This document shows, one piece after another, positions 1 through 64,000 of a DNA stretch of 64,000 nt. The stretch is from the NCBI RefSeq assembly GCF_020991365.1, contig NZ_JAJLRA010000001.1, positions 238,142-302,141 of the forward strand, in the 5' to 3' direction. The stretch comes from Streptacidiphilus sp. ASG 303. Its GTDB lineage: Bacteria; Actinomycetota; Actinomycetes; Streptomycetales; Streptomycetaceae. The position numbers were made by a program, and so were the translations under genes. Within the stretch, counting starts at the first letter, position 1. Each line of letters starts with the position of its first letter. The notes beneath the pieces were generated by a model, which searched no databases, had not been told where the DNA came from, and saw nothing but the letters and a program-made list of their open reading frames with translations.

Positions 1-1061
1 TGGTGCTGGACTCCCCCGCCAAGACCCGGCCGGAGCTGACGGCCGCGCTGGCGGCGGGCGTCGCCGTCAACATCGACAACTTCCAGGAGCTGGAGCGGGT
101 CGACGCGGTGATGGCCGGTCCCGGCAGCCGCTCCCGGATCGGGCTGCGGATCAACCCGCAGGTCGGCCTGGGCTCGATCGCGGCGATGTCGACGGCGGGC
201 AGCGAGTCGAAGTTCGGCTTCGCGCTGGACGACCCGGGCAACCGCGAGCGGATCGTCCGGGCGTTCCTGGAGCGGCCCTGGCTGCGCTGGCTGCACGTCC
301 ACGTCGGCTCGCAGGGCTGCCCGCCGGAGCTGGCCGCCGCCGGGGTGGCCGCCGTCGTCGGCCTGGCCGAGGAGGTCGACCGGCGGTGCGGGGCCGACCG
401 GGTCGAGGGCATCGACATCGGCGGCGGCCTGCCGGTGGACTTCACGGGCGACCGCGACGACCCGACCTTCGCCGACCAGGTGGCGGCGCTGCGCGCCGGC
501 GCCCCCGGGCTCTTCGGCGGCCGGTACCGGGTGGTCACCGAGCCGGGCCGCTCGCTGCTGGCCAAGAACGGCTTCATGGCCTCCCGCGTGGAGTACACGA
601 AGAGCGCGGGCGGCCGGGCCGTCGCCCTCACCCACGCGGGCGTGCAGGTCGCCGCCCGCACCGTCTTCCTGCCCGACTCCTGGCCGCTGCGGGTGCTGGC
701 GTACGACGCCGACGGCGTCCCGCTGAAGGGCGGCGGTGCCGGCGGTGGCGTCGGTGGCGGCGGCCGGGAGACGGTGGCGCAGGACGTCGCCGGCCCGTGC
801 TGCTTCGCGGGCGACCTGGTGGCCCGCGCCCGCGACCTGCCGCTGCTGGAACCCGGAGACCTGGTGGTGCTGCCCGACACCGGCGCCTACTACTTCTCCA
901 CCCCGTTCCACTACAACAGCCTGCCCTCTCCCGCCGTCCACGGCTTCGAGGTGGACGACGGCGGCGAGGTCCGCTTCACCCTGCTGCACCGTCAGGAGAC
1001 CGTCGCCGACGTGGTCGCCCGCACCCTCGGCGAGGACGGGCCCCGCAACGGGCCCTCCTGA
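1..1061 (+). CDS. PLP-dependent decarboxylase (Orn/DAP/Arg group), 5' truncated
   Basis: The open frame runs in from the window edge, so the true start and the N-terminal strand carrying the PLP lysine (a YAxK motif in this fold-type III family) lie upstream. The visible 352 residues hold HVGSQ at about 100-104, a GGGLPV loop at 140-145 and EPGRSL (phosphate binding) at 180-185. GPCCFAGD at 264-271 sits where DAP decarboxylases have CESGD, and GAYYFSTPFHYN is at 294-305. The altered CESGD and GAY motifs argue against a canonical LysA; it is more like the amino-acid decarboxylases of specialised or siderophore pathways. A Gly-rich insertion lies near 243-254. It is followed after 47 bases by a NagZ-type GH3 gene on the same strand. 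Substrate unknown. Confidence 0.8.
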   Translation, partial: VLDSPAKTRPELTAALAAGVAVNIDNFQELERVDAVMAGPGSRSRIGLRINPQVGLGSIAAMSTAGSESKFGFALDDPGNRERIVRAFLERPWLRWLHVHVGSQGCPPELAAAGVAAVVGLAEEVDRRCGADRVEGIDIGGGLPVDFTGDRDDPTFADQVAALRAGAPGLFGGRYRVVTEPGRSLLAKNGFMASRVEYTKSAGGRAVALTHAGVQVAARTVFLPDSWPLRVLAYDADGVPLKGGGAGGGVGGGGRETVAQDVAGPCCFAGDLVARARDLPLLEPGDLVVLPDTGAYYFSTPFHYNSLPSPAVHGFEVDDGGEVRFTLLHRQETVADVVARTLGEDGPRNGPS

Positions 1062-1108
1062 CGAACCGCCAGCCCCAGCCCGGCCACCCGACCACGCAAG
1101 GACCGCCC

Positions 1109-2731
1109 ATGCCCGACCGCGCCTCCGACCCCGGCCTGCTCCGGCTGGCCGACGCCGTCCTCCAGCCCGGCTTCACCGGCACCACCGCCCCGGACTGGGT
1201 GCGCCGCCGGATCGCCGGCGGCCTCGGCTCCGTCCTGCTCTTCGCCCGCAACACCACCGGCCCGGCGCAGACCGCCGCCCTCACCGCCCAGCTGCGGGCC
1301 GAGAACCCCGACGTGATCGTCGCGGTGGACGAGGAGGGCGGCGACGTCACCCGGCTGGAGGCGGCCACCGGCTCCTCCTACCCCGGCAACCTGGCGCTGG
1401 GCACGATCGACGACGAGGAGCTGACCCGGGCCGTCGCCCGCTCGGTCGGCCGCGACCTGGCCGCCGCCGGGATCACCCTCGACTACGCCCCTGACGCCGA
1501 CGTCAACAGCAACCCCCGCAACCCGGTCATCGGGGTGCGCTCCTTCGGCGGCGACACCGCCCTGGTCGCCCGGCACACCGCCGCCTGGGTGCGGGGGCTG
1601 CACGAGGGCGGCGCGGCGGCCTGCGCCAAGCACTTCCCCGGCCACGGCGACACCTCCGTCGACTCCCACCACGGCCTGCCCGTCGTCGACGCGGGGTGGG
1701 AGGAGCTGGCCGAGGTCGCGCTGCCGCCGTTCCGGGCCGCGGTCGACGCCGGGGCGCGGGCGGTGATGACCGCGCACCTGCTGCTGCCCGCCCTCGACCC
1801 GGACCACCCGGCGACGGCCAGCCGGCGCGTCCTCACCGGGCTGCTCCGCGAGGAGCTGGGCTTCGACGGGCTGGTGGTGACCGACGCCGTGGAGATGGCC
1901 GCGGTCGCCGACCGGTACGGGGTGTCCGGCGCCGCGGTCCGCGCCCTGGCCGCCGGGGCGGACCTCGTCTGCGTGGGCAACCGGGGCGGGGACCGGGTCA
2001 TGGAGGAGCTGCGGTCGGCGGTCGCCGCCGCCGTGGCGGAGGGCGTCCTCGCCGAGGAGCGGCTGGCCGAGGCCGCCGACCGGGTCGCCCGCTTCGCCGC
2101 CTGGTCCCGCAAGCTCCAGGCCGACGCGCTCGCGACCGCGGGTCCGGCGGACGGTACGGAGCCGGCGGACACGGCGGGCGGCACGGGCGGCACGGGCGGC
2201 ACGGGCGGGGCGGGGCGGTCGGACCGGGCGGTCGGCCTGGAGGCCGCCCGGCGGGCGCTGCGGGTGCGGACGGGCGGCGCCGCCGTGACCGCGCCGCCCG
2301 CCGGGGCGCCGCACGTCGCCGAGTTCAGTCCGGCGGCCACCGTGGCCGTCGACGCCTTCACCCGCTGGGGTGTCGCCGGGCGGCTCGCCGAGGTCCTGCC
2401 GGGCACCACCTCCCAGGTGCTCACGGCCGCGGACGCGGACCACGGCCCGGGCCTCGACACCGGCACCGGCACCGGCACCGGCGACCGGGTCGCGGCGGCC
2501 GCGGCCGGGCGGCCGCTGGTCCTCGTGGTCCGCGACGCCCACCGCCACGCCTGGATGCGGGACGCCCTGCTCGACCTGGTCGGACGCCGCCCCGACGCCG
2601 TCGTGGTGGAGATGGGCCTCCCCGGACTCCCCCCGTGCGGAGCGGTCCACGTGGCCACCCACGGCGCCGCCCGGGTCTGCGGCGAGGCGGCCGTCGAGGC
2701 CGTGCTCGCGCACCTGCGGGGACGCCCCTGA
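1109..2731 (+). CDS. Glycoside hydrolase family 3, NagZ-like beta-N-acetylglucosaminidase
   Basis: 540 residues from the ATG at 1109, chosen because AAGGA lies 6 bases upstream; the open frame extends further but without homology. The TIM barrel carries the NagZ signature KHFPGHGDTSVDSHHGLP, whose Asp-His pair is the general acid/base in this subfamily. It also has a VVTDAVEM segment with the nucleophile Asp. A second alpha/beta domain follows a low-complexity linker encoded by a 9-bp repeat near 2172-2210. No signal peptide is visible, so it should act in the cytosol, removing N-acetylglucosamine from imported muropeptide-type glycosides. The length matches two-domain Gram-positive NagZ rather than the roughly 340-residue enterobacterial form. 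A terminator-like hairpin follows at 2784-2814. Confidence 0.85.
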   Translation: MPDRASDPGLLRLADAVLQPGFTGTTAPDWVRRRIAGGLGSVLLFARNTTGPAQTAALTAQLRAENPDVIVAVDEEGGDVTRLEAATGSSYPGNLALGTIDDEELTRAVARSVGRDLAAAGITLDYAPDADVNSNPRNPVIGVRSFGGDTALVARHTAAWVRGLHEGGAAACAKHFPGHGDTSVDSHHGLPVVDAGWEELAEVALPPFRAAVDAGARAVMTAHLLLPALDPDHPATASRRVLTGLLREELGFDGLVVTDAVEMAAVADRYGVSGAAVRALAAGADLVCVGNRGGDRVMEELRSAVAAAVAEGVLAEERLAEAADRVARFAAWSRKLQADALATAGPADGTEPADTAGGTGGTGGTGGAGRSDRAVGLEAARRALRVRTGGAAVTAPPAGAPHVAEFSPAATVAVDAFTRWGVAGRLAEVLPGTTSQVLTAADADHGPGLDTGTGTGTGDRVAAAAAGRPLVLVVRDAHRHAWMRDALLDLVGRRPDAVVVEMGLPGLPPCGAVHVATHGAARVCGEAAVEAVLAHLRGRP

Positions 2732-2783
2732 CCGGCCGGCCCGACCGGCCAGGCCGCCCGGCTCCCCCGGGATCCGGAGGCCC

Positions 2784-2814
2784 CCTCCCCCGGCAAGGGC
2801 GTCGCCGGGGGAGG
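2784..2814 (+). terminator. Hairpin after the GH3 gene
   Basis: Perfect 11-bp stem (2784-2794 with 2804-2814) and a 9-base loop, 52 bases after the GH3 stop. No U-tract follows, as is usual for terminators in this type of genome. Confidence 0.5.
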
Positions 2815-3104
2815 TGCGCCGGTGGACCACCCGTCGGCGGACCACCCGCCGGCGGGCTCTCGTCCCGGCGGCGAGCCCGGCCTCGCGCAGCACCGCCGGG
2901 TGGCGCCCGGCCGGGCCGGGTGGGAGCCCGAACCGGCCGGGTGGCCGCCCGGCCGTGCCGGGCCGACGTGCGGTGCGCCCGGCACCGTCACCGGCGCGGG
3001 CGCCCCGGCGGGCGGCGGCAGGGCGGAACGGGCCCGGGACCGGTCCTGCGGGCCCAGCCGCAGCGGCGCCGCCCTCCGTCGTCCCCCGGACCCCCGGGAA
3101 AAAG

Positions 3105-3134
3105 TTGTACCCGTACCGTCGGCCTCGGCAGACT
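3105..3134 (+). promoter_or_regulatory. Candidate promoter of the MFS gene
   Basis: TTGTAC at 3105-3110 and CAGACT at 3129-3134 with an 18-base spacer. The start codon at 3142 is 7 bases after the hexamer, and no Shine-Dalgarno sequence precedes it, so a leaderless transcript is likely. Confidence 0.4.
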
Positions 3135-3141
3135 GCGGTGC

Positions 3142-4443
3142 ATGCTCCCACCGCTCCTGCGCCACCGGGACTTCCGCCGTTTCCTCACCGCGCAGTCGGT
3201 GTCCCTGGCCGGCACCTCGATGGCGCCGGTCGCGCTGGCGTTCGCGGTCCTCGACGCCTCGGGGCGGCCGCGCGACCTCGGCGTGGTCCTCACCGCCCAC
3301 ATGGTGCCGCTGCTCCTGTTCCTCCTGGTGGGCGGGGCTACGGCGGACCGCCTCCCGCGCCGGGCCGTGCTGGTGGCCGCGAACCTGGGCTCCGGGCTCA
3401 CCCAGGGCGCCACCGCCGCACTGCTGCTCACCGGCCGGTACGCCCTGGCGCCCGTGGCCGCCCTGGGCTTCCTCAACGGTATCCTCGCCGCGTTCACCAC
3501 CCCGGCGCTGCGCGGCATCGTGCCCGAACTCGTCCCCGGCGACCGGATCCGCCAGGCGAACGCGCTGCTGGAGTCGGTGCGCAACACCGCGAAGGTCCTG
3601 GGCCCGAGCCTGTCGGGCGTGCTGGCCGAGGCCGCCGGGGGCGGTCCGGCCCTCGCCTTCGACGCGCTGACCTACCTCGTCGCGGCGGGCTGCCTCACCT
3701 GCCTGTCCCCCCTCGCGGCCGTGCCCGCCCGCCCCCGCACCTCCGGCCTGGCGGCCGACATCCGCGACGGCTGGGCCGAGTACCGGCGCATCCGCTGGGT
3801 GTGGACGGTGTCGCTGGGCTTCTGCGCGGTCAACCTGGTGCAGGTCGGCACCTGGCAGGTCCTGGGTCCCGTGCTGACCCGGCAGGGCGGCGGCGAGGCG
3901 GCGTGGGGGTTCGTGCTCAGCGCGCGCGGTGCGGGCCTGCTGGCGGCGAGCGCGCTGGCGTACCGGCTGGTGGTCCGGCGGCTGCTGCGGCTGGGCCAGG
4001 CGGCGAGCGTGCTGGGCGCGCTGCCGCTCCTGGCGCTCGGCGCGCGGCTGGACGCCCCGTGGCTGGTCGCCGCCGCCCTCGCCGCCGGGCTGGGGTCGGG
4101 CATCGCGGCGGTCGGCTGGGACACCTCGCTGCAGGAGCACGTCCCGCCGCACGCGCTGTCCCGGGTGTCGTCCATCGACGACCTGCTGTCCTTCGCGGCG
4201 ATCCCCGTCGGGCAGCTGGCGGTGGGGCCGCTCGCTGACCGGTTCGGCGGGCCCGCCGTGGCGGTGGCGGCCGGGGCCGTGTACGCCGCCGCGGCGGCCG
4301 CGCCGCTGGCGTCGCGGACGGTGCGGCACCTGCCGCACGGACGGCCGGCTCCCGCCGCGGAGTCCCCCGCCGCGGAGGCCCCGGCGCCGGGCACTCCGGC
4401 GGGGACGGCGTCCGCGGGGGCGTCCGGGACGGGACCGGGGTGA
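3142..4443 (+). CDS. MFS transporter (EntS/MFS_3-like exporter)
   Basis: 433 residues from the ATG at 3142. The N-terminus (LLRHRDFRRFLTAQSVSLAG) is typical of the EntS-like MFS branch, and GGATADRLPRR between helices 2 and 3 is the MFS loop motif. Hydrophobic segments account for about 10-12 transmembrane helices. The C-terminal 30 residues are Ala/Pro/Gly-rich and probably disordered. A larger upstream open frame exists, but its translation has no membrane character and the promoter geometry supports 3142. The family exports siderophores and drugs; the substrate cannot be told from sequence. It stands alone between two intergenic regions. Confidence 0.8.
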   Translation: MLPPLLRHRDFRRFLTAQSVSLAGTSMAPVALAFAVLDASGRPRDLGVVLTAHMVPLLLFLLVGGATADRLPRRAVLVAANLGSGLTQGATAALLLTGRYALAPVAALGFLNGILAAFTTPALRGIVPELVPGDRIRQANALLESVRNTAKVLGPSLSGVLAEAAGGGPALAFDALTYLVAAGCLTCLSPLAAVPARPRTSGLAADIRDGWAEYRRIRWVWTVSLGFCAVNLVQVGTWQVLGPVLTRQGGGEAAWGFVLSARGAGLLAASALAYRLVVRRLLRLGQAASVLGALPLLALGARLDAPWLVAAALAAGLGSGIAAVGWDTSLQEHVPPHALSRVSSIDDLLSFAAIPVGQLAVGPLADRFGGPAVAVAAGAVYAAAAAAPLASRTVRHLPHGRPAPAAESPAAEAPAPGTPAGTASAGASGTGPG

Positions 4444-4463
4444 GACGGGCCCTGCGCCGTGCG

Positions 4464-4527
4464 GGCGTCAGGCCGTGGCGAGGGCGTGGAGCGCGGTGAC
4501 CGGTGCGCCGGTCGCGGGTGGTGGCGG
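4464..4527 (-). pseudogene. Remnant of a DUF1697 gene 3' end
   Basis: About 64 bases here match the 3' end of the intact DUF1697 gene at 5715-5778, with roughly six mismatches and one single-base indel. On the minus strand both end with VTALHALA followed by two residues and a stop. Upstream of the match the reading frame dissolves into a Pro/Gly-rich stretch without DUF1697 motifs. The SDR gene lies between this remnant and the intact copy. Confidence 0.6.
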
Positions 4528-4700
4528 TGGCGGTGGCGGTGGCGCAGGGACGGACGCGGACGTGGGCGGGGCCGGCCCGGCCGGTGCCGGGGAGGACCAG
4601 GCAGCGGGGGAGGACGGCGGCCCGGGGGGTGTCCGGCCTTCGCCGACGGGCACCGGCGGGGCCGCTGCCCCGGCGGTCGGGGGCGGCCCCGTCCGCCGGG

Positions 4701-4750
4701 GATGACCGGGGATGACCGGGGATGACCGGGGGTGACCGGGGGTGACCGGG
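4701..4750. repeat. Five tandem copies of a 10-bp unit
   Basis: The unit GRTGACCGGG occurs five times head to tail: three copies with A and two with G at the second position. A degenerate sixth copy follows. It lies in the region upstream of the SDR gene, with no obvious coding role. Confidence 0.9.
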
Positions 4751-4823
4751 GGTGCCGGATCCGACTTGGTGTCAGCTGCGCTACAGGGGAGGCGTTCCGG
4801 GCCGCGCCGGTAAGGTGCGGGCC

Positions 4824-5672
4824 GTGGCGGAGAGAATCGCGTGGGTGACCGGGGCGAGCAGGGGCGTCGGGCGGGGGATCGCCCTGGCGCTGGGCGGGGC
4901 CGGTTGGACGGTGTGGGTCAGTGCGCGCTCGACCCGGGTTGCCGGGTCGACCTCGCACCTCCCGGGCAGCGTGGAGGAGACGGCCGAGGCCGTCACGGCC
5001 GCCGGCGGCCGCGGCATCGGTGTGGTCTGCGACCACCGCGACGACGAACAGGTCCGGGCTGCCGTCCGGAGGATCGACGCCGAATCCGGTGCGCTGCACC
5101 TGCTGGTGAACAACGCCTGGGCCGGCTACGAGCGGCTCAACGCCGGCGCCTGGGCCGAGTGGAACGCCCCCTTCTGGGACCAGCCGCTGGAGCTGTGGGA
5201 CGCGATGATCGGGTCCGGTGTCCGCACCCACTACGTCAGCAGCGCGCTGTGCGCACCCCTGCTGCGGCGGACCGCGGGCAGTGCGGTCGTCACGGTGTCC
5301 ATGGACGTCGGAGCCGCACAGACGGACGCGGACGCGAACGCGAACACGGACACGGACACGGACATGGACACGGGCGCCCACGGTGTGGCCTACAGCGTCG
5401 CCAAGGCCGCCGACGACCGCCTGGCCGCCGCGATGGCCCGGCAGTTCGCCGCGGACGGGGTGGCGTCCGTGGCGCTGTACCCGGGCCTGGTCCGCACGGA
5501 GGGCGTCATGCAGTTCGCGGACCACCTCGACCTGGACGACTCCCAGTCCCCCCGGGGTGTGGGGCGTGTCGTGGCCGCACTCGCCGACGACGCGGAACTC
5601 ATGTCGATGACCGGCCGGAGCCTTCACGTCGCCGAACTGGCCCGCCGCTACCAGGTGGACGTCTCCACCTGA
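4824..5672 (+). CDS. SDR-family NAD(P)-dependent oxidoreductase
   Basis: 282 residues from the GTG at 4824. This start places the Rossmann motif (VTGASRGVGRGIA) about 8 residues from the N-terminus, as usual. A TAAGGT hexamer at 4811-4816 ends 7 bases before it, suggesting a leaderless mRNA. LVNNAW follows the usual NNAG position. The catalytic region has a Ser segment (VVTVSMD) and YSVAK in place of YxxxK. An inserted Asp/Thr-rich run of about 18 residues, encoded by a 6-bp repeat (5321-5373), sits between the Ser and Tyr motifs; this is unusual because that loop is near the active site. It resembles DHRS1-type SDRs. Substrate unknown. Confidence 0.85.
   Translation: MAERIAWVTGASRGVGRGIALALGGAGWTVWVSARSTRVAGSTSHLPGSVEETAEAVTAAGGRGIGVVCDHRDDEQVRAAVRRIDAESGALHLLVNNAWAGYERLNAGAWAEWNAPFWDQPLELWDAMIGSGVRTHYVSSALCAPLLRRTAGSAVVTVSMDVGAAQTDADANANTDTDTDMDTGAHGVAYSVAKAADDRLAAAMARQFAADGVASVALYPGLVRTEGVMQFADHLDLDDSQSPRGVGRVVAALADDAELMSMTGRSLHVAELARRYQVDVST
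5321..5373 (+). repeat. In-frame hexanucleotide repeat in the SDR gene
   Basis: Repeated GACGCG/GACACG-type hexamers encode alternating Asp-Ala, Asn and Asp-Thr residues within the SDR coding sequence. The repeat is a multiple of three, so length changes would keep the frame. Confidence 0.8.
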
Positions 5673-5718
5673 TCCGGCGAGGGACGGCGTGCCCGCGCCG
5701 TCGGCCGCGGCAAGGGCG

Positions 5719-6261
5719 TCAGGACGCGGCGAGGGCGTGGAGCGCGGTGACCGTGCGCCGGTTCCTGGTGGTGGCGGCGACGCCGAGGCGGCGTTCGACG
5801 AAGGCGTTGTTCAGCTTCGTCCGGCCGTACCCGTCCGGGCAGTGGAGGTGGACCTCCCGCCCCTGGAGGGAGAACCGGGCGGTCTCGCCGGGCGGCACCT
5901 CCAGGCGGGCCGCCCGGTCGGGGGCGGGCTCCTCGGCGAGGAAGGTGACGTGCAGCGCGGCGGGGTCCGGCTCCTCGCCGGCGAAGGGGTGGGAGGCGAG
6001 GATCCGGGCGAGGTCGCCGCCGGTGCGCAGCAGGACGGCGGTGTCCACCCCGAGCTCCGCGGCGATCCGCTCCTCGGCCTCCGCCGCGAGGGTCCGGGCG
6101 TCCCGGTCGGCGGCGGCGGTGAAGACCACGTTGCCGCTCTGCAGGTACGTCCGCACGTCCCCGTGCCCGAGGCCGGTGAACAGCTCGCGCAGGTCGGCCA
6201 TGCCGACCCTGGTGCGGCCCCCGACGTTGACGCCGCGCAGCAGCGCGATGTGCACCGGCAT
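5719..6261 (-). CDS. DUF1697 domain protein
   Basis: 180 residues, the usual size. The start ATG at 6261 follows an AGGAGGT-type ribosome site. The N-terminus (HIALLRGVNVGG, then MADLRELFTGLG) and the segment YLQSGNVVF are hallmarks of DUF1697, a conserved single-domain family of unknown function found across bacteria. The second half has the LNNAFVERRLGV segment common to the family. Its 3' end is duplicated as a remnant at 4464-4527. A TACGAT hexamer on the minus strand at 6372-6377 is a possible -10. No biochemical role is established, so none is proposed. Confidence 0.9.
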   Translation of the reverse strand: MPVHIALLRGVNVGGRTRVGMADLRELFTGLGHGDVRTYLQSGNVVFTAAADRDARTLAAEAEERIAAELGVDTAVLLRTGGDLARILASHPFAGEEPDPAALHVTFLAEEPAPDRAARLEVPPGETARFSLQGREVHLHCPDGYGRTKLNNAFVERRLGVAATTRNRRTVTALHALAAS

Positions 6262-6604
6262 GCCCGGCCACCTCCTCGGTCGTGTGTCCGCGACCGGCGC
6301 GGACCGCTCGTCGCACCGCCGGACGGCCCGGGCACCGGGGGGCGGTCGCGGGGGCGGGCGGCGTGCTGCGGATCGTACCCGGGGGCTGCGGGAGCGCGGC
6401 GCACGTCCGGTGTGCCGCCGCGGGACCGGCCCCGTCCCCCGCCGCCGTCCGGCGGCGTCCCCCGGTGGGGCGGACGCCGCGGGCCGGCCCCTGCGCGGCC
6501 CGGGCACCGGTCCGGAACGGGACCGGGCGGCGGAGGACCGGCCGCCCGGAGGACCCGGGGCGGTGCGCCGGCCGTGCCGGAACGGGCACGACGGACCCGG
6601 CCCG
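6262..6604. other. Intergenic region upstream of the DUF1697 gene
   Basis: 343 bases between two leftward genes. Apart from the DUF1697 ribosome site and a minus-strand TACGAT at 6372-6377, I see no gene or clear structure. Confidence 0.5.
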
Positions 6605-7186
6605 TCAGCCGCTGCCCGCGGACGGGCCCGTGGCCGGGGAGGCCCGGATGAAGGATGCGACGGCGTCCAGGCCCGGGCTGTAGCCGTTGCAGGTGTCCAC
6701 CGCGAGGGTGGGGACGTCCAGGGAGATCGGGACGAAGGACTCCAGGGAGTGCTCCCCTGCGGCGACGGCGTCGAGCAGGTCCCGATCGGCGTGTGCGGCC
6801 CGGTGCGCGCTCGTCCGGACGCGTCGGACGATGCGGTCGTGGGCGACGGAGGCGGGTGCCGTGCAGCGGATGACGCGGACGTGCGCGAGTCCGGCGAGCG
6901 GTTCCAGGTGGGGCCGCCACAGCCGGTCCTGGAAGGCGGCCTCGGCGACCACGGTCACCCGGGCCCGGAGGAGCACCTCCAGGACGTCGAAGAACGCTTC
7001 CAGCGTGGTGCGATTGAGGGGGTCGTCGCCTCCGCTCCGGTGTCCGGGGGTGGACAGGACCATGCCCTGCTTGATCTCGTCGCGGACGACCGCGGGGCAT
7101 CCGAGTTCGCGCGCGAGCGCGTGGGCGAGGGTGGTCTTGCCGGTGCCGGGCCCACCGCTCACCACGGCCAGGACGGGTGATGTCAC
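6605..7186 (-). CDS. P-loop ATPase / small-molecule kinase-like protein
   Basis: 193 residues from the GTG at 7186, preceded by GGAGGTG. This start puts the Walker A motif (GGPGTGKTT) at residues 11-19, as expected for the AAA_33/zeta-toxin-like kinase group. A later VVAEAAFQDRLW segment matches the substrate-side motif seen in predicted kinases, and RDEIKQGM resembles their switch region. Such proteins phosphorylate small molecules or nucleotides, but the substrate cannot be deduced. No antitoxin-like partner is adjacent, so a toxin role is not supported. Confidence 0.75.
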   Translation of the reverse strand: MTSPVLAVVSGGPGTGKTTLAHALARELGCPAVVRDEIKQGMVLSTPGHRSGGDDPLNRTTLEAFFDVLEVLLRARVTVVAEAAFQDRLWRPHLEPLAGLAHVRVIRCTAPASVAHDRIVRRVRTSAHRAAHADRDLLDAVAAGEHSLESFVPISLDVPTLAVDTCNGYSPGLDAVASFIRASPATGPSAGSG

Positions 7187-7448
7187 GGCGCACCTCCGGG
7201 GTCGCCGGCCGGCGGTGGAAGGGTGGGGCGTCGGGGTTCCGCGGTCGCCTCCTTCGGCCGGCGGGGCACGGCGACCCCGCTGTCCACGTCCGTCCACGAC
7301 GGGGCGCGGTGCACCGGGCAGTCCGGCGGCCCGCCGGGCCGTCTCCTCCCGTGCACCGTACCGCGGCCGGGCGGGCGCGGCCGGGCAGGCGGACGGCCCC
7401 CGTCCGCCGGCCGGTCGCGGGACCGGGCAGGCGGACGGGATGCCGGGT

Positions 7449-8579
7449 TCAGCTGTAGTGGTAGTAGCCGATCAGGCCGGAGTGGTTGGCGACCGGCTCG
7501 GACTTCACGAAGCTGCCCGTGGCGGGGGCGTCGATCATCGTGGGGACCCCGGAGGAGGTGCCGGTGTAGATGCCGACGTGCGCCGGGCTGGTGCGGCTGG
7601 TGCCGAAGAAGACGAGGTCGCCGGGGAGGGCGGCGGCCTGCGTGACCGCGTGGAAGCGGGGGTTGGCGATCTGGTCGTCGGTGACCTGCCCGATGTCGCC
7701 GACGCCGGCCTGCCAGTACGCCCAGCGGGTCAGCCCGGAGCAGTCCAGGCCGACGGTGTGGTCGGCGGGGCACGGCTGGATGACGCCGGTGTAGTCCTGG
7801 CAGGTGCCGATCGAGGGGCCGGTGGCCGCGTCGTCGTGGCCGCCGCCCCAGACGTACGGCAGGTAGGCGTTCAGGGCGGCCTGGGCGTACCCGACGACGG
7901 CGGCGTAGCGGCCGGCGCCCTGGTCGACGGGGGCGGGCGGCACCGGCTGCCCGTACAGGGCGGCCTTGGTGGCGGCGTCGACGTCGCCGGTGGCGGGCAG
8001 CCCGGCGGAGGACTGGTACGCCTTGACCGCGGCGAGGGTGGCGGGTCCGAAGTCGGCGTCGACGGTGAGGGACGCGCCGTGCTGGTTCAGGAGCCGCTGG
8101 AGCTCGGTGGTGCAGCCGTCGTGCTCGCCCTGCCGGACGACGACGGCGCAGTGCGGCGAGGTGAGCCGGACGGCGGTGAGCGGCGAGGCGTAGAGGGCGC
8201 TCTTGGTGGACGGTCCGACCTGGCCGTCGACGGTGAGGCCGACGGCGGACTGGAAGCTCTTGACGGCGGTGAGGGTGGTGGGGCCGAAGTCGCCGTCGAC
8301 GGCGATGCTGGAGCCGTGCGTGTCCAGCAGGTTCTGGAGCTCGGTGACGCAGCCGTCGTTCTCGCCCTGGACCATGACGGAGGGGCAGGAGGACGAGGTG
8401 AGGGGGACGGGGGCCGGTGCGGCCTGGGCGGTGGCGGCGGTGCCGGCGAGCAGGCAGCAGGCCGCCGCGGCGGCGGCGAGGAGGCGGCCGGAACGCAGGC
8501 GTCCGCGGGCGGGGGTGCGGGCGGTGCGGGGAGTGGTGCCGGGGGCGGTGGTGCGGCGGAGCGGGCGCATCGACGGCAT
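7449..8579 (-). CDS. Secreted NlpC/P60 peptidoglycan endopeptidase with two PG-binding repeats
   Basis: 376 residues from the ATG at 8579, chosen for GGAGGT 8 bases upstream and because the signal peptide then begins properly. A basic N-region, a hydrophobic run rich in Ala/Leu and an AQA-A cleavage site end near residue 53. Two peptidoglycan-binding_1 domains follow, each with a VDGDFGP or VDADFGP core. The C-terminal NlpC/P60 domain has the catalytic Cys in GLDCSGL (about 279) and His in PAHVGIY (about 335). The family cleaves gamma-D-Glu-DAP or related stem-peptide bonds. It is transcribed divergently from a GH25 muramidase that carries the same binding repeats, which suggests coordinated wall turnover. 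Confidence 0.9.
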   Translation of the reverse strand: MPSMRPLRRTTAPGTTPRTARTPARGRLRSGRLLAAAAAACCLLAGTAATAQAAPAPVPLTSSSCPSVMVQGENDGCVTELQNLLDTHGSSIAVDGDFGPTTLTAVKSFQSAVGLTVDGQVGPSTKSALYASPLTAVRLTSPHCAVVVRQGEHDGCTTELQRLLNQHGASLTVDADFGPATLAAVKAYQSSAGLPATGDVDAATKAALYGQPVPPAPVDQGAGRYAAVVGYAQAALNAYLPYVWGGGHDDAATGPSIGTCQDYTGVIQPCPADHTVGLDCSGLTRWAYWQAGVGDIGQVTDDQIANPRFHAVTQAAALPGDLVFFGTSRTSPAHVGIYTGTSSGVPTMIDAPATGSFVKSEPVANHSGLIGYYHYS

Positions 8580-8709
8580 CGACGACCTCCGGTGGGCGTG
8601 GGGGCGCCGGGCGTGCGGCCGGCGCCGCCGGCGGCGAGGACGCGGCCGACGGGGCACGAGTGTCGCGATCCGGGGTGTCCCCGGCAAGGCCTCCGTCACA
8701 AACTTTCTT

Positions 8710-8725
8710 CCTTCGCACCCGAAGG
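8710..8725 (-). promoter_or_regulatory. Leader hairpin upstream of the NlpC/P60 gene
   Basis: A perfect 6-bp stem (CCTTCG with CGAAGG) and 4-base loop lie about 130 bases upstream of the NlpC/P60 start, in a locally A/T-richer stretch. It may be a leader structure. I could not match it to a known riboswitch. Confidence 0.35.
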
Positions 8726-8808
8726 GAAAACGGGCGCCGTCGTGCTGCGACGGCCGCCCCCCGGCCGCGCCGGCGGGTCAAAGCCGGGAGCGACGACCTT
8801 TCCCACCA

Positions 8809-8818
8809 GTGCGGAAAC
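8809..8818 (-). promoter_or_regulatory. Shared 10-bp element facing the NlpC/P60 gene
   Basis: Read leftward this is TTTCCGCACT, identical to the element at 8925-8934 that faces the GH25 gene. The two form a perfect inverted repeat separated by 106 bases in the divergent promoter region. Confidence 0.5.
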
Positions 8819-8887
8819 CGAACTGACGGACCGTCCGGCGAGGATGACCCGGTGGTCGCGCGCCACGGTCCCGCACCAGGGAGTCGA

Positions 8888-8899
8888 CGAAACTTTTCG
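8888..8899. promoter_or_regulatory. Dyad upstream of the GH25 promoter
   Basis: CGAAA and TTTCG arms around a CT centre, nested in GTCGA and TCGAC arms (8883-8901), just upstream of the candidate -35 at 8909. It looks like a LacI-type operator, but no such regulator is nearby. Confidence 0.4.
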
Positions 8900-8908
8900 A
8901 CCGAGCCC

Positions 8909-8939
8909 TTGCCCTCACGGTCAATTTCCGCACTACTGT
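8909..8939 (+). promoter_or_regulatory. Candidate GH25 promoter with shared element
   Basis: TTGCCC at 8909-8914 and TACTGT at 8934-8939 with a 19-base spacer. The shared element TTTCCGCACT (8925-8934) runs into the -10. The start codon is at 9001. Confidence 0.45.
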
Positions 8940-9000
8940 TCTCCAGCCCCTCCGGAGGCCTCCCCCCTCCGGCACCGCGGCCTTCCCAGGAGGACACCCG

Positions 9001-10317
9001 ATGCCGCACCCCCTGCCGCCGTCGCCGCGCCTGCGGTTCGCGGCCGTGCTCGCCGCCGCCGTCCTGCCGCTCGGCGCCACCGCGCTGGGCTCCCCCGCCG
9101 CCGCCCTGGGCAGGCCGGCGCCCGCGCCGATCAGCCACCCGGACGCGGACCACCTCGGCTCGACCCTCCGCGGCCGCGCCCACGACCGCGCCGCCGCCCC
9201 CACCGCCCCCACCGGCACGTCGACCGCGACGGCCACGCCGGCCCTCGCGGCGGCGCTCCCGGCGGGCGCGCGGCCGCTGGGCGTGGACGTGGCGAGCTAC
9301 GAGGGCAGCGTGGACTGGGCGGCTGCCGCCGCCAAGGGCGCCTCGTTCGCGTACGTGAAGGCGACCGAGGGCGTCACGTACCAGAGCCCCACCTTCTCCC
9401 AGCAGTACAACGGCTCGGCCTCGGCCGGGCTGATCCGCGGCGCCTACCACTTCGCCCTGCCGGACCGCTCCGGCGGCAAGGCGCAGGCGGACTTCTTCGT
9501 CGACCACGGCGGCACCTGGACCGCCGACGGGCGGACCCTCCCGCCGCTGCTCGACATCGAGTACAACCCCTACGGACCGACCTGCTTCGGCCTCAGCCAG
9601 GCCGCGATGACCGCCTGGATCGCCGACTTCGGCAACGAGGTGAAGGCCCGGACCGGCCGCACGCCGAGCCTGTACACCACCACCGACTGGTGGACCACCT
9701 GCACCGGCAACTCCCCCTCGGCCGCCGCCGACCCGCTCTTCGTCGCCAACTACAACGGCTCCCCCGCGCCGCTGCCGGCCGGCTGGACGGGCCAGCACAT
9801 CTGGCAGTACGCGGACTCCGGCGTCCTCCCCGGGGACCAGGACGTCTTCAACGGCACCGCCGCCGACCTCGCCGCCTTCGCCGCCGGGACCGGGGGGACC
9901 CCCGCCGCGCCGCCGGCCCTGTCCTGGCCCACCGTGCAGCAGGGGCAGACGGGCTACCGGGTGAGCATGGTGCAGCACCTGCTCAACGCGCACGGCGCGT
10001 CGCTGACCGTGGACGGCGACTTCGGGCCGGGCACCCGCTCCGCCGTCGTCTCCTTCCAGAGCGCGCAGGGCCTGTCCGCCGACGGCGTGGTGGGCCCGCG
10101 CACCTGGCAGGCCCTGGTGTCGACGGTCGGCGAGGGCGCGTCGGGCAGCACCGTCAAGGCCGCCCAGACCGGGCTGGACGCCCACGGCGCGTCGCTGACC
10201 GTGGACGGCGGCTTCGGACCGGCGACCCGGGACGCGGTGGTCTCCTACCAGGTCGCGCAGGGGCTGCCCGCCGACGCCACCGTGCAGAAGCCGACGTGGC
10301 TGGCGCTGGTCGCCTGA
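9001..10317 (+). CDS. Secreted GH25 muramidase with two PG-binding repeats
   Basis: 438 residues; AGGAGG lies 7 bases before the ATG. An N-terminal signal peptide ends near residue 36, followed by an Ala/Thr/Pro-rich linker. The GH25 domain begins at GVDVASYEG (about 94), has YVKATEG and AYHFA, and the catalytic DxE-type motif LLDIEY near 185. Two peptidoglycan-binding_1 repeats (about 318-375 and 380-438) have VDGDFGP and VDGGFGP cores like those of the divergent NlpC/P60 enzyme. It should cleave the MurNAc-GlcNAc bond outside the cell. A long bidirectional hairpin at 10326-10373 ends the transcript. Confidence 0.92.
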   Translation: MPHPLPPSPRLRFAAVLAAAVLPLGATALGSPAAALGRPAPAPISHPDADHLGSTLRGRAHDRAAAPTAPTGTSTATATPALAAALPAGARPLGVDVASYEGSVDWAAAAAKGASFAYVKATEGVTYQSPTFSQQYNGSASAGLIRGAYHFALPDRSGGKAQADFFVDHGGTWTADGRTLPPLLDIEYNPYGPTCFGLSQAAMTAWIADFGNEVKARTGRTPSLYTTTDWWTTCTGNSPSAAADPLFVANYNGSPAPLPAGWTGQHIWQYADSGVLPGDQDVFNGTAADLAAFAAGTGGTPAAPPALSWPTVQQGQTGYRVSMVQHLLNAHGASLTVDGDFGPGTRSAVVSFQSAQGLSADGVVGPRTWQALVSTVGEGASGSTVKAAQTGLDAHGASLTVDGGFGPATRDAVVSYQVAQGLPADATVQKPTWLALVA

Positions 10318-10325
10318 CGGCGCCG

Positions 10326-10373
10326 GCCGCGGCGGGCGTGCGGGTCCGGGAGGACCGGCACGCCCGCCGCGGC
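10326..10373. terminator. Bidirectional terminator hairpin between GH25 and S9 genes
   Basis: Perfect 16-bp stem (10326-10341 with 10358-10373) continued by a 5-bp inner stem and GGGA loop, located between convergent genes. Confidence 0.75.
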
Positions 10374-10445
10374 GTGCCCGCGGACGGCAGGGCCCGCGGG
10401 TGCGGCGGCCGGACCCGCCCCCGCGGGCCCGGCCGCCGGGGCGGG

Positions 10446-12584
10446 TCAGCCGGCCGCGGCTCCCCCGGCCGCCGCGGGCTCCCGGGGGCCCTCCGCGGCG
10501 TGGCCCATGGCGTGCGCGTACAGCTCCAGTTCGGCCTCCAGGGAGGCGGCGACGCTGGACGCCCGCCGGAAGCCGTGCCCCTCGCCCTCGAAGACGAGGT
10601 ACCGGTGCCACAGCCCGCGCGCGGCCACCGCCGCCACGATCCGCTCGGCCTGGTCGGGGCGGCAGATGAAGTCGTCCGCGCCCTGGAGCATGACCAGCGG
10701 CCGGGTGATGCGGCCGGCGTTGCCCAGCGGGGAGACGCGGTCGTACCGCTCCCGGTCGCGCGGCAGCTCGCCGACCAGGCCCTCGACGTAGCGGGACTCG
10801 AAGTCGTGGGTCTCGCCGCCGGACCACCGCGCCGGGTCGCTGATCGGGTAGTAGACGGCGCCGCAGCAGAAGGCGTCGGTGGAGGACAGGCAGGCGAGCG
10901 CCGTCCAGCCGCCCGCCGAACCGCCGCGGACCGCCGTGCGGGCCGGGTCGGCGAGGCCGAGGCGGGCCAGGTCGGCGGCGGCGGTGACGCTGTCCTGCAC
11001 GTCCACCACGCCCCAGGAGTGCCGCAGCCGCTCGCGGTAGGCGCGCCCGTAGCCGGTGGAGCCGCCGTAGTCGACGCTCGCCACGGCGAAGCCGCGGGAG
11101 GTGAAGAAGGCCGTCTCGGTGTCGGGGGTGACCGAGGTGGAGCTGGTGGGCCCGCCGTGCACGTGGACCAGCAGCGGCGGCGCCTGGCCCTCCCCGGCGT
11201 CCGTGCCGCGCGGGTCGGGGCCGGTGGGCGCCCAGTACACGTAGTGCACCCGCTGCCCGTCGGCGGCCGTCGCCGTGCGCCGCTCGCCGACGGGGCGCAC
11301 GGCCGCGTACGGGTCGGGCTCGGCCGGGACGCAGCGCAGCGGCGGCTCGACGGGCCCGCCGGGCGGCGGCAGCGGGACGCGCAGCAGGGCGGTGGAGCGG
11401 TCGGCGGCCCCGGCCAGGACCAGGGCGTGCCCGTCGCGGGCCCACAGGTCGGAGCCGAACTCGGTCCAGCCGTCGGCCAGGGCGGTGAGGGTGCCGCTCC
11501 CCGGCTCCCACAGGGCGAGCTGCTCGTCGCCGTCGCGGTGGCGCAGCACCACGCCGCGCGGCGTGACGGCGAAGAAGGTGGCGCCGACGCGCCAGAGGGC
11601 GTCCGCGCACTCCCGCTCCATGGGCAGGACGCAGGCGGCGGTCGCCGTGCCGTCCGGGTGCAGGTCGACGCGGTGCAGGTTCCACCAGCCGTCGGGGTCG
11701 GCCATCGCGTAGAGGGAGTCGGCGTCGCGCCACTCGGCCTGCGGCACGGACACGCCGGGGCCGCCGAGGACCTCGGCCTGCTCCACGGCGGTGCCGTCCT
11801 CCAGGCGGGCGACGACGAGCCGGGTCTCGTCCCAGGGCATGCGGGGGTGGTCCCAGCCGATCCAGGCGAGCCGGGTGCCGTCGGGGCTGATCCGCACGCC
11901 GGAGAGGAAGTGGTGGGAGCGGGCCACCACCCGCACCCGGGCGGGGTCGTGGGCGGCGGAGCCGTCGAGCGGCACCGCGACGATCGCGCGGGCGGTGCGG
12001 GGCGCCGGGTCGGCGTCGTCGGGCCCGGTGGCGGCGCGGGTGGTCTCGCGGACGCACCAGACCTCCCCGCCGCCGGGGGCGGCGACCGGGTCGGCGTAGC
12101 AGGTCTCGGTGCCGTCCTCGTCGGGCGGGGTGAGGGGGACCGGCTCGTCCGCCGCCTCCGCCGGTCCGCCGGGGCGCAGGGCCGGGACGCGGGTGCGGTA
12201 GAGGCGCTGGTCGCCGTGGTGGGTGAAGACCAGGAGGTGGCCGGCGTCCGGGTCGGGGGCGACGAGGTAGGGGCGGCCGCCGTAGCCGAGGGAGCGGTTG
12301 CGCACGGACCAGGTGCCGCCGAGGACGTCCTGCGCGGCGCCGCCGGGCAGGGCGCGGCGCAGGCGGACGGTGGCGGTGCTCGGGTCGGAGGCGCACCACC
12401 ACGCCTCCTCGCCCGCGCCGGACGGCCAGCTGCTGCTGCCGGAGCCGGCGGCCACGTGCGCGGCGGTGACCGGTGAGGGCCGGGCGCCGCCCCGCGGGGC
12501 GGGGTCCTGTGCGGCCGGGCCCTGTGCGGCAGGGCTCTGTGCGGCGGAACCCCGTGCGCCGCCGTCGTGCTGCTCGCTGCTCAT
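10446..12584 (-). CDS. S9 family (prolyl oligopeptidase-like) peptidase
   Basis: 712 residues. The start ATG overlaps the stop of the upstream decarboxylase by 4 bases (ATGA), so translation is probably coupled. The N-terminus is a beta-propeller-type region with repeated WxxDG and sDGtrlAW segments. The C-terminal alpha/beta hydrolase has the nucleophile in GGSAGG (about 556), Asp in GADDF (about 637) and His in GEGHGFR (about 669), the order of S9C acylaminoacyl/dipeptidyl peptidases. No signal peptide is visible, so it probably acts on short imported peptides in the cytosol. It is the last gene of the XRE/decarboxylase/S9 operon. Confidence 0.9.
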   Translation of the reverse strand: MSSEQHDGGARGSAAQSPAAQGPAAQDPAPRGGARPSPVTAAHVAAGSGSSSWPSGAGEEAWWCASDPSTATVRLRRALPGGAAQDVLGGTWSVRNRSLGYGGRPYLVAPDPDAGHLLVFTHHGDQRLYRTRVPALRPGGPAEAADEPVPLTPPDEDGTETCYADPVAAPGGGEVWCVRETTRAATGPDDADPAPRTARAIVAVPLDGSAAHDPARVRVVARSHHFLSGVRISPDGTRLAWIGWDHPRMPWDETRLVVARLEDGTAVEQAEVLGGPGVSVPQAEWRDADSLYAMADPDGWWNLHRVDLHPDGTATAACVLPMERECADALWRVGATFFAVTPRGVVLRHRDGDEQLALWEPGSGTLTALADGWTEFGSDLWARDGHALVLAGAADRSTALLRVPLPPPGGPVEPPLRCVPAEPDPYAAVRPVGERRTATAADGQRVHYVYWAPTGPDPRGTDAGEGQAPPLLVHVHGGPTSSTSVTPDTETAFFTSRGFAVASVDYGGSTGYGRAYRERLRHSWGVVDVQDSVTAAADLARLGLADPARTAVRGGSAGGWTALACLSSTDAFCCGAVYYPISDPARWSGGETHDFESRYVEGLVGELPRDRERYDRVSPLGNAGRITRPLVMLQGADDFICRPDQAERIVAAVAARGLWHRYLVFEGEGHGFRRASSVAASLEAELELYAHAMGHAAEGPREPAAAGGAAAG

Positions 12585-14062
12585 CGTGCCGCCCTCTCCA
12601 GGTCGATCTCCGCGCCGCCCGCGTCGCGCCGCGCCAGGTCCTCGGGGGTCTCCCGACGGACCATCAGGCGGGCCCGCCCGTCGCGGACGGAGACCACGGC
12701 GGGGCGGGGCTGGAAGTTGTAGTTGCTGGCCATGACGTGGTGGTACGCACCGGTGGCGGGCACCGCCAGCAGGTCCCCGGCGGCGAGGTCGGCGGGGAGG
12801 GCGATGTCGGGCACCACCACGTCGCCGCTCTCGCAGTGGCGGCCGACGACGACGCTGTGCACCGGCGGGCCCTGCAGGCCCCGCCCGGCGCTCCAGGCGG
12901 TGTACCGGGCCTGGTACAGCGCGGGGCGCAGGGCGTCGCTCATGCCGCCGTCCACGGAGACGAAGCGGCGCCGGACACCGTCCTTGACGGCGCCGACCCG
13001 GTACAGGGTGACCCCGGCGGTGCCGATGAGCGACCTGCCCGGCTCGACGGCCAGGGCCGTCCCGGCCGGGTCGAGGACGTCGGCGATCCCGGACCGGAGC
13101 GCGGCGGCGAACTCGGCGGCGGGCAGGCGGCGTTCGCCGGGGAGGTAGGCGATGCCCGCGCCGCCGCCGAGGTCCAGCTCCCGCACGCGGACGCCGTGGC
13201 GCTCGGCGAGGGTGCGGGCGAACGCGGCGACGCGGCGGGCGGACAGGCGCAGTCCGGCGGCGTCGAGGAGCTGCGAGCCGAGGTGGGCGTGGAGGCCGGC
13301 CGGCCGCAGCGACCCGGCGGCGGCGACGGCGAGGACGGCCCGCTCGGCGCGGCCGCCGGTGACGGGGAAGCCGAACTTGACGTCGTCGCCGCCGGTGGCC
13401 ATGTAGGCGTGGGTGGCGGCGGTGACGCCGGGCGCGATGCGGACGTGGACGTCCTGCACGCGGCCGGCGGCCCGGGCGAGGGCGGCGAGCCGGTCGATCT
13501 CCTCCAGGCAGTCGACGACGACCGTGCCGACGCCGGCGGCGACCGCGGCCCGGAGCTCCTCGGGCGCCTTGTTGTTGCCGTGCAGCACGATGCGCGCCGG
13601 GTCGAAGCCCGCGTCCAGGGCGAGGCGCAGCTCGCCGCCGCTGCACACGTCCAGGTGCAGGCCCTCGGAGTCGACCCAGCGGACCGCCTCGGCGCAGAGG
13701 AAGGCCTTGGAGGCGTAGTGCACGCGGTCGGCGCCGCAGGCGCGCCACTCGCGGGCGCGGGCACGGAAGTCCGCCTCGTCGACGACGTAGAGGGGGGTGC
13801 CGCAGGCGGCGGCGAGGTCGGGCAGGGCGACGCCGCCGACGTGGAGGACGCCGTCCACGGTGCGGGCGGTGAGCGGCCAGACCTCGGGGGCGCGGTCGGG
13901 GCCGGCGGCCTCGGCGAGGGCGGCGCCGGCGGCGTCCGGGCCGGCGTGGGGGGCCTCGTGGCCGTCGGGGGCCTCGGGGGCGTCGGGGCCCTCGGAGGCG
14001 TGGGATGCGTCGGGGGCCCCGGCGGGGGGGGGGGGCGGCGGGGCGGTGCCCGTCGGGGTCAT
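12581..14062 (-). CDS. Diaminopimelate-decarboxylase-like enzyme with disordered N-terminal extension
   Basis: 493 residues from the ATG at 14062, which overlaps the upstream regulator's stop (ATGA). All DAP-decarboxylase landmarks are present: PLP lysine in HYASKAF (K119), HLGSQ (260-264), a DLGGG loop, EPGRSL (340-345), the catalytic HCESGDV (C410), and a GAY...MASNYN motif that binds substrate. The reaction would be meso-DAP to L-lysine plus CO2. The first 60 residues are Pro/Ala/Asp-rich and include six consecutive prolines encoded through a 12-G homopolymer. Its neighbours (peptidases, peptide transporter, regulators) suggest a catabolic or scavenging role rather than housekeeping lysine synthesis. 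Confidence 0.88.
   Translation of the reverse strand: MTPTGTAPPPPPPAGAPDASHASEGPDAPEAPDGHEAPHAGPDAAGAALAEAAGPDRAPEVWPLTARTVDGVLHVGGVALPDLAAACGTPLYVVDEADFRARAREWRACGADRVHYASKAFLCAEAVRWVDSEGLHLDVCSGGELRLALDAGFDPARIVLHGNNKAPEELRAAVAAGVGTVVVDCLEEIDRLAALARAAGRVQDVHVRIAPGVTAATHAYMATGGDDVKFGFPVTGGRAERAVLAVAAAGSLRPAGLHAHLGSQLLDAAGLRLSARRVAAFARTLAERHGVRVRELDLGGGAGIAYLPGERRLPAAEFAAALRSGIADVLDPAGTALAVEPGRSLIGTAGVTLYRVGAVKDGVRRRFVSVDGGMSDALRPALYQARYTAWSAGRGLQGPPVHSVVVGRHCESGDVVVPDIALPADLAAGDLLAVPATGAYHHVMASNYNFQPRPAVVSVRDGRARLMVRRETPEDLARRDAGGAEIDLERAAR
14024..14035. repeat. Homopolymer run of 12 G (poly-C on the coding strand)
   Basis: It lies within the first 40 bases of the DAP-decarboxylase-like coding sequence and encodes prolines. 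A one-base length change would shift the frame for everything downstream. Confidence 0.9.
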
Positions 14063-14850
14063 GGTTCCTGCTTCCCGGTGAGGACGGCCAGCAGCAGCAG
14101 GTCGTCGGTGGCGTCGGTGACGCGGTGCTCGGCACCCGCGTCGAAGTGGCAGGCGTCGCCGGGTCCGAGGGTCCGCGCGGTGTCGCCGACGTGCAGCCGG
14201 CAGCGGCCGGCGACCACGACGACCGCCTCCTCCCCCGCGTGCCGGACGGGCTCGCCGTGGTCGCCGGGGTCGGCGTGGACGAGCCGCAGGGACAGGGCCT
14301 CGGAGCCGTGCGCGGTGAGGTCCCAGACCGCCCGGTGGCCGGGGGTGCGGGCCAGGGGCGGGACGGCGGCGAAGCGGGGGGCGAAGCCCGGTCCGGGCCG
14401 CTCCTCGGCGCCCGGCGCGAACAGGTCGCCCAGGGAGGCGCCGAGGGCCTCGGCGACCTGGGCGAGGGTGCGGACGGTGGGGTTGGCCGTGCCGGACTCG
14501 ATCTGCGAGATGTACGCGGTGGACAGGCCGGAGGCGGCCGCGACCGCGCTCAGGGTGAGCCCGGCGCCCCGCCGGATCCGGGCGACCGCGCGCCCCGCCT
14601 CGGCGGCGGCGCGGTCGGCGGCCGGCACGGGCAGCTCGGCGGCGGGACCGGCGGGACCGGGCTCGACGGGATCGGGCTCGGCGGGACCGGGGCCGGGCCC
14701 CGGAGCGGTGCGCTCCGGAAGGGCGGGTGACGGCGCGTCGACCGCGTGGGTGCCGCCGGTCGACGGTCCGTCGGAGGACCGCGGTGCGGAGGGTGACGGC
14801 CCGTCGTCCTCGGAAGTGGGCGGGAGCTGGTGATCCCTTGACGAGGTCAT
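14059..14850 (-). CDS. XRE-family regulator with C-terminal cupin
   Basis: 263 residues from the ATG at 14850; an in-frame ATG at 14874 is possible. After a long Pro/Gly/Asp-rich N-terminal tail, an HTH_3 domain reads IRRGAGLTLSAVAAASGLSTAYISQIESG (shown here only as a locator: helix-turn-helix at about 95-123). A cupin_2 domain occupies the last 75 residues, with EAVVVVAGRCRLHVGD and LGPGDACHFDAG. Such XRE-cupin proteins (PuuR/SutR type) sense small molecules, often amines or amino acids, and usually repress. It heads the decarboxylase and S9 operon, with the next gene overlapping by 4 bases, and is divergent from a second regulator. Confidence 0.88.
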   Translation of the reverse strand: MTSSRDHQLPPTSEDDGPSPSAPRSSDGPSTGGTHAVDAPSPALPERTAPGPGPGPAEPDPVEPGPAGPAAELPVPAADRAAAEAGRAVARIRRGAGLTLSAVAAASGLSTAYISQIESGTANPTVRTLAQVAEALGASLGDLFAPGAEERPGPGFAPRFAAVPPLARTPGHRAVWDLTAHGSEALSLRLVHADPGDHGEPVRHAGEEAVVVVAGRCRLHVGDTARTLGPGDACHFDAGAEHRVTDATDDLLLLAVLTGKQEP

Positions 14851-14963
14851 ATGCCGACAGTAATACTCGCCCAACTTTTAGATCAAGCAATCCGCCGGAG
14901 CCGTTAACTGACGGTACACGCCACCCCTGCAGCCCCGTGCCGATCCGACCGAAGGGCACCTCC
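14851..14963. promoter_or_regulatory. Divergent promoter region between the two peptide-locus operons
   Basis: This 113-base gap contains the A/T-rich island 14855-14910, rare in this window, so promoters for both operons probably lie here. A dyad with CCGT and ACGG arms and an inner A..T match is at 14901-14914. On the minus strand TTGATC (14879-14884) and TATTAC-type hexamers precede the XRE gene. Exact assignments are uncertain. Confidence 0.45.
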
Positions 14964-16007
14964 ATGCGGCCCCCACTCGCCCCCACCCCCGTCCTGACCC
15001 ACCTGCGGGACGCCGCCGGCGTCTGCGGCCAGGCCGGTGCGCGCCTGTTCGCCGCCATCGCGGCGGACTACCCCGCGTCGCTGGAGGAGCGCCCCGCCCG
15101 GCTGCTGCGCAGCGCGTCCGCGACGGCGGCGGACCTGGAGCGGCTGCTGGCCACGGCGGGGTTCACGGACACCGACGACCTGCGGCTGCGCTCCCGGCAG
15201 GAGACCGGTCTCCGGCTGGCCGCCCCGGACCTGCGCTTCACCGAACGGGAGGGCGCGGGGACCGGGCGCACCGGGCTGCGCCGCGCCGTGGCCAGGGAGC
15301 GGGAGAACCTGGGCGCCGTCCTGGACGCGCTGCAGTCGGGCGGCGCGCTGGAGCTGGCCGCGGAGGCGGTCCTGGCGGGCCGGCGGCGCTGGGTCCTGGG
15401 CGACCTGGGGTGCTTCGGCCACGCCGTGCTGTTTGCGGACGCCCTGGCGGCGTCGCTGCGGGACGTGACGCTGGTGCAGCCCGGCGCGGGACCGGCCGCC
15501 GACGCCCTGTGCGACGCGCACGTCCGTGACGTGCTGGTGGTCTTCGCGCTGCGTCCGCACGGCGACCTGGCGGTGCGGGCGGCCCGGGAGTTCCACGCCC
15601 TGGGCGCGACCGTGGTCGCGGTGACCGACGACCCGGACGGCCCGCTGGCCGAGTACGCGGCGCACGTGCTGGCGGTGGCGGGCCCCGACGGGGAGCCGCT
15701 GCCCTCGCCGGCCGCCGTCACCGCGGTGGGGCACCTGCTGTCGGTGCTCGCCGCCGCCGGGGCCAAGGGCGCGTCCCGCCGCGAGCGCCGCCGGGCCGAG
15801 GTGCACCGGGCGCTGGCGGCCCGTCACGCACCGGACGGCCCGCCGCACGGCGGCCCGGCGCACTACGGCCCGCCGCACGGCGGCTCCGCGGCCGGTGGCG
15901 GCGCTGCCGGTGGCGACCCGGCCGGTGACGGCGCTGCCGACGACGGGGCTGCCAGTGACGGGGCTGCCGGCGACGGCGGCAGGGACACGGAGGAGGAGGG
16001 CCGATGA
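14964..16007 (+). CDS. RpiR/MurR-type regulator with SIS domain
   Basis: 347 residues from the ATG at 14964, with GAAGGGC upstream. Residues 1-90 form an RpiR-like HTH region (LLRSASATAADLERLL). Residues about 130-265 form a SIS domain with the expected alternating strands, ending in a sequence (VVAVTDDPDGPLAEYAAHVL) typical of the family. SIS domains bind phosphosugars; MurR, a family member, responds to MurNAc-6-phosphate, so an amino-sugar or wall-derived ligand is plausible here. The last 70 residues are Gly/Ala/Asp repeats from a 15-bp tandem motif and look disordered. Its stop overlaps the M20 start (ATGA), so it leads the peptidase/transporter operon. Confidence 0.75.
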   Translation: MRPPLAPTPVLTHLRDAAGVCGQAGARLFAAIAADYPASLEERPARLLRSASATAADLERLLATAGFTDTDDLRLRSRQETGLRLAAPDLRFTEREGAGTGRTGLRRAVARERENLGAVLDALQSGGALELAAEAVLAGRRRWVLGDLGCFGHAVLFADALAASLRDVTLVQPGAGPAADALCDAHVRDVLVVFALRPHGDLAVRAAREFHALGATVVAVTDDPDGPLAEYAAHVLAVAGPDGEPLPSPAAVTAVGHLLSVLAAAGAKGASRRERRRAEVHRALAARHAPDGPPHGGPAHYGPPHGGSAAGGGAAGGDPAGDGAADDGAASDGAAGDGGRDTEEEGR

Positions 16008-17374
16008 GCACCGGCACCGCACCGCAGGAGACGCCCCGGGAGACACCCCGGGAGGCCGCCGACCTGCTCGGCGAGGACGCGGCGGAGCTCTGCTCGCGCC
16101 TCATCCGGTTCGACACCACCAACTTCGGCGGCGGCGACTCGCGCGGGGAGCGCGCGGCGGCCGAGTGGGTGGCGGAGACCCTGGCGGAGGCCGGCCTCGA
16201 CCCCGTCGTCCTGGAGTCGGCGCCGGGCCGGGCCAGCACCGTGGTCCGCATCCCCGGCACCGACCCGGCCGCCCCCGCCCTGCTGGTCCACGGCCACCTG
16301 GACGTGGTGCCCGCGCAGGCCGCCGACTGGTCCTTCGACCCGTTCGCGGGCGAGGTGCGCGACGGCGCGGTCTGGGGCCGCGGCGCCCTGGACATGAAGG
16401 ACATGGACGCGATGATGCTGGCCGTCGCCCGGGGCTTCGCCCGTGACGGGTACCGGCCGCCGCGCGACGTCGTCCTCGCGTTCGTCGCCGACGAGGAGGA
16501 CACCGGCGCGTACGGGGCGGGCTTCCTCGTGGAGGAGCACCCGGAGCTGTTCGAGGGCGTCGCCACCGCGATCGGCGAGTCCGGCGGCTTCACCGTGCAC
16601 CTGCCGGACGGCGGCCGGCTGTACCCGGTCGCGGCGGGCGAGCGGGGCAGCGCCTGGATGACGCTGACCGCCCGCGGGACGGCCGGGCACGGCTCGCGCG
16701 CCAACCCGGACAACGCGGTGGCCCGGCTGGTCCGGGCGGTCCACCGGCTCTCCTCGCTCGACTGGCCCGTGCACCCGACGCCGGTGGTCACGGCGCTCCT
16801 GGAGGGCCTGGGCGAGCGGCTGGGCCTCGCGGCCGACCCCGCCGACCCGGCGTTCCTCGGCGCGCTCGGCGAGGCGGCCTCCCTGGTGGAGGCGACCCTG
16901 TCCAACACCCTCAACCCGACGATGCTGCAGGCCGGCTACAAGCACAACGTCATCCCGGGCGAGGCGACGGCGGGCGTGGACGGGCGCATCCTGCCCGGCG
17001 CCGAGGACGCCTTCTTCGCCGCGGTCGACGCGGTGCTGCGCGAGGAGGGCGTGGACCGCTCCTTCGCGAGCTTCACCGCGCCCGTCTCGGCCGACCACCG
17101 CTCCCCGGAGTTCGCGGCGATGGCGCGGGCGCTGCGCGCCGCCGACCCGGAGGCGCTGGTCCTGCCGTACTGCATGTCGGGCGGCACCGACGCCAAGGCG
17201 TTCGCCCGGCTCGGCATCGCCTGCTACGGCTTCGCGCCGGGCAGCACCCCGCCGGGCTTCCCGGTGTGGGACTACGTCCACGGCGTCGACGAGCACGTGC
17301 CGCTCGCGAGCCTCTCCTTCGGCGCGGCGGTCCTCGACCGCTACCTGCGGACCGACCCGCGCGACCCCGCCTGA
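16004..17374 (+). CDS. M20/M25/M40 family metallopeptidase
   Basis: 456 residues. GGAGGAGGAGGG precedes the ATG, which overlaps the previous stop. Metal-site motifs are intact: LLVHGHLDVVPA (first His/Asp), GRGALDMKDMDAMM (bridging Asp) and ADEEDTGAYGA (Glu pair). A dimerisation domain follows, and SGGTDAKAF carries the late His/Asp region. The family includes dipeptidases, carboxypeptidases and DapE-like succinyl-DAP deacylases; with a transporter and LD-carboxypeptidase downstream, a dipeptidase or carboxypeptidase on imported peptides is most likely. No signal peptide. The 142-base gap to the next gene carries a 17-base direct repeat. Confidence 0.88.
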   Translation: MSTGTAPQETPRETPREAADLLGEDAAELCSRLIRFDTTNFGGGDSRGERAAAEWVAETLAEAGLDPVVLESAPGRASTVVRIPGTDPAAPALLVHGHLDVVPAQAADWSFDPFAGEVRDGAVWGRGALDMKDMDAMMLAVARGFARDGYRPPRDVVLAFVADEEDTGAYGAGFLVEEHPELFEGVATAIGESGGFTVHLPDGGRLYPVAAGERGSAWMTLTARGTAGHGSRANPDNAVARLVRAVHRLSSLDWPVHPTPVVTALLEGLGERLGLAADPADPAFLGALGEAASLVEATLSNTLNPTMLQAGYKHNVIPGEATAGVDGRILPGAEDAFFAAVDAVLREEGVDRSFASFTAPVSADHRSPEFAAMARALRAADPEALVLPYCMSGGTDAKAFARLGIACYGFAPGSTPPGFPVWDYVHGVDEHVPLASLSFGAAVLDRYLRTDPRDPA

Positions 17375-17423
17375 CCCCCTCCCCGCCGGCGGGCCCCTCC
17401 GCCTGCGGTCCCCCTTCCGCCCC

Positions 17424-17483
17424 GAGACCCCTTCCCTGCGACAGCCCCTCCCTGCGACACCCCTGCGAGACCCCTTCCCTGCG
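17424..17483 (+). repeat. 17-bp direct repeat before the binding-protein gene
   Basis: GAGACCCCTTCCCTGCG occurs at 17424-17440 and 17467-17483, with related CCCTGCGACA copies between them. The C-rich, G-poor stretch should be unstructured in RNA. Confidence 0.8.
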
Positions 17484-17516
17484 GCACCCTTCCCCGAGAC
17501 ACGAGGAGCAGCCTCC

Positions 17517-19394
17517 GTGACGACCGACGCCGACCGCAGCACCCCCTCCGCCAGACCGGGCACCGCCCGGACCCGCAACCGGGCCTCCCGCGCCGCCGCC
17601 GCCCTCGCCGCGCTCGCCCTCGCGGGCTCCGCCGGTGTCGCCGGGGCGCCCGCGGCGGCCGCCGCCGACCAGCCGACGACGCTGCGCGCCGCGATGTCCT
17701 TCTCCGGGGTGGACACGCTCAACCCGTTCCTCGCCTACTTCAACGGCGCGCTGGACATCTTCGGCTCGGTCTACCCGACGCTGAACTCGCTGCAGCCCGA
17801 CGGCACCCCGGGCCCGTACCTGGCGACCTCCTGGAAGCCGTCGGACGACAAGCTCACCTGGACGTACACCCTCCGCAGCGGCCTGAAGTGGAGCGACGGC
17901 AAGCCGATCACGGCCGAGGACGCCGCCTGGACGCTCAACCTGATCATGACGGACGAGACGGCTGCCACCGCCAACGGCTCGCTCGTCGCCAACTTCGAGA
18001 AGGTCACCGCCCCGGACGCCACCACGCTGGTGATCAGGACCAAGAAGCCGCAGTCGAACGTCCCCTACGTCTCCATACCGGTCAGCGGCATCCCGATCGT
18101 GCCCAAGCACGTGTGGGAGCAGCACACCGGCGACCTCAAGTCCTTCAAGAACGACACCTTCCCGCTGGTCGGGTACGGGCCGTGGACGCTCACCGACTTC
18201 AGGACCGAGCAGTACGCGAAGTTCACCGCCAACAAGGACTTCGTGCTCGGCGCGCCGAAGTTCGACCGGCTGGTCGAGCAGAGCTTCAAGAGCCCGGACG
18301 CGGCGGTCGCCGCCCTGCGCAGCGGCCAGCTCGACTACGTCAACAACATCGAGGCCGCCCAGTACAAGGCCCTGAAGGGCGACAAGGACGTCAAGGCCTT
18401 CCAGGAGGTCGGCAACCGCTGGTTCGGCGTCGAGCTCAACGCGGGCGCCCGGACGAAGTCCGGGAAGAAGCTCGGCACCGGCAGCCCGGCGCTGGGCGAC
18501 ACGGCCGTGCGCAGCGCCATCGCCCTGGCGGTCGACCGGGACACCCTGGTCGCCAAGGTCATCGACGGCCTCGGCAAGCCGGGCGCCGGCTACCTGCCGC
18601 CCGCCTGGCCGCAGTGGGCGTGGAGCCCGGCCGGGGGCAAGGCCGAGCACGACCCGGCGAAGGCGAACAAGCTGCTGGACGACGCCGGGTACAAGCGCGG
18701 CGGGGACGGCGTGCGGACCGACCCGAAGACCGGCAGGCCGCTGGTGCTGCGCCTGGGCATCCACTCCGACCGGCCGCGCGACACCCAGGCGAGCGCCTAC
18801 CTGGCGGGGTGGCTGAAGGACATCGGCGTCAAGGTCGACATCCAGGCGCTGTCGATGAGCAAGCTCAACGACGACCTGGCCAAGGGCGACTGGGACATGC
18901 TCATGGACAGCTGGAGCACCGGCCCCGACCCGACGTACCTGCTGGGCATCCAGACCTGCGACGCGCTCCCCGACGACCAGGGCAACGGCGGCAGCACCGA
19001 CGCCTTCTTCTGCGACCCGGAGTACGACAAGCTGTTCGAGCAGCAGGTCACGACCTTCGACCAGGGCGAGCGGGCGCAGGTCATCGGGAAGATGCAGGAC
19101 ATCCTCTACAAGGCGAACAGCGACATCATGCTGTTCTACGCGAACGGCCTGGACGCCGTGCGCACCGACACCGTGCAGAACCTGGTGACCGGCAAGGCGG
19201 ACGCGGCGGGGCTGTACCCGTCGCAGACCACCTTCTGGAACTACATCACCGCCGCCCCGCCCGCGAAGGGCGCGAAGGACGGCTCCGGCAGCAATGCGGC
19301 GCTGATCGGCGGCGGCCTGGTGGCCGTGCTCGTGGCGGCCGGCGTGGCCGTCCTCGCGATGCGGCGCCGCTCCGCCTCGGACGACCGGGAGTGA
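17517..19394 (+). CDS. Peptide ABC transporter substrate-binding protein with C-terminal membrane anchor
   Basis: 625 residues from the GTG at 17517 (GAGGAGC upstream). A Sec signal peptide ends near an AAAAADQ site around residue 46. There is no lipobox Cys, unlike most Gram-positive binding proteins. The SBP_bac_5 domain has the family hallmarks: LATSWKPSDDKLTWTYTLR near 100 and SDGKPITAEDA near 127. The C-terminus ends with a Gly-rich linker, a single hydrophobic helix (about 596-616) and a basic RRR tail, so it is probably tethered by this segment. The next gene starts 4 bases after its stop. It likely delivers di- or oligopeptides to the permeases. Confidence 0.9.
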   Translation: MTTDADRSTPSARPGTARTRNRASRAAAALAALALAGSAGVAGAPAAAAADQPTTLRAAMSFSGVDTLNPFLAYFNGALDIFGSVYPTLNSLQPDGTPGPYLATSWKPSDDKLTWTYTLRSGLKWSDGKPITAEDAAWTLNLIMTDETAATANGSLVANFEKVTAPDATTLVIRTKKPQSNVPYVSIPVSGIPIVPKHVWEQHTGDLKSFKNDTFPLVGYGPWTLTDFRTEQYAKFTANKDFVLGAPKFDRLVEQSFKSPDAAVAALRSGQLDYVNNIEAAQYKALKGDKDVKAFQEVGNRWFGVELNAGARTKSGKKLGTGSPALGDTAVRSAIALAVDRDTLVAKVIDGLGKPGAGYLPPAWPQWAWSPAGGKAEHDPAKANKLLDDAGYKRGGDGVRTDPKTGRPLVLRLGIHSDRPRDTQASAYLAGWLKDIGVKVDIQALSMSKLNDDLAKGDWDMLMDSWSTGPDPTYLLGIQTCDALPDDQGNGGSTDAFFCDPEYDKLFEQQVTTFDQGERAQVIGKMQDILYKANSDIMLFYANGLDAVRTDTVQNLVTGKADAAGLYPSQTTFWNYITAAPPAKGAKDGSGSNAALIGGGLVAVLVAAGVAVLAMRRRSASDDRE

Positions 19395-19398
19395 CCCC

Positions 19399-20457
19399 GT
19401 GAGCGACCTGCTCGACGCGGTCGCCCTCCCGGGGCGGGAGGAGCCGGCCGGCTCCTCCCGCCCGGGGCGGTCCCCCGCACCGTTCCTGCGCTACCTCGCC
19501 TCCAAGGTGGCGGCCGCGCTGGTCAGCTTCGCCGTGACCCTGGTCATCGGCTTCGTGCTGTTCAGCCTGATGCCGGCCAACCCGGTGCAGTCGCTGACCC
19601 GGGGCCGCCCCACCAGCGCCGCCCAGATGGAGCACCTGCGCCACCAGCTGGGCCTGGACCAGCCGGTGTGGCACCGGTTCCTCTCCTTCGTCGGGGACAC
19701 CCTCCAGGGGAGGCTCGGCGACTCCTGGCAGTTCCAGCAGCCGGTGGCCTCCCTGATCGGGGAGCGGCTGTGGCCGACCCTGCTGCTGACCGGCACCGCG
19801 ACCCTGCTCTCCGTCGTGCTCGGCCTGTGGCTGGGCGTGCACAGCGGCTGGCGGCACGGCAGCCGGTTCGACCGGCTGACCTCGGGGATCTCGCTGACGC
19901 TCTGGTCGGTCCCCACGTTCTGGCTGGCCATGATCCTGCTGGTCGTCCTCAGCACCGGCCTGGGGCCGATCCCCAGCCTCTTCCCGGCCGGCGGCATGAG
20001 CGACGCCTACAGTCCCAGCGGCTTCGGCCACGTCCTGGACGTGGCGCACCACCTGGTGCTGCCCTGCCTGACGATGGTGCTGGTCGTCTTCGCCCAGTAC
20101 GTGACCGTCATGCGCTCGTCCGTCATCGACGAGCTGGGCAACCCCTACCTGCTGACGGCCCGCGCCAAGGGGCTGATGGACAGCCAGGTCCGCAACCGCC
20201 ACGCGGCGCCCAACGCGCTGCTGCCGTCGGTCACCGTGATCTTCCTGCAGCTCGGGACGGTCGTGGGCGGCGCCATCACGGTGGAGACCGTCTACTCCTG
20301 GCCCGGCCTCGGCTTCCTCACCTACCAGGCCCTGCAGGTCCCGGACCTGCCGCTGCTGCAGGGCACCTTCATCGTCTTCAGTGCCTCGGTGATCCTCATG
20401 AACCTGCTGGCGGACGTGGTGTACCGCTTCCTCGACCCCCGGGTGCGTGCCCAGTGA
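19399..20457 (+). CDS. Peptide ABC permease (DppB/OppB type)
   Basis: 352 residues from the GTG at 19399. The first transmembrane helix (VTLVIGFVLFSLMPANP), the large periplasmic loop with LGLDQPVWHRF and the cytoplasmic EAA-type loop (YLLTARAKGLMDSQV) are characteristic of the DppB/OppB permease. Five to six membrane helices. Its stop overlaps the GTG of the second permease by 4 bases. The pair forms the translocation channel for peptides captured by the preceding binding protein. Confidence 0.92.
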   Translation: MSDLLDAVALPGREEPAGSSRPGRSPAPFLRYLASKVAAALVSFAVTLVIGFVLFSLMPANPVQSLTRGRPTSAAQMEHLRHQLGLDQPVWHRFLSFVGDTLQGRLGDSWQFQQPVASLIGERLWPTLLLTGTATLLSVVLGLWLGVHSGWRHGSRFDRLTSGISLTLWSVPTFWLAMILLVVLSTGLGPIPSLFPAGGMSDAYSPSGFGHVLDVAHHLVLPCLTMVLVVFAQYVTVMRSSVIDELGNPYLLTARAKGLMDSQVRNRHAAPNALLPSVTVIFLQLGTVVGGAITVETVYSWPGLGFLTYQALQVPDLPLLQGTFIVFSASVILMNLLADVVYRFLDPRVRAQ

Positions 20458-21437
20458 CGGCCCCCGGCACCCGGGCGGACGGGACCCGGGCCGACGGCAC
20501 CCGGGCCGACGGCGCACCGGCGGACGGCCTCCGGGCGGACGGCGCCCCGGGCCCCGCCCCCGCGTACCGGCCGCCGCGCGCCGCCGCGCTGCGCCGCTTC
20601 GCCCGCGCCTACCTGGCCCGGCGCGCCGGCGCCGCGGGCCTGGGCATCCTGGTGCTGGCCGCCCTGCTGGCGCTGACCGCGCCCCTGTACATCGGCGACG
20701 GCCAGCTGGACGTCACCCGCGTCGACGGGCCGCTGCTGGCCCCGCCGAGCGGCGCGTACCCGCTGGGCACCGACCACGCGGGGCGGTCCGTGCTGCTGCT
20801 CACCGTCTGGGGCGCCCGCTCCTCGCTGGCCGTCGGCTGCGTGGCGACCGTGCTCACCGTGCTGCTGGGCAGCGCGGTCGGCCTGGTCGCCGGGCACTAC
20901 GGCGGGCGGCTCGGCCGGGCGCTGATGCACGTCACCGACTGGTTCATCGCGCTGCCGAGCCTGCCGCTGGCGATCTCGCTGGCGGCGGTGATCGGGCAGG
21001 GCCCGGTGTCGATCACGATCGCGATCGCGGTCACCTCGTGGAGCGCCACCGCCCGCCTGGTGCGGGCCCAGACCATCGCGGTCGGGGCGCGGCCGTTCGT
21101 CGAGCGGGCGCGGGCCCTGGGCGCGGGCGAGGCCCAGGTGATGTTCCGTCACATCCTGCCGAACGTCACGCCGATCATCCTGGTCTCCGCGACGCTCACC
21201 GTGGCCTCGGCGATCCTGTCCGAGGCGACCCTGACCTTCCTCGGCCTCGGCGACCCCACCGACGTCACCTGGGGCTCCATGCTCAGCGCGGCCCTCTCCC
21301 AGGGCGCGGTCACCTACGGCGCGTGGTGGTACCTGATGGCGCCCGGCACGGCCATCCTGCTCGTGGTGCTGGGCTTCACCCTCACCGGGCGCACCGTGGA
21401 ACACCTGCTCAACCCCCGGACGGGAGGGGCGTCATGA
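20454..21437 (+). CDS. Peptide ABC permease (DppC/OppC type)
   Basis: 327 residues from the GTG at 20454, overlapping the previous stop (GTGA). The N-terminal cytoplasmic tail is built from five 5-residue repeats (TRADG type) encoded by a 15-bp tandem repeat. It then has a helix, the LGTDHAGRSVL motif typical of DppC, and the EAA loop (FVERARALGAGEAQVMFRHILPN region). The last 40 residues contain TLTFLGLGDP, also diagnostic. About six helices. The next gene overlaps by 4 bases. Confidence 0.92.
   Translation: MTAPGTRADGTRADGTRADGAPADGLRADGAPGPAPAYRPPRAAALRRFARAYLARRAGAAGLGILVLAALLALTAPLYIGDGQLDVTRVDGPLLAPPSGAYPLGTDHAGRSVLLLTVWGARSSLAVGCVATVLTVLLGSAVGLVAGHYGGRLGRALMHVTDWFIALPSLPLAISLAAVIGQGPVSITIAIAVTSWSATARLVRAQTIAVGARPFVERARALGAGEAQVMFRHILPNVTPIILVSATLTVASAILSEATLTFLGLGDPTDVTWGSMLSAALSQGAVTYGAWWYLMAPGTAILLVVLGFTLTGRTVEHLLNPRTGGAS
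20469..20543 (+). repeat. Five tandem 15-bp units in the DppC-type permease
   Basis: In-frame 15-bp units resembling ACCCGGGCGGACGGG encode repeated Thr/Ala-Arg-Ala-Asp-Gly at the cytoplasmic N-terminus. The multiple-of-three length preserves the frame. Confidence 0.9.
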
Positions 21438-22573
21438 CCCTGCTGGAGGTGCGCGGCCTCGGTGTCTCCTACCGCAGCGGCGGCCGCGAGGTGCCCGCCG
21501 TGCGCGGCGTGGACCTCACGCTGGACCGCGGCGAGACGCTCGGCCTGGCCGGCGAGTCCGGCTCGGGCAAGTCGACCCTCGCGCTGAGCCTGCTGCGGCT
21601 GCTGCCCGCCGGCACCCGCGTGGAGGGGCAGGTGCGGTGGGAGGGCGAGGACCTGCTCACCGCGAAGTGGAGCCGGGTGCGGGCGGTCCGCTGGGCCGGC
21701 GCGTCGGTCGTCTTCCAGGGCGCGCTCAGCGCGCTCAACCCGGTCCGCACCGTCGGCGACCAGATCTGCGAGCCGATCGTGCTGCACGAGGGGGCGACCC
21801 GGCGCGAGGCCCGCCGCCGGGCCGGGGAGCTCCTGGAGAGCGTCGGCGTGCCCGTGCGGCGGCTCGACGGCTACCCGCACGAGTTCTCCGGCGGCCAGCG
21901 GCAGCGGATCATGATCGCGATGGCGCTGGCCTGCCGCCCCGACCTGATCATCGCGGACGAGCCCACCACGGCCCTGGACGTCATGGTCCAGGCGCAGATC
22001 CTGCAGCTCCTGGCCGACCTGGTGAAGGAGGAGCGGATCGCCGTCCTGATGATCAGCCACGACCTGTCGGTGCTGGCGCAGATGTGCGACCGGCTCGCGG
22101 TGATGTACGCCGGGCAGCTCGTCGAGACCGGGCCGTCGGCGCAGCTGCTCACCGACCCCCGGCACCCCTACACCCGGGCACTGGCCGGGGCGTTCCCCGT
22201 GATCGGGGACCCGGCCTCCCGCCGCGCCCCCTCGGGGCTGCCCGGCGACCCGCCCAACCAGGCGCAGCTGGGCGCGGGCTGCGCCTTCGCGCCGCGGTGC
22301 CCGGAGGCGGACGCGGACTGCCGCACCGGCGCGGTGCAGCTGTGGCCCGCCGGTCCGGGACGGGACGCGGCCTGCCTGCGGGTGCTCCCGGACGGGGTGC
22401 TGCCGGACGGGGCGCTGCGGGACGGCGCCGCGGAACGGCCCGCGGACGGCGCGGACGCGGTGCCGGCCGAGCCCGGCGGCGCGGACGCGACCGGGGAGCG
22501 GGCCGGGGAGCAGGCCGAGGAGCAGGCCGCGCCGCAGCCGGCCGCCGGGACGTCAGCAGGAGGACAGTCATGA
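21434..22573 (+). CDS. Peptide ABC ATPase (DppD/OppD type)
   Basis: 379 residues; the ATG overlaps the upstream stop. Walker A is GESGSGKST, the Q-loop is VFQGALSALNP, the signature is FSGGQRQR, Walker B is DLIIADEPTTALD and the switch His is ISHDL. The C-terminal oligopeptide/dipeptide domain has HPYTRAL and a Cys cluster (CAFAPRCPEADADC) that in this family can bind an Fe-S cluster. The last 70 residues are Ala/Glu/Asp-rich. It energises import together with the next gene. Confidence 0.93.
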   Translation: MTLLEVRGLGVSYRSGGREVPAVRGVDLTLDRGETLGLAGESGSGKSTLALSLLRLLPAGTRVEGQVRWEGEDLLTAKWSRVRAVRWAGASVVFQGALSALNPVRTVGDQICEPIVLHEGATRREARRRAGELLESVGVPVRRLDGYPHEFSGGQRQRIMIAMALACRPDLIIADEPTTALDVMVQAQILQLLADLVKEERIAVLMISHDLSVLAQMCDRLAVMYAGQLVETGPSAQLLTDPRHPYTRALAGAFPVIGDPASRRAPSGLPGDPPNQAQLGAGCAFAPRCPEADADCRTGAVQLWPAGPGRDAACLRVLPDGVLPDGALRDGAAERPADGADAVPAEPGGADATGERAGEQAEEQAAPQPAAGTSAGGQS

Positions 22574-23697
22574 GCGCATCGGCACCCGCATCCGCCGCCG
22601 GGCCGACGGCCTCCGCCGGCCCGGCGGAGGCCGCACCGGCGGCCCTGGAGGTCCGCGGCCTGACGGTCGTGCACCCGCCGCGCGGCGGCCGCGGCCCCGC
22701 CCGGGCCGTGGACGGCGTCGACCTGCGGCTGGAGCAGGGCGAGATCCTGGCCCTGATCGGCGAGTCGGGCTGCGGCAAGAGCACCCTGGCCCGCGCCCTG
22801 GTGGGCCTGACCCGGCCCACCTCCGGCGAGGTGCTGTACCGGGGCACGCCCCTGCGGTACACCGGCTCCGCCCTCAAGGCGTACCGCCGCCACACCCAGC
22901 TGGTCCTCCAGGACCCGGGCGGCGCCCTCAACCCCCGGCAGACCGTGTTCGACGCGGTCGCCGAGGGCCCCCGCCTGCACGGGCTGAAGGAGGGGCTGGA
23001 GGAGCGGGTGCGCTCGGCGCTCTCCCGGGCCGGGCTGCGCCCCCCGGAGGACTTCCTCGCCCGCTACCCGCACCAGCTCTCCGGCGGCCAGCAGCAGCGC
23101 GTGGTGATCGCCGGGGCGCTCGCCCTGGACCCGGCCGTCGTCGTCGCCGACGAGCCGGTGGCCTCCCTCGACGCCTCGGTGCGCGGCGAGATCCTGCAGC
23201 TGGTCCTGCGGCTCCGCGACGAGCTGGGGCTCTCCGCGCTGGTCGTCAGCCACGACCTCGGCCTGGCCTGGAACATCGCCGACCGGGTGGCGGTGATGTA
23301 CCTCGGCCGGATCGTCGAGGTCGGCACCGTCGAGGACGTGCTGCTGCGGCCGGTGCACCCCTACACCAGGGCGCTGCTCTCCGTGCTGCCCGGGCCCGAC
23401 CGCGGCCGGCGGCCCACCGTCCTCACCGGCGAGGCGCCCGACCCGACCGCGGTCCCCGCGGGCTGCCGCTTCCACCCCCGCTGCCCAGCGTGGGCGGCGC
23501 TGGACGGACCGGGCCGGGAGGCCGCGGGGTGCACGGTGCGGGAGCTGCCGGTGCTCACGGCGGACCCGGGCGCCGGGCGGCAGGCCGCCTGCCACCTGGT
23601 GGACGCGGCGGCGGACACGCCGGCGGGCGGGGCGGGGACGGCCGGCGCGCCGGGGGGCGCGGCGCAGGCACCCGGGGCGGAGGACGGCCGTGGCTGA
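22570..23697 (+). CDS. Peptide ABC ATPase (DppF/OppF type)
   Basis: 375 residues; the ATG overlaps the upstream stop. Walker A is GESGCGKST, the Q-loop is VLQDPGGALNP, the signature is LSGGQQQR, Walker B is VVVADEPVASLD and the switch His is VSHDL. HPYTRAL and a Cys-containing CRFHPRCPAW segment mark the oligopeptide ATPase C-terminus. A disordered Gly/Ala tail follows. The LD-carboxypeptidase gene begins 8 bases before its stop, so the peptidase is translationally linked to the transporter. Confidence 0.93.
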   Translation: MSASAPASAAGPTASAGPAEAAPAALEVRGLTVVHPPRGGRGPARAVDGVDLRLEQGEILALIGESGCGKSTLARALVGLTRPTSGEVLYRGTPLRYTGSALKAYRRHTQLVLQDPGGALNPRQTVFDAVAEGPRLHGLKEGLEERVRSALSRAGLRPPEDFLARYPHQLSGGQQQRVVIAGALALDPAVVVADEPVASLDASVRGEILQLVLRLRDELGLSALVVSHDLGLAWNIADRVAVMYLGRIVEVGTVEDVLLRPVHPYTRALLSVLPGPDRGRRPTVLTGEAPDPTAVPAGCRFHPRCPAWAALDGPGREAAGCTVRELPVLTADPGAGRQAACHLVDAAADTPAGGAGTAGAPGGAAQAPGAEDGRG

Positions 23698-24607
23698 GTC
23701 CCTGCTGCGGCCCCCGGCGCTGCGCCCCGGCGACCGCGTCGCCGTCGCCGCCGCCAGCGGGCCGCCCGACCAGGCCGCCCTCGACCGGGGGCTGGCCGCG
23801 CTGCGCGGCCTGGGCCTGGAGCCCGACGTCCTGCCCTCCGCCCGGGCGGGCGGCGCGTACCTCGCGGGCTCCGACGCGCTGCGGGCCGCCGACCTCACCC
23901 GGGCGCTGACCGACCCGTCCTACCGGGCCGTCCTGCTCGCCTGCGGCGGGTACGGCGCCCAGCGCACCCTGGAGCTGGTCGACTGGGAGCGCGTCGGCGC
24001 CCCGGCGCCGCGCGCGGTCGTCGGGTACTCCGACGTCACCGCGCTGCTGGAGGCCGTCGCGGTGAGACTCGGCTGGGCGTCGCTGTTCGCGCCCATGCCC
24101 GCCTGCGACGGCTTCCACCCGGACAGCCCGGCCTTCGGGCACCTGGCGCGGCTGCTCACCGACCCGGCCTCGGTGCGGGAGCTGGCCTTCCCCGGTGCCC
24201 GGGCCCTGGTGCCCGGCACGGCGGAGGGCGTCACCGCGGGCGGCACCGCCACCCTGCTGGCCTCCTCGCTCGGGTCGGCGACCTCCCGGCCCGCGCGGGG
24301 CGCGGTCCTCCTGCTGGAGGACGTGGACGAGGAGGTCTACCGGCTGGACCGCATCCTCACCCAGCTGCGCCGCTCGGGGTACCTCGACGGCGTGGCCGGG
24401 ATCGTCTGCGGGACCTTCACCCGCTGCGGCGCCCCGGAGGAGGTGGAGGAGCTGCTCCGCGACCGCCTCGGGGACCTCGGGGTGCCCGTCCTGGCCGGGG
24501 CCGACGTCGGCCACGGGGTGCCCATGCGGACCTTCCCGATCGGGGTGCGGGCCCGCCTGGACGCGGACCGGGGCACCGTGCGGCTGCTCGACCCGTCGCT
24601 CACCTGA
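23690..24607 (+). CDS. LD-carboxypeptidase (S66, LdcA-like)
   Basis: 305 residues from the GTG at 23690, overlapping the ATPase gene by 8 bases. The catalytic triad of S66 is intact: Ser114 in GYSD, Glu210 in LLLED and His275 in VGHG, with the family's CGGYG turn upstream. The family removes the terminal D-alanine from the L,D-bond of murein tetrapeptide, or cleaves related peptide antibiotics (MccF). No signal peptide, so it works in the cytosol on imported stem peptides. The placement directly after a peptide importer supports recycling or scavenging. A strong terminator follows at 24614-24662. Confidence 0.93.
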   Translation: MAESLLRPPALRPGDRVAVAAASGPPDQAALDRGLAALRGLGLEPDVLPSARAGGAYLAGSDALRAADLTRALTDPSYRAVLLACGGYGAQRTLELVDWERVGAPAPRAVVGYSDVTALLEAVAVRLGWASLFAPMPACDGFHPDSPAFGHLARLLTDPASVRELAFPGARALVPGTAEGVTAGGTATLLASSLGSATSRPARGAVLLLEDVDEEVYRLDRILTQLRRSGYLDGVAGIVCGTFTRCGAPEEVEELLRDRLGDLGVPVLAGADVGHGVPMRTFPIGVRARLDADRGTVRLLDPSLT

Positions 24608-24613
24608 CCCGGC

Positions 24614-24662
24614 GCCCGTCCCCGGTGCGCGGCGGCCGGGCCGGGGCGCACCGGGGACGGGC
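24614..24662 (+). terminator. Terminator after the peptide-scavenging operon
   Basis: Perfect 17-bp stem (24614-24630 with 24646-24662), 7 bases after the LD-carboxypeptidase stop. Confidence 0.75.
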
Positions 24663-24724
24663 ACCGGGGCCCGCGTGCCGTGGACGGGGCTCCGGGCCGC
24701 CGGTAGGGTGCGGTGGGGGCAGAT

Positions 24725-27700
24725 ATGTCCGACAACGTCCGCATCAGCCTGTTCGGCGGCTTCCGGGTGGTGGTCGGGGACCGCCCCGTCGCCGCCGGGG
24801 AGTGGCGGCTGCGCAAGGCCAGGACCCTGCTGAAGCTGCTGGCCCTGGCCCCGGGCCACCGGCTGCACCGGGACCGGGTCTACGACCTGCTGTGGCCCGA
24901 CCTGGACCCCGCGGCCGCCGCGAACAACCTGCACCAGGTGCTCCACGCCGCCCGGCGCGCCCTGACCGCGGCCGGGGCCCCCGGGGACGTGGTCGTCCTG
25001 CGCGACGACACGGTCGTCCTCGGCCCGGAGGGCGGCGTCCGGGTCGACCTCGACGACCTGGAGGAGGCGGCCCGGCGCGCGTCCGCGGGCGGCGGGTCGG
25101 CGGAGTACCGCGCCGCGCTCGACCTGGCCGGGGGCGAGCTGCTCCCCGAGGACGCCTACGAGCCGTGGACGCAGGAGGCGCGCGACGCCGCGGACGTGCG
25201 GCGCACCCGGCTGCGGGCGGGCCTCGCCGGGGCGCTGGAGCGGGAGGGCCGCCCCGCCGAGGCGGTCGAGGTGCTGGAGGCCCTGGCCGCCGAGGACGGG
25301 TTCGACGAGCCGGTCCGCCGGGCCCTGATGCGGACCCTCGCGGCCGCGGGGCGGCGGCGCGAGGCGCTGGCCGTGTACGAGCGGCTGCGCGACGCGCTCC
25401 GCAGCGGCACCGGGTCCGACCCGGACCCGCAGACCCGGCGGCTGTACCGCACCCTGCTGGCGGGCTCGGTCGAGGACGGGGACGGGGACGGGGACGGGGA
25501 CGGGAACGCGATCGGGGACGGGAACCGAAACGGGGACGGGAGCGAGGACGGGGGGCCCGGGCCCGGCCCCGCGCCCCGGCACAACCTGCCCGCGCAGACG
25601 ACCAGCTTCGTCGGCCGGGAGCGCGAGACTGCCGAGGTGGAGGAGCTGCTGGCCCGGAGCCGGCTGGTGACCCTCACCGGGCCGGGCGGCTGCGGCAAGA
25701 CCCGGCTGGCCCTGGCCGTCGCGGCCCGCCGCACCGGCGCCGTCCGCGACGGCGTGTGGTTCGTCGACCTCGCCGCGTTCACGGAGCCCGGGCTCGTCCC
25801 GGACGCGGTCGCCGAGGTGCTCGGCGTCCGCCTGCCGCGGTCCGGCGGGACGGCGGCGGCGCTGGCCGCCCGGCTGGCCGGACGGGAGCTGCTGCTCGTG
25901 CTCGACAACTGCGAGCACCTGGTCGACGCGTGCGCCGCCCTCGTCGCGGAGGTCCTGGCCCGCTGCCCGGGGGTCACCGTGCTCGCGACCGGCCGGGAGC
26001 CGCTGCGGGCCTACGGCGAGCGCACCTGGCGGGTGCCCTCGCTCGGACTGCCGGACCCGCGCCGGCTGCCGGCCCCGGCCGCGCTCGGCCGCTTCGCGTC
26101 GGTGCGGCTGTTCACGGAGCGGGCGGCGGAGGTGGCGCCCGGCTTCCGGCTCGGCCCCGGCAACGCGGCGGCCGTGGCGCAGATCTGCTTCCGGCTGGAC
26201 GGGATGCCCCTGGCCCTGGAGCTGGCGGCCGCGCAGGTGCGCGTCCTGGAGCCGCGGCAGGTCGCCGACCGGCTCGACGACGCGCTCACCCTCCTCGGGC
26301 AGGGCGGCAGGCGTGCGGTGACGCGGCAGCGGACCCTGCTGGCGACCCTGGAGTGGAGCCACCGGCTGCTCGACCCCGGGGAGCGGCGGCTGCTGCGGCG
26401 GCTGGCGGTCTTCGCCGGGAGCTTCTCCCTGGCCGGCGTCGAGGAGGTGTGCGGCGAGGACGGCGACCCGGACGGCGTGCTGGGCGCCCTCGGCCGCCTT
26501 GTCGACAAGTCGCTCGTCCTCGTGGAGCGCCACGGCGGCGAGGCGCGCTACCGACTGCTGGAGACGATCCGCCAGTACGCGCGGGAGCGGCTGCGCGAGG
26601 CCGGGGAGCAGGCGGGGACCGAACGGCGGCACCGCCGCTTCTACCTGGCGCTCGCCGAGGCCTACGAGCCCGAGCCGCAGCCCGGGGCCGGGTCGGAACG
26701 CGGGCAGGGGCACGGGCAGGGGCAGGGGGCCGGGGTCCCCGGCGGCACGCCGGTGCAGCTGGAGGCCGACCACGACAACCTGCGCGCCGCGCTCGGCTCG
26801 GCCCTCGGGAGCGACCCGGAGACGGCGCTGCGGCTGGCGGTCGCCCTGCGGCTGTTCTGGACCGAGCGCGGCTACTTCGCCGAGGGCCGGCACCGGCTGG
26901 AGTCGGCGCTCGCCGCCGCCCCGGAGCCGACCCCGCTGCGGGCGCGGGCCCTCGCCGCCCTGGCCGTGCTCGCGATCCGGCTCGGCGACTGCTCCCGGCC
27001 GGTGTCGGCCGCCGCGGAGGCGGTGGCGGTCCACCGGGCGGGCCGGGACCGGGCCGCGCTGGCCTACGCCCTCCACCGGCAGTCGGTCCTGCTGTGGATG
27101 TGCGGCGCCTGGGACGCGGCGGACCGGGCGCTCGACGAGGCGTGCGCGCTCGCCCGCGGCGCTCCCACCGCCCGCGTGCCCGCCGTCCTGGCGGCCGCCG
27201 CGTACCAGCGGGGGATCCGCGCCGCCTCCCTCGGCGACGGCGCGGCCGCCCGGGCCGCGTTCGCCGGGAGCCTGGACCTGCTGGCGGACCTCGACGGCGC
27301 CACCGGGCCGTTCCTCCCCGTCATGACGCCCGGCTACGTCGTGGAGGAAGGCGCCGGGGGCCGCGTGTCGGTGTACTTCGAGGAGACCGTGCTGGCGGGG
27401 CGGCTGGTGGGCGCGGCGCAGGCCCGCGGGTACGCGCTGGCCAACCTGGCGTGGGCCGCCCGGCTCGACGGCGACACGGACGGGGCCGCCGCGGCGGCGG
27501 AGCGGAGCGCCGCGTGCTTCCGGGACCTCGGGGACCCCCGCGGGGAGTCGCTGGCCCTCAACGCCCTCGGCAACATCTGCCGTGCCCGCGGGGACCGCGC
27601 CGCCGCGCGGCGGCACCTGGAGGCGAGCCTGGCGGTCAGGCGGCGCCTCGGCGACCGCCGCGAGGTCGGGATCACCCTCGGCTGCCTCGGCCTGCTGGCG

Positions 27701-28099
27701 CTGTCCGCCGGCGACCTCGACGGCGCGCGGGCGGCGGTCGGCCGGGCGCTCGCCGGGTTCGAGGAGGCCGACGACGTCCCGGGCCGGACCAACAGCCTGC
27801 TCCACCTCGGGCTCGTCGCCCGGGCGGCGGGCGACACCGCCGCTGCGCGGGCCCTGCTCGTCCGCGCCCAGGAGCTGGAGCACGTCGCCGGGTCGCGGTG
27901 CGCCGCCGGGTGGGTGGCGGTCGTGCTGGCGCGGCTCGCGGAGGAGGCGGGCGACCGCGTCGGCGCCGACGCGGCCACCGCCCGGGCCAGGGCGCTCTTC
28001 ACCGGGCCCGGCGACGCGCGCGGCCTCGCCCACCTGCGCCGGACCGGCCCGGCGGCGGCCGCACCGGCGGGCCGAGGGGCGGGGGCGGCGCCGGCGTGA
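24725..28099 (+). CDS. Large SARP/AfsR-type regulator: DNA-binding, BTAD, NB-ARC ATPase and TPR
   Basis: 1124 residues from the ATG at 24725; a GTG at 24713 is an alternative. A TAGGGT hexamer at 24704-24709 is a likely -10. The N-terminal winged-helix domain (ISLFGGFRVVVGDR, LRKARTLLKLLAL) and bacterial transcriptional activation domain (LWPDLDPAAAANNLHQVLHAARR) occupy about residues 4-240. A Gly/Asp linker from a 6-bp repeat (25477-25550) leads to an NB-ARC-like ATPase with Walker A GPGGCGKTR (about 318) and LLLVLDNCEHL as Walker B. TPR-type helices fill the last 400 residues. Proteins of this design activate nearby genes via heptamer direct repeats; such repeats sit just upstream of the next gene. 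Confidence 0.9.
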   Translation: MSDNVRISLFGGFRVVVGDRPVAAGEWRLRKARTLLKLLALAPGHRLHRDRVYDLLWPDLDPAAAANNLHQVLHAARRALTAAGAPGDVVVLRDDTVVLGPEGGVRVDLDDLEEAARRASAGGGSAEYRAALDLAGGELLPEDAYEPWTQEARDAADVRRTRLRAGLAGALEREGRPAEAVEVLEALAAEDGFDEPVRRALMRTLAAAGRRREALAVYERLRDALRSGTGSDPDPQTRRLYRTLLAGSVEDGDGDGDGDGNAIGDGNRNGDGSEDGGPGPGPAPRHNLPAQTTSFVGRERETAEVEELLARSRLVTLTGPGGCGKTRLALAVAARRTGAVRDGVWFVDLAAFTEPGLVPDAVAEVLGVRLPRSGGTAAALAARLAGRELLLVLDNCEHLVDACAALVAEVLARCPGVTVLATGREPLRAYGERTWRVPSLGLPDPRRLPAPAALGRFASVRLFTERAAEVAPGFRLGPGNAAAVAQICFRLDGMPLALELAAAQVRVLEPRQVADRLDDALTLLGQGGRRAVTRQRTLLATLEWSHRLLDPGERRLLRRLAVFAGSFSLAGVEEVCGEDGDPDGVLGALGRLVDKSLVLVERHGGEARYRLLETIRQYARERLREAGEQAGTERRHRRFYLALAEAYEPEPQPGAGSERGQGHGQGQGAGVPGGTPVQLEADHDNLRAALGSALGSDPETALRLAVALRLFWTERGYFAEGRHRLESALAAAPEPTPLRARALAALAVLAIRLGDCSRPVSAAAEAVAVHRAGRDRAALAYALHRQSVLLWMCGAWDAADRALDEACALARGAPTARVPAVLAAAAYQRGIRAASLGDGAAARAAFAGSLDLLADLDGATGPFLPVMTPGYVVEEGAGGRVSVYFEETVLAGRLVGAAQARGYALANLAWAARLDGDTDGAAAAAERSAACFRDLGDPRGESLALNALGNICRARGDRAAARRHLEASLAVRRRLGDRREVGITLGCLGLLALSAGDLDGARAAVGRALAGFEEADDVPGRTNSLLHLGLVARAAGDTAAARALLVRAQELEHVAGSRCAAGWVAVVLARLAEEAGDRVGADAATARARALFTGPGDARGLAHLRRTGPAAAAPAGRGAGAAPA
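25474..25550 (+). repeat. In-frame GACGGG-type repeat in the SARP linker
   Basis: Hexamer repeats encode a Gly-Asp/Asn linker between the BTAD and ATPase domains. Confidence 0.8.
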
Positions 28100-28158
28100 G
28101 CACGACCGGCGGGAACGGGCCCGGCGCGAACGGGCCCGGCGGGAATGCACAGCGGGGG

Positions 28159-28203
28159 TGCACAGCGGCTGCTAAGCCGGTGCTAAGCGCCCCGCCGTAG
28201 CGT
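28159..28203 (+). promoter_or_regulatory. SARP-type operator and promoter of the FAD oxidoreductase
   Basis: Three heptamers, TGCACAG (28159-28165), TGCTAAG (28170-28176) and TGCTAAG (28181-28187), start exactly 11 bp apart. A TAGCGT -10 hexamer lies at 28198-28203, 10 bases after the last one. SARP proteins are known to bind such repeats at 11-bp pitch close to the -10 in place of a -35. The SARP-like gene ends just upstream. Confidence 0.7.
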
Positions 28204-28242
28204 CCCAGGCGTCGGAACGAGATTCCACCCAGGGAGGCCGAC

Positions 28243-29655
28243 ATGTCGATCGACACGGAGCGGGGTGTCCTCGGGGACGCCACCATCGGCGAGCTGGAGG
28301 CGGCGCTGCGCGGCACGGTGGTGCGGCCCGGCGACGCCTCGTACGACGAGGCCCGGACGGTCTGGAACGGCGCCCACGACCGGCGGCCGGCCCTGGTGGT
28401 GCGGTGCGCCGGGACGGCGGACGTGGTGCGGGCGGTCGAGTTCGCGCGCAGCCAGGACCTGCTGGTCGCGGTGCGGGGCGGCGGGCACAGCATCGCCGGG
28501 TTCTCGACCTGCGACGGCGGCGTCGTCGTCGACCTGTCCGGGATGAAGGGGATGCGGGTCGACCCGGCGCGGCGCCGGGCGTTCGCCCAGCCGGGGCTGA
28601 CCTGGGCGGAGTTCGACAACGAGACGCAGGCGTTCGGCCTGGCCGTGACCGGGGGCCTGGTCTCGTCGACCGGAATCGCCGGCTTCACGCTCGGCGGCGG
28701 GGTGGGCTGGCTGGTCCGCCGGTACGGCCTGACCTGCGACAACCTGGTCGGGGCCGACGTCGTCACCGCGGACGGCCGCCTGGTGCACGCGGACGCGGAG
28801 GAGAACGCCGACCTGTTCTGGGCGCTGCGGGGCGGCGGCGGCAACTTCGGCGTCGTCACGTCGTTCGAGTACGCGCTGCACCCGGTGGGGCCCCAGGTGA
28901 TGGCGGGCCTGGTCTTCTACCCCCTCGACGAGGCGCGGCAGGTCGTCACCCGGTGGCGGGACCTGACGGCCGGGGCGCCGGACGAGCTGACGACCATGGT
29001 CGTGATGACCACGGCGCCGCCGGTGCCGTTCCTGCCCGAGGAGGTGCACGGCACCCGGGTGGTGGCCGTCGGCTGCATGTACGCGGGCGCCCTCGCGGAC
29101 GCCGAGGAGGCGGTCCGCCCGCTGCGGACGCTGGGCACGCCGATCACCGACCTCGTCGGCCCCCTGCCCTACACCGCCATGCAGACGCTGCTGGACCCGC
29201 TGTGGACGCCCGGGGCGCACAACTACTTCACCTCGACGTTCGTCGAGCCGTCCGACGCCGCGCTGGACGCGGTGCTGCGGCTGCACCGCACCACGCCGAC
29301 GCCCTCCAGCGAGCTGCACCTGCACCAGCTCGGCGGCGCCTGCGGCCGCGTCCCCGCGGACGCGACCCCCTTCAGCCGGCGCGACGCGCAGGTCCTGTGC
29401 AACGTGATCGCCCGCGCCCCCGGGCCGGAGGGCTTCGACGGGCACGTGGCGTGGGCGCGCGCGGCCCGGGATGAGGTCGCCCGGCACGGCGGGGGAGGCA
29501 TGTACGTCAACTTCACCGGCGACGCGGCGGAGGACAAGGTGCGCGCGTCCTACCCGGAGGCCGTGTACGACCGGCTGGTGCGGGTCAAGGACGCGTACGA
29601 CCCCACCAACCTCTTCCGGCTCAACCAGAACATCCGCCCGTCCGCCGCGGCCTGA
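28243..29655 (+). CDS. BBE-type FAD-linked oxidoreductase
   Basis: 470 residues, with GGGAGG before the ATG. The PCMH FAD-binding domain carries VAVRGGGHSIAG, whose His is the covalent FAD attachment site in this family, and GGGVGWLVRRYGLTCDN. The second Cys anchor of bicovalent members is not evident. The C-terminus has the BBE motif NYxxPxNLFxxNQNI-like (DAYDPTNLFRLNQNI). These enzymes oxidise sugars, alcohols or alkaloid- and polyketide-like substrates using O2. The SARP-type operator directly upstream suggests activation by the preceding regulator; no other biosynthetic genes are adjacent, so the substrate is open. Confidence 0.9.
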   Translation: MSIDTERGVLGDATIGELEAALRGTVVRPGDASYDEARTVWNGAHDRRPALVVRCAGTADVVRAVEFARSQDLLVAVRGGGHSIAGFSTCDGGVVVDLSGMKGMRVDPARRRAFAQPGLTWAEFDNETQAFGLAVTGGLVSSTGIAGFTLGGGVGWLVRRYGLTCDNLVGADVVTADGRLVHADAEENADLFWALRGGGGNFGVVTSFEYALHPVGPQVMAGLVFYPLDEARQVVTRWRDLTAGAPDELTTMVVMTTAPPVPFLPEEVHGTRVVAVGCMYAGALADAEEAVRPLRTLGTPITDLVGPLPYTAMQTLLDPLWTPGAHNYFTSTFVEPSDAALDAVLRLHRTTPTPSSELHLHQLGGACGRVPADATPFSRRDAQVLCNVIARAPGPEGFDGHVAWARAARDEVARHGGGGMYVNFTGDAAEDKVRASYPEAVYDRLVRVKDAYDPTNLFRLNQNIRPSAAA

Positions 29656-29670
29656 CCCGGCGCCGCCACC

Positions 29671-29704
29671 GGTCCGCCCGGCCCGCCTCCGGGCCGGGCG
29701 GGCC
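29671..29704 (+). terminator. Terminator after the FAD oxidoreductase
   Basis: Perfect 12-bp stem with a CCTC loop, extended by a G-T pair and two further pairs, 16 bases after the stop. Confidence 0.7.
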
Positions 29705-29751
29705 GCTGCGCCCGCCCGGGCGGGCGGCGCGCCGTGTGGTAGGGAGGGACG

Positions 29752-30435
29752 GTGCCCCCTCTCCTCCCCCGCCTCCCCCCGGACGGAGGGGCCGCCGCGC
29801 TGCGGTCGGCCCTCTCCCGCAACGGCGTGCTGCTGGAGGTGCTGGACCGCGCGGCGGGACTGGACCTCCCCGGCTGGTACCTGACGGGGGGATGCGTCGT
29901 CCAGACGGTGTGGAACGCCGTCACGGGCAGGCCGCCCGCCCACGGCATCAAGGACTACGACCTCTTCTTCTTCGACGACCGCGACCTCTCGTGGGAGGCG
30001 GAGGACGCGGTGGTCAGGGCGGCCGGGGACGCCTTCGGCGGCCTGACCGCCGAGGTGGAGGTCCGCAACGAGGCCCGGGTCCACCTCTGGTACGAGGAGA
30101 GGTTCGGCGTCCCGTGCGCCCCGCACGGCTCCACGGAGGCGGCCATCGACAGCTTCGCCGCGACCACCTGCTGCGTGGGAGTGCGGCTGGAGACCGGCGG
30201 CCGGTGGCGGGTCTACGCGCCGCACGGGCTCTCCGACGTCTTCGGCCTCGTCGTGCGGCCGAACCCGGTGCTCGCCCCGCGCGAGGTGTACGAGGCGAAG
30301 ACGGAGCGCTGGCGGCGGCAGTGGCCGGAGCTGACCGTGCTGGACTGGCCGTCGGACCCGGGCGGGCGGCAGCCGCCGCGCGGCGGGCCCCGCCGCGGCG
30401 GCGGACCGGAACGGGCGGGGCGGCCCGCTAGGTGA
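29752..30435 (+). CDS. Nucleotidyltransferase-fold protein (NTP_transf_6-like)
   Basis: 227 residues from the GTG at 29752. TAGGGA at 29740-29745 ends 6 bases earlier and no ribosome site is present, so a leaderless mRNA is likely. WYLTGGCVVQTVWNAVTGRPP followed by IKDYDLFFFD (about residues 42-78) matches the DUF925/NTP_transf_6 family, in which the GG and D-x-D residues form a polymerase-beta-like nucleotidyltransferase site. The C-terminal 25 residues are Arg/Gly-rich. The function of the family is unknown. There is no neighbouring HEPN-type gene, so it is not an evident toxin-antitoxin pair. Confidence 0.75.
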   Translation: MPPLLPRLPPDGGAAALRSALSRNGVLLEVLDRAAGLDLPGWYLTGGCVVQTVWNAVTGRPPAHGIKDYDLFFFDDRDLSWEAEDAVVRAAGDAFGGLTAEVEVRNEARVHLWYEERFGVPCAPHGSTEAAIDSFAATTCCVGVRLETGGRWRVYAPHGLSDVFGLVVRPNPVLAPREVYEAKTERWRRQWPELTVLDWPSDPGGRQPPRGGPRRGGGPERAGRPAR

Positions 30436-30446
30436 CGGTGCGTCAC
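30432..30446 (+). terminator. Small hairpin spanning the stop of the nucleotidyltransferase gene
   Basis: GTGACG and CGTCAC arms with a GTG loop. The stop codon lies in the left arm. G/C-rich imperfect hairpins follow to about 30520. Termination is plausible but not strong. Confidence 0.35.
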
Positions 30447-30634
30447 GGCCGGCCGCCGCGCGCCGCCGCGCGCCGGCGGGCCCGCCGGCCGGGCGCGGGG
30501 CCCGCGGGGGCCGGCCGGCGGTGGGGGCGGACGGCCGGCGGGGGCGGCGGGGAGCCGGGCCGGGGAACCGGATGTTCACCCCGATGATCCGTCACCGTCC
30601 CCGCGAACACGGTCCGCAGGCCGCGACGAGGCCC

Positions 30635-30640
30635 TACTGT
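30635..30640 (+). promoter_or_regulatory. Candidate -10 of the NAGPA/phosphoesterase gene
   Basis: TACTGT ends 7 bases before the ATG at 30648 and no Shine-Dalgarno is present, implying a leaderless transcript. No clear -35 was found. Confidence 0.4.
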
Positions 30641-30647
30641 CCCACCC

Positions 30648-33600
30648 ATGCGACGTACACGTACCTTTGCCGTGCGGCCGCCGGGCGTCCTGCCCGGCGG
30701 CCGTCCTCCGCTGCCCGCCGCGGGACTGCGCGTGCCCGCAGCCCTGCTCGCCGCCCTCGCCGTGGTCGGGGCGGCCGCCGCACCGACCGGGCCGCAGCGC
30801 GGCGGCGGGGCGGCCGTGCGGACGGTCGCCGCGGTCGCGGACGGACCGGTGCGGGCCGCCCGCCCCGGCAGCGCGGACGGGGAGGGCGGCCCCGTCCCGG
30901 CGGGCCCGCGCGTCCCGGTGCCGCCGGACGACGGGGCCGGGGTGGGGGCGGGGACCCGGACCGCACCGGCGGCGCGCGGACGGGCCGCGGAGGCGGCGGC
31001 CGGGTCCGCGGACTCGCTGGACGTCTCCTCGTCCACCCGGACGATCGCCCCCGGGGTGACGCTGACCCGCGAGCGGACCGTCGACCCGGCGGGGTTCCTC
31101 GACGGGTACGTGCTCCGCGCCGACCTGGACGGACCCACCCGGCCGCGGCTGCTCGCCCCCACCGTGAGCGGCACCTCCGCACCGACCGCCCTCGCCGACG
31201 GCGCGGGCGCGGCCGCCGCCGTGAACGGCGACTTCTTCGCCATCGACACCACGAACGCCCCGATCGGCCCCGAGGTGCGGGACGGCGCGCTGCTGAAGGC
31301 GGGCGCCGCACCGGCCCCGGTCGCCGGCGTCGGACAGGACGGCGTGGGCCGCATCGCCGACCTGCTGCTGGAGGGCGCAGCGACCGTCGGCGGGGTGCGC
31401 CACGACCTGGCGGGGCTCAACCCCGGCTCGGTGCCGGCCGACGCCCTCGCCCTGTACACCCCGGACTGGGGCCCCGGCGACCGGCGGTTCGCCGTCCCGG
31501 CGGGCGCGGACGCCGTCGAGCTGGAGGTCCGGGACGGCAGGGTCGCCGCCGTGCACGAGGGGGCCGGGCGCACACCGGTACCGGACGGCGCGCAGGTGCT
31601 CCTCGCCACCGGGAGCACCGCGGACGCCCTGGCGCGGACCGCCCCCGGCACCCCGGCGGCGGTGGAGTACCACGCCCGGACCTCGGCGCCCTCGCCGTTC
31701 TCGCTGGCCCTGGGGGCCCACCTGGTCCTGGTGCGCGGCGGCGCCGTCGCCCCCGTCGACACCTCCGACGCGGGCAACAGCGCCCTCAAGCCCCGGACCG
31801 CGATGGGCTGGACGGCGGACCGGCGGCTCGTGCTGTACGTCGCCGACGGCTCCTCCAGCCGCTCCCGCGGCCTCACCGCCCTCCAGCTCGCCGAACGCAT
31901 GAGGGCGCTCGGGGCGGTGGACGCGGTGATGCTCGACGGCGGCGGCTCCTCGCAGCTCGTGGCCCGCCGCCCCGGCGGCACCGGCGCCGAGGTGGTGAAC
32001 GCCCCCTCGGACGGCGCGCAGCGGGTCGTGCCCAACGCGGTGGGCCTGGTCCCGCCGGCCGGCTCCGGGCGGCTGCACGGCATCGACGTGCGGCTGCGCT
32101 CGGACCGGCTCTTCCCCGGCCTGTCGCGGGACGTCGCCGCGTCCGGCTACGACGAGGCGCTGGGCGCGGCACCGCTGGGCGCGGCCCGGTGGCGGACCGT
32201 GCCCGGCGGCCTGGCCCGGTCCGACGGGGCGGCCGTGCTGCGCGGCGCCCGGCCGGGCAGCGGGACGCTGGAGGCGCGCAGCGGGGCGGTGTCCGCGCAC
32301 GTGCCGCTGCGGGTGCTCGGCCCGCTGGACCGGCTGGAGGCCGACGTCCCGGCCCTGTCGCTGGAGCCGGGCGACTTCCGGGACGTCACGGTGACCGGCC
32401 GGGACGCCGAGGGCTTCGCCGCCCCCGTCGAACCCCGCGACGTGCACCTGGAGTACGACCCCGCCGTCGCCTCGGTGGCGGCCCGGCCCGACGGCACGCT
32501 GCGCGTCACCGGCCTGCCGGGCGGCGACGGCCGGGGCACGGTGGTCACCGCGACGGTGCAGGGCCGCGTGCTGCGCCTGCCGGTGACCGTGGGCCTCGCC
32601 GACACGCCGCTCGACCCCCTCGCCGACGCCTCCGCGTGGTCGGCCGCGGGCGCGAAGGCGACGGCGTCGGTGTCCTCCGTGGCGACCGGCGACCGGCCCG
32701 GGGCCGCGCCCGGGGAGCGCGGACTGCGCCTGGCCTACGACATGACCGGCCAGCCGACCGGCACCTCGGCCGCGTACGCGGTGGCCCGGCAGCCGCTCGC
32801 GGTGCCCGCAGGCGCCCAGCGGCTCGCGCTGTGGGTCCGCGGCGACGGCTCGGGGCACTGGCTGCGGGCGCAGCTGCGCTCGCAGGGCACGACGAACGTC
32901 CCCTTCACCTTCTCCCTGGCCGTGGACTGGACCGGCTGGCGCCGCGTCGAGGGGCCGGTCCCGACCGGTTTCACCGCGCCGCTGACGCTGGAGCGGCTCT
33001 ACCTGGTGCAGACCGACCCCACCCGGCGGACCGCCGGGGCGGTCGACCTCGCCCTGCTCGACGCCCGGGTGGGTGTGCGCCTCGACCTGCCGGACCGGCC
33101 GGACCAGCCGGACCCGGCCGTCGTCGAGGACGCCGACGGCCTCCCCGCGCCGGGGCGGTGGGCGTGGCGGTTCGCCGTCCTGTCCGACACGCACGTCAAC
33201 GCCGACGGCGGCACCGGCTCCTACGCCTACCGGCACACGGCGCGGGCGCTGGACGAGATCGCCGCGGCCCGCCCGGACCTCGTGCTGCTGTCCGGGGACG
33301 GCGTCGACCAGGACCGGCCGGCCGACTTCGCCCTGTTCCAGCGGCTTCTGACGGAACACCTGCCGGCCGGCGTCCCCCTGTACTGGGCGGTGGGCAACCA
33401 CGAGTCGGGCGCGGTGGCTGGCGGCACCCTGGAGCAGTTCACCGCCTCCACCGGGCGGCCGACCCGGCAGTCCTTCGACCACGCGGGCACCCGGTTCGTG
33501 CTGCTCGACTCGACCCTGGGGTCGCTGCGCCTGTCGGACTGGTCCCAGCTGGGATGGCTGCGGGAGCGGCTGGCGGACGCCGCCTCCGACCCGGCCGTGG

Positions 33601-34310
33601 ACAGCGTGGTCGTCGCCGTCCACCACCCCGTGCTCGACCCCACCGGGACCGGCGCCAGCCAGCTGTCCGACCCCTCCGAGGGCGCGCTGCTGGAGCAGTG
33701 GCTGGCGGACTTCCGGCGGCGCACCGGCAAGCAGGTCGCGCTGGTGACCGGGCACGCGCACACCGCGCACGTGCGGCGGGCCGACGGCCTGCTGGAGTTC
33801 AACGCCCCGGTGGTCGGCAAGACCCCGTACGGGGACGCGGGCCACGGCGGCTTCGCCGCCTGGTCGCTGGTGACCCTGGACCCGGAGGCCGCCCGCGTCA
33901 CCCCCGACCGGCCGGACCCGCGCGGCGCCGGGTGGTTCCGGGCGGAGGTGCGTCCGCTGCTGGACCGCATCGGCCTGGCAGTCCCCCCGCAGCTCTCCCC
34001 GGGGGACTCCGGGCAGGTCTCCGCCACCGCCGTCGACGACGGCATGGGCGGCCGGACCGTCCCGCTGCGCTACCCGGCGACCGCCGCCTGGTCCGGCGCG
34101 CACCTGGCCGTCGTCGCCGACGACCGGGCGCTGGCCGCCGCGCTGCGGCGCCCCGGCGTGGTCGCCGTCCTGGACCGGCGCACCCTGCGCCTCACCGCCG
34201 TCCGCCCCGGCGGCACCGACGTGACGGTGCGCTCCGGAAGCCTCACCGCGTCCGCCCGCGTGGAGGTGGGGGCCGGCCCCGCCGCCGCGCGGCGGGCGTC
34301 CTCCGGCTGA
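30648..34310 (+). CDS. Secreted phosphodiester glycosidase (NAGPA) / metallophosphoesterase fusion
   Basis: 1220 residues. A signal peptide-like N-terminus (LRVPAALLAALAVVGAAAA) is followed by a low-complexity stretch. The NAGPA (phosphodiester glycosidase) domain spans about residues 130-470, with AAVNGDFF (about 190) and VMLDGGGSSQL (about 425-435). A middle region (about 480-830) looks like Ig-like and carbohydrate-binding-type beta domains. A calcineurin-like phosphoesterase follows, with SDTH (about 846), a GD motif (LLSGDGVD), GNHES (about 917), a late HHP (about 991) and GHAHTAH (about 1034), which supply the bimetal ligands. A C-terminal beta domain ends the protein. It probably removes phosphodiester-linked sugars or teichoic-type phosphates outside the cell; the substrate is inferred. 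Confidence 0.85.
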   Translation: MRRTRTFAVRPPGVLPGGRPPLPAAGLRVPAALLAALAVVGAAAAPTGPQRGGGAAVRTVAAVADGPVRAARPGSADGEGGPVPAGPRVPVPPDDGAGVGAGTRTAPAARGRAAEAAAGSADSLDVSSSTRTIAPGVTLTRERTVDPAGFLDGYVLRADLDGPTRPRLLAPTVSGTSAPTALADGAGAAAAVNGDFFAIDTTNAPIGPEVRDGALLKAGAAPAPVAGVGQDGVGRIADLLLEGAATVGGVRHDLAGLNPGSVPADALALYTPDWGPGDRRFAVPAGADAVELEVRDGRVAAVHEGAGRTPVPDGAQVLLATGSTADALARTAPGTPAAVEYHARTSAPSPFSLALGAHLVLVRGGAVAPVDTSDAGNSALKPRTAMGWTADRRLVLYVADGSSSRSRGLTALQLAERMRALGAVDAVMLDGGGSSQLVARRPGGTGAEVVNAPSDGAQRVVPNAVGLVPPAGSGRLHGIDVRLRSDRLFPGLSRDVAASGYDEALGAAPLGAARWRTVPGGLARSDGAAVLRGARPGSGTLEARSGAVSAHVPLRVLGPLDRLEADVPALSLEPGDFRDVTVTGRDAEGFAAPVEPRDVHLEYDPAVASVAARPDGTLRVTGLPGGDGRGTVVTATVQGRVLRLPVTVGLADTPLDPLADASAWSAAGAKATASVSSVATGDRPGAAPGERGLRLAYDMTGQPTGTSAAYAVARQPLAVPAGAQRLALWVRGDGSGHWLRAQLRSQGTTNVPFTFSLAVDWTGWRRVEGPVPTGFTAPLTLERLYLVQTDPTRRTAGAVDLALLDARVGVRLDLPDRPDQPDPAVVEDADGLPAPGRWAWRFAVLSDTHVNADGGTGSYAYRHTARALDEIAAARPDLVLLSGDGVDQDRPADFALFQRLLTEHLPAGVPLYWAVGNHESGAVAGGTLEQFTASTGRPTRQSFDHAGTRFVLLDSTLGSLRLSDWSQLGWLRERLADAASDPAVDSVVVAVHHPVLDPTGTGASQLSDPSEGALLEQWLADFRRRTGKQVALVTGHAHTAHVRRADGLLEFNAPVVGKTPYGDAGHGGFAAWSLVTLDPEAARVTPDRPDPRGAGWFRAEVRPLLDRIGLAVPPQLSPGDSGQVSATAVDDGMGGRTVPLRYPATAAWSGAHLAVVADDRALAAALRRPGVVAVLDRRTLRLTAVRPGGTDVTVRSGSLTASARVEVGAGPAAARRASSG

Positions 34311-34315
34311 CCGGA

Positions 34316-34349
34316 CCGGCCGCCGCCCCGGCACCGGGGCGCCGGCCGG
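34316..34349. terminator. Hairpin between convergent NAGPA and MarR genes
   Basis: About 14 bp of stem with one mismatch and a GCAC loop, lying between the two stop codons. Confidence 0.6.
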
Positions 34350-34352
34350 CGG

Positions 34353-34883
34353 TCAGCCCGCCGCGGAGGCGAGCAGGAGGCGCAGCAGGCGGTCGAGCTC
34401 GGCCGCCTCGTCGGGCGCCAGGGCCGCGCCGAGCACCTGCCGCTGGACGGCGAGGCCGGCGCCGACCGCCTCCTCGACCAGCTCCAGTCCGGCGGGGGTG
34501 AGGGTCACGCGCAGGCCGCGCCGGTCGCGCGGGTCGGGCGAGCGGGTGACGTACCCGGCGCGCTCCAGCTTGTCGAGGCGGCCGGTCATGCCGCCGGTGG
34601 TGAGCATGAGGGTGGCGGTGAGCTCCCGGGGGGAGAGGACGTGCGGCTCGCCCGCCCTGCGCAGCGCGGCGAGGACGTCGAACTCGCCGCGGCCGATGCC
34701 GAGGCGCCCGTACACGGTCTGCATGCGGGCGCCCATGGCGTCGGCGATCCGGTAGAGGCGGCCGAACACGGCCATCGCGCCGGTCTCCAGGTCGGGGCGG
34801 ACCTGCGCCCACTGCTCGACGACGAGGTCCACGGGGTCGGGACGGTCGGGGGAGCCGGGACGGACGGGGGTGGTGCGGTCCAT
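34353..34883 (-). CDS. MarR-family transcriptional regulator
   Basis: 176 residues from the ATG at 34883. The winged helix-turn-helix is clear: GIGRGEFDVLAALRRAG, ELTATLMLTTGGMTGRLDKLERAGYV and the wing DPRDRRGLRVTLTPAG. C-terminal helices complete the dimer interface. It is divergent from a VOC-family gene. A 24-bp near-perfect palindrome at 34932-34955 overlaps the VOC promoter and is the likely operator. Ligand unknown. Confidence 0.92.
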   Translation of the reverse strand: MDRTTPVRPGSPDRPDPVDLVVEQWAQVRPDLETGAMAVFGRLYRIADAMGARMQTVYGRLGIGRGEFDVLAALRRAGEPHVLSPRELTATLMLTTGGMTGRLDKLERAGYVTRSPDPRDRRGLRVTLTPAGLELVEEAVGAGLAVQRQVLGAALAPDEAAELDRLLRLLLASAAG

Positions 34884-34923
34884 GCGACGAAGTCTCGCAC
34901 AGGATCGCTCGGAGGAAACACAC

Positions 34924-34955
34924 TTGCCTTCAAGTAGCTTACCGCTAAGCTGCTT
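34924..34955 (+). promoter_or_regulatory. VOC gene promoter overlapped by a MarR-type operator
   Basis: TTGCCT (34924-34929) and TAAGCT (34946-34951) with a 16-base spacer. The palindrome has arms AAGTAGCTTA (34932-34941) and TAAGCTGCTT (34946-34955) around CCGC, with one mismatched pair. It covers the spacer and -10, which fits repression. Confidence 0.6.
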
Positions 34956-35014
34956 TCGCCAGCCCGCCCCGCCGGCCCCTCCCGGGCCGGCACCGCCGCT
35001 CCCCGGAGGCCCCC

Positions 35015-35404
35015 GTGCGCGTCATCGGCTTCGACCACCTCGTCCTGAACGTCGCGGACGTCGAGCGCTCCCTCGCGTTCTACTGCGGCCCGCTCGGCCT
35101 CGCCCCCGTCCGCGTCGAGGAGTGGCGGGCGGGCACGGCCCCCTTCCCCTCCGTCCGCGTGAGCCCGGACACGATCATCGACCTCGTGCGGCGGCCCGAG
35201 GGCGCGGAGCACGGCTCCAACGTCGACCACCTCTGCCTGGTGGTCGAGCCCCTCGATTGGGAGGAGGTGGCCCGGTCGGGCGTGTTCACGGTCGTCGACG
35301 GCCCCGGCCGCCGGTTCGGCGCCCGCGGCACGGCGGTGTCCCTGTACGTCGAGGACCCGGACGGCAACACGGTGGAGCTGCGCTGGTACCCCCAGGACGC
35401 CTGA
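35015..35404 (+). CDS. VOC-family (glyoxalase/bleomycin resistance-like) protein
   Basis: 129 residues from the GTG at 35015 (GGAGG upstream), a full-length VOC monomer. Paired beta-alpha-beta-beta-beta units begin at FDHLVLNVADVERSLAFYCGPLGL and end with YVEDPDGNTVELRWYP. His (FDH), a second His (VDHLCLVV) and Glu (VELRW) could form the metal site. VOC proteins act as isomerases, dioxygenases or drug-binding proteins. The divergent MarR regulator suggests induction by a small toxic molecule. Confidence 0.88.
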   Translation: MRVIGFDHLVLNVADVERSLAFYCGPLGLAPVRVEEWRAGTAPFPSVRVSPDTIIDLVRRPEGAEHGSNVDHLCLVVEPLDWEEVARSGVFTVVDGPGRRFGARGTAVSLYVEDPDGNTVELRWYPQDA

Positions 35405-35651
35405 CGGGCCGGCCGGCGGGGGGACGCGGACCGTGACGGTGACCGCGAGGGGACCGTGACGAGGACCACGGACGGACCGGGGCATCGGCGCCGCGAGGAC
35501 GGGCAGGGGACCGTCCGCATCCGGAGGGCGAGCACGGGACGGGGGCCGATCCGCCCACGGCGGACCCGCGTGCCGCGCCGACGGCGGCCGGCACTGCGGC
35601 AGCCGTCCCGCGCCCTCCATCCCGGCACCACCCACAGGAGAGACCCCGGAC

Positions 35652-36710
35652 ATGGCAACCAGCCCCACGACCGTGACCGCCTACGCCGCCCCGGCGCCGA
35701 AGGCGCCCCTGGAGCGCACCACCGTCCCCCGCCGTCCGGTGGGCGAGCGCGACGTCGCGATCGAGATCAAGTACGCCGGCATCTGCCACTCCGACATCCA
35801 CCAGGTCCGCGACGAGTGGTTCGAGGGCATCTTCCCGATGGTCCCCGGCCACGAGATCGCGGGCGTCGTCACCGAGGTCGGCCCCGGCGTGACCAGGTAC
35901 GCGGTCGGCGACCGCGTCGGCGTCGGCTGCATGGTCGACTCCTGCGGCCGGTGCGTGAACTGCCGCGCCGGCGAGGAGCAGTTCTGCCTCGAGGGCAGCA
36001 TCCAGACCTACAACGGCCGGCTCCCTGACGGCTCCCCGACGTACGGCGGCTACAGCACGCACATCGTCGTGGACGAGGACTTCGTGCTGCGCATCCCGGA
36101 CAGCCTGGAGCTGGACGTCGCCGCGCCGCTGCTCTGCGCGGGCATCACCACCTACTCGCCGCTGGCCCACTGGAAGGCCGGCCCGGGCCGGAAGGTCGCC
36201 GTGGTCGGCCTCGGCGGGCTCGGGCACATGGGCGTGAAGATCGCCCACGCGATGGGCGCCGAGGTGACCGTCCTCAGCCAGTCGCTGCGCAAGAAGGACG
36301 ACGGGCTGCGTCTGGGCGCCGACCACTACTACGCGACCAGCGACCCGGAGACCTTCACCCGCCTCGCCGGCGCCTTCGACCTCATCCTCAACACGGTCTC
36401 CGCCAACCTGGACCTGGACGCGTACCTGTCGCTGCTGCGGCTGGACGGCGCCCTGGTGCACGTGGGCGCGCCGGAGCACCCCAGCAGCTTCAACCAGTTC
36501 TCGCTGATCGGCATGCGCCGCAGCATGGCGGGCTCCTCCATCGGCGGCATCCGCGAGACCCAGGAGATGCTCGACTTCTGCGCGGAGCACGGCCTGGGCG
36601 CGGAGATCGAGGTCATCACCGCCGACCGCATCAACGAGGCGTACGAGCGCGTCACGGCCAGCGACGTCCGCTACCGCTTCGTCATCGACATCGCGTCGCT
36701 GCACGACTGA
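35652..36710 (+). CDS. Zinc-dependent NAD(P) alcohol dehydrogenase (CAD/YahK-like)
   Basis: 352 residues, with AGGAGAG upstream of the ATG. Catalytic zinc ligands are visible in AGICHSD (Cys) and PGHEIAG (His-Glu). The structural zinc lobe has four Cys in [17 protein letters not shown]. The Rossmann motif is [13 protein letters not shown], followed by [20 protein letters not shown], where Ser rather than Asp suggests NADPH. The sequence is close to the cinnamyl alcohol dehydrogenase/YahK group, which reduces aldehydes. It stands alone. The 247 bases upstream show short GACCGTGACG repeats but no clear operator. Confidence 0.92.
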
Positions 36711-36927
36711 GCCGCACGGCCGGGCCGCACCGACCGGCGGCCCGCACGCCCGCGCCCCCGCCCCGGCACGTCCGGGAGCGGGGGTGCGGCCGTTCGGGCC
36801 GCCGTGCGCGCCCCCGGCAGCGGCCGACCGGCCCGCCGGACGCCTTCCGGCGCGCTCCCCGGCCGGGCGCGGGGATCCGGCCGGATCCGCGGGTCATGTC
36901 CGGCCCGCGGGCGGGTACGCGGCGCGG

Positions 36928-38157
36928 ATGGAGGCAGTCAGGGAACGGTGGCGGAAGGGTCGCGCCCGGGTCGGCGAGGCGGCGGACGGGCTGGTCGAGG
37001 CGGTGCGGCACCCCCGGCGCTGGTGCCGCGCCCGCGGGGAGGGCATCGCGCAGGCGGTGAAGGCCGCCGTGGCGTGCGGCCTGGCGTGGCAGGCGGCGAT
37101 CGTGCTGCTGGGGCGCGGGGAGTGGCCGGTGGTGGCCCCGCTGGCGGCGCTGCTGACGGTGCAGTTCACCGTCTACCGGACGGTGCGTCAGGGGCTCAAG
37201 CAGTTCGCGGGGGTGCTGGCCGGGGTGAGCGCCGCGGCGGGGTTCTTCCAGCTGGCGGGAACGACGGCCGTGACGATCGGCGTGGCGGTGGGCGTGTGCC
37301 TGGGGCTGGGCCGGCTGCTGCGGCTGGGGTCGCAGGCCGGCGAGGTGCCGACCACGGTGCTGCTGGTGCTCTCCTCGGGCAGCGGGTACGGCGTGTCGCG
37401 CGTGTGGGACACCCTGATCGGGGTCGGCTGCGGTGTCGCGGTCACCCTCGCGGCCGCTCCCCCGACCCACCTGACCCGCGCCGGGGGCCGGGTCGCCGCG
37501 GCGATGGAGGGGATGGCCGGCGCCACCCGGGAGGTGTCCGAGGGCCTGCGCGAGGGCTGGGACCACCGCACCACGCGGGCCTGGCTGACCCGGCTGGACG
37601 CCCTCGGCGGCCTGCTCGCCCAGGCCCGGCGCTCGGTCGACGAGGCGGACGAGGGCATGCGGCTGAACCCGTGGCGGCTGCGGCGCGGCAGGAGGGCCCA
37701 CCCGGAGGGGCTGGAGCGCCTCGGCGAGGCGCTGAGGTGCCTGGAGCACTCCCACAGCCAGCTGCACTCGGTGGTGCGGGGTCTGGACGACCTGGCCCAC
37801 GGGGCCCGCGGCATGCCCGAGGACGAGGAGCTGCGGACGCGGATGTGCGAGCGGCTGCAGCCGGTGGCCGAACTGCTGGAGTCCCTCGCCAGGGGGTTCG
37901 AGGCCCAGGCGGGCATCCAGCGGGGGGTGCGCGGCGTCGACGCGCACGTCGAGGCCCTGGACGAGGCGCTGCGGTCCGGACAGGAGGCCCACAGGGCGGC
38001 GGCGCGGGAGCTGGAGCCGCGCGAGGGCGAACCGCTCGCCCTGTGGGCGCTCCAGGGGTCGGTCCTGGACGAGGCCGAGCAGATCCTGCACGAGCTCGAC
38101 CCGCGGCACGGGCCGCATCCCGGCGCCGTCCCCCCGAGCCTGCGCCGCGCCGCCTGA
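36928..38157 (+). CDS. FUSC/aromatic acid exporter family membrane protein
   Basis: 409 residues from the ATG at 36928; upstream in-frame sequence is low-complexity. Residues about 35-190 contain five to six transmembrane helices (WPVVAPLAALLTVQFTVYRTVRQG is typical of FUSC/ArAE proteins, and GVLAGVSAAAGFF follows). The C-terminal half is a long helical cytoplasmic domain with heptad-like Leu/Glu/Arg patterning. Members of the family export aromatic acids or form unknown membrane complexes. It is monocistronic, and a stem at 38161-38217 follows. Confidence 0.8.
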   Translation: MEAVRERWRKGRARVGEAADGLVEAVRHPRRWCRARGEGIAQAVKAAVACGLAWQAAIVLLGRGEWPVVAPLAALLTVQFTVYRTVRQGLKQFAGVLAGVSAAAGFFQLAGTTAVTIGVAVGVCLGLGRLLRLGSQAGEVPTTVLLVLSSGSGYGVSRVWDTLIGVGCGVAVTLAAAPPTHLTRAGGRVAAAMEGMAGATREVSEGLREGWDHRTTRAWLTRLDALGGLLAQARRSVDEADEGMRLNPWRLRRGRRAHPEGLERLGEALRCLEHSHSQLHSVVRGLDDLAHGARGMPEDEELRTRMCERLQPVAELLESLARGFEAQAGIQRGVRGVDAHVEALDEALRSGQEAHRAAARELEPREGEPLALWALQGSVLDEAEQILHELDPRHGPHPGAVPPSLRRAA

Positions 38158-38160
38158 CGG

Positions 38161-38217
38161 GCGCCCCGCCGGGGCGGCGGGCGCGCGCCGGCCGCCGCAG
38201 CGGGCCGGGCGGGGCGC
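38161..38217. terminator. Hairpin between convergent FUSC and lipoprotein genes
   Basis: A 10-bp perfect outer stem (38161-38170 with 38208-38217) encloses a G/C-rich inner region. It ends directly at the lipoprotein stop codon. Confidence 0.6.
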
Positions 38218-38772
38218 CTACCCGAGGGTGTCGACCCGGTAGGCGGCGCCGCCGCGCGACCCCCGGCCCGCGCTCCGCTCGACGGACAGGGCGGTGGCGG
38301 CGGTGGTGAGGTCGAAGGAGACCACCCCGGGCGTGTCGGCGCAGGGGACGGTGCGGCGGACGGCGGCCCGGCCGGAGGTGACGGTGAAGACCACCGTCCC
38401 GCGGCCGGAGCAGGCGGCGTGGACGCGGACCCTGAGCCCCTTGCCGAAGGACTCGTCGCGGTCCATCGCGTCGAGCGCGCCGGACGCCCTGATGCCCGGA
38501 CCGCGGGATCCGGAGGCACCCGCACCGGCGTCGCCGGACGGTGACTGCGGGAGCTCCAGCGCTGATGCCGCCCGTGCGGCGGCGGCCGGGTCGTCGGACG
38601 ACGGGGCGTTCCCCGAGGCCGCGGGGACCGCCGGCCGGCCGGCGTGCGGGGACGCCGGCGGCGTCCGATCCGCGGGGCCGCCCCCGCCGCCGCACCCCGC
38701 CGTGGTGAGCGCAGCCGCCCCCGCGAGCACCGCCGCCGCCGTCGCCGTCGCCGTCCTCGTCGTCACCCTCAT
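38218..38772 (-). CDS. Putative lipoprotein of unknown function
   Basis: 184 residues from the ATG at 38772; an in-frame ATG at 38811 has its GGAGG too close. The N-terminus has Arg residues, a hydrophobic Ala-rich run and a lipobox LTTAGC, so the mature protein should be lipid-anchored at Cys20 or so. A disordered Pro/Ser/Ala linker is followed by a compact C-terminal domain (about residues 105-184) with two Cys (HAACSG and TVPCAD) that could form a disulfide. I do not recognise the family. Confidence 0.7.
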   Translation of the reverse strand: MRVTTRTATATAAAVLAGAAALTTAGCGGGGGPADRTPPASPHAGRPAVPAASGNAPSSDDPAAAARAASALELPQSPSGDAGAGASGSRGPGIRASGALDAMDRDESFGKGLRVRVHAACSGRGTVVFTVTSGRAAVRRTVPCADTPGVVSFDLTTAATALSVERSAGRGSRGGAAYRVDTLG

Positions 38773-39049
38773 GCCGTTCCCCCGTCGGTCGTCGCCGTCG
38801 GAAGCGGTCATGCCTCCGGGCGGACCATCCGAACCGGCACTTGAGGAAGTCCGGAGGTTCGGGATCCTGCGGGGTCCGGGAGGCCGCCGCGGGAGCGCGG
38901 CCGGACAAGCAGACGGACAGACAGGCCGGCAGGCGGCCGGTCCGGCGGTCCGGCAGGCAGCCGGAGCGCCGGGCGGCGGTGTCCGGCATTCCGGTGGCTC
39001 TCCGGTGATCCGCACGGACGGGGGCCCGGCGGTCTGGGAAGCTCCGGCC

Positions 39050-40150
39050 ATGGCCTCCTCCCTCCGTGCGGGCGTCCTGCACTGGACCGTCGCCGTCCCG
39101 CTGCTGGCGGTCGTCCTGACGGTCCTGACCTGGGGGCGCAGCCTGCCCGTGGCCGTGGTGGTGCTGGCGGGGCTCTTCCTGGCAGGCGCGGTCCTGGCCG
39201 CGGTGCACCACGCCGAGGTGGTGGCCCACCGGGTCGGGGAGCCGTTCGGGTCGCTGGTGCTGGCCGTCGCGGTGACGGTCATCGAGGTGGCGCTGATCGT
39301 CACGCTGATGGCGGACGGGGGCGGGAAGAGCGCCACGCTGGCGCGGGACACGGTGTTCGCCGCGGTCATGATCACCTGCAACGGGATCGTCGGCCTGTGC
39401 CTGCTGGTGGGTGCGCTGCGGCGCGGGGTGGCGGTGTTCAACCCGGAGGGGACCGGCGCGGCCCTCGCCACCGTGGCGACGCTCGCCACGCTCAGCCTGG
39501 CGCTGCCGACCTTCACCACCAGCGCTCCGGGCCCCCGGTTCTCCACCGCCCAGCTGGTCTTCGCCTCGGTCGCCTCCCTGGTGCTGTACGGGCTGTTCGT
39601 GGCGACGCAGACCGTCCGCCACCGGGACTACTTCCTCCCCGTCACCGCGCAGGGCGAGACCACCGGCGCGGAGGAGCACGCCGGGCCGCCCTCGCGGCGG
39701 GCCGCGCTGACGAGCCTGGGGCTGCTGGTCCCCTCCTTGGTCGCGGTGGTGGGCCTGGCCAAGGTGGAGTCGCCGACGATCGAGTCGGGGGTGGCCGCCG
39801 CCGGACTGCCGTCGTCCGTGGTCGGGGTGGTGATCGCGCTGCTGGTCCTGCTGCCGGAGTCCATCGCCGCCGTCCGGGCGGCGCGCCGGGACCGGGTGCA
39901 GACGAGCCTCAACCTCGGCCTGGGGTCGGCCATGGCCAGCATCGGGCTGACCGTCCCGGCGGTCGCGGCGGCGTCCGTGTGGCTGAAGGGGCCGCTGGTG
40001 CTCGGCCTCGGCCCGTCGCACCTGGTGCTGCTCGCGCTCACCGTCGCCGTCGGCACGCTGACGGTGATCCCCGGCCGCGCGACCCCGCTGCAGGGCGGGG
40101 TGCACCTCGCGGTGCTGGCCGCGTACCTGGTGCTCGCCGTCAGTCCCTGA
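39050..40150 (+). CDS. Cation/proton antiporter (ChaA/CaCA type)
   Basis: 366 residues from the ATG at 39050; the longer upstream open frame has lost membrane character. About eleven hydrophobic helices. The two ion-binding alpha-repeats of the CaCA superfamily are visible: GEPFGSLVLAVAVTVIEVAL near 64 and VIALLVLLPESIAAVRAA near 262, each with the conserved Glu. A short acidic loop (GETTGAEEH) separates the halves. The family exchanges Ca2+ or Na+ for protons. The 238 bases upstream contain short CCGGCAGGC repeats. Confidence 0.85.
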   Translation: MASSLRAGVLHWTVAVPLLAVVLTVLTWGRSLPVAVVVLAGLFLAGAVLAAVHHAEVVAHRVGEPFGSLVLAVAVTVIEVALIVTLMADGGGKSATLARDTVFAAVMITCNGIVGLCLLVGALRRGVAVFNPEGTGAALATVATLATLSLALPTFTTSAPGPRFSTAQLVFASVASLVLYGLFVATQTVRHRDYFLPVTAQGETTGAEEHAGPPSRRAALTSLGLLVPSLVAVVGLAKVESPTIESGVAAAGLPSSVVGVVIALLVLLPESIAAVRAARRDRVQTSLNLGLGSAMASIGLTVPAVAAASVWLKGPLVLGLGPSHLVLLALTVAVGTLTVIPGRATPLQGGVHLAVLAAYLVLAVSP

Positions 40151-40428
40151 ACCGCCGTCAGCGGCACGGGTGGACCGGGCCGGGCCGGTCCGGGCCGGGT
40201 GCGCCCCCGGTCCGTACGCGGAGGGGCACGCGGTCTGCCGGACGGCGGGCACGGCACCGCACGCCGCTCCGCAGCGAGGGCGGAAAGTTTCACCACGGGG
40301 AACTTCTGCGGTACTCGTTGACCACGCCGCCGGACGTGTGGAAGAAAGGCCCGGTCGAGCCCTCCCCCGCGGCGCACGCCCCGGGCGACCGGCTCCGCCC
40401 GCCGCCCGCCACCCCACCGGGAGCCGCC

Positions 40429-42060
40429 GTGACCCGCACCAGGAACGGACGTGGACGCGCCGCCGCGCTCGCCCTGACCCTCGCCGCCGCCTCGTCCCTG
40501 CTGCTCGCCCCCGGGGCGTCCGCCGCCGGGCCGGAGGGCGGTCCGCCCGCCGCGCAGGCCGCGGGCACCGGGCCCTGCACGCCCGACCCCGCGCTGCCGC
40601 GCCGTCAGATGCGCGGCGTGTGGATCGCCTCGGTCGTCAACATCGACTGGCCCGCCTCCCCCGGCCTGGGCGTGCAGGAGCAGAAGGACGGTTTCACCGC
40701 CCTGCTGGACCAGGCCGTCGCGGGCGGCTTCAACACCGTCTTCGTGCAGATACGCCCCACGGCCGACGCCTTCTGGCCCTCCCCGTACGAGCCGTGGTCG
40801 CAGTGGCTGACGGGCGTCCAGGGCAAGGACCCCGGGTACGACCCGCTGGCCTTCATGGTGGCGGCCGCGCACGAGCGGGGGCTGCGCTTCCACGCCTGGT
40901 TCAACCCGTACCGGGTGTCCATGCAGGACGACGTGACGAAGCTGGTGCCCACGCACCCGGCGCGCGTCCACCCCGACTGGACGGTCTCCTACGGCGGCAA
41001 GCTGTACTACGACCCGGGCGTGCCCGCGGCCCGCCGGTTCGTCGAGGACGCCATGATGGACGCCGTCACGCGCTACGACATCGACGGCGTGCACTTCGAC
41101 GACTACTTCTACCCCTACCCGGTGGCGGGGAAGGACTTCCCCGACGACGCCTCCTTCGCCGCGTACGGCGCCGGGTCCACCGACCGGGCCGCCTGGCGCC
41201 GGCACAACGTCGACCTGCTCGTCGACGAGATGCGGCAGCGGATCCACGCCGCCAGGCCCCAGGCCGCCTTCGGCATCAGCCCGTTCGGCATCTGGCGCAA
41301 CGCCTCCACCGACCCGGCCGGTTCGGCGACCGGGGGCTTCCAGGCGTACGACGGCCTCAACGCCGACACCCGCGGCTGGGTGAAGAAGGGCTGGCTGGAC
41401 TACGTCCTGCCGCAGGTCTACTGGAACATCGGCCTGCCCGTCGCCGACTACGCCGCGCTGGTGCCCTGGTGGTCGGAGCAGGTGCGCGGCACGGGCACGG
41501 CGCTGTGGATCGGGCAGGCCGCCTACAAGGCGGGCGACCCGGCGCAGCCCGCCGCCTGGCAGCAGCCCGGCGAGCTCTCCGCCCACCTGGACCTGGACGC
41601 GGCGCACCCGGAGGTCTCGGGGGACGTGTTCTTCAGCATGAAGGACGTGGCCGCGGACCGGCTGGGGAGCATGACCCGGGTGCGGCAGGAGCACTGGCGG
41701 CGGCCCGCGCTGGCGCCGTCCCTGCCGAAGCTGGACGGCCCGGTGCCCGGCCGGCCGCGGGTCACCGCCCGTCCGCTGCCGGGCGGAGGCGCGGAGCTGC
41801 GGATCACGGCGGGCCCGGGCGTCGCGCCCGAGGGCTACACCGTGGCGCGCCTGGACGGGCACGGGGCGCCGGGGTGCGCCCTGGCCGACGCCTCCTCCCT
41901 CCTCGCGGTCACCGGCGGCGGCGCCTCGCGGACCTTCACGGACCCGGACGGCGGCAGGGGCGCGGTGTACGTGGTGACGGCGGTCAACCGCAACCAGCAG
42001 GAGGGGCACCCCGCGGTCGCAGTCGCCGCCGGACCGGAGGAGCCGGAGGGGGACGGCTGA
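40429..42060 (+). CDS. Secreted GHL10 (DUF187, DigH/YngK-like) glycosyl hydrolase
   Basis: 543 residues from the GTG at 40429. A signal peptide ends at about residue 32 (GASAAG). The GHL10 TIM-barrel begins at MRGVWIASVVNIDWP (about 60) and includes FNTVFVQIRPTADAFWPS, FHAWFNPYRV, IDGVHFDDYFYPYP (likely acidic catalytic residues) and DYVLPQVYW. A fibronectin-like beta domain follows from about 435. The E. coli relative DigH cleaves glycan strands that have lost their peptides, so this is a candidate peptidoglycan glycosidase. The upstream region carries a GAAAGTTTC palindrome at 40283-40291. Confidence 0.88.
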   Translation: MTRTRNGRGRAAALALTLAAASSLLLAPGASAAGPEGGPPAAQAAGTGPCTPDPALPRRQMRGVWIASVVNIDWPASPGLGVQEQKDGFTALLDQAVAGGFNTVFVQIRPTADAFWPSPYEPWSQWLTGVQGKDPGYDPLAFMVAAAHERGLRFHAWFNPYRVSMQDDVTKLVPTHPARVHPDWTVSYGGKLYYDPGVPAARRFVEDAMMDAVTRYDIDGVHFDDYFYPYPVAGKDFPDDASFAAYGAGSTDRAAWRRHNVDLLVDEMRQRIHAARPQAAFGISPFGIWRNASTDPAGSATGGFQAYDGLNADTRGWVKKGWLDYVLPQVYWNIGLPVADYAALVPWWSEQVRGTGTALWIGQAAYKAGDPAQPAAWQQPGELSAHLDLDAAHPEVSGDVFFSMKDVAADRLGSMTRVRQEHWRRPALAPSLPKLDGPVPGRPRVTARPLPGGGAELRITAGPGVAPEGYTVARLDGHGAPGCALADASSLLAVTGGGASRTFTDPDGGRGAVYVVTAVNRNQQEGHPAVAVAAGPEEPEGDG

Positions 42061-42118
42061 CCGGCGCCGCCCGTCGGGCCGGTCCGCACGGACGGGCCGA
42101 CCGGACGGGCGGGCGGGT

Positions 42119-42175
42119 GAGCAGGCGGTCGGGTGAGCAGGCAGTCGGGCGAGCGGGCAGTCGGGCGAGCGGGCG
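42119..42175. repeat. 16-bp tandem repeat, 3.5 copies
   Basis: Units resembling GAGCAGGCGGTCGGGT begin at 42119, 42135 and 42151, with a partial fourth at 42167. It lies between the GHL10 stop and the end of the next, convergent gene. Confidence 0.9.
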
Positions 42176-42191
42176 TGCGGCCCGGCGCGGG

Positions 42192-42635
42192 TCAGGGGCG
42201 CCGCTCGCTGCGGCCGCACACCCACGCCAGCGCGTCGTGCACCCCGCGGACGTAGTCCCGGGGCACGCTGCGGTGGGCCGGGTCCTCCAGCTGGGAGGCG
42301 GCCGCGTCCAGCTCGGCCGCCAGCGCCTCCGCGCCGGGGGCGCCGTCGCCGCGGGTCCCCGTCACCGGGGCGGGGGCACCGAGGCCCAGCGCCCACAGGT
42401 AGGCCGCCAGCGATCCCCGCGACAGCTGCGTCTGCCGGTCCGGTCCGGCGGCCGCGGCGTCGAGCGCCGCGTGGGCGTGCTCGATCTCGGCGCGGGACCG
42501 GACGCCCGCCTCCCGGGGGTCGTCGTGCCGGGGGTCGGCGTGCCGAGGGCTGTCGTGCCGAGGGCTGTCGTGCCGGGGGCTGTCGTGCCGGGGGTCGGCG
42601 CTGCGGGCCGGGTCCTGGGTCTGCTGAGGGTTCAT
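42192..42635 (-). CDS. Hypothetical protein with RHDSP repeats
   Basis: 147 residues from the ATG at 42635. An ATAGGT hexamer on the minus strand ends 8 bases before the start, so it may be leaderless. Residues about 13-37 are five RHDSP-type pentapeptides from a 15-bp tandem repeat (42523-42597). The C-terminal 100 residues are helical and end with a conserved-looking DYVRGVHDALAWVCG. I do not recognise the family. Confidence 0.65.
   Translation of the reverse strand: MNPQQTQDPARSADPRHDSPRHDSPRHDSPRHADPRHDDPREAGVRSRAEIEHAHAALDAAAAGPDRQTQLSRGSLAAYLWALGLGAPAPVTGTRGDGAPGAEALAAELDAAASQLEDPAHRSVPRDYVRGVHDALAWVCGRSERRP
42523..42597. repeat. Five tandem 15-bp units in the RHDSP gene
   Basis: Units resembling TCGTGCCGGGGGTCG, in frame, encode Arg-His-Asp/Ala-Ser/Asp-Pro. 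Confidence 0.9.
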
Positions 42636-43074
42636 GCCGGTAGACCTATCCCCCGGGAGCCCGCGGGTGTCCGCCGTGGCCCCGGTCTCACCCTCACGGC
42701 CCTTGGGCGGTGGTCCGGCAGCCGGGGTGCCGGGGTGGCGGCTGCAGCCCGGGGAGGGCGACGGGGCCCGCCGCGGTGCGGGCCGTGCGGCGCGTCCGAG
42801 GGCCTCCGTGTTCGCCCCGGGGCGGGTGGACCTCGCCCGGATCCCGGTGGACCGGTTGTCCACGTCTGCCCGGTACGGACGGTCGGGCAGGGGGCGGACG
42901 GGGCGGAGGTCGGCCCCGCCGCCGGCACCGGGCACCACCGGGATTCCTCCCCCGGGCCCCCGCGCCACGTCGCACCACGTCGCGGCGAAAGGCGCCGGCG
43001 GGGCCGACGGGACCGGCGCGGCCGCAGACGAGGCCGGTGGTGACAGCGCGCACCGGAACCGGCAGGATGGGCCG
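42636..43074. other. Divergent intergenic region, 439 bases
   Basis: Between the leftward RHDSP gene and the rightward immunity-like gene. It holds the minus-strand -10 next to 42635 and the promoter at 43040-43068. The remaining 350 bases have open frames only of biased composition; I see no further gene. Confidence 0.5.
43040..43068 (+). promoter_or_regulatory. Promoter of the immunity-like gene (leaderless)
   Basis: GTGACA (43040-43045), a 17-base spacer and CAGGAT (43063-43068). The GTG start at 43075 is 6 bases downstream. Confidence 0.5.
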
Positions 43075-43596
43075 GTGGACCAGGTGACCATCAGCGAGGA
43101 GGACCGCCGGCTGCTCGGGGCCTGGGCTGCCGACTGCGCCGAGCGGGTCCTGCACCTGTTCGAGGAGAAGGCCCCCTCCGACCCCCGCCCTCGCGAGGCC
43201 CTCGAGGGCATCCGCTCCTTCGCGTGCGGAGAGCTGCGGGCGGGTCCGCTGCGGCCCCTCGCCTTCGCGGCGCTCGCAGCCGCACGGGAGGTCGGCGATC
43301 CGGCCGCCGCAGCCGCCGCCCGCGCCGCGGGGTATGCGGCGGCAGCCCCGTACATCCACCCCTTGGCCACCCCCCACCAGGCGAAACACGCTCTCGGGCC
43401 TGCGATGCAGGCGGCCCGCGCGAGGGAGCTCGCGGCGGGCGGGGACGCCGGCGTCGGCGACGAGGAGATCCGGTGGGCGATCGGGCGCGCCTCGCCGGCC
43501 GTGCGCGGGATCGTGCGGCAGATGCCGGTCTTCAGCCCCGGCCGCAGCCGGCTGGACGCGTTCCGCCACCGGCTCGACGCGGCCCTTCGCCGCTGA
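43075..43596 (+). CDS. Putative immunity protein (Imm-5-like helical family)
   Basis: 173 residues from the GTG at 43075; promoter spacing favours this over longer frames. LLGAWAADCAERVLHLFEEKAPSDPRPREAL and repeated Ala-rich helices (AAAREVGDPAAAAAARAAGYAAAAPYIHPLATPHQAKHA region) match the all-helical family often annotated as putative immunity protein or mis-annotated as exonuclease SbcC. Members are frequent orphans in actinobacteria. No polymorphic toxin or secretion gene lies beside it, so an immunity role is only suggested by family name. Confidence 0.65.
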   Translation: MDQVTISEEDRRLLGAWAADCAERVLHLFEEKAPSDPRPREALEGIRSFACGELRAGPLRPLAFAALAAAREVGDPAAAAAARAAGYAAAAPYIHPLATPHQAKHALGPAMQAARARELAAGGDAGVGDEEIRWAIGRASPAVRGIVRQMPVFSPGRSRLDAFRHRLDAALRR

Positions 43597-43973
43597 CCGG
43601 CACGGCGCGCCGCCGCGGAGCGCAGGTGCGCCGGGGGTCGTGGGGAGCGAGGCCTCCGGCAGGTCCTCCGCCCCGGGGGGCGGGACGGCCGGAGCCGGTG
43701 CCCGGCATCGGCACGGGCACCGGGCCGTGCGGGCGCGGCGCCGGTTGTGCCCCGCCGCACGGGAACCCGGACACCGCCGCCCCCGGCGGCCGGCCCGCCC
43801 TCACCCGGCGCGGGCCGGGGGTCCCGCCGGCGGGCCGCGGACGGCCTACCGCCCGCCGGCGGGGGCCGGCGGGCGGTAGGAGGCGGCCCGGGGCGCGGCG
43901 GGCGGCCCCGGGGCGCGGCGGGCACGCACGGCCGGGCCGGCGCGGGCAGGGGCGCGGCGCGGGCGCGGCCGGT
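43597..43973. other. Convergent intergenic region, 377 bases
   Basis: Contains the strong hairpin 43845-43880. No coding potential that I can support. Confidence 0.5.
43845..43880. terminator. Perfect 16-bp hairpin terminator
   Basis: Arms 43845-43860 and 43865-43880 are exact complements around a GGGG loop, between the immunity-like gene and the cyclase gene. Confidence 0.75.
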
Positions 43974-44645
43974 TCAGCCGATCCGGGCGACCGCCCGGAC
44001 GGGTGCGCCGTCGGCGCCCGGCAGGTGCAGCGGCAGCAGGGACACCTCGACCGGCTCGCCCGCCGCCTGGGCGTCCAGCACCGGACCGAGGCCGGTGAGG
44101 TTCTCGGCGATGACGGCGTGGGCGCCGCACAGCACGCGGTGCGCCGGGAAGTCCTCACCGGGGGTGGGGTCGACGCTCAGCGCGTCGATGCCCACCGTGC
44201 GGGTCCCGGCGGCGACCAGGAGTTCCGCGGCCTCCCGGGTGAGGTGGGGGTGGTCCCGGTACGCGGCGGTCCCCCAGTGCGCGGACCAGCCGGTGGCGAC
44301 CAGCACGATCGGCGGCGCCCCGGTCCGGGCCCCGGCCCGGAGCCCGGCGAGGAGTGCCTCGAACCGCTCCGGCCCGATCGGGGCGTGCGGCGGCAGGCCG
44401 CGTGCGTCCACGGCCACGGCGGGGCCGGTGAAGCGCTCCAGCGGCAGGGCGTCGAGGGCGGGCAGGGCGTCGTCGATGTGGAAGGGCGCGTCGACGTGCG
44501 TACCGGACTGGGAGCCCAGGTCCAGGTGGAGCACGTTCACGCCGTCCGCGGCGGCGGTGAGGGCCGGGCGGACCGCCACCTGCGGGTCGCCCGGGTAGAC
44601 GGGCATGCCCGTGGCGATCGGCTGCGAGAGGTCGAGGAGGCGCAC
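43974..44645 (-). CDS. Cyclase family hydrolase (kynurenine formamidase-like)
   Basis: 223 residues from the GTG at 44645. The metal-site motif SQSGTHVDAPFHI (about residues 45-57) and the N-terminal DLSQPIATGMPVYPGDP identify the cyclase/KynB family, which hydrolyses arylformamides, isatin and related cyclic or acyl amides. It begins 7 bases after the permease stop and is the third gene of the agmatinase operon. No kynurenine-pathway genes are nearby, so the substrate may be an amide made or imported with the other operon products. Confidence 0.88.
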   Translation of the reverse strand: MRLLDLSQPIATGMPVYPGDPQVAVRPALTAAADGVNVLHLDLGSQSGTHVDAPFHIDDALPALDALPLERFTGPAVAVDARGLPPHAPIGPERFEALLAGLRAGARTGAPPIVLVATGWSAHWGTAAYRDHPHLTREAAELLVAAGTRTVGIDALSVDPTPGEDFPAHRVLCGAHAVIAENLTGLGPVLDAQAAGEPVEVSLLPLHLPGADGAPVRAVARIG

Positions 44646-44652
44646 GGCCGGG

Positions 44653-46191
44653 TCACACCCCCGCGGTGGCGTCGGCGGGCTCGCCGGCGGCCGGGGTGAT
44701 GGCGGGCACGGGCGTGTCCGCGACGGGGACGAGGCGCGGGCCGTCGGGTCCGTAGGCGCCCCGCGGCTCGGGGAAGAGCCGCAGCAGGGCCAGGTGGAGG
44801 ACGGCGGCGACCGCGAGGCCGACCGGCAGCGAGACGTCGACGCCGCCGGCGAGCCCGCCGAGCGGCCCGACGAACTGGCCGGGCAGGTTGACGAACTGGA
44901 GCGCGAGGAGGGCCGCGGCGAGCCAGGCGCCCATGCCGCGCCAGTTCCAGCCGTGGTGGAACCAGTAGCGGCCGCCGCGCTGGCGCCGGTTGAAGACCTG
45001 GAGCGAGTCCGGGTCGTACCAGCCGCGGCGGGTGACGTAGCCGATCATCATGATCACCATCCAGGGGGCGGTGCAGGTGATGATCAGTGTCGCGAAGGTG
45101 GAGATGCTCTGCGACAGGTTGGCCGCGAACCGGCCCGCGAAGATGAAGCCGGTCGACAGCACGCCGACGAGGAGCGTCGCCTGCACGCGGCTGAACCGGG
45201 GGAAGACGCTGGAGAAGTCCAGCCCCGTGCCGTACAGGGAGGTCGTGCCGGTGGACATGCCGCCGATCAGGGCCAGCAGGCACAGCGGCAGGAAGTACCA
45301 GGAGGGCGCGACCGCCAGCAGGCCGCCCACGTAGTCGGGCGCGGCGGGGTCCATGTGCGAGGACGCCTTCGCCGCGATGACCGACGCCGTGGCCAGGCCG
45401 AAGAGGAACGGCAGCAGGGTCGCGACCTGGGAGAGGAACGCCGCGGCGACCACCCGGCGGCGCGGGGTGGCGGCGGGGATGTACCGGGACCAGTCGCCGA
45501 GGAACGCCCCGAAGGAGACCGGGTTGGAGAGCACGATCAGCGCCGAGCCGACGAACGCCGGCCAGAAGCCCGCCGCCGACGCGGAGGGGAAGGAGCCCTG
45601 GTAGCCGGGGTCGAAGTCGCCCGCGAAGGCGACCGCGCCGAGGACGAAGAGCAGCGACGCCGCCACGACCGCGATGCGGTTGACGAAGAGCATGAAGCGG
45701 AAGCCGTAGACGCAGACCGTGAGGACCAGCAGCGCGAACACGCCGTAGGCCGCCGCGTACACGCCGTCGTTCTGCGGGAGGCCCGCCAGCCGGTGGGCGC
45801 CGCCGACCAGGGCGTCGCCCGAGGACCACACCGAGATCGAGAAGAACGCGACCGCGGTGAGCAGCGACAGGAACGAGCCGACGACCCGGCCGTGGACGCC
45901 GAGGTGGGCGGAGGACGACACGGCGTTGTTGGTCCCGTTGAGCGGGCCGAAGACCGCCAGCGGCGCCAGGATCAGCGCGCCCGCCACCAGGCCGCACACG
46001 GTCGCGGCGAGGCCCTGGAGGAAGGAGAGGCCGAAGAGGATCGGGAAGGCGCCGAGCACGCAGGTGGCGAAGGTGTTGGCGCCGCCGAAGGCGACCCGGA
46101 AGAGGTCGGCGGGGGACGCGGTGCGGTCCGCGTCGGGGATCCGCTCGACCCCGTACTGCTCGATCTCGGTGAGTGCGGGGGAGTCGCTCAT
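44653..46191 (-). CDS. NCS1-family permease (cytosine/purine/allantoin type)
   Basis: 512 residues; the ATG overlaps the agmatinase stop (ATGA). Twelve hydrophobic helices. Family signatures include [15 protein letters not shown] near 36, [27 protein letters not shown]-like helix 3 region near 88-110, and [18 protein letters not shown] near 220. NCS1 proteins import nucleobases, hydantoins, allantoin or vitamins by H+ or Na+ symport. Coupling to a ureohydrolase and an amidohydrolase suggests uptake of a nitrogen-rich cyclic or guanidino compound. Regulated by the divergent PucR-type gene by inference. Confidence 0.9.
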
Positions 46192-47276
46192 CTCTGCTCC
46201 TCGGAGGGCTGCCGGGCGGCCTGCTGCTGCGGGGCGGGCTGGTCCCGGTGGGGCTGTTCCCGGGCGGACTGCTGCGGGTCGGACTGCTGCGGGTGGCCGG
46301 ACTGCTGCGGGTGGCCGGGCCGCCCACCGCCGGACGGCCCGGAGAGGGCCAGCAGGGAGACCAGGTCGTAGGCGACGTGCGAGGCGGCGACCGAGGTGAT
46401 CTCCGCGTGGTCGTAGGCGGGGGCGACCTCGACGACGTCGGCGCCGACCAGGTTCGCCCCGGCCAGGCCGCGCAGGATCTCCAGCAGCTCGCGGCTGGTC
46501 AGGCCGCCCGCCTCGGGGGTGCCGGTCCCGGGGGCGTGCGCGGGGTCCAGGACGTCGATGTCGATCGAGACGTACAGCGGGCGGCCGCCGATCCGCTGCC
46601 GCAGGGCGTCCACCACCTCGTCGACGCCGCGGCGCATCACGTCGGCGGAGGTGAGGATGCCGAAGCCGAGGCGGCGGTCCTCCTCCAGGTCGCGGCGGCC
46701 GTAGAGCGGGCCGCGGGTGCCGACGTGGCAGAGCGCCTCGGTGTCGACGACGCCCTCCTCGACGGCGCGGCGGAACGGGGTTCCGTGGGTGTACTCGGCG
46801 CCGAAGTAGGTGTCCCAGGTGTCGAGGTGCGCGTCGAAGTGCAGGACGGCGACGGGGCCGTGACGCTTCGCCAGGGAGCGCAGCAGCGGCAGCGCGATGG
46901 TGTGGTCGCCGCCGATGGTGACCAGGCGGGTGCCGTCGGCCTGGAGGCGGGTCGCGGCGTCCTCGACGGTCTCGACGGCCTCGTCGATGTCGAAGGGGTT
47001 CACGGCGATGTCGCCGGCGTCCGCGACCTGCTGGACGGCGAAGGGCGACAGGTCGAGCCCCGGGTGGTACGGGCGCAGGAGGCGGCTGGCCTCGCGGACC
47101 GCCGTCGGCCCGAAGCGGGCGCCGGGCCGGTAGGAGACGCCGGAGTCGAAGGGGACGCCCACCACGGCCACGTCGGCCCGGCCGACCTCGTCGAGGCGGG
47201 GCAGCCGGGCGAAGGTGGCGGGGCCCGCGAAGCGCGGGACCCGGGAGGAGTCGACGGGACCCCGGGGCTCGGTCAT
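46188..47276 (-). CDS. Agmatinase / ureohydrolase family enzyme
   Basis: 362 residues from the ATG at 47276 (GAGGAAG upstream). The binuclear metal ligands are present: GGDH (H125), DAHLD (D148, H150, D152) and SIDIDVLDP (D239, D241). [18 protein letters not shown] is the family N-terminal signature. It should release urea from agmatine or another guanidino compound such as guanidinobutyrate. The last 50 residues are Gln/His/Pro repeats (HPQQS type) and look disordered. It is the first gene of the operon; its promoter and a dyad operator are in the region shared with PucR. Confidence 0.92.
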
Positions 47277-47349
47277 GGAGGGCTTCCTCTCGGTGGGTGC
47301 GGGTCGTCCCGCGCCGGACGGCGGCGCGGGAGGGGCGCTGGTCCGGGCG

Positions 47350-47379
47350 AGTCTGCGCCGTGGGGCTCCCGGCTGGCAA
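47350..47379 (-). promoter_or_regulatory. Candidate agmatinase operon promoter
   Basis: On the minus strand TTGCCA (47379-47374), an 18-base spacer and CAGACT (47355-47350). The dyad at 47380-47394 abuts the -35 upstream, a position suited to an activator. Confidence 0.5.
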
Positions 47380-47394
47380 TCGTGCAGGACACGA
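47380..47394. promoter_or_regulatory. Dyad operator 1 at the PucR/agmatinase region
   Basis: TCGTG, five bases, CACGA; the arms are perfect. The core CAGGACAC is repeated in dyad 2. Confidence 0.6.
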
Positions 47395-47409
47395 AGAGTT
47401 AGGCTCCGT

Positions 47410-47425
47410 TTGTGGCAGGACACAA
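47410..47425. promoter_or_regulatory. Dyad operator 2, covering the PucR start codon
   Basis: TTGTG, six bases, CACAA; the arms are perfect. It includes the GTG start at 47412. A TAGGCT hexamer at 47400-47405 ends 6 bases before that start. Confidence 0.55.
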
Positions 47426-48995
47426 GGAGGACGGGCAGCGGCGGGAGCAGACCCGGGAGGAGGGCCGGGAGCGGGTACCGGAGGAGGGCCGGCGGGCCGG
47501 GGCACGGCGGGGCGGACGGCAGTGGGTCACCGTCGGCGACCTGCTCTCGTACCCGGCGCTGCAGCTGCGGCTGCTCGCCGGGTCGGCAGGGCTGGGCCGG
47601 TCGGTCTCCTGGGCGCACGTCAGCGAGCTGGAGGACCCGACGCCGTGGCTGCTCGGCGCCGAGATGATCATGACGGTGGGAATGGCCGTGCCCGCGGACG
47701 CGGCCGGGCAGCGCGCGTACCTGGAGCGGCTGGACGACGCGGGCGTGTCCGCGCTCGCGGTCAGCACGCAGCTGCGCACCCCTCCCCTGCACGACGCGTT
47801 CCTCGCCGCCGCAGAGGAGCGCGGGCTGCCGGTGCTGGAGGTGCCCCTCGCGGTCCCGTTCGTCACCATCGCCCAGGAGGTCGCCGCCGCCGTCCACGAG
47901 GACACCCGGCAGCGGCTCGGCGCGCAGCTCCAGGTCTTCGGGGCGCTGCGCTGGCTGGCCGAGGAGGACCTCGACACGGCGGCGCTCTTCCGCCGCCTGG
48001 AGCGGCTGAGCGGGTACCAGGTGTTCCTCTGCACCCCGCAGGGCCGTCCGCTGCTGCCGGGCGCTCCCGCGCCCCCGGACCTGTCCGTGCTGCCGACGCA
48101 GGCCGACGCGCCGCCGAGCGTGCCCGGCGGCTTCGTGCTGCCCGTGCCCGCGCCGGGCGGGCCCGCCGGGTACCTGGTCGCCTTCGAGCGGCAGGGCGCG
48201 CGGCCCGCCGGACTGGCCGTCGTCCAGCACCTGGCCGCCGTCGCGGCGCTGAAGCTGGCCATGGTCCGGCACGAGCGCGAGACGCTGCGCCGCGAGGGCG
48301 CCGAGACGCTGGCCGAACTGCTCCAGGACGCCCTGGACGCGGCCACCGCCCGGCGGCGGCTGGCCCGGCTGGGGCTGCCGGAGGACGGGCCGGTGGCGCT
48401 GTCGGTCGTCCGGGGCGTGCCGGACGAGGCGCTCGGCCGCGCGCTGGACGAGCACCCGCACCTGGTCCTGCGGCGCGGGGAGGACCGGTACGTGCTCTCC
48501 GCCCCCGGGGCCGCCCCGGCCCTCGCCGCGCTGCCCGGCGCGGTCGCGGGCATGAGCCGCCCGTTCACGCCCGGGGAGCCCGTGCGGGTCGCGGAGCGGG
48601 AGGCGCTGTGGGCGGCCTCCCGCTCCGCGGAGTCGGGCCGGCCGCTGGTCCACTACGGCGACGACGCCACCGGCCGCTGGCTGCCGGGCGACCCGCAGGC
48701 GCTGGGCGCGCTGGCCGACCACGTCCTCGGGGCGGCGCTGCGGTACGACGCGGCGCACGGCACCCGCCTGCTGGTGTCGGCGCGGACCTGGCTGGAGCGC
48801 GACCGCCGCACGGAGGAGGCGGCGGCGGTCCTGCACGTCCACCCCAACACGCTCGCCTACCGGCTGCGGCGGTTCGCCGAGCTGACCGGCCGCGACCTGT
48901 CCTCCACGGCGGCGCTCACCGAGGTCTGGCTCGCGCTGCGCGCCGCGGACCGGCTGGGGATGGTGGACCCGGCCGGCGGCGGGTCGGCGGGGTGA
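47412..48995 (+). CDS. PucR-family transcriptional regulator
   Basis: 527 residues from the GTG at 47412, apparently leaderless. After a basic, Arg/Glu-rich tail, the N-terminal PucR ligand domain ([20 protein letters not shown] to about residue 160) is clear. A central region follows, then the C-terminal HTH_30 domain with [29 protein letters not shown] near 475-503. PucR proteins control purine, allantoin and amine catabolism. It is divergent from the agmatinase/NCS1/cyclase operon, and the two dyads between them suggest autoregulation plus control of that operon. Confidence 0.9.
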
Positions 48996-49032
48996 GGCCG
49001 CGCCGCGGAGGCGCGCCGCCCGGGGCGGGCCG

Positions 49033-49056
49033 GAGCCATCGGTCCTCCTATGGCTC
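49033..49056. promoter_or_regulatory. Inverted repeat upstream of the DJ-1 gene
   Basis: GAGCCAT (49033-49039), ten bases, ATGGCTC (49050-49056). It lies just upstream of the candidate -35 at 49073. Confidence 0.45.
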
Positions 49057-49072
49057 GGTGCGGGACTTCCCA

Positions 49073-49103
49073 TTGGTCGTCGATGGGCGGGCGGGCCTAC
49101 GGT
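49073..49103 (+). promoter_or_regulatory. Candidate DJ-1/PfpI promoter
   Basis: TTGGTC (49073-49078) and TACGGT (49098-49103) with a 19-base spacer; a second CCAT/ATGG dyad (49070-49086) overlaps the -35. Confidence 0.4.
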
Positions 49104-49221
49104 GAGGGAGCGCCGGGGGCCGCGGCCCCCGGCCGGGCCCCGCGGACCCCGACCGGTCCGCGGAGGCCCGCGCCCCTCCCCCGCACGACCCACCGGTCCC
49201 CCGCGGACCCAGGAGAACGAC

Positions 49222-49914
49222 ATGCCCCGCACCCGCAAGGTCCTGCTCGCCCTCACCAGCCACGACCGCCTCGGCGACACCGGCCGCACCACCGGCTTCT
49301 ACCTCTCCGAGGCCGCCCACCCGTGGAAGGTCCTCACCGGGGCCGGCCACGAGGTCGACCTGGTGTCCGTCCGCGGCGGCCGCCCGCCGATGGACGGCGT
49401 GGACACCTCCGACCCGGTCCAGCAGGCCTTCCTCGACGACCCGCGGATCTCCGCGCAGCTGGCCGCCACCCGGCGGCCGGAGGACGTCGACCCCGCCGAC
49501 TACGACGCGGTCCTCTACGTCGGCGGCCACGGCACCATGTGGGACTTCCCCGGCAGCACGGCCCTCGCGGGCATCGCCCGGGACGTCTGGGAGGCCGGCG
49601 GCGCCGTCGCGGCCGTCTGCCACGGCCCGGCCGGCCTGGTCGGCATCACCCTGTCCGACGGCTCCCCCCTGGTCGCCGGCCGCAGGCTGGCCGCCTTCAC
49701 CAACGCCGAGGAGGCCGCGGTGGGCCTGACCGACGTCGTCCCCTTCCACCTGCAGACCCGCCTGGAGGAGCTGGGCGCCGAGCACAGCGCCGCCGAGAAC
49801 TTCGCGGCCCACGTCGTCGTCGACGGCCGCCTGGTCACCGGCCAGAACCCGGCCTCCGCCACCGGCGTCGGCGAGGCGCTGGCCGAGGTCCTCGACCGGT
49901 CCGCCGAGGCCTGA
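49222..49914 (+). CDS. DJ-1/PfpI family protein (Hsp31-like)
   Basis: 230 residues, with AGGAGA before the ATG. The nucleophilic elbow AVCHGP places the Cys at 133, and the acidic partner Glu30 is in [19 protein letters not shown] at about 101-110 is typical of Hsp31/YhbO-like glyoxalase III or class I glutamine-amidotransferase-like proteins. It probably detoxifies reactive aldehydes or protects against oxidative stress. A small monooxygenase gene follows after 146 bases, likely co-transcribed. Confidence 0.9.
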
Positions 49915-50010
49915 CCCGGACGGCGCCGGGCACCCGCAGGGCGGGGGCCGGATCCGCTCCGGCCCCCGCAGCCCCGCACCAGCACCCGCGCCATCGACCG
50001 CACGCACGCC

Positions 50011-50044
50011 GCACCCGCACCCGCACCCGCACCCGCACCCGCAC
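50011..50044 (+). repeat. GCACCC hexanucleotide repeat between DJ-1 and monooxygenase genes
   Basis: Five full GCACCC copies and a partial sixth end 6 bases before the GGAGA ribosome site of the next gene. Confidence 0.9.
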
Positions 50045-50060
50045 GAGCAGGAGACACCCG

Positions 50061-50396
50061 ATGAGCGACAGCACCTCCCCCTGGCCGCTGGCCGGCGCCC
50101 GCCCCGGCGAGGTCGTCGTGATCGCCCGCTGGACCCCCTCCCCCGAGGGCCGCGCGCAGGTGGACGCGGCGCTGCCCGGCCTGGTCGCGGCCTCGCTGGC
50201 CGAGCCCGGCTGCCTCGGCTACCGGGCGTACCGGCCGGACGGCGACGCGGACGGCGACATCGTCCTCGTGGAGCGGTACGCCGACCGGGACGCCCTGGAG
50301 GCGCACCGGACCAGCGCGCACTTCCGCGAGATCGCCGTGGAGCGCATCGTCCCGCTCCTGGCGGACCGCGAGGTCGTCGTCACCACCGTCGGCTGA
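50061..50396 (+). CDS. Antibiotic biosynthesis monooxygenase (ABM) domain protein
   Basis: 111 residues; AGGAGA upstream of the ATG. The single ABM ferredoxin-like domain is recognised by VVIARWTPSPEGRAQVDAALPGLV, EPGCLGYRAYR and LVERYADRDALEAHRTSAHF. Family members are cofactor-free quinol or anthrone oxygenases (YgiN-like). With the DJ-1 partner upstream, a role in redox or carbonyl stress is plausible. A very strong hairpin follows. Confidence 0.88.
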   Translation: MSDSTSPWPLAGARPGEVVVIARWTPSPEGRAQVDAALPGLVAASLAEPGCLGYRAYRPDGDADGDIVLVERYADRDALEAHRTSAHFREIAVERIVPLLADREVVVTTVG

Positions 50397-50410
50397 GCCG
50401 CCGACGCCTG

Positions 50411-50459
50411 CCACGGGGTCCGGCCCCGGCCCGGAGCGGGCCGGGGCCGGACCCCGTGG
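50411..50459. terminator. 22-bp perfect hairpin between convergent genes
   Basis: Arms 50411-50432 and 50438-50459 are exact complements around a 5-base loop, the longest perfect stem in the window. Confidence 0.8.
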
Positions 50460-50580
50460 CCGGACCACCCGGCGGGGGCCACGGCGCGGCCTGACCGCTC
50501 CCGTACCGGACCGCACCCGGCCGGGCCGCCCCTGCCAGGACCCCGCGGCCGGACCGGCTGACCGGGACCGGAGGCCGGGA

Positions 50581-51903
50581 TCAGAGGCGGATGGCGAGGA
50601 GGGCGATGTCGTCCGCGCCGCCGCCGCCGACCCCGAGACGGGCCAGGAGGGTGTCCGCGAGCTGCTGCACCCCCATGCGGCCGCAGGACGCGAGCGCGTC
50701 GGTCAGGCGGCGCAGCCCCGCGTCGATGTCCTCGTCCCGCCGCTCGATGAGCCCGTCGGTGTAGAGGACGAGCGTGTCGCCGGGGCGGTAGGGCCGGCTG
50801 GCCTGGGGGCGGGGGACGTGCTCGGGCCTGGCCCCGAGCGGGGGGTCGGTGGCGACGTCGAGCAGTTCGTGGGAGCCGTCGGGGTGCAGGAGCACGGGCG
50901 GCGGGTGGCCGGCGCTGCTGTAGATGACGATGCGGGTCTTGGTGTCGATGACGGCCTGCACGGCGGTGGCGGCGAGCGCACCCTCGACGGACCGCGCGTA
51001 CAGGCCGAGGACCTCCAGCGCCTGGGCCGGTCCGGGGACGGCCCGGATCGCGGCGCTGAGCGCGCTGCGGAGCATGCCCATGACGCTGGCGGCCTCCAGG
51101 CCGTGGCCGACGACGTCACCGACGGCGACCGCGGTGCGGTCGCCGGGCAGGTCGGCCAGGTCGTACCAGTCGCCGCACACGTTCAGCGACCCGACGGCCG
51201 GCAGGTAGCGCACCGCCACGTCGGGGTGGCGGCCCAGGTCGGGGGCGTGCAGCATCGAGTTCTGCAGGACGAGGGCGACCTCGCGCTCCCGGGCGTGGGC
51301 CTTCCGCAGCTGCTCGTTGAGCCGCTGCAGCTCGCGGGCGCGGACGTAGAGCTCGGCCTCCATGACCTGCTCCCACTCCGTGGGGTCGGCCTGCCCACCG
51401 GCGCCGGGGTCGAGGCGCCGGCCGGGTTCGGGGCCGGCTTCCGGGGGGCCGCCGGGCCCGGGCCGCGGCGGCGGCCGGCTCCTCCGGCGGCGGGAGTACA
51501 TGAACGCGGTCACGTCCTCGGCGCGGTGGATGACCCGGGCCACCGAGCCGTCGGGGGCCAGGACCGGCGTGTTCACCATGCTCCACCACCGCTCCTCGAA
51601 CACCCCCGGGCGGCCGCACGCGGGGATGTCGTAGCGCTGGACGGCCATGGTGTCGCGGCACCGCGAGGAGAGGACCCGGTCCAGGGATGCCTTGAGGGCC
51701 GCCGCGCCGCCGGTGTCCGGCTGCACGGGGTTCTCGGGGAGGGCGTCGAAGACGTACCGGCCCAGCAGGTCGGCGCGGCCGTACCCGGTGGCCTCCACAT
51801 AGGCGTCGTTGACGTCGGTGATGACCAGGTCGGGCCCCAGCACCAGGTACGGGCTCGGCGTGGCGGCGAACAGCGCCGCGTAGTCGGTCTCCGCTGACGT
51901 CAC
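50581..51903 (-). CDS. PAS-domain SpoIIE/RsbU-type phosphatase
   Basis: 440 residues from the GTG at 51903 with AGGTGAGG upstream. A PAS domain (FAATPSPYLVLGPDLVITDVNDAYVEATGY region, residues about 9-125) is followed by a Pro/Gly linker, a coiled-coil-like helix and a PPM phosphatase with intact motifs: CGDWYDL, GDVVGHGLEA, YTDGLIERR and DDIALLAIRL. It should dephosphorylate an anti-sigma antagonist in response to the PAS signal. A TAGATT hexamer on the minus strand (51951-51956) may be the -10. Compare with the degenerate phosphatase at 53452. Confidence 0.92.
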   Translation of the reverse strand: MTSAETDYAALFAATPSPYLVLGPDLVITDVNDAYVEATGYGRADLLGRYVFDALPENPVQPDTGGAAALKASLDRVLSSRCRDTMAVQRYDIPACGRPGVFEERWWSMVNTPVLAPDGSVARVIHRAEDVTAFMYSRRRRSRPPPRPGPGGPPEAGPEPGRRLDPGAGGQADPTEWEQVMEAELYVRARELQRLNEQLRKAHAREREVALVLQNSMLHAPDLGRHPDVAVRYLPAVGSLNVCGDWYDLADLPGDRTAVAVGDVVGHGLEAASVMGMLRSALSAAIRAVPGPAQALEVLGLYARSVEGALAATAVQAVIDTKTRIVIYSSAGHPPPVLLHPDGSHELLDVATDPPLGARPEHVPRPQASRPYRPGDTLVLYTDGLIERRDEDIDAGLRRLTDALASCGRMGVQQLADTLLARLGVGGGGADDIALLAIRL

Positions 51904-52068
51904 ACCCTCACCTGCCCGTCCGCTGTCCAGCGGCGAGGTCCGCTCCCCACAATCTAGGCGACCCACCGGCGCTCCGCCCACCCGTGCCGCCTCCCGCCGC
52001 CGGCCCCGGGCGGGCCTCCCCGGGGGGGCCGGCGGCGGGCGGCCCGCCCGGGGCCGCGGCGCGGCGTC

Positions 52069-52599
52069 TCAGTCCACCGCGAGGAGCCGGTCGGCGGCCC
52101 GCAGGCGCAGGTCCTCCAGCAGGCCCGCCTGCTGCTCGGCCCGCTCCTGGAGGGTGTCCAGCCGGGCGGCCGGGACGCGCGGGTCCCGCTCCGCCCGGTG
52201 GCGCAGGACGCGCCAGCACTGGAGCTTGCCGAGCACGCCCAGGCGCATGGCCTCCAGCTCGGTGACGGTGCTGAGCGGCGAGCGGCGGACGATGCGGCCG
52301 TTCGGCTTGAGGCGGCCGACCCTCTCCCCCGCCAGGCCCAGCAGGATCCGGTGCCGCCGCACCGGGACGCCGAGGGCCCGCATGAGGTCGGTGAGCGCCC
52401 CCTGGTCCTCCTCGATCTCGGCCGCGAGCCGCGCCAGGTCCGGGCCGACGGCCGTCCCGGCGTGCACCCGGGCCATCCGGCGGGCCAGCTCCACCCCGGC
52501 GGCGGAGCCGGTGAGGTGGTCGTTGAGGTAGACGGCCAGCAGTCCGGTGCCGGGGTTCGCGGTGGTCGCGGTGGTCGCGGTGGTGGCGGTCTCCGCCAT
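52069..52599 (-). CDS. Hypothetical helical protein
   Basis: 176 residues, with GGAGGAGG before the ATG at 52599. The first 15 residues are a Thr/Ala repeat from a 9-bp motif. The rest (LLAVYLNDHLTGSAAGVELARRMARVHAG onward) is predicted all-helical with amphipathic Leu/Arg/Glu patterning and resembles a four-helix bundle. Similar orphan proteins are common in actinobacteria, but no function is known to me. It is divergent from a small membrane protein. Confidence 0.75.
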   Translation of the reverse strand: MAETATTATTATTANPGTGLLAVYLNDHLTGSAAGVELARRMARVHAGTAVGPDLARLAAEIEEDQGALTDLMRALGVPVRRHRILLGLAGERVGRLKPNGRIVRRSPLSTVTELEAMRLGVLGKLQCWRVLRHRAERDPRVPAARLDTLQERAEQQAGLLEDLRLRAADRLLAVD

Positions 52600-52816
52600 G
52601 GGGTCCTCCTCCGGGGCGGGGCCCCGTCGGCCCCTCTCCCGTGGCCGCCTGCCCGCTGCGGGCCGTCCGGCACCCGCCGCGCGACCGGGAAGGCCGGGGC
52701 CTTTACTCCACTTTTGCCCTTTTTTCCGCGCAGGGCCGCATCAACCCCTGTGACCGGGCAGGCGCCGGTTCCACAGGTGTGCAGCGTCCGGAGCACCCCC
52801 CGTCCGAGGAGCAGCC

Positions 52817-53278
52817 ATGGTGCCCCCCCACCGAACACCCCGCACGTCCCCCCTGGGGACCAGGCTGCCGGGCGCCGTGCTCTGCCTGGCGGTGGCCGCG
52901 GTGCACGTGGTGGACCAGGGCGGGATCCCCGGGTCCAAGGACCCCTCCTACATCGGCGTCGGGTACCACGCGCTGGAGATCGCCGCGGTGCTGGCGGCGG
53001 TGCTGCTCCTGGCGGGGGCCGTCCGCACGGGGTGGCTGCTCGCCGCCGGCGTCGCCCTGGGGCCGATCCTCGGGTACGTGCTCTCCCGCGGGCCCGGGCT
53101 GCCGGACTACCACGACGACGTGGGCAACTGGGGCGAGCCGCTGGGCGTGGCGAGCCTGGTGGTCGAGGGCCTGCTGCTGGTGCTGGCGCTGGCCGCCCCG
53201 GGCGGCCTGCTGAGGCGTCCGGCGCGTGCGGCCCCCGGGGTGCGGCAGGGCGAGCGGGCCCGGGACGAGCGGGTGTGA
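52817..53278 (+). CDS. Small four-helix membrane protein
   Basis: 153 residues with GAGGAG upstream of the ATG. Four hydrophobic segments (AVLCLAVAAVHVV, ALEIAAVLAAVLLLAGAV, WLLAAGVALGPILGYVLS, VASLVVEGLLLVLALAAP) with a short charged C-terminus. The loop GLPDYHDDVGNWGEPLG carries acidic and His residues that could bind metal. No family assigned. The 217-base region upstream contains an A/T-rich T6 tract near 52720. Confidence 0.7.
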   Translation: MVPPHRTPRTSPLGTRLPGAVLCLAVAAVHVVDQGGIPGSKDPSYIGVGYHALEIAAVLAAVLLLAGAVRTGWLLAAGVALGPILGYVLSRGPGLPDYHDDVGNWGEPLGVASLVVEGLLLVLALAAPGGLLRRPARAAPGVRQGERARDERV

Positions 53279-53451
53279 CCGGGCGCCCCCCGGCCCGCCG
53301 GCCGCCCGGCCCCTTCCCGGCCGCACCGCCCCGGGGTGCGGACGCCGGGGAGGTGCCCCCGGACGCACACTGGGCCGTTGGGAGGAGTTGCCCGGCGGTC
53401 GGGGCTGGCCCGCGCCGGGCAGGGCAGGCGGACGGCGGAGGTAGGGGCCCG

Positions 53452-55782
53452 GTGGCGGACGACGACGTGCTGATGGTGGTGGACGGCAGGGGCCTGGTGG
53501 CGGAGTGGGGCCACCGGGCCGAGGAGCTGTTCGGCCTGGCTGCGGCCGAGGTGGTCGGGCGTCCCGTGACCTGCCTCGTCCCGGGGGCCGGGGACCCCGA
53601 GGGGGACGGACCGCGGCTCCCGCAGGGGCATCCGGTGGGCGAGCTGCGCGTGCGGCCGCTGATCCGGGGCGGCTCGGTGCTCTGGGCGGTCCGGCAGGCC
53701 GGCCCCGCAGGCCCGGACGCCCTGGGGGCGGCGGTCCTGAAGGCCCTGTTCACCCGGTCGCCGGTGGGGCTGCACGTCCTCGACGACCGGCTCCGCGTGG
53801 TGCGGGTGAACAACGCGACCCGGGCCATGCAGGGCAGGACGGTCGAGGAGTTCGTGGGCCGGCACCTCACCGAGGCGTACGGGCTGGTGGACCCGGCCGG
53901 GGAGGAGGCCGCGGCCCGTCGCGTGCTGGAGACGGGCGTCCCCTCGGTGGACCGCCTGGTCCGGGCCCGCCCCGGCCCGGACCGGGGCGAGCGCGTCTAC
54001 TCCGTCTCGACCTTCCGGGTCCAGGAGCACCCGGGGGGCGCGCGGGGGCTGGTGGCGGCGGTCGTCGACGTCACCGACCGGGAGGCCGGGCGGGCGCGGA
54101 TGCGGGTCCTGTCCTCGGTCCGGGAGGGCGTGGGGCGCACGCTGGACGTGGTCGCCACCTGCCGGGAGTTCGTGGACGTCGTGGCGTCCTCCTTCGCCGA
54201 CATCGCGGTGGTGGAGGTGGTGGACGAGGTGGTGCGCGGCGAGGAGCCACCGCTCGTCCCGCTGGACCGGGACGTGCCGCTGCGCCGGGCCGCCTTCCAC
54301 GGCTTCGTCTCGGCCTATCCGGTGGGCGACGTGCGCCGCCTCCCGTACGGCACGCCCTTCGCCCGGGTCCTCGCCGACCTGCGGCCGCGCCTGGTCCCCC
54401 TGTCCCCGGACAGCCCCTGGCTGGGCGCGGACCCCGCCCGGGCGGACGCCATCCTGCGGTCCCGCGCCCACTCGATGATCGCGGCGCCGCTGGCCCTGCG
54501 CGGGGCGGGGCTGGGCGTGGTGAGCCTCTACCGCTGCGCGGAGTCCCCGCCCTTCGACGAGGACGACGTGGCGCTGGCCGTGGAGCTGTGCGCGCACACC
54601 GCCCTCTGCGTCGACAACGCCCGCCGGTACACCCGCGAGCGGACCATCGCCGCCACGGTCCAGCGGCGCCTGCTGCCGCAGCGGCCCTCCGTGCGGACCG
54701 CCGTGGACATCGCCCCGCTGCACCTGTCCGGCCCGGAGGGCGGCGGCGCCTGGTTCGACGCCATCGCACTGCCCGGCGCCCGTACCGCCCTGGTGGTCGG
54801 CGACGTCGCGGGCGGGGGCATCCAGGCCGCCACCACCATGGGCCAGCTGCGCACCGTCATCCACTCCCTCGCGGCGCTCGACCTGGAGCCGGACGAGCTC
54901 ATGGCCCGGCTGAGCGACGCCGCAGCCCGCCTGGCGGAGGAACGCGTCGCCCTGCCGCCCGGCGACCCCCTGCACCAGGAGGCGCTGACCGCCGGCTGCG
55001 TCATCGCGGTGTACGACCCCCTCACCCTGCGCTGCACGATCGCCCGGGCCGGGCACCCGCCGCCCGCCGTCGTCCGCCCCGACGGGACCGTCGGGCTCCT
55101 GGACGTCCCGGAGGGGCCGCCGCTGGCGGGCGGCGACAACGAGCCGTTCCCGGCCGCCGTCGTCGAGCTGGCCGAGGACAGCACCCTGGTGCTGTGCACC
55201 CCGTCCCTCGCCGGCGCCCTCTCCGGCTCCGGTGCCCTGCGGCAGGTGCTGGAGCGGTCGGGCCGGCGGCCCCTGCCGGTCCTGTGCGACGAGATCGCCT
55301 ACGCCCACACCGGCGCCACCCAGTCCGGCACCGTGCACGCGGACGGCACGGCGCACACCGGCGACGACCTCGTGCTGCTCGCCCGCACCCGGGCCTTCCC
55401 CGCGGACCGCATCGCCGACTTCCCCCTCCCCGAGGGGCCCGAGGCGGCGGGCGCGGCACGGGCCGAGACCCGCCGCCGCCTCGCCGCCTGGGGGGTCGAC
55501 GAGGACACCTCCTACTCCACGCAGGTGATCGTGAGCGAGCTCGTCGGCAACGCCGTGCGGTACGGCACCCCGCCGCTGCGCCTGCGCCTCATCCTGGACC
55601 AGGCCCTGACCTGCGAGGTCAGCGACGCCGGGTCCAGCGCCCCGCACCTGAAGCACGCCCGCACCGTCGACGAGGGCGGGCGGGGGCTGTTCATCGTCTC
55701 CCAGCTCGCCGACCAGTGGGGGGCCCGCTACTCCGCAAGCAGCAAGACCATCTGGTCCGCCCAGGCGCTGCCCAAGGACTGA
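53452..55782 (+). CDS. PAS-GAF-SpoIIE-HATPase multidomain protein with degenerate phosphatase site
   Basis: 776 residues from the GTG at 53452 (GGAGG upstream). Two PAS domains (about 1-80 and 95-215) are followed by a GAF domain (about 225-395). The SpoIIE-like domain shows GGAWFD (about 429) instead of GGDWFD, GDVAGGG instead of GDVxGHG, and LCTPSL (about 580) instead of LYTDGL, so two metal-ligand positions are lost. A RsbW-type HATPase follows (about 660-776) with SELVGNAVRYG, EVSDAG and EGGRGLFIV intact. It probably binds partner proteins and acts as a kinase or scaffold in a stress sigma-factor switch. A compact terminator follows. Confidence 0.88.
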   Translation: MADDDVLMVVDGRGLVAEWGHRAEELFGLAAAEVVGRPVTCLVPGAGDPEGDGPRLPQGHPVGELRVRPLIRGGSVLWAVRQAGPAGPDALGAAVLKALFTRSPVGLHVLDDRLRVVRVNNATRAMQGRTVEEFVGRHLTEAYGLVDPAGEEAAARRVLETGVPSVDRLVRARPGPDRGERVYSVSTFRVQEHPGGARGLVAAVVDVTDREAGRARMRVLSSVREGVGRTLDVVATCREFVDVVASSFADIAVVEVVDEVVRGEEPPLVPLDRDVPLRRAAFHGFVSAYPVGDVRRLPYGTPFARVLADLRPRLVPLSPDSPWLGADPARADAILRSRAHSMIAAPLALRGAGLGVVSLYRCAESPPFDEDDVALAVELCAHTALCVDNARRYTRERTIAATVQRRLLPQRPSVRTAVDIAPLHLSGPEGGGAWFDAIALPGARTALVVGDVAGGGIQAATTMGQLRTVIHSLAALDLEPDELMARLSDAAARLAEERVALPPGDPLHQEALTAGCVIAVYDPLTLRCTIARAGHPPPAVVRPDGTVGLLDVPEGPPLAGGDNEPFPAAVVELAEDSTLVLCTPSLAGALSGSGALRQVLERSGRRPLPVLCDEIAYAHTGATQSGTVHADGTAHTGDDLVLLARTRAFPADRIADFPLPEGPEAAGAARAETRRRLAAWGVDEDTSYSTQVIVSELVGNAVRYGTPPLRLRLILDQALTCEVSDAGSSAPHLKHARTVDEGGRGLFIVSQLADQWGARYSASSKTIWSAQALPKD

Positions 55783-55783
55783 C

Positions 55784-55803
55784 GGGGCCTGGGGACAGGC
55801 CCC
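55784..55803. terminator. Hairpin between convergent SpoIIE-like and LysE genes
   Basis: GGGGCCTG and CAGGCCCC around GGGA, extended past a one-base bulge by GAC and GTC. Confidence 0.65.
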
Positions 55804-55818
55804 CGTCCCCGGCCCCCC

Positions 55819-56454
55819 TCAGGAGGACGGGAGCAGCAGGCGGACCGCGAGTACGGTGACGAGGGCGCCGGAGGCCAGGGCGGTGGCGAGCCGGCCGCGG
55901 GGGCCGGCCAGGACCCGGCCGAGGAGCGCCCCGCCGCCGGCGAGGAGGAGCTGCCAGCTCGCGGACGCGGCGAAGGCGCCGAGGACGAAGGCCGCCTGCT
56001 CCGCGCGGCCCGGGGCGGCGGAGGCGGTCCGGCTGCCCAGCACCAGCGCCGTGAAGTAGACGACGGTGGTGGGGTTGAGCAGCGTGAGGCCGAGGAACCC
56101 CGCATAGGCGCGGCCGGGGCCGACGGGCGCCTCGCCGGCCGGGTCCTGGCCGGAGCCCGCGCGGTGGGCGCGGACGGCCGCGACGGTGCTGCGGAGCGCG
56201 AGTGCGAGGAGCACCGCCGCCGAGGCCAGGCGCAGCGGGCCTGTTATCGGGGCGAGGAGCCCGGCGAGCGCGGAGCCGCCGGCCGCCGCGAGCAGCGCGT
56301 AGAGGCCGTCGGCCGTCGCCACGCCCAGGGCCGCGGCGGCCCCGGTGCGCAGGGAGGTGCGGGCGGACAGCGAGAGCAGGTACGTCGCGACGGCGCCCAC
56401 CGGGACGGCGATGCCGTACCCGGCGAGGGCCCCCGCGACCAGGGCCGCGGTCAC
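55819..56454 (-). CDS. LysE-family amino-acid exporter
   Basis: 211 residues from the GTG at 56454. Six hydrophobic helices with the LysE/RhtB N-terminal pattern (GYGIAVPVGAVATYLLSLSARTSLRTG) and the second-half motif GLTLLNPTTVVYF. The family exports basic or neutral amino acids or related metabolites. Adjacent genes are unrelated, so substrate and regulator remain open. Confidence 0.85.
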   Translation of the reverse strand: MTAALVAGALAGYGIAVPVGAVATYLLSLSARTSLRTGAAAALGVATADGLYALLAAAGGSALAGLLAPITGPLRLASAAVLLALALRSTVAAVRAHRAGSGQDPAGEAPVGPGRAYAGFLGLTLLNPTTVVYFTALVLGSRTASAAPGRAEQAAFVLGAFAASASWQLLLAGGGALLGRVLAGPRGRLATALASGALVTVLAVRLLLPSS

Positions 56455-56628
56455 CGCAGCGCGGGGTCGGGCCTCCCCGGGACGGCGGCCTGCTGCTGTC
56501 GGCCGGCCACCGGTCGGGCGGCGGCGGTCGGCGGCAGGGGGGCGGTGGTCGCGGTCATGGGCGCATCCTGCGGGCGGCGCGGGTGCCGGGGCAACAGGTT
56601 TTCGGCGGGGCCGGCCGGCGCGGCAGGG

Positions 56629-57222
56629 TCAGGGGACGAGGTGCGCCAGGGCGCCGGGCCCGACCGGGTAGGGGCGCTCGGCGGGCAGCAGGCGGGCCGC
56701 CTCGTCCGTCCGGCCCGCGCGCACCAGCGCACGGACCTCGTGGGCGAGCGGCGTGACGTCGGTGATGCCGACCGTCCAGGCGTCGGCGTACCTGCGGGCG
56801 GCCTCGCCCCTCAGCCCCAGCTGCAGCGAGCGGTGGGGCAGCGGCCGCAGGTGCAGATCGCGTTCGGGGTCCCACTGGACGCGGGCCGGGGCCTGCGCCA
56901 GCGCGCGCCGCCACGCGTCGCGGTCGGGGTGCACGTCCGGGTCGTGGTGGGAGAGGCAGGCGCGCTCCAGGGCCCAGGCGAACCCCTCCCGGGTGATCTC
57001 GACGGCGAGGACGGTCTGCTGGCCGTCCTTGGCGCCCCAGCCGGAGCGGTGCATCATCCAGAGGAACGACGGCTTGACCCAGGTCATGCGGTCGCGCTTC
57101 CAGGCGGGCGGGAAGCGCCCGTCGCGGGCCGCGGGCAGGCCGATGTCCGGCGCGTACGCCTGGTAGACGGTCACCGTGGACGGGGTGTACTGCGCGCGGA
57201 TGCGGCGCCTCGGCTCCTCCAT
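56629..57222 (-). CDS. DUF4291 domain protein
   Basis: 197 residues from the ATG at 57222, the usual family length. IRAQYTPSTVTVYQAYAPDIGLPA, RMTWVKPSFLWMMHRSGW and LAVEITREGFAWAL are diagnostic. The family is widespread and uncharacterised; the conserved Trp/Arg/His cluster suggests a binding or catalytic pocket, but no reaction is known. It follows the D-threonine-aldolase-like gene by 73 bases on the same strand. Confidence 0.9.
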   Translation of the reverse strand: MEEPRRRIRAQYTPSTVTVYQAYAPDIGLPAARDGRFPPAWKRDRMTWVKPSFLWMMHRSGWGAKDGQQTVLAVEITREGFAWALERACLSHHDPDVHPDRDAWRRALAQAPARVQWDPERDLHLRPLPHRSLQLGLRGEAARRYADAWTVGITDVTPLAHEVRALVRAGRTDEAARLLPAERPYPVGPGALAHLVP

Positions 57223-57295
57223 GGGGCCATCGTCGCCCGGGGCGGCGCGGCCGTGCCACCGGGTTTCCGGCGGTGGAGGACCTGGTGACGGACCG

Positions 57296-58387
57296 TCAGG
57301 TGTTGGCCCCGCGCGCGGCGACCCGCCAGCGGTCCACCACCGCGCCGCCGCGGGCGACGAGCAGCTCGTCGGCGAGGTTCACCGGCGTGCAGACGTGGTT
57401 GGGGACGACGGCGACCACCTCGCCGAGCCGCGGGCCGGGCGTGCCCTGCGGCAGGCGGACGACCGCGTGGTGCTCCCAGAGCCCGTCGACCACCGCGCCG
57501 GGGAAGCGCGGCAGGTGCCCGTGGCCGGGGGCCCACGGGGAGCGGTCCGAGCCGAGGACCTTGCTCCCGGCGTCCAGGACGAAGCGGTCCGGGGCCGGGA
57601 CGGCGACCACGGTGGCCGCCGCGGCCAGGGCGACCTCGTCCTCGGCGCAGGTGCCGATGGCGAGCTGGGTGGCGTCGTTGAAGACGTACACGCCGGGCCG
57701 CAGCTCGCCCACCGGGCCGGGCCGCCAGCGCCCCGCGGTGGGCGTCGAGCCGCCGCTGACCGTGCGGACGTCGAACCCGAGGCCGCGCAGCGCCTCCGCG
57801 GCCTCGCCCAGGGCGTGCTCCTCGTCGCGGGCGGCCCGCTCGCGCGCGTCGGCGCCGGGGCCGTACCCGTGGCCGGGGAAGGTGAACACCCCGGCGACGT
57901 CCAGGCCCGCGTCCGCCGCCGCCCCGGCGACGGCGCCCGCGTCGGCGGGCCGCACGCCGGTGCGGTGGTTGCCGCTGTCGACCTCGACCAGGACCCGGAC
58001 GGGGCGGTCCGCGCCGCGGACGGCCGCGCCGAGCCGCCGGGCGCCCTCGGCGGACTCGACGCCGACCCGCAGCGCGACCGTGTCGGCGAGCGCGCGGACC
58101 CGGCGGGCCCGGTCCCGGTCGACCCACACCGGGTACGCGACGAACAGGTCGTCCACGCCCGCCCCGGCGAACACCTCGGCCTCGCCGACCGTCGCCACCG
58201 ACAGCCCGCGTGCTCCGGACGCCAGTTGGAGGCGGGCGATCTCCGCGCACTTGTGGGTCTTGGCGTGCGGACGCAGGGCGAAGCCGCCGGACCGCGCGGC
58301 CGCGGCCATGCGCGCGACGTTCGCCTCCAGCACGTCGGCGTCGACCACGAGGGCGGGCGTGGCCAGGCCCTCCGGCAGGTGCAGCAC
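57296..58387 (-). CDS. D-threonine aldolase / D-serine dehydratase-like PLP enzyme
   Basis: 363 residues from the GTG at 58387, preceded by GGGAGGCGG; the longer frame upstream is low-complexity. The fold-type III barrel begins with TPALVVDADVLEANVARMA, and the PLP lysine is in RPHAKTHK (K43). FPGHGYGP and PNHVCTPVNL (about 328-337) carry the His and Cys that bind the metal in D-threonine aldolases and eukaryotic-type D-serine dehydratases. It probably degrades a D-hydroxy amino acid. The gene is compact with no obvious operon partner other than DUF4291. Confidence 0.9.
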   Translation of the reverse strand: MLHLPEGLATPALVVDADVLEANVARMAAAARSGGFALRPHAKTHKCAEIARLQLASGARGLSVATVGEAEVFAGAGVDDLFVAYPVWVDRDRARRVRALADTVALRVGVESAEGARRLGAAVRGADRPVRVLVEVDSGNHRTGVRPADAGAVAGAAADAGLDVAGVFTFPGHGYGPGADARERAARDEEHALGEAAEALRGLGFDVRTVSGGSTPTAGRWRPGPVGELRPGVYVFNDATQLAIGTCAEDEVALAAAATVVAVPAPDRFVLDAGSKVLGSDRSPWAPGHGHLPRFPGAVVDGLWEHHAVVRLPQGTPGPRLGEVVAVVPNHVCTPVNLADELLVARGGAVVDRWRVAARGANT

Positions 58388-58650
58388 CGTCTTCCGCCTC
58401 CCGTCCGGGCCCCGTCGGACCGCCTCGGGAGGATCATGGCACGGCCCGCCCGGCCGCCGCCCCCGGCGTGCCCCGCGGAGGGTGCGCCGGTCCGGCGCAC
58501 CCCTGGGGAGCGGCTGCGTCCGTGGGGGACGGCTGCGTCCGCGCGGGACCGGCATGGGCCCGTGCGGGACGGAGCCGTCCGGTCACCGGCGCCGGGCCGT
58601 CCGGGCGGCGCGCCTCGCGGGCGGCCGCAGGCCCCGGCGGCGGGAGGCGC

Positions 58651-59643
58651 TCAGCCGCGGGTGCGGGCCCACTTCCCCAGGAGCTCCGACTCCTGTCCGG
58701 CGGAGAGCCGGCCCGGCAGCTCCGGCGCGAGGTGGACGAGCCCGTGGATCTCCCGCACGGACTGCGCGAGGGGCCGCGGCGCGAAGCCGGCCCGGAGGGC
58801 GGCGGCAGGGTCGGCGGTGTTGGCCGCGGTCCCGAACGGGCTGCCCCCGCCCCAGAGCGGCAGCGCGGTGTCGTCCACCCCCTCCGCCTCCAGGAACTCC
58901 TCCCCCACCCAGGTCAGCACGGTGCCCGCCGGGGCCACCTCGGCCGCGATCACGCCGAGCATGTCCCCGAAGGTGAACGGGGGCGCGGGGTGGACGGCGT
59001 GGAAGGTGCCGCCGGACCGCTCCGCCATGGCGACGGTCCAGGCGGCCAGGTCGCGGGCGTCGACGAGCTGGACCGGGTCCTCGGGCCTGCCCGGCGCCAG
59101 CACCTCGCCGCCGCGCGCGATCCGCCGCACCCAGTGCGTGAAGCGGTCGGTGTGGTCGTGCGGCCCGATGACGTACGTCGGCCGGACCACCAGGGTCTCC
59201 GGTCCGTACAGCTCCCGCGCCGCCTCCTCGCACAGGGCCTTGAGCGGGCCGTAGGTGCCGCTGTCGACCGTCTCCCGGGAGGCGCCGGGGGCGAGCACCC
59301 GCAGCGGGGAGTCCTCGGTGAAGCCCGGCGCGGCGGGGGCGTCGTAGACGGCGGTGCTGGAGACGAGCACGTACCGGCCCGCGCGGGAGGCGGGCAGCGC
59401 CGCCGCCAGGGCGCGCACCTGGGCCGGGCGGTAGGCGGTGACGTCGACGGTGGCGTCCCAGGAGCGGCCGGCCAGGACCGACAGGTCGCCGTCGCGGTCC
59501 GCGAGCAGGTGCTCGGCCTCGGGGAACAGGCCGGGTCCGGTACGGCCGCGGTGCAGCAGGGTCACGTCGTGGCCTGCGGCCAGGGCGGCCTCGGTGACGG
59601 CCCGTCCGACGAAGCGGGTGCCGCCGATGATCAGTATGCGCAT
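58651..59643 (-). CDS. NAD-dependent epimerase/dehydratase (SDR)
   Basis: 330 residues from the ATG at 59643. The nucleotide-binding motif IIGGTRFVGRAV is at residues 5-16. VSSTAVYD supplies the Ser/Thr region and YGPLKALCEEA the Tyr-x-x-x-Lys. VVRPTYVIGPHDHTDRF is the usual post-catalytic segment. A CAGGAT hexamer on the minus strand (59656-59651) ends 7 bases before the start, so translation is probably leaderless. Similar reductase-like epimerases are often annotated generically; the substrate is unknown. Confidence 0.88.
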   Translation of the reverse strand: MRILIIGGTRFVGRAVTEAALAAGHDVTLLHRGRTGPGLFPEAEHLLADRDGDLSVLAGRSWDATVDVTAYRPAQVRALAAALPASRAGRYVLVSSTAVYDAPAAPGFTEDSPLRVLAPGASRETVDSGTYGPLKALCEEAARELYGPETLVVRPTYVIGPHDHTDRFTHWVRRIARGGEVLAPGRPEDPVQLVDARDLAAWTVAMAERSGGTFHAVHPAPPFTFGDMLGVIAAEVAPAGTVLTWVGEEFLEAEGVDDTALPLWGGGSPFGTAANTADPAAALRAGFAPRPLAQSVREIHGLVHLAPELPGRLSAGQESELLGKWARTRG

Positions 59644-59782
59644 GGCCGCCATCCTGCCGGACGGGCGGCGGTCCGCCGCCGGAGGGGCGTGCGGCGCCCG
59701 GGAATCCGGGCCGGGGCGGCGGCGTCCCCTCGGAGCGGCGGGCACGGTCGCGGACCACGCCCGCGGACACCGGCAGGAGCCC

Positions 59783-59930
59783 TCACGGACGACGGGGACA
59801 GCCGCCCGGCACCTCTGCCTGACCCGGCACGGCGAGGCGGCGCCCGACGGCTCCCTGACCGCCGCGGGCCGGGACCGCCGCGGGCCGGGACCGCCGCGTC
59901 CGCGGCCCGCCGGGACGCGGACGGGGGGCA
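59783..59930 (+). pseudogene. N-terminal remnant of a histidine phosphatase (phosphoglycerate mutase-like) gene
   Basis: One plus-strand frame reads TAARHLCLTRHGEAAPDGSLTAAGR, which is the start of a histidine phosphatase with the RHGE catalytic motif. After this the similarity stops in a 16-bp tandem repeat (59857-59898). No start codon with a ribosome site and no later family motifs (second catalytic His) are present. It seems to be a decayed or truncated copy. Confidence 0.55.
59857..59898 (+). repeat. 16-bp tandem repeat, 2.6 copies
   Basis: GACCGCCGCGGGCCGG occurs at 59857 and 59873, with a partial copy at 59889. It is located where the histidine phosphatase remnant loses its frame; 16 is not a multiple of three. 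Confidence 0.9.
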
Positions 59931-59997
59931 CGGCGACGGAGGGCAACCGTACGGACACCCTGGGCGTCCAACACCGCACAGACGTGCGGAGGTGGAG

Positions 59998-60825
59998 ATG
60001 GACGCACGGGACCGGAAGGGGCTCCGGCGGCTCCCGGGGGGCGGCCGCCCGCGCCCGGCCTGGATGGACGTGCTGTCGCTGTTCGCGGGGGCCGGGTTCA
60101 TGCTGCTGTTCGTCCCGGCGGACGCGCGCAGGGCGTTCGCCGTCCCGCTGGGGGCGGTGGTCGTGTTCGGCCTGGTGAACCTGGTGGTGTCGCGGAGGGG
60201 CACGGCCCGCCGGGCCGCCGGGGAGGCGGCGGCGGAAGAGGACGGGGAAGCGACGGCACCCCCGCCGGTCCGCGGTCCGGGTGCCGCGGCCGCTGCGCTG
60301 CGGGGCCTGCCGGGGGAGCGCCGCCGGCGTGCGGTCTGGGCGGCTCTCGCGGGGGTCCTGGTGTTCGGTGCCGCCTCCGGGTTCGAGGTGCGGGCCGCCG
60401 TCGGGGAGCACCGGACGGTGGAGGGGCTCCGCCAGCGGGGCCGGACGGCCGTCGCGACGGTGGTGGAGGTCACCGACCGCTCCGAGGACGGGTACGCGCT
60501 GAGCGCGACCGTGCGGTTCGACACACCCTCGGGCCCGGTGCTGGCGGACCTGGACCTGGCGGCGGACGACCCCCCGCTCGCCAGGGACTTCCCCGGCAGG
60601 ATCGTGGCGGTGGTGTACGACCCGGGGCACCCGGCGCGCGCCCGCACGGCCCGGGACCTCGGGCACGACACGTGGGACGGCAACGTGCAGGGCGCGGTGG
60701 TGTTCGGGCTGGTCGCCGCCGGGTTCCTGGTGGGCGGCCTGGTCGGGGCGGCCCGCGGCGGCAGGCCCGGCCCGGAGGCGGAGGCCGCCCCTCCCCCGGG
60801 CCCGGAGGGGCGCCGGCCCTCCTGA
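59998..60825 (+). CDS. DUF3592-like membrane protein
   Basis: 275 residues; CGGAGGTGGAG precedes the ATG. Two membrane segments near the N-terminus (LSLFAGAGFMLLFVP and PLGAVVVFGLVNLVV), a third after a charged linker (AVWAALAGVLVFGAASGF) and a fourth near the C-terminus (GAVVFGLVAAGFLVGGLVG). Between them is a DUF3592-type extracytoplasmic domain (GRTAVATVVEVTDRSEDGYALSATVRFDTPSG, ...VYDPGHPARAR). Function unknown. Confidence 0.8.
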   Translation: MDARDRKGLRRLPGGGRPRPAWMDVLSLFAGAGFMLLFVPADARRAFAVPLGAVVVFGLVNLVVSRRGTARRAAGEAAAEEDGEATAPPPVRGPGAAAAALRGLPGERRRRAVWAALAGVLVFGAASGFEVRAAVGEHRTVEGLRQRGRTAVATVVEVTDRSEDGYALSATVRFDTPSGPVLADLDLAADDPPLARDFPGRIVAVVYDPGHPARARTARDLGHDTWDGNVQGAVVFGLVAAGFLVGGLVGAARGGRPGPEAEAAPPPGPEGRRPS

Positions 60826-61170
60826 CGTCGCGGTCCGCGGGGCACGACGGGCACCGGGGACGGCGCCCGGGACGGTCCGGGCGGACGGGGCCGGTGCCGG
60901 TGCCGGTGCCGCAGGCGATCGTCACGGCGTGGACGCGGTCACGGGCGCCGGGCCCGGCCGGGACGCGGCCCGCGTGCGCTTCACCGTCGGCTCCGGCAGG
61001 AGGGGCCGTTCGGCGGTCTCGGCGTTGCCCCGGCCCCGTCCGACCGCGGGCAGGACCTCGCGCCCGCGGCCGGTGGGGGCGGCCGGCCCCGGCTCGTCCG
61101 CACCGGCTCCCGGGGCCTGCGGCAGGCGGTCGGCGCGGGCGCCCGGCAGGCGGCGGGTGGGGCGGGGGCG
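60826..61170. other. Convergent intergenic region, 345 bases
   Basis: Between the DUF3592 gene and the MFS stop. A GGTGCC hexamer repeat occurs at 60892-60910. Open frames here are compositional; I see no gene. Confidence 0.5.
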
Positions 61171-62703
61171 TCACGGGCGGGGCGGGACGGGTCCGGGTCG
61201 GGCGGCTCCGGAAGCGCTGTCGGCGGACGCGGCGGATGCAGCGGATGAGGCGGACCAGGAGGAGGCGGCGGAGGCGGTGGACCCGGCGGGCGGGGCGGAG
61301 GGGGCGGACGCGGCCGGCCCGGCCGGTACGGGGGTGCGCGGGCTCATCCGCAGGGCGAGGAGCGCGGCGGCGAGGGAGACGGCCGCCACGGTCCACCAGG
61401 CGTGGACGAAGGCGGCGTGCACCGCCGCGTACCCGCGCGGGCCGCCGACGAGGGCCACCAGGACGCTCACGCCGAGGACGGCCCCCACCTGGCGGCTCAT
61501 GTTCACGACGGCGCTGCCGGTGGCCGCCCGGTCCGCGGGCAGCGCGGCCGTCGCGGAGGACAGGATGGTCGGCAGGGCGAGGCCGACCCCCGCACCGGTC
61601 AGGAGCCAGCCGGGGAGCGCGTCGGCGGCGTAGTGGGGACGCGCCCCGAGGCTGAGGAGGAGGACGACGGCGCCGGCGGCGAAGAGGGCCGATCCGGCCG
61701 CGGCGATCCGGCCGGCCGGAATCCGGTGGGCCACGCGCTGGGCGAGTGCGGCGAGCAGGGGCACCATGAGCGGACCGGGGGCGACGGCCAGTCCGGTGCG
61801 CAGCGCGGAGTAGTGCCACACCTGCTGCATCCAGAGGATGGTGGCGAGCAGGCCGGCCGCGAACGCGGCGGTGAAGGCGAGCGCGGTGGCGTTGGACCAG
61901 GCGAAGGCCGGCACCCGCAGCAGGTCGGTCTCGATCACGGGTACCGGATGGCGCAGGCAGCGGCGGCGGAAGACCGCCAGACCGGCGGCGGACGCCGCCC
62001 AGCAGGCCAGGACGGCGGGGCTGCCCCAGCCCCAGTCGGGGGCCTTGACCAGCCCGAGGGAGAGCGCGCCCACGGCGGCCAGGAGGAGGCCGGCGCCGGC
62101 GAGGTCGGGCAGCGGGGCGACCCGGTCGTGCCGGGTGCCGGGGACGGTCAGGGCCGCGGCGGCGAGGGCGGCGAGGCCGATCGGCACGTTGACGAGGAAG
62201 ACCCAGCGCCAGGACGCCTCGACCAGCAGGCCGCCGGCGACCGGTCCCGCGGCGGCGGCGAGGCCGCCGGCGGCCGCCCAGATGCGGACCGCGCGGCTGC
62301 GGCGCTCGACCGGGACCGCGACGAGCAGCAGGCCCAGGCTGGTCGGGGTGAGCGCCGCGGCGCCCACGGCCTGCACCCCGCGGAAGGCGACCAGGGTCCA
62401 CAGGCCGCCCGCGGCGGCGCAGGCCGCGCTGCCGAGGGTGAACAGCGCGAGCCCGGCGAGGAACCCGGCCTTCTGGCCGAAGCGGTCGGCGAGGCGGCCG
62501 AGGGGCACCAGCAGGGCCGCGTAGAGGATCGCGTAGGCGTTGAGGACCCAGCTGAGGTCCGAGAGGGACCCGCTGCCGAACTCGCGGCCGATGTCGTCGA
62601 AGGCGACGTTGACGATGAACAGGTCGAGGCCGGCCATGAAGGCGGCCGTGGAGAGCACCGGGAGGATCCAGCGGGTACGCCCTGCCTGGCTATGGATTCT
62701 CAT
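61171..62703 (-). CDS. MFS drug transporter (DHA2, 14-helix type)
   Basis: 510 residues from the ATG at 62703. The N-terminus WILPVLSTAAFMAGLDLFIVNVAFDDIG contains the D-x-x-I-V-N-V-A motif of DHA2 proteins; GRLADRFGQKAGF is the loop 2-3 motif. About 14 helices. The last 60 residues are Ser/Ala/Pro-rich, apparently disordered. The start codon lies immediately beside a perfect 9-bp inverted repeat, and a promoter 7 bases upstream indicates a leaderless mRNA. It is divergent from an HxlR regulator, which probably represses it until a substrate, perhaps an antibiotic, is sensed. Confidence 0.92.
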   Translation of the reverse strand: MRIHSQAGRTRWILPVLSTAAFMAGLDLFIVNVAFDDIGREFGSGSLSDLSWVLNAYAILYAALLVPLGRLADRFGQKAGFLAGLALFTLGSAACAAAGGLWTLVAFRGVQAVGAAALTPTSLGLLLVAVPVERRSRAVRIWAAAGGLAAAAGPVAGGLLVEASWRWVFLVNVPIGLAALAAAALTVPGTRHDRVAPLPDLAGAGLLLAAVGALSLGLVKAPDWGWGSPAVLACWAASAAGLAVFRRRCLRHPVPVIETDLLRVPAFAWSNATALAFTAAFAAGLLATILWMQQVWHYSALRTGLAVAPGPLMVPLLAALAQRVAHRIPAGRIAAAGSALFAAGAVVLLLSLGARPHYAADALPGWLLTGAGVGLALPTILSSATAALPADRAATGSAVVNMSRQVGAVLGVSVLVALVGGPRGYAAVHAAFVHAWWTVAAVSLAAALLALRMSPRTPVPAGPAASAPSAPPAGSTASAASSWSASSAASAASADSASGAARPGPVPPRP

Positions 62704-62709
62704 AGCCAG
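62686..62709. promoter_or_regulatory. HxlR-type operator 1 over the MFS start codon
   Basis: CTGGCTATG (62686-62694), six bases, CATAGCCAG (62701-62709): a perfect 9-bp dyad that includes the MFS ATG and the likely transcription start. Confidence 0.65.
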
Positions 62710-62710
62710 A

Positions 62711-62739
62711 AGGCTAGATGCTGGCTATGCATGCCACAA
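62711..62739 (-). promoter_or_regulatory. MFS promoter
   Basis: On the minus strand TTGTGG (62739-62734), a 17-base spacer and TAGCCT (62716-62711). The ATG begins 8 bases after the hexamer. Confidence 0.55.
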
Positions 62740-62744
62740 GCCAG
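62721..62744. promoter_or_regulatory. HxlR-type operator 2
   Basis: CTGGCT (62721-62726) and AGCCAG (62739-62744) form a second 24-bp dyad, with centre 35 bp from operator 1. It shares the half-site CTGGCTATG with operator 1 and covers the MFS -35. Confidence 0.55.
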
Positions 62745-62769
62745 AAACGGCCGGAGATACCGTGGAGCC

Positions 62770-63354
62770 ATGGAGACCGATGCCATGCGCCTGGAGGGCG
62801 CCCTCGCCGACCGGGACGCGTGGACCGCGGACCGCTGCTCCCTCGACCGGGCCGTCCAGGCGGTCGGGAGCCGCTCCGCCCTCCTGCTGATGCGTGAGGC
62901 CTTCTACGGCACGCGCCGGTTCGACGACTTCGCCCGGCGCGTCGGCATCACCGAGGCCGTGACCGCGTCCCGCCTGCGGGAGCTGGTCGCCGCGGGCCTC
63001 CTCGAACGGCACCCGTACCGGGAGCCGGGGCGGCGCACCCGCCAGGAGTACGTCCTGACCGAGCGGGGCCGGGACCTCCTCCCGGTGGCGCTGGCCTTCA
63101 TGCGCTGGGGCGACCGCCACCTCTCGGGGCCCGAGGGGCCCCCGGTCCGCCTCACCCATCACGGCTGCGGGGCGCCCGTGCAGGTCCACGTGTGCTGCGA
63201 CGCGGGGCACGAGCTGGCCGTGGACGAGGTGGCCGCCGCCCCGGGCGGGCGCGACCGCCCCGAGGACGGGGACGACGGGGACGGCCGGGGCGCCGACACG
63301 GGCGGGAATGGCGGCGCGGGCGGGGACGGCGGCGGGGAGCGGCCGGCCCGGTGA
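62770..63354 (+). CDS. HxlR-family transcriptional regulator
   Basis: 194 residues from the ATG at 62770 (GGAG upstream). The HxlR winged-helix has CSLDRAVQAVGSRSALLLMREAFYGTRRFDDFARRVGI and RLRELVAAGLLERHPYREPGRRTRQEYVLTERG. After the winged helix, HHGCGAPVQVHVCCDAGHEL carries three Cys with flanking His, the redox or metal-binding tail common in this family. The last 45 residues are Gly/Asp-rich. It likely represses the divergent MFS gene. Confidence 0.92.
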   Translation: METDAMRLEGALADRDAWTADRCSLDRAVQAVGSRSALLLMREAFYGTRRFDDFARRVGITEAVTASRLRELVAAGLLERHPYREPGRRTRQEYVLTERGRDLLPVALAFMRWGDRHLSGPEGPPVRLTHHGCGAPVQVHVCCDAGHELAVDEVAAAPGGRDRPEDGDDGDGRGADTGGNGGAGGDGGGERPAR

Positions 63355-63489
63355 CGCGGGGCGGGCCCGGACCGGGGGCGCACATCGGCGGAGGAGCCGC
63401 CAGGCCCACCGGGCGGGGGCCGGTCCGCCGGACGCGGGCCGGCGGGCCGGACGCCGGAGACCGCCGGACCGCCGCCCCGCGCGGGTGGT

Positions 63490-63514
63490 CCGCCCGCCGG
63501 GGTGCGGCGGGCGG
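63490..63514. terminator. Hairpin between convergent HxlR and saccharopine dehydrogenase-like genes
   Basis: Perfect 9-bp stem (63490-63498 with 63506-63514) with a 7-base loop. Confidence 0.6.
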
Positions 63515-63525
63515 CCGGGGGCGGC

Positions 63526-64000
63526 CTACTGCTCGCGCATGCCCCACGGGGAGCCGTAGGCGGTGAGCAGGTCCAGGAAGGGCCGGGCCGGGAAGGACTC
63601 GGGGCCGAGCACGCCGGCGCCGCTCCACGCGCCGGTCGCCAGCAGCTCCAGGGCGACGACGGGGTTGACGGCGGTCTGCCACACCACGGCCTGGCAGCCG
63701 TACTCCTTCATCGACCACTGGTTGTCGACCACGTGGTAGAGGTACACCTCGCGCGGCCGGCCGTCGCGGGTGCCCTTCACCCAGGTCCCGGCGCAGGTCT
63801 TCCCGTGCATGCGCTCGCCGAGCGCCGCCGGGTCGGGCAGGCAGGCGGCGACCACGTCGCGCGGGGAGACGCGGACCGGGCCGTCCGGGCCGGGGACGGT
63901 GACGGGCTCGGTGCGGTCCAGGCCGAGGCGGTGGAGGACCTTGAGGGTGGCGATGAAGTCCTCGCCGAGCCCGTACTTGAAGGTGACCCGCCGCGCGTCG
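63526..64000 (-). CDS. Saccharopine dehydrogenase-like protein, C-terminal part
   Basis: The gene continues beyond the right edge. The reading frame from 64000 to the stop at 63526 gives about 157 residues: VTFKYGLGEDFIATLKVLHRLGL at the edge, then CAGTWVKGTRDGRPREVYLYHVVDN, WSMKEYGCQAVVWQTAVNPVVALELL, and a GSPWGMREQ terminus. This matches the C-terminal catalytic domain of the saccharopine dehydrogenase/carboxynorspermidine dehydrogenase group. The Rossmann domain lies outside the window. Lysine catabolism or polyamine metabolism are both possible; I cannot choose. Confidence 0.8.
   Translation of the reverse strand, partial: DARRVTFKYGLGEDFIATLKVLHRLGLDRTEPVTVPGPDGPVRVSPRDVVAACLPDPAALGERMHGKTCAGTWVKGTRDGRPREVYLYHVVDNQWSMKEYGCQAVVWQTAVNPVVALELLATGAWSGAGVLGPESFPARPFLDLLTAYGSPWGMREQ

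Follow-up and report, generated by a model that had tools for sequence, protein, structure and literature searches.

SARPs have become known chiefly for switching antibiotic clusters. In the section of a 2024 review cited here, most medium and large SARPs are described as not well investigated (PMC10972967). One of the closest described systems is AfsR/afsS, in which, according to the relevant sections of the source, a SARP joined to STAND/NOD and TPR parts is associated with 11-bp direct repeats over the -35 region (PMC10936776). In the same sections, the downstream AfsR repeat falls at -29 to -19 (a position taken from the 22-bp box and the upstream repeat at -40 to -30), residues T88 and R92 are given as contacting bases, and the distance from the last SARP repeat to the -10 element is stated as 8 bp (PMC10936776), a value that depends on the unit end chosen. 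Another related system is PimR; in the part of its description cited here, the primary operator consists of three heptamers with 4-bp spacers, of which CGGCAAG resembles the TGCTAAG considered below, and pimM is described as the unique target gene (PMC5930380). EmbR of mycobacteria (PDB 2ff4, 2fez) is similar in its ODB-BTAD fold. As for the enzyme, the closest described protein is the flavin-N5-oxide oxygenase EncM (PDB 3w8w, 4xlo, 6fy8 series), for which mutation of residues around the dioxygen pocket is reported, in the section cited, to alter dioxygen use (PMC7662398).

The locus analyzed here belongs to the window, i.e., the whole 64-kb stretch of Streptacidiphilus sp. ASG 303 DNA under study. 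A large regulator gene ending at 28099 is followed on the same strand (+) by an oxidase gene starting at 28243, and three heptamers with a putative -10 element are located between them. The features are as follows.

24704..24709, + strand: TAGGGT, putative -10 element of the regulator gene; no heptamer pair nearby
24725..28099, + strand: large SARP-type regulator, 1124 aa (winged-helix DNA-binding domain, BTAD, STAND ATPase, TPR)
24923..24964, + strand: recognition-helix stretch NNLHQVLHAARRAL, residues 67-80 (AfsR residues mapped by alignment)
25679..25702, + strand: Walker A motif GPGGCGKT, residues 319-326 (from the translated sequence)
28146..28152, + strand: extra TGCACAG, 13 bp upstream of repeat 1 and off the 11-bp pitch
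28159..28165, + strand: TGCACAG, putative operator repeat 1, the least conserved one (sequence reading and alignment)
28170..28176, + strand: TGCTAAG, putative operator repeat 2 (sequence reading and alignment)
28181..28187, + strand: TGCTAAG, putative operator repeat 3, 10 nt before the -10 element
28198..28203, + strand: TAGCGT, putative -10 element of the oxidase promoter; T, A and T at the first, second and last positions constant in 12/12 loci
28243..29655, + strand: FAD_binding_4/BBE flavin oxidase, 470 aa, EncM-like (Pfam, PDB match, residue alignment)

The regulator, the promoter and the oxidase in the window

The original prediction had assigned to the adjacent gene a 1124-residue product with SARP-type DNA-binding and BTAD domains. 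This length is right if translation begins at ATG 24725, which is the start aligned with the orthologues; from this codon, the gene contains no TTA. Both domains were recovered. According to the Pfam analysis, the protein contains BTAD (1.5e-17), TPR_12 (above the cut-off) and AAA_22 (just above it). The AlphaFold model of the SARP domain has a pLDDT of 95, and its comparison with the PDB gave only six matches at E ≤ 0.001, all of them AfsR and EmbR chains (TMq 0.75 and 0.80, respectively). The BTAD match, the model and the fold thus agree on an N-terminal OmpR-type winged helix followed by BTAD, as in SARPs. In addition, the STAND/NOD ATPase (Walker A at 319-326, GMPLALELAA at 493-502) and the TPR part are those of large SARPs of the AfsR type, whereas EmbR carries an FHA domain in the place of STAND-TPR, as the cited part of PMC10936776 indicates. 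Orthology with AfsR was not found with the NCBIfam equivalog NF053617 (64.6 bits versus a cut-off of 1430).

Re-reading of the DNA confirmed all positions of the predicted architecture, namely, three heptamers starting at 28159, 28170 and 28181 (a pitch of 11 and 11 bp) and then the TAGCGT -10. Direct repeats at 11- or 22-bp pitch are typical of SARP operators, the promoter being the predicted target. The spacing between the last repeat and the -10 element is short and constant, 10 nt counted from the heptamer end, in 12/12 loci compared below; it would be the same in AfsR if the afsS -10 is placed at -12 to -7, following the promoter description cited (PMC10936776). No sigma-70-type -35/-10 pair was found in 27900-28500, which agrees with the SARP habit of placing the operator over a poor -35 region. 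No terminator was found in this interval either, and read-through from the regulator gene is therefore possible. A separate observation concerns positions 28146-28169, where a 13-bp tandem duplication creates a fourth TGCACAG. This copy, at 28146, is probably a local duplication outside the repeat array, and it is not evident in the aligned orthologues.

Several differences from the described systems should be pointed out. In the sections cited, AfsR has the box CGTT(T/C)ATCG, two repeats versus three here, and T88/R92 (PMC10936776), which by alignment correspond to Q71 and A75 of the window regulator; AfsR is a global regulator, whereas the predicted target here is one oxidase. PimR is a SARP-LAL of a polyene cluster that activates a regulator gene from an operator not placed over the -35 box, as described in the part cited (PMC5930380). 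In the open-access literature searched at the title and abstract level, neither a TGCTAAG SARP site nor the pairing of a SARP with one BBE-type oxidase appeared among the matches listed.

The best PDB match of the oxidase is EncM (E ~1e-124), followed by 6-hydroxy-D-nicotine oxidase and mitomycin radical oxidase. By residue alignment, the His78 of EncM that binds the covalent flavin is present as His82, and Thr139 corresponds to Thr143, while His138 and Leu144 are replaced by Ser142 and Phe148; among the three residues of the dioxygen pocket (Thr139, His138, Leu144), only Thr is retained. The Thr139 equivalent is not specific to EncM, since all 25 rows shown have this Thr. In the 12 Streptomycetaceae rows, the His138 position is always Ser or Thr and the Leu144 position always Phe, the latter being found in 0/13 of the other rows shown. 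Because mutations in the pocket alter the use of dioxygen by EncM, the chemistry of this enzyme should not be assumed for the oxidase.

EncM also belongs to a type II polyketide cluster, and no polyketide genes were found among the 12 neighbors with Pfam matches (~16.0-40.2 kb). These neighbors show no sign of a biosynthetic-cluster type, in agreement with what had been stated about the absence of a cluster, as far as the ASG 303 genome is concerned. They include an M20 peptidase, peptide transport (three genes), LD-carboxypeptidase, nucleotidyltransferase and phosphodiester glycosidase/phosphoesterase, together with genes of the MarR, glyoxalase, alcohol dehydrogenase, aromatic acid exporter and Na/Ca exchanger types. 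One of the neighbors, at 30648-34310, encodes a 1220-aa protein that combines NAGPA phosphodiester glycosidase and calcineurin-like phosphoesterase domains. The open frames 22168-23898 (-), 29736-30431 (+) and 30443-32083 (-) matched no family and probably do not represent genes.

Orthologous loci and motif searches

A search with the oxidase protein yielded 80 loci that were kept, including 11 from Streptomycetaceae (L002-L012) with an oxidase identity of 75-81%. In 11/11 of the latter, the gene immediately before the oxidase is an orthologue of the regulator, with 60-77% identity in each aligned segment (the match in L004 is split over two frames, and L012 contains runs of unread bases). No match at E ≤ 1e-10 was found for any of 11 flanking window genes in the L002-L012 stretches, which extend ~2.5 kb ahead of the regulator and 6 kb past the oxidase.

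With the window included, repeats 2 and 3 at 11-bp pitch, the 10-nt gap and a TA(C/G)(G/C)(G/C)T element are kept in 12/12 loci, and C stands directly after the -10 element in all of them. Information content in this alignment is high in the repeats and the -10 and low in the columns further upstream. Repeat 3 reads TGCT(A/G/C)AG, repeat 2 is mostly TGCTGAG, and repeat 1 is mostly CAAAG-like in the orthologues and missing from its place in L009. The proposed architecture of a SARP-activated promoter is thus supported by its conservation in orthologous pairs at SARP-typical spacing. The claim that the heptamer defines the target site held with a correction: the predicted site is conserved, but its consensus is rather about nGCTnAG, with a weaker, CAAAG-like repeat 1. 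An idea that Gln71 of the regulator reads the adenine at repeat position 5 was dropped, since this position is often G in repeat 2.

As for the regulator gene, CGGTAGCCTGCTC lies ahead of the start codon in 8/11 orthologues, with a variant in L010 and absence in L002 and L012. Neither the window nor L002-L012 showed a heptamer pair at 11-bp pitch upstream of the regulator, and autoregulation via the same operator was rejected because the regulator promoter lacks such a pair.

In 9/11 orthologues, the 3' end of the regulator gene takes in repeat 1 and the greater part or all of repeat 2; the stop codon of the gene is inside repeat 2 in L002 (TAA) and in L003, L004, L006, L008 and L011 (TGA). 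Due to this overlap, the conservation of repeats 1 and 2 could be partly coding. It might even be supposed that a constitutive promoter and a conserved regulator 3' end are simply adjoined and that the repeats are by-products, all the more as the -10 element is among the most constant parts. Such an origin of the repeats is judged very improbable: the promoter has no -35 element, all three repeats persist beyond the regulator stop in the window and in L012 (in 12/12 loci, this holds for repeat 3 and the -10), and pitch 11 with a -10 at a fixed gap is typical of paired and not of unpaired loci in the test described below.

The heptamer TGCTAAG occurs twice in the window, both times in the putative operator. 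The pattern TGCTAAGN4TGCTAAG with ≤3 mismatches gave two matches in the window versus 0.20 (sd 0.43) expected. A genome search for heptamer repeats at 11-bp pitch, suggested together with the original prediction, was run and returned one exact TGCTAAG pair in the 6.99-Mb genome, in front of the oxidase. Among 394 family genomes, the exact two-heptamer pattern was found in one (Streptacidiphilus sp. ASG 303) and its reversed control in three. The bare pair was therefore dropped as stand-alone evidence, the control being no rarer family-wide, and the significance of the predicted operator is derived from the full motif and the conservation seen among orthologues.

The full motif, TGCTnAG-N4-TGCTAAG-nG-N8-TAnnGT with ≤3 mismatches, was searched in 12 genomes. 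It matched the oxidase promoter in 12/12; there were three other matches, each with exactly three mismatches, and one control match. One of the three (L094, in the ASG 303 genome) runs into the start of a phosphofructokinase-like gene, and the other two (L095 and L096, in two genomes) belong to a near-palindrome before a gene reading like a MaoC-type protein. With the relaxed motif, the ASG 303 genome gave the operator site and one further match with one mismatch (L130), with no control match. In 388 family genomes at ≤1 mismatch, seven genomes matched and none with the control; five of them contain regulator-oxidase pairs, including one new pair (L097), and two contain promoters of TetR-like genes. 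By these searches, there is only one convincing candidate site per genome in 12/12 genomes.

In L095 and L096, the sequence CTAAGCAGTTGCTTAG at ~position 1501, before the MaoC-like gene, is probably a TetR-type operator. In L101 and L102, CTAAGC-N4-GCTCAG at ~position 1501 lies over the promoter of the TetR-like gene and mimics the SARP motif.

Since GCTnAGC is itself nearly palindromic, the site in front of the oxidase could be regarded as the palindromic operator of another regulator, e.g., a TetR repressor; the window offers an inverted match of 5/6 (CTAAGC-N4-GCTAAG), and near-palindromes of a similar kind occur elsewhere, as in the four loci just named. However, repeats 2 and 3 stay direct (5-7/7) in the 12 loci, in which the best inverted 6-mer reaches 4 or 5/6, the direct pitch is retained with CGTTGAG-type repeats in the diverged loci L128 and L129 (see below), and the constant neighbor of the site is a SARP. 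The TetR-type palindrome was rejected on the conservation of direct repeats and is hardly credible as an explanation. A SARP operator remains the preferred reading of the site.

A protein search of 388 family genomes at E ≤ 1e-170 found the oxidase in nine genomes, seven at 75-100% and two at 59% identity. Those that the first oxidase search had not yielded, L123 (80%), L125 (from the same genome as L097), L128 and L129 (both 59%), all have the upstream regulator and a predicted operator, which reads TGCAAAG/CGCTAAC/TGCAAAG-N10-TAACGT in L123 and CGTTGAG/TGTTGAG/CGTTGGG-N10-TAGGGT in L128 and L129. In the two diverged pairs, the geometry of the putative operator is kept and the heptamers are changed. 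Their regulators show 39% identity over the 445 residues compared, all in the C-terminal half and away from the DNA-binding domains. Downstream of the oxidase, L129 contains a second regulator-like match (L129:3201-4250) with 31% identity to residues 2-360 of the window regulator.

It should also be considered that another SARP, e.g., AfsR, uses the operator, or that the adjacent regulator has many off-consensus targets. A streptomycete may possess many large SARPs, as indicated in the section cited of PMC10972967, and weak sites escape motif searches. However, the AfsR box is different (CGTT(T/C)ATCG, according to the same source, PMC10972967), the predicted operator co-occurs with the adjacent regulator in the Streptomycetaceae pairs found, and each genome has one convincing site; this alternative appears unlikely, with a better standing than the palindrome or the constitutive promoter. 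Control of the next gene by the adjacent regulator is preferred.

Pairs beyond Streptomycetaceae and the spacing of repeats

A same-strand BTAD regulator lies upstream of and adjoins the oxidase in 19/80 loci (11 Streptomycetaceae, four Cupriavidus, three Acidobacteriota and one Pseudonocardiales). The open frame is cut short in L035 and L054, as if broken. The BTAD regulator is divergent in L051 and L062 and is located elsewhere in the locus in L023, L026, L059 and L080; in L062, repeats at 12 and 11 bp were seen by eye and not counted. Upstream of the oxidase, Acidobacteriota have (C/T)AGAACG-N4-TAGAACG-N10-CAAAGT, and three of the four Cupriavidus loci have CCTAACG-N4-CGAAACG-N10-TAAAAC, the fourth (L054) having TGAAACG. 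A pattern common to both groups found the oxidase promoter in 7/7 genomes, with one further match and two control matches.

At the two helix positions aligned with T88 and R92 of AfsR, the regulators of Cupriavidus contain Q and Q, and those of Acidobacteriota contain Q and H or N (read by eye). The recognition-helix residues and the putative operators both differ between the groups, which may serve as a lead for specificity.

A quick tree was constructed for 79 oxidases (L039 and L055, being partial matches, were left out). The Streptomycetaceae pairs formed a clade of their own, and those of Cupriavidus and Acidobacteriota grouped together in another. In L025 and L046, which belong to the branch with the latter oxidases, no BTAD regulator was found within the stretch examined. 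The pairing requires four changes on the tree, at least two of them forced by well-supported branches, versus 17.9 on average with shuffled labels; the pattern fits repeated recruitment as well as loss. In a search of 150 Burkholderiales genomes with the Cupriavidus regulator, six genomes matched at 10 places, with no oxidase in the stretch examined at any of them except L111, which is the Cupriavidus pair itself; the other nine places added no pairs.

The pitch of the repeats was analyzed in two ways. Without reference to the -10 element (best 8-mer identity per pitch), 11 was the strict best among pitches of 8-23 in 5/20 same-strand pairs. With a -10 element 10 nt downstream, a test framed after the operators had been seen and after the test without the -10, 11 was the strict best among pitches of 8-16 in 20/24 paired versus 3/44 unpaired loci. 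By group, this was the case in 14/14 and 2/2 for Streptomycetaceae, 2/4 for Cupriavidus, 1/3 for Acidobacteriota and 1/1 for Pseudonocardiales. The mean statistic was 7.79 versus 4.80 in single-base shuffles (sd 0.22, largest value 5.40), and when gaps of 5-15 were scanned, the mean of the paired loci was highest at 10. Of the 59 loci that have no BTAD regulator either directly upstream or divergent, 44 made up the unpaired set; L033 was left out, as were 14 loci whose match starts at a position other than 6001 of the locus. L023, L026 and L080 were counted as unpaired although they contain a BTAD regulator elsewhere in the locus, and the divergent L051 and L062 were left out of the test. Since the 10-nt gap was taken from Streptomycetaceae loci, the Cupriavidus, Acidobacteriota and Pseudonocardiales loci provide the fairer test, with stretches that include some coding bases because they end at the start of the tblastn match. 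Support for pitch 11 outside Streptomycetaceae is moderate, and it is weaker for Cupriavidus and Acidobacteriota.

Proposed switch and its significance

Judging from sequence comparison, the three heptamers are very probably the operator of the adjacent large SARP, with the next gene, the oxidase, as its target. The best reading of the locus is a dedicated switch of one regulator and one enzyme, with activation of the AfsR type, outside a biosynthetic cluster. The regulator would be made at a steady low level from its own promoter, which has no heptamers. By analogy with AfsR, the STAND-TPR part may restrain the SARP domain until a signal and ATP release it. As in the AfsR structure, each 11-bp repeat would then be occupied by one SARP protomer, next to its neighbor, on a promoter lacking a -35 element, and the bound protomers would bring sigma region 4 and RNA polymerase to the -10 at 28198. 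The outcome would be the expression of one EncM-like flavin oxidase, which probably oxidizes the signal small molecule or a relative of it.

Control of a single oxidoreductase by such a large regulator had been called unusual. One convincing motif site per genome speaks for single-gene control, but the layout recurs in other genomes, and PimR provides a precedent for a unique target. Every SARP feature tested was found, as far as alignments and models can tell; what appears unusual is the predicted single target outside a cluster and the recurring pairing. In Streptomycetaceae, the motif-level comparison shows the regulator, the putative operator and the oxidase as one portable cassette with a predicted regulon of one gene. 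It is further proposed, tentatively and with slightly less than even confidence, that one EncM-like oxidase is switched on by a STAND-TPR SARP in response to a small molecule, through an operator of 11-bp repeats, and that cassettes of this kind exist in at least two separate oxidase lineages, across Streptomycetaceae, Cupriavidus and Acidobacteriota.

The cassette provides one predicted site with a single predicted target, and it has natural relatives with other heptamers; the recognition-helix residues also differ between Streptomycetaceae, Cupriavidus and Acidobacteriota. The specificity of a STAND-TPR SARP and its sensing of a signal could be addressed on one promoter. For the orphan EncM-like oxidase, the inducer may reveal the substrate. 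If the cassette reading is true, SARP-type promoter activation would not be confined to Actinomycetota or to antibiotic clusters.
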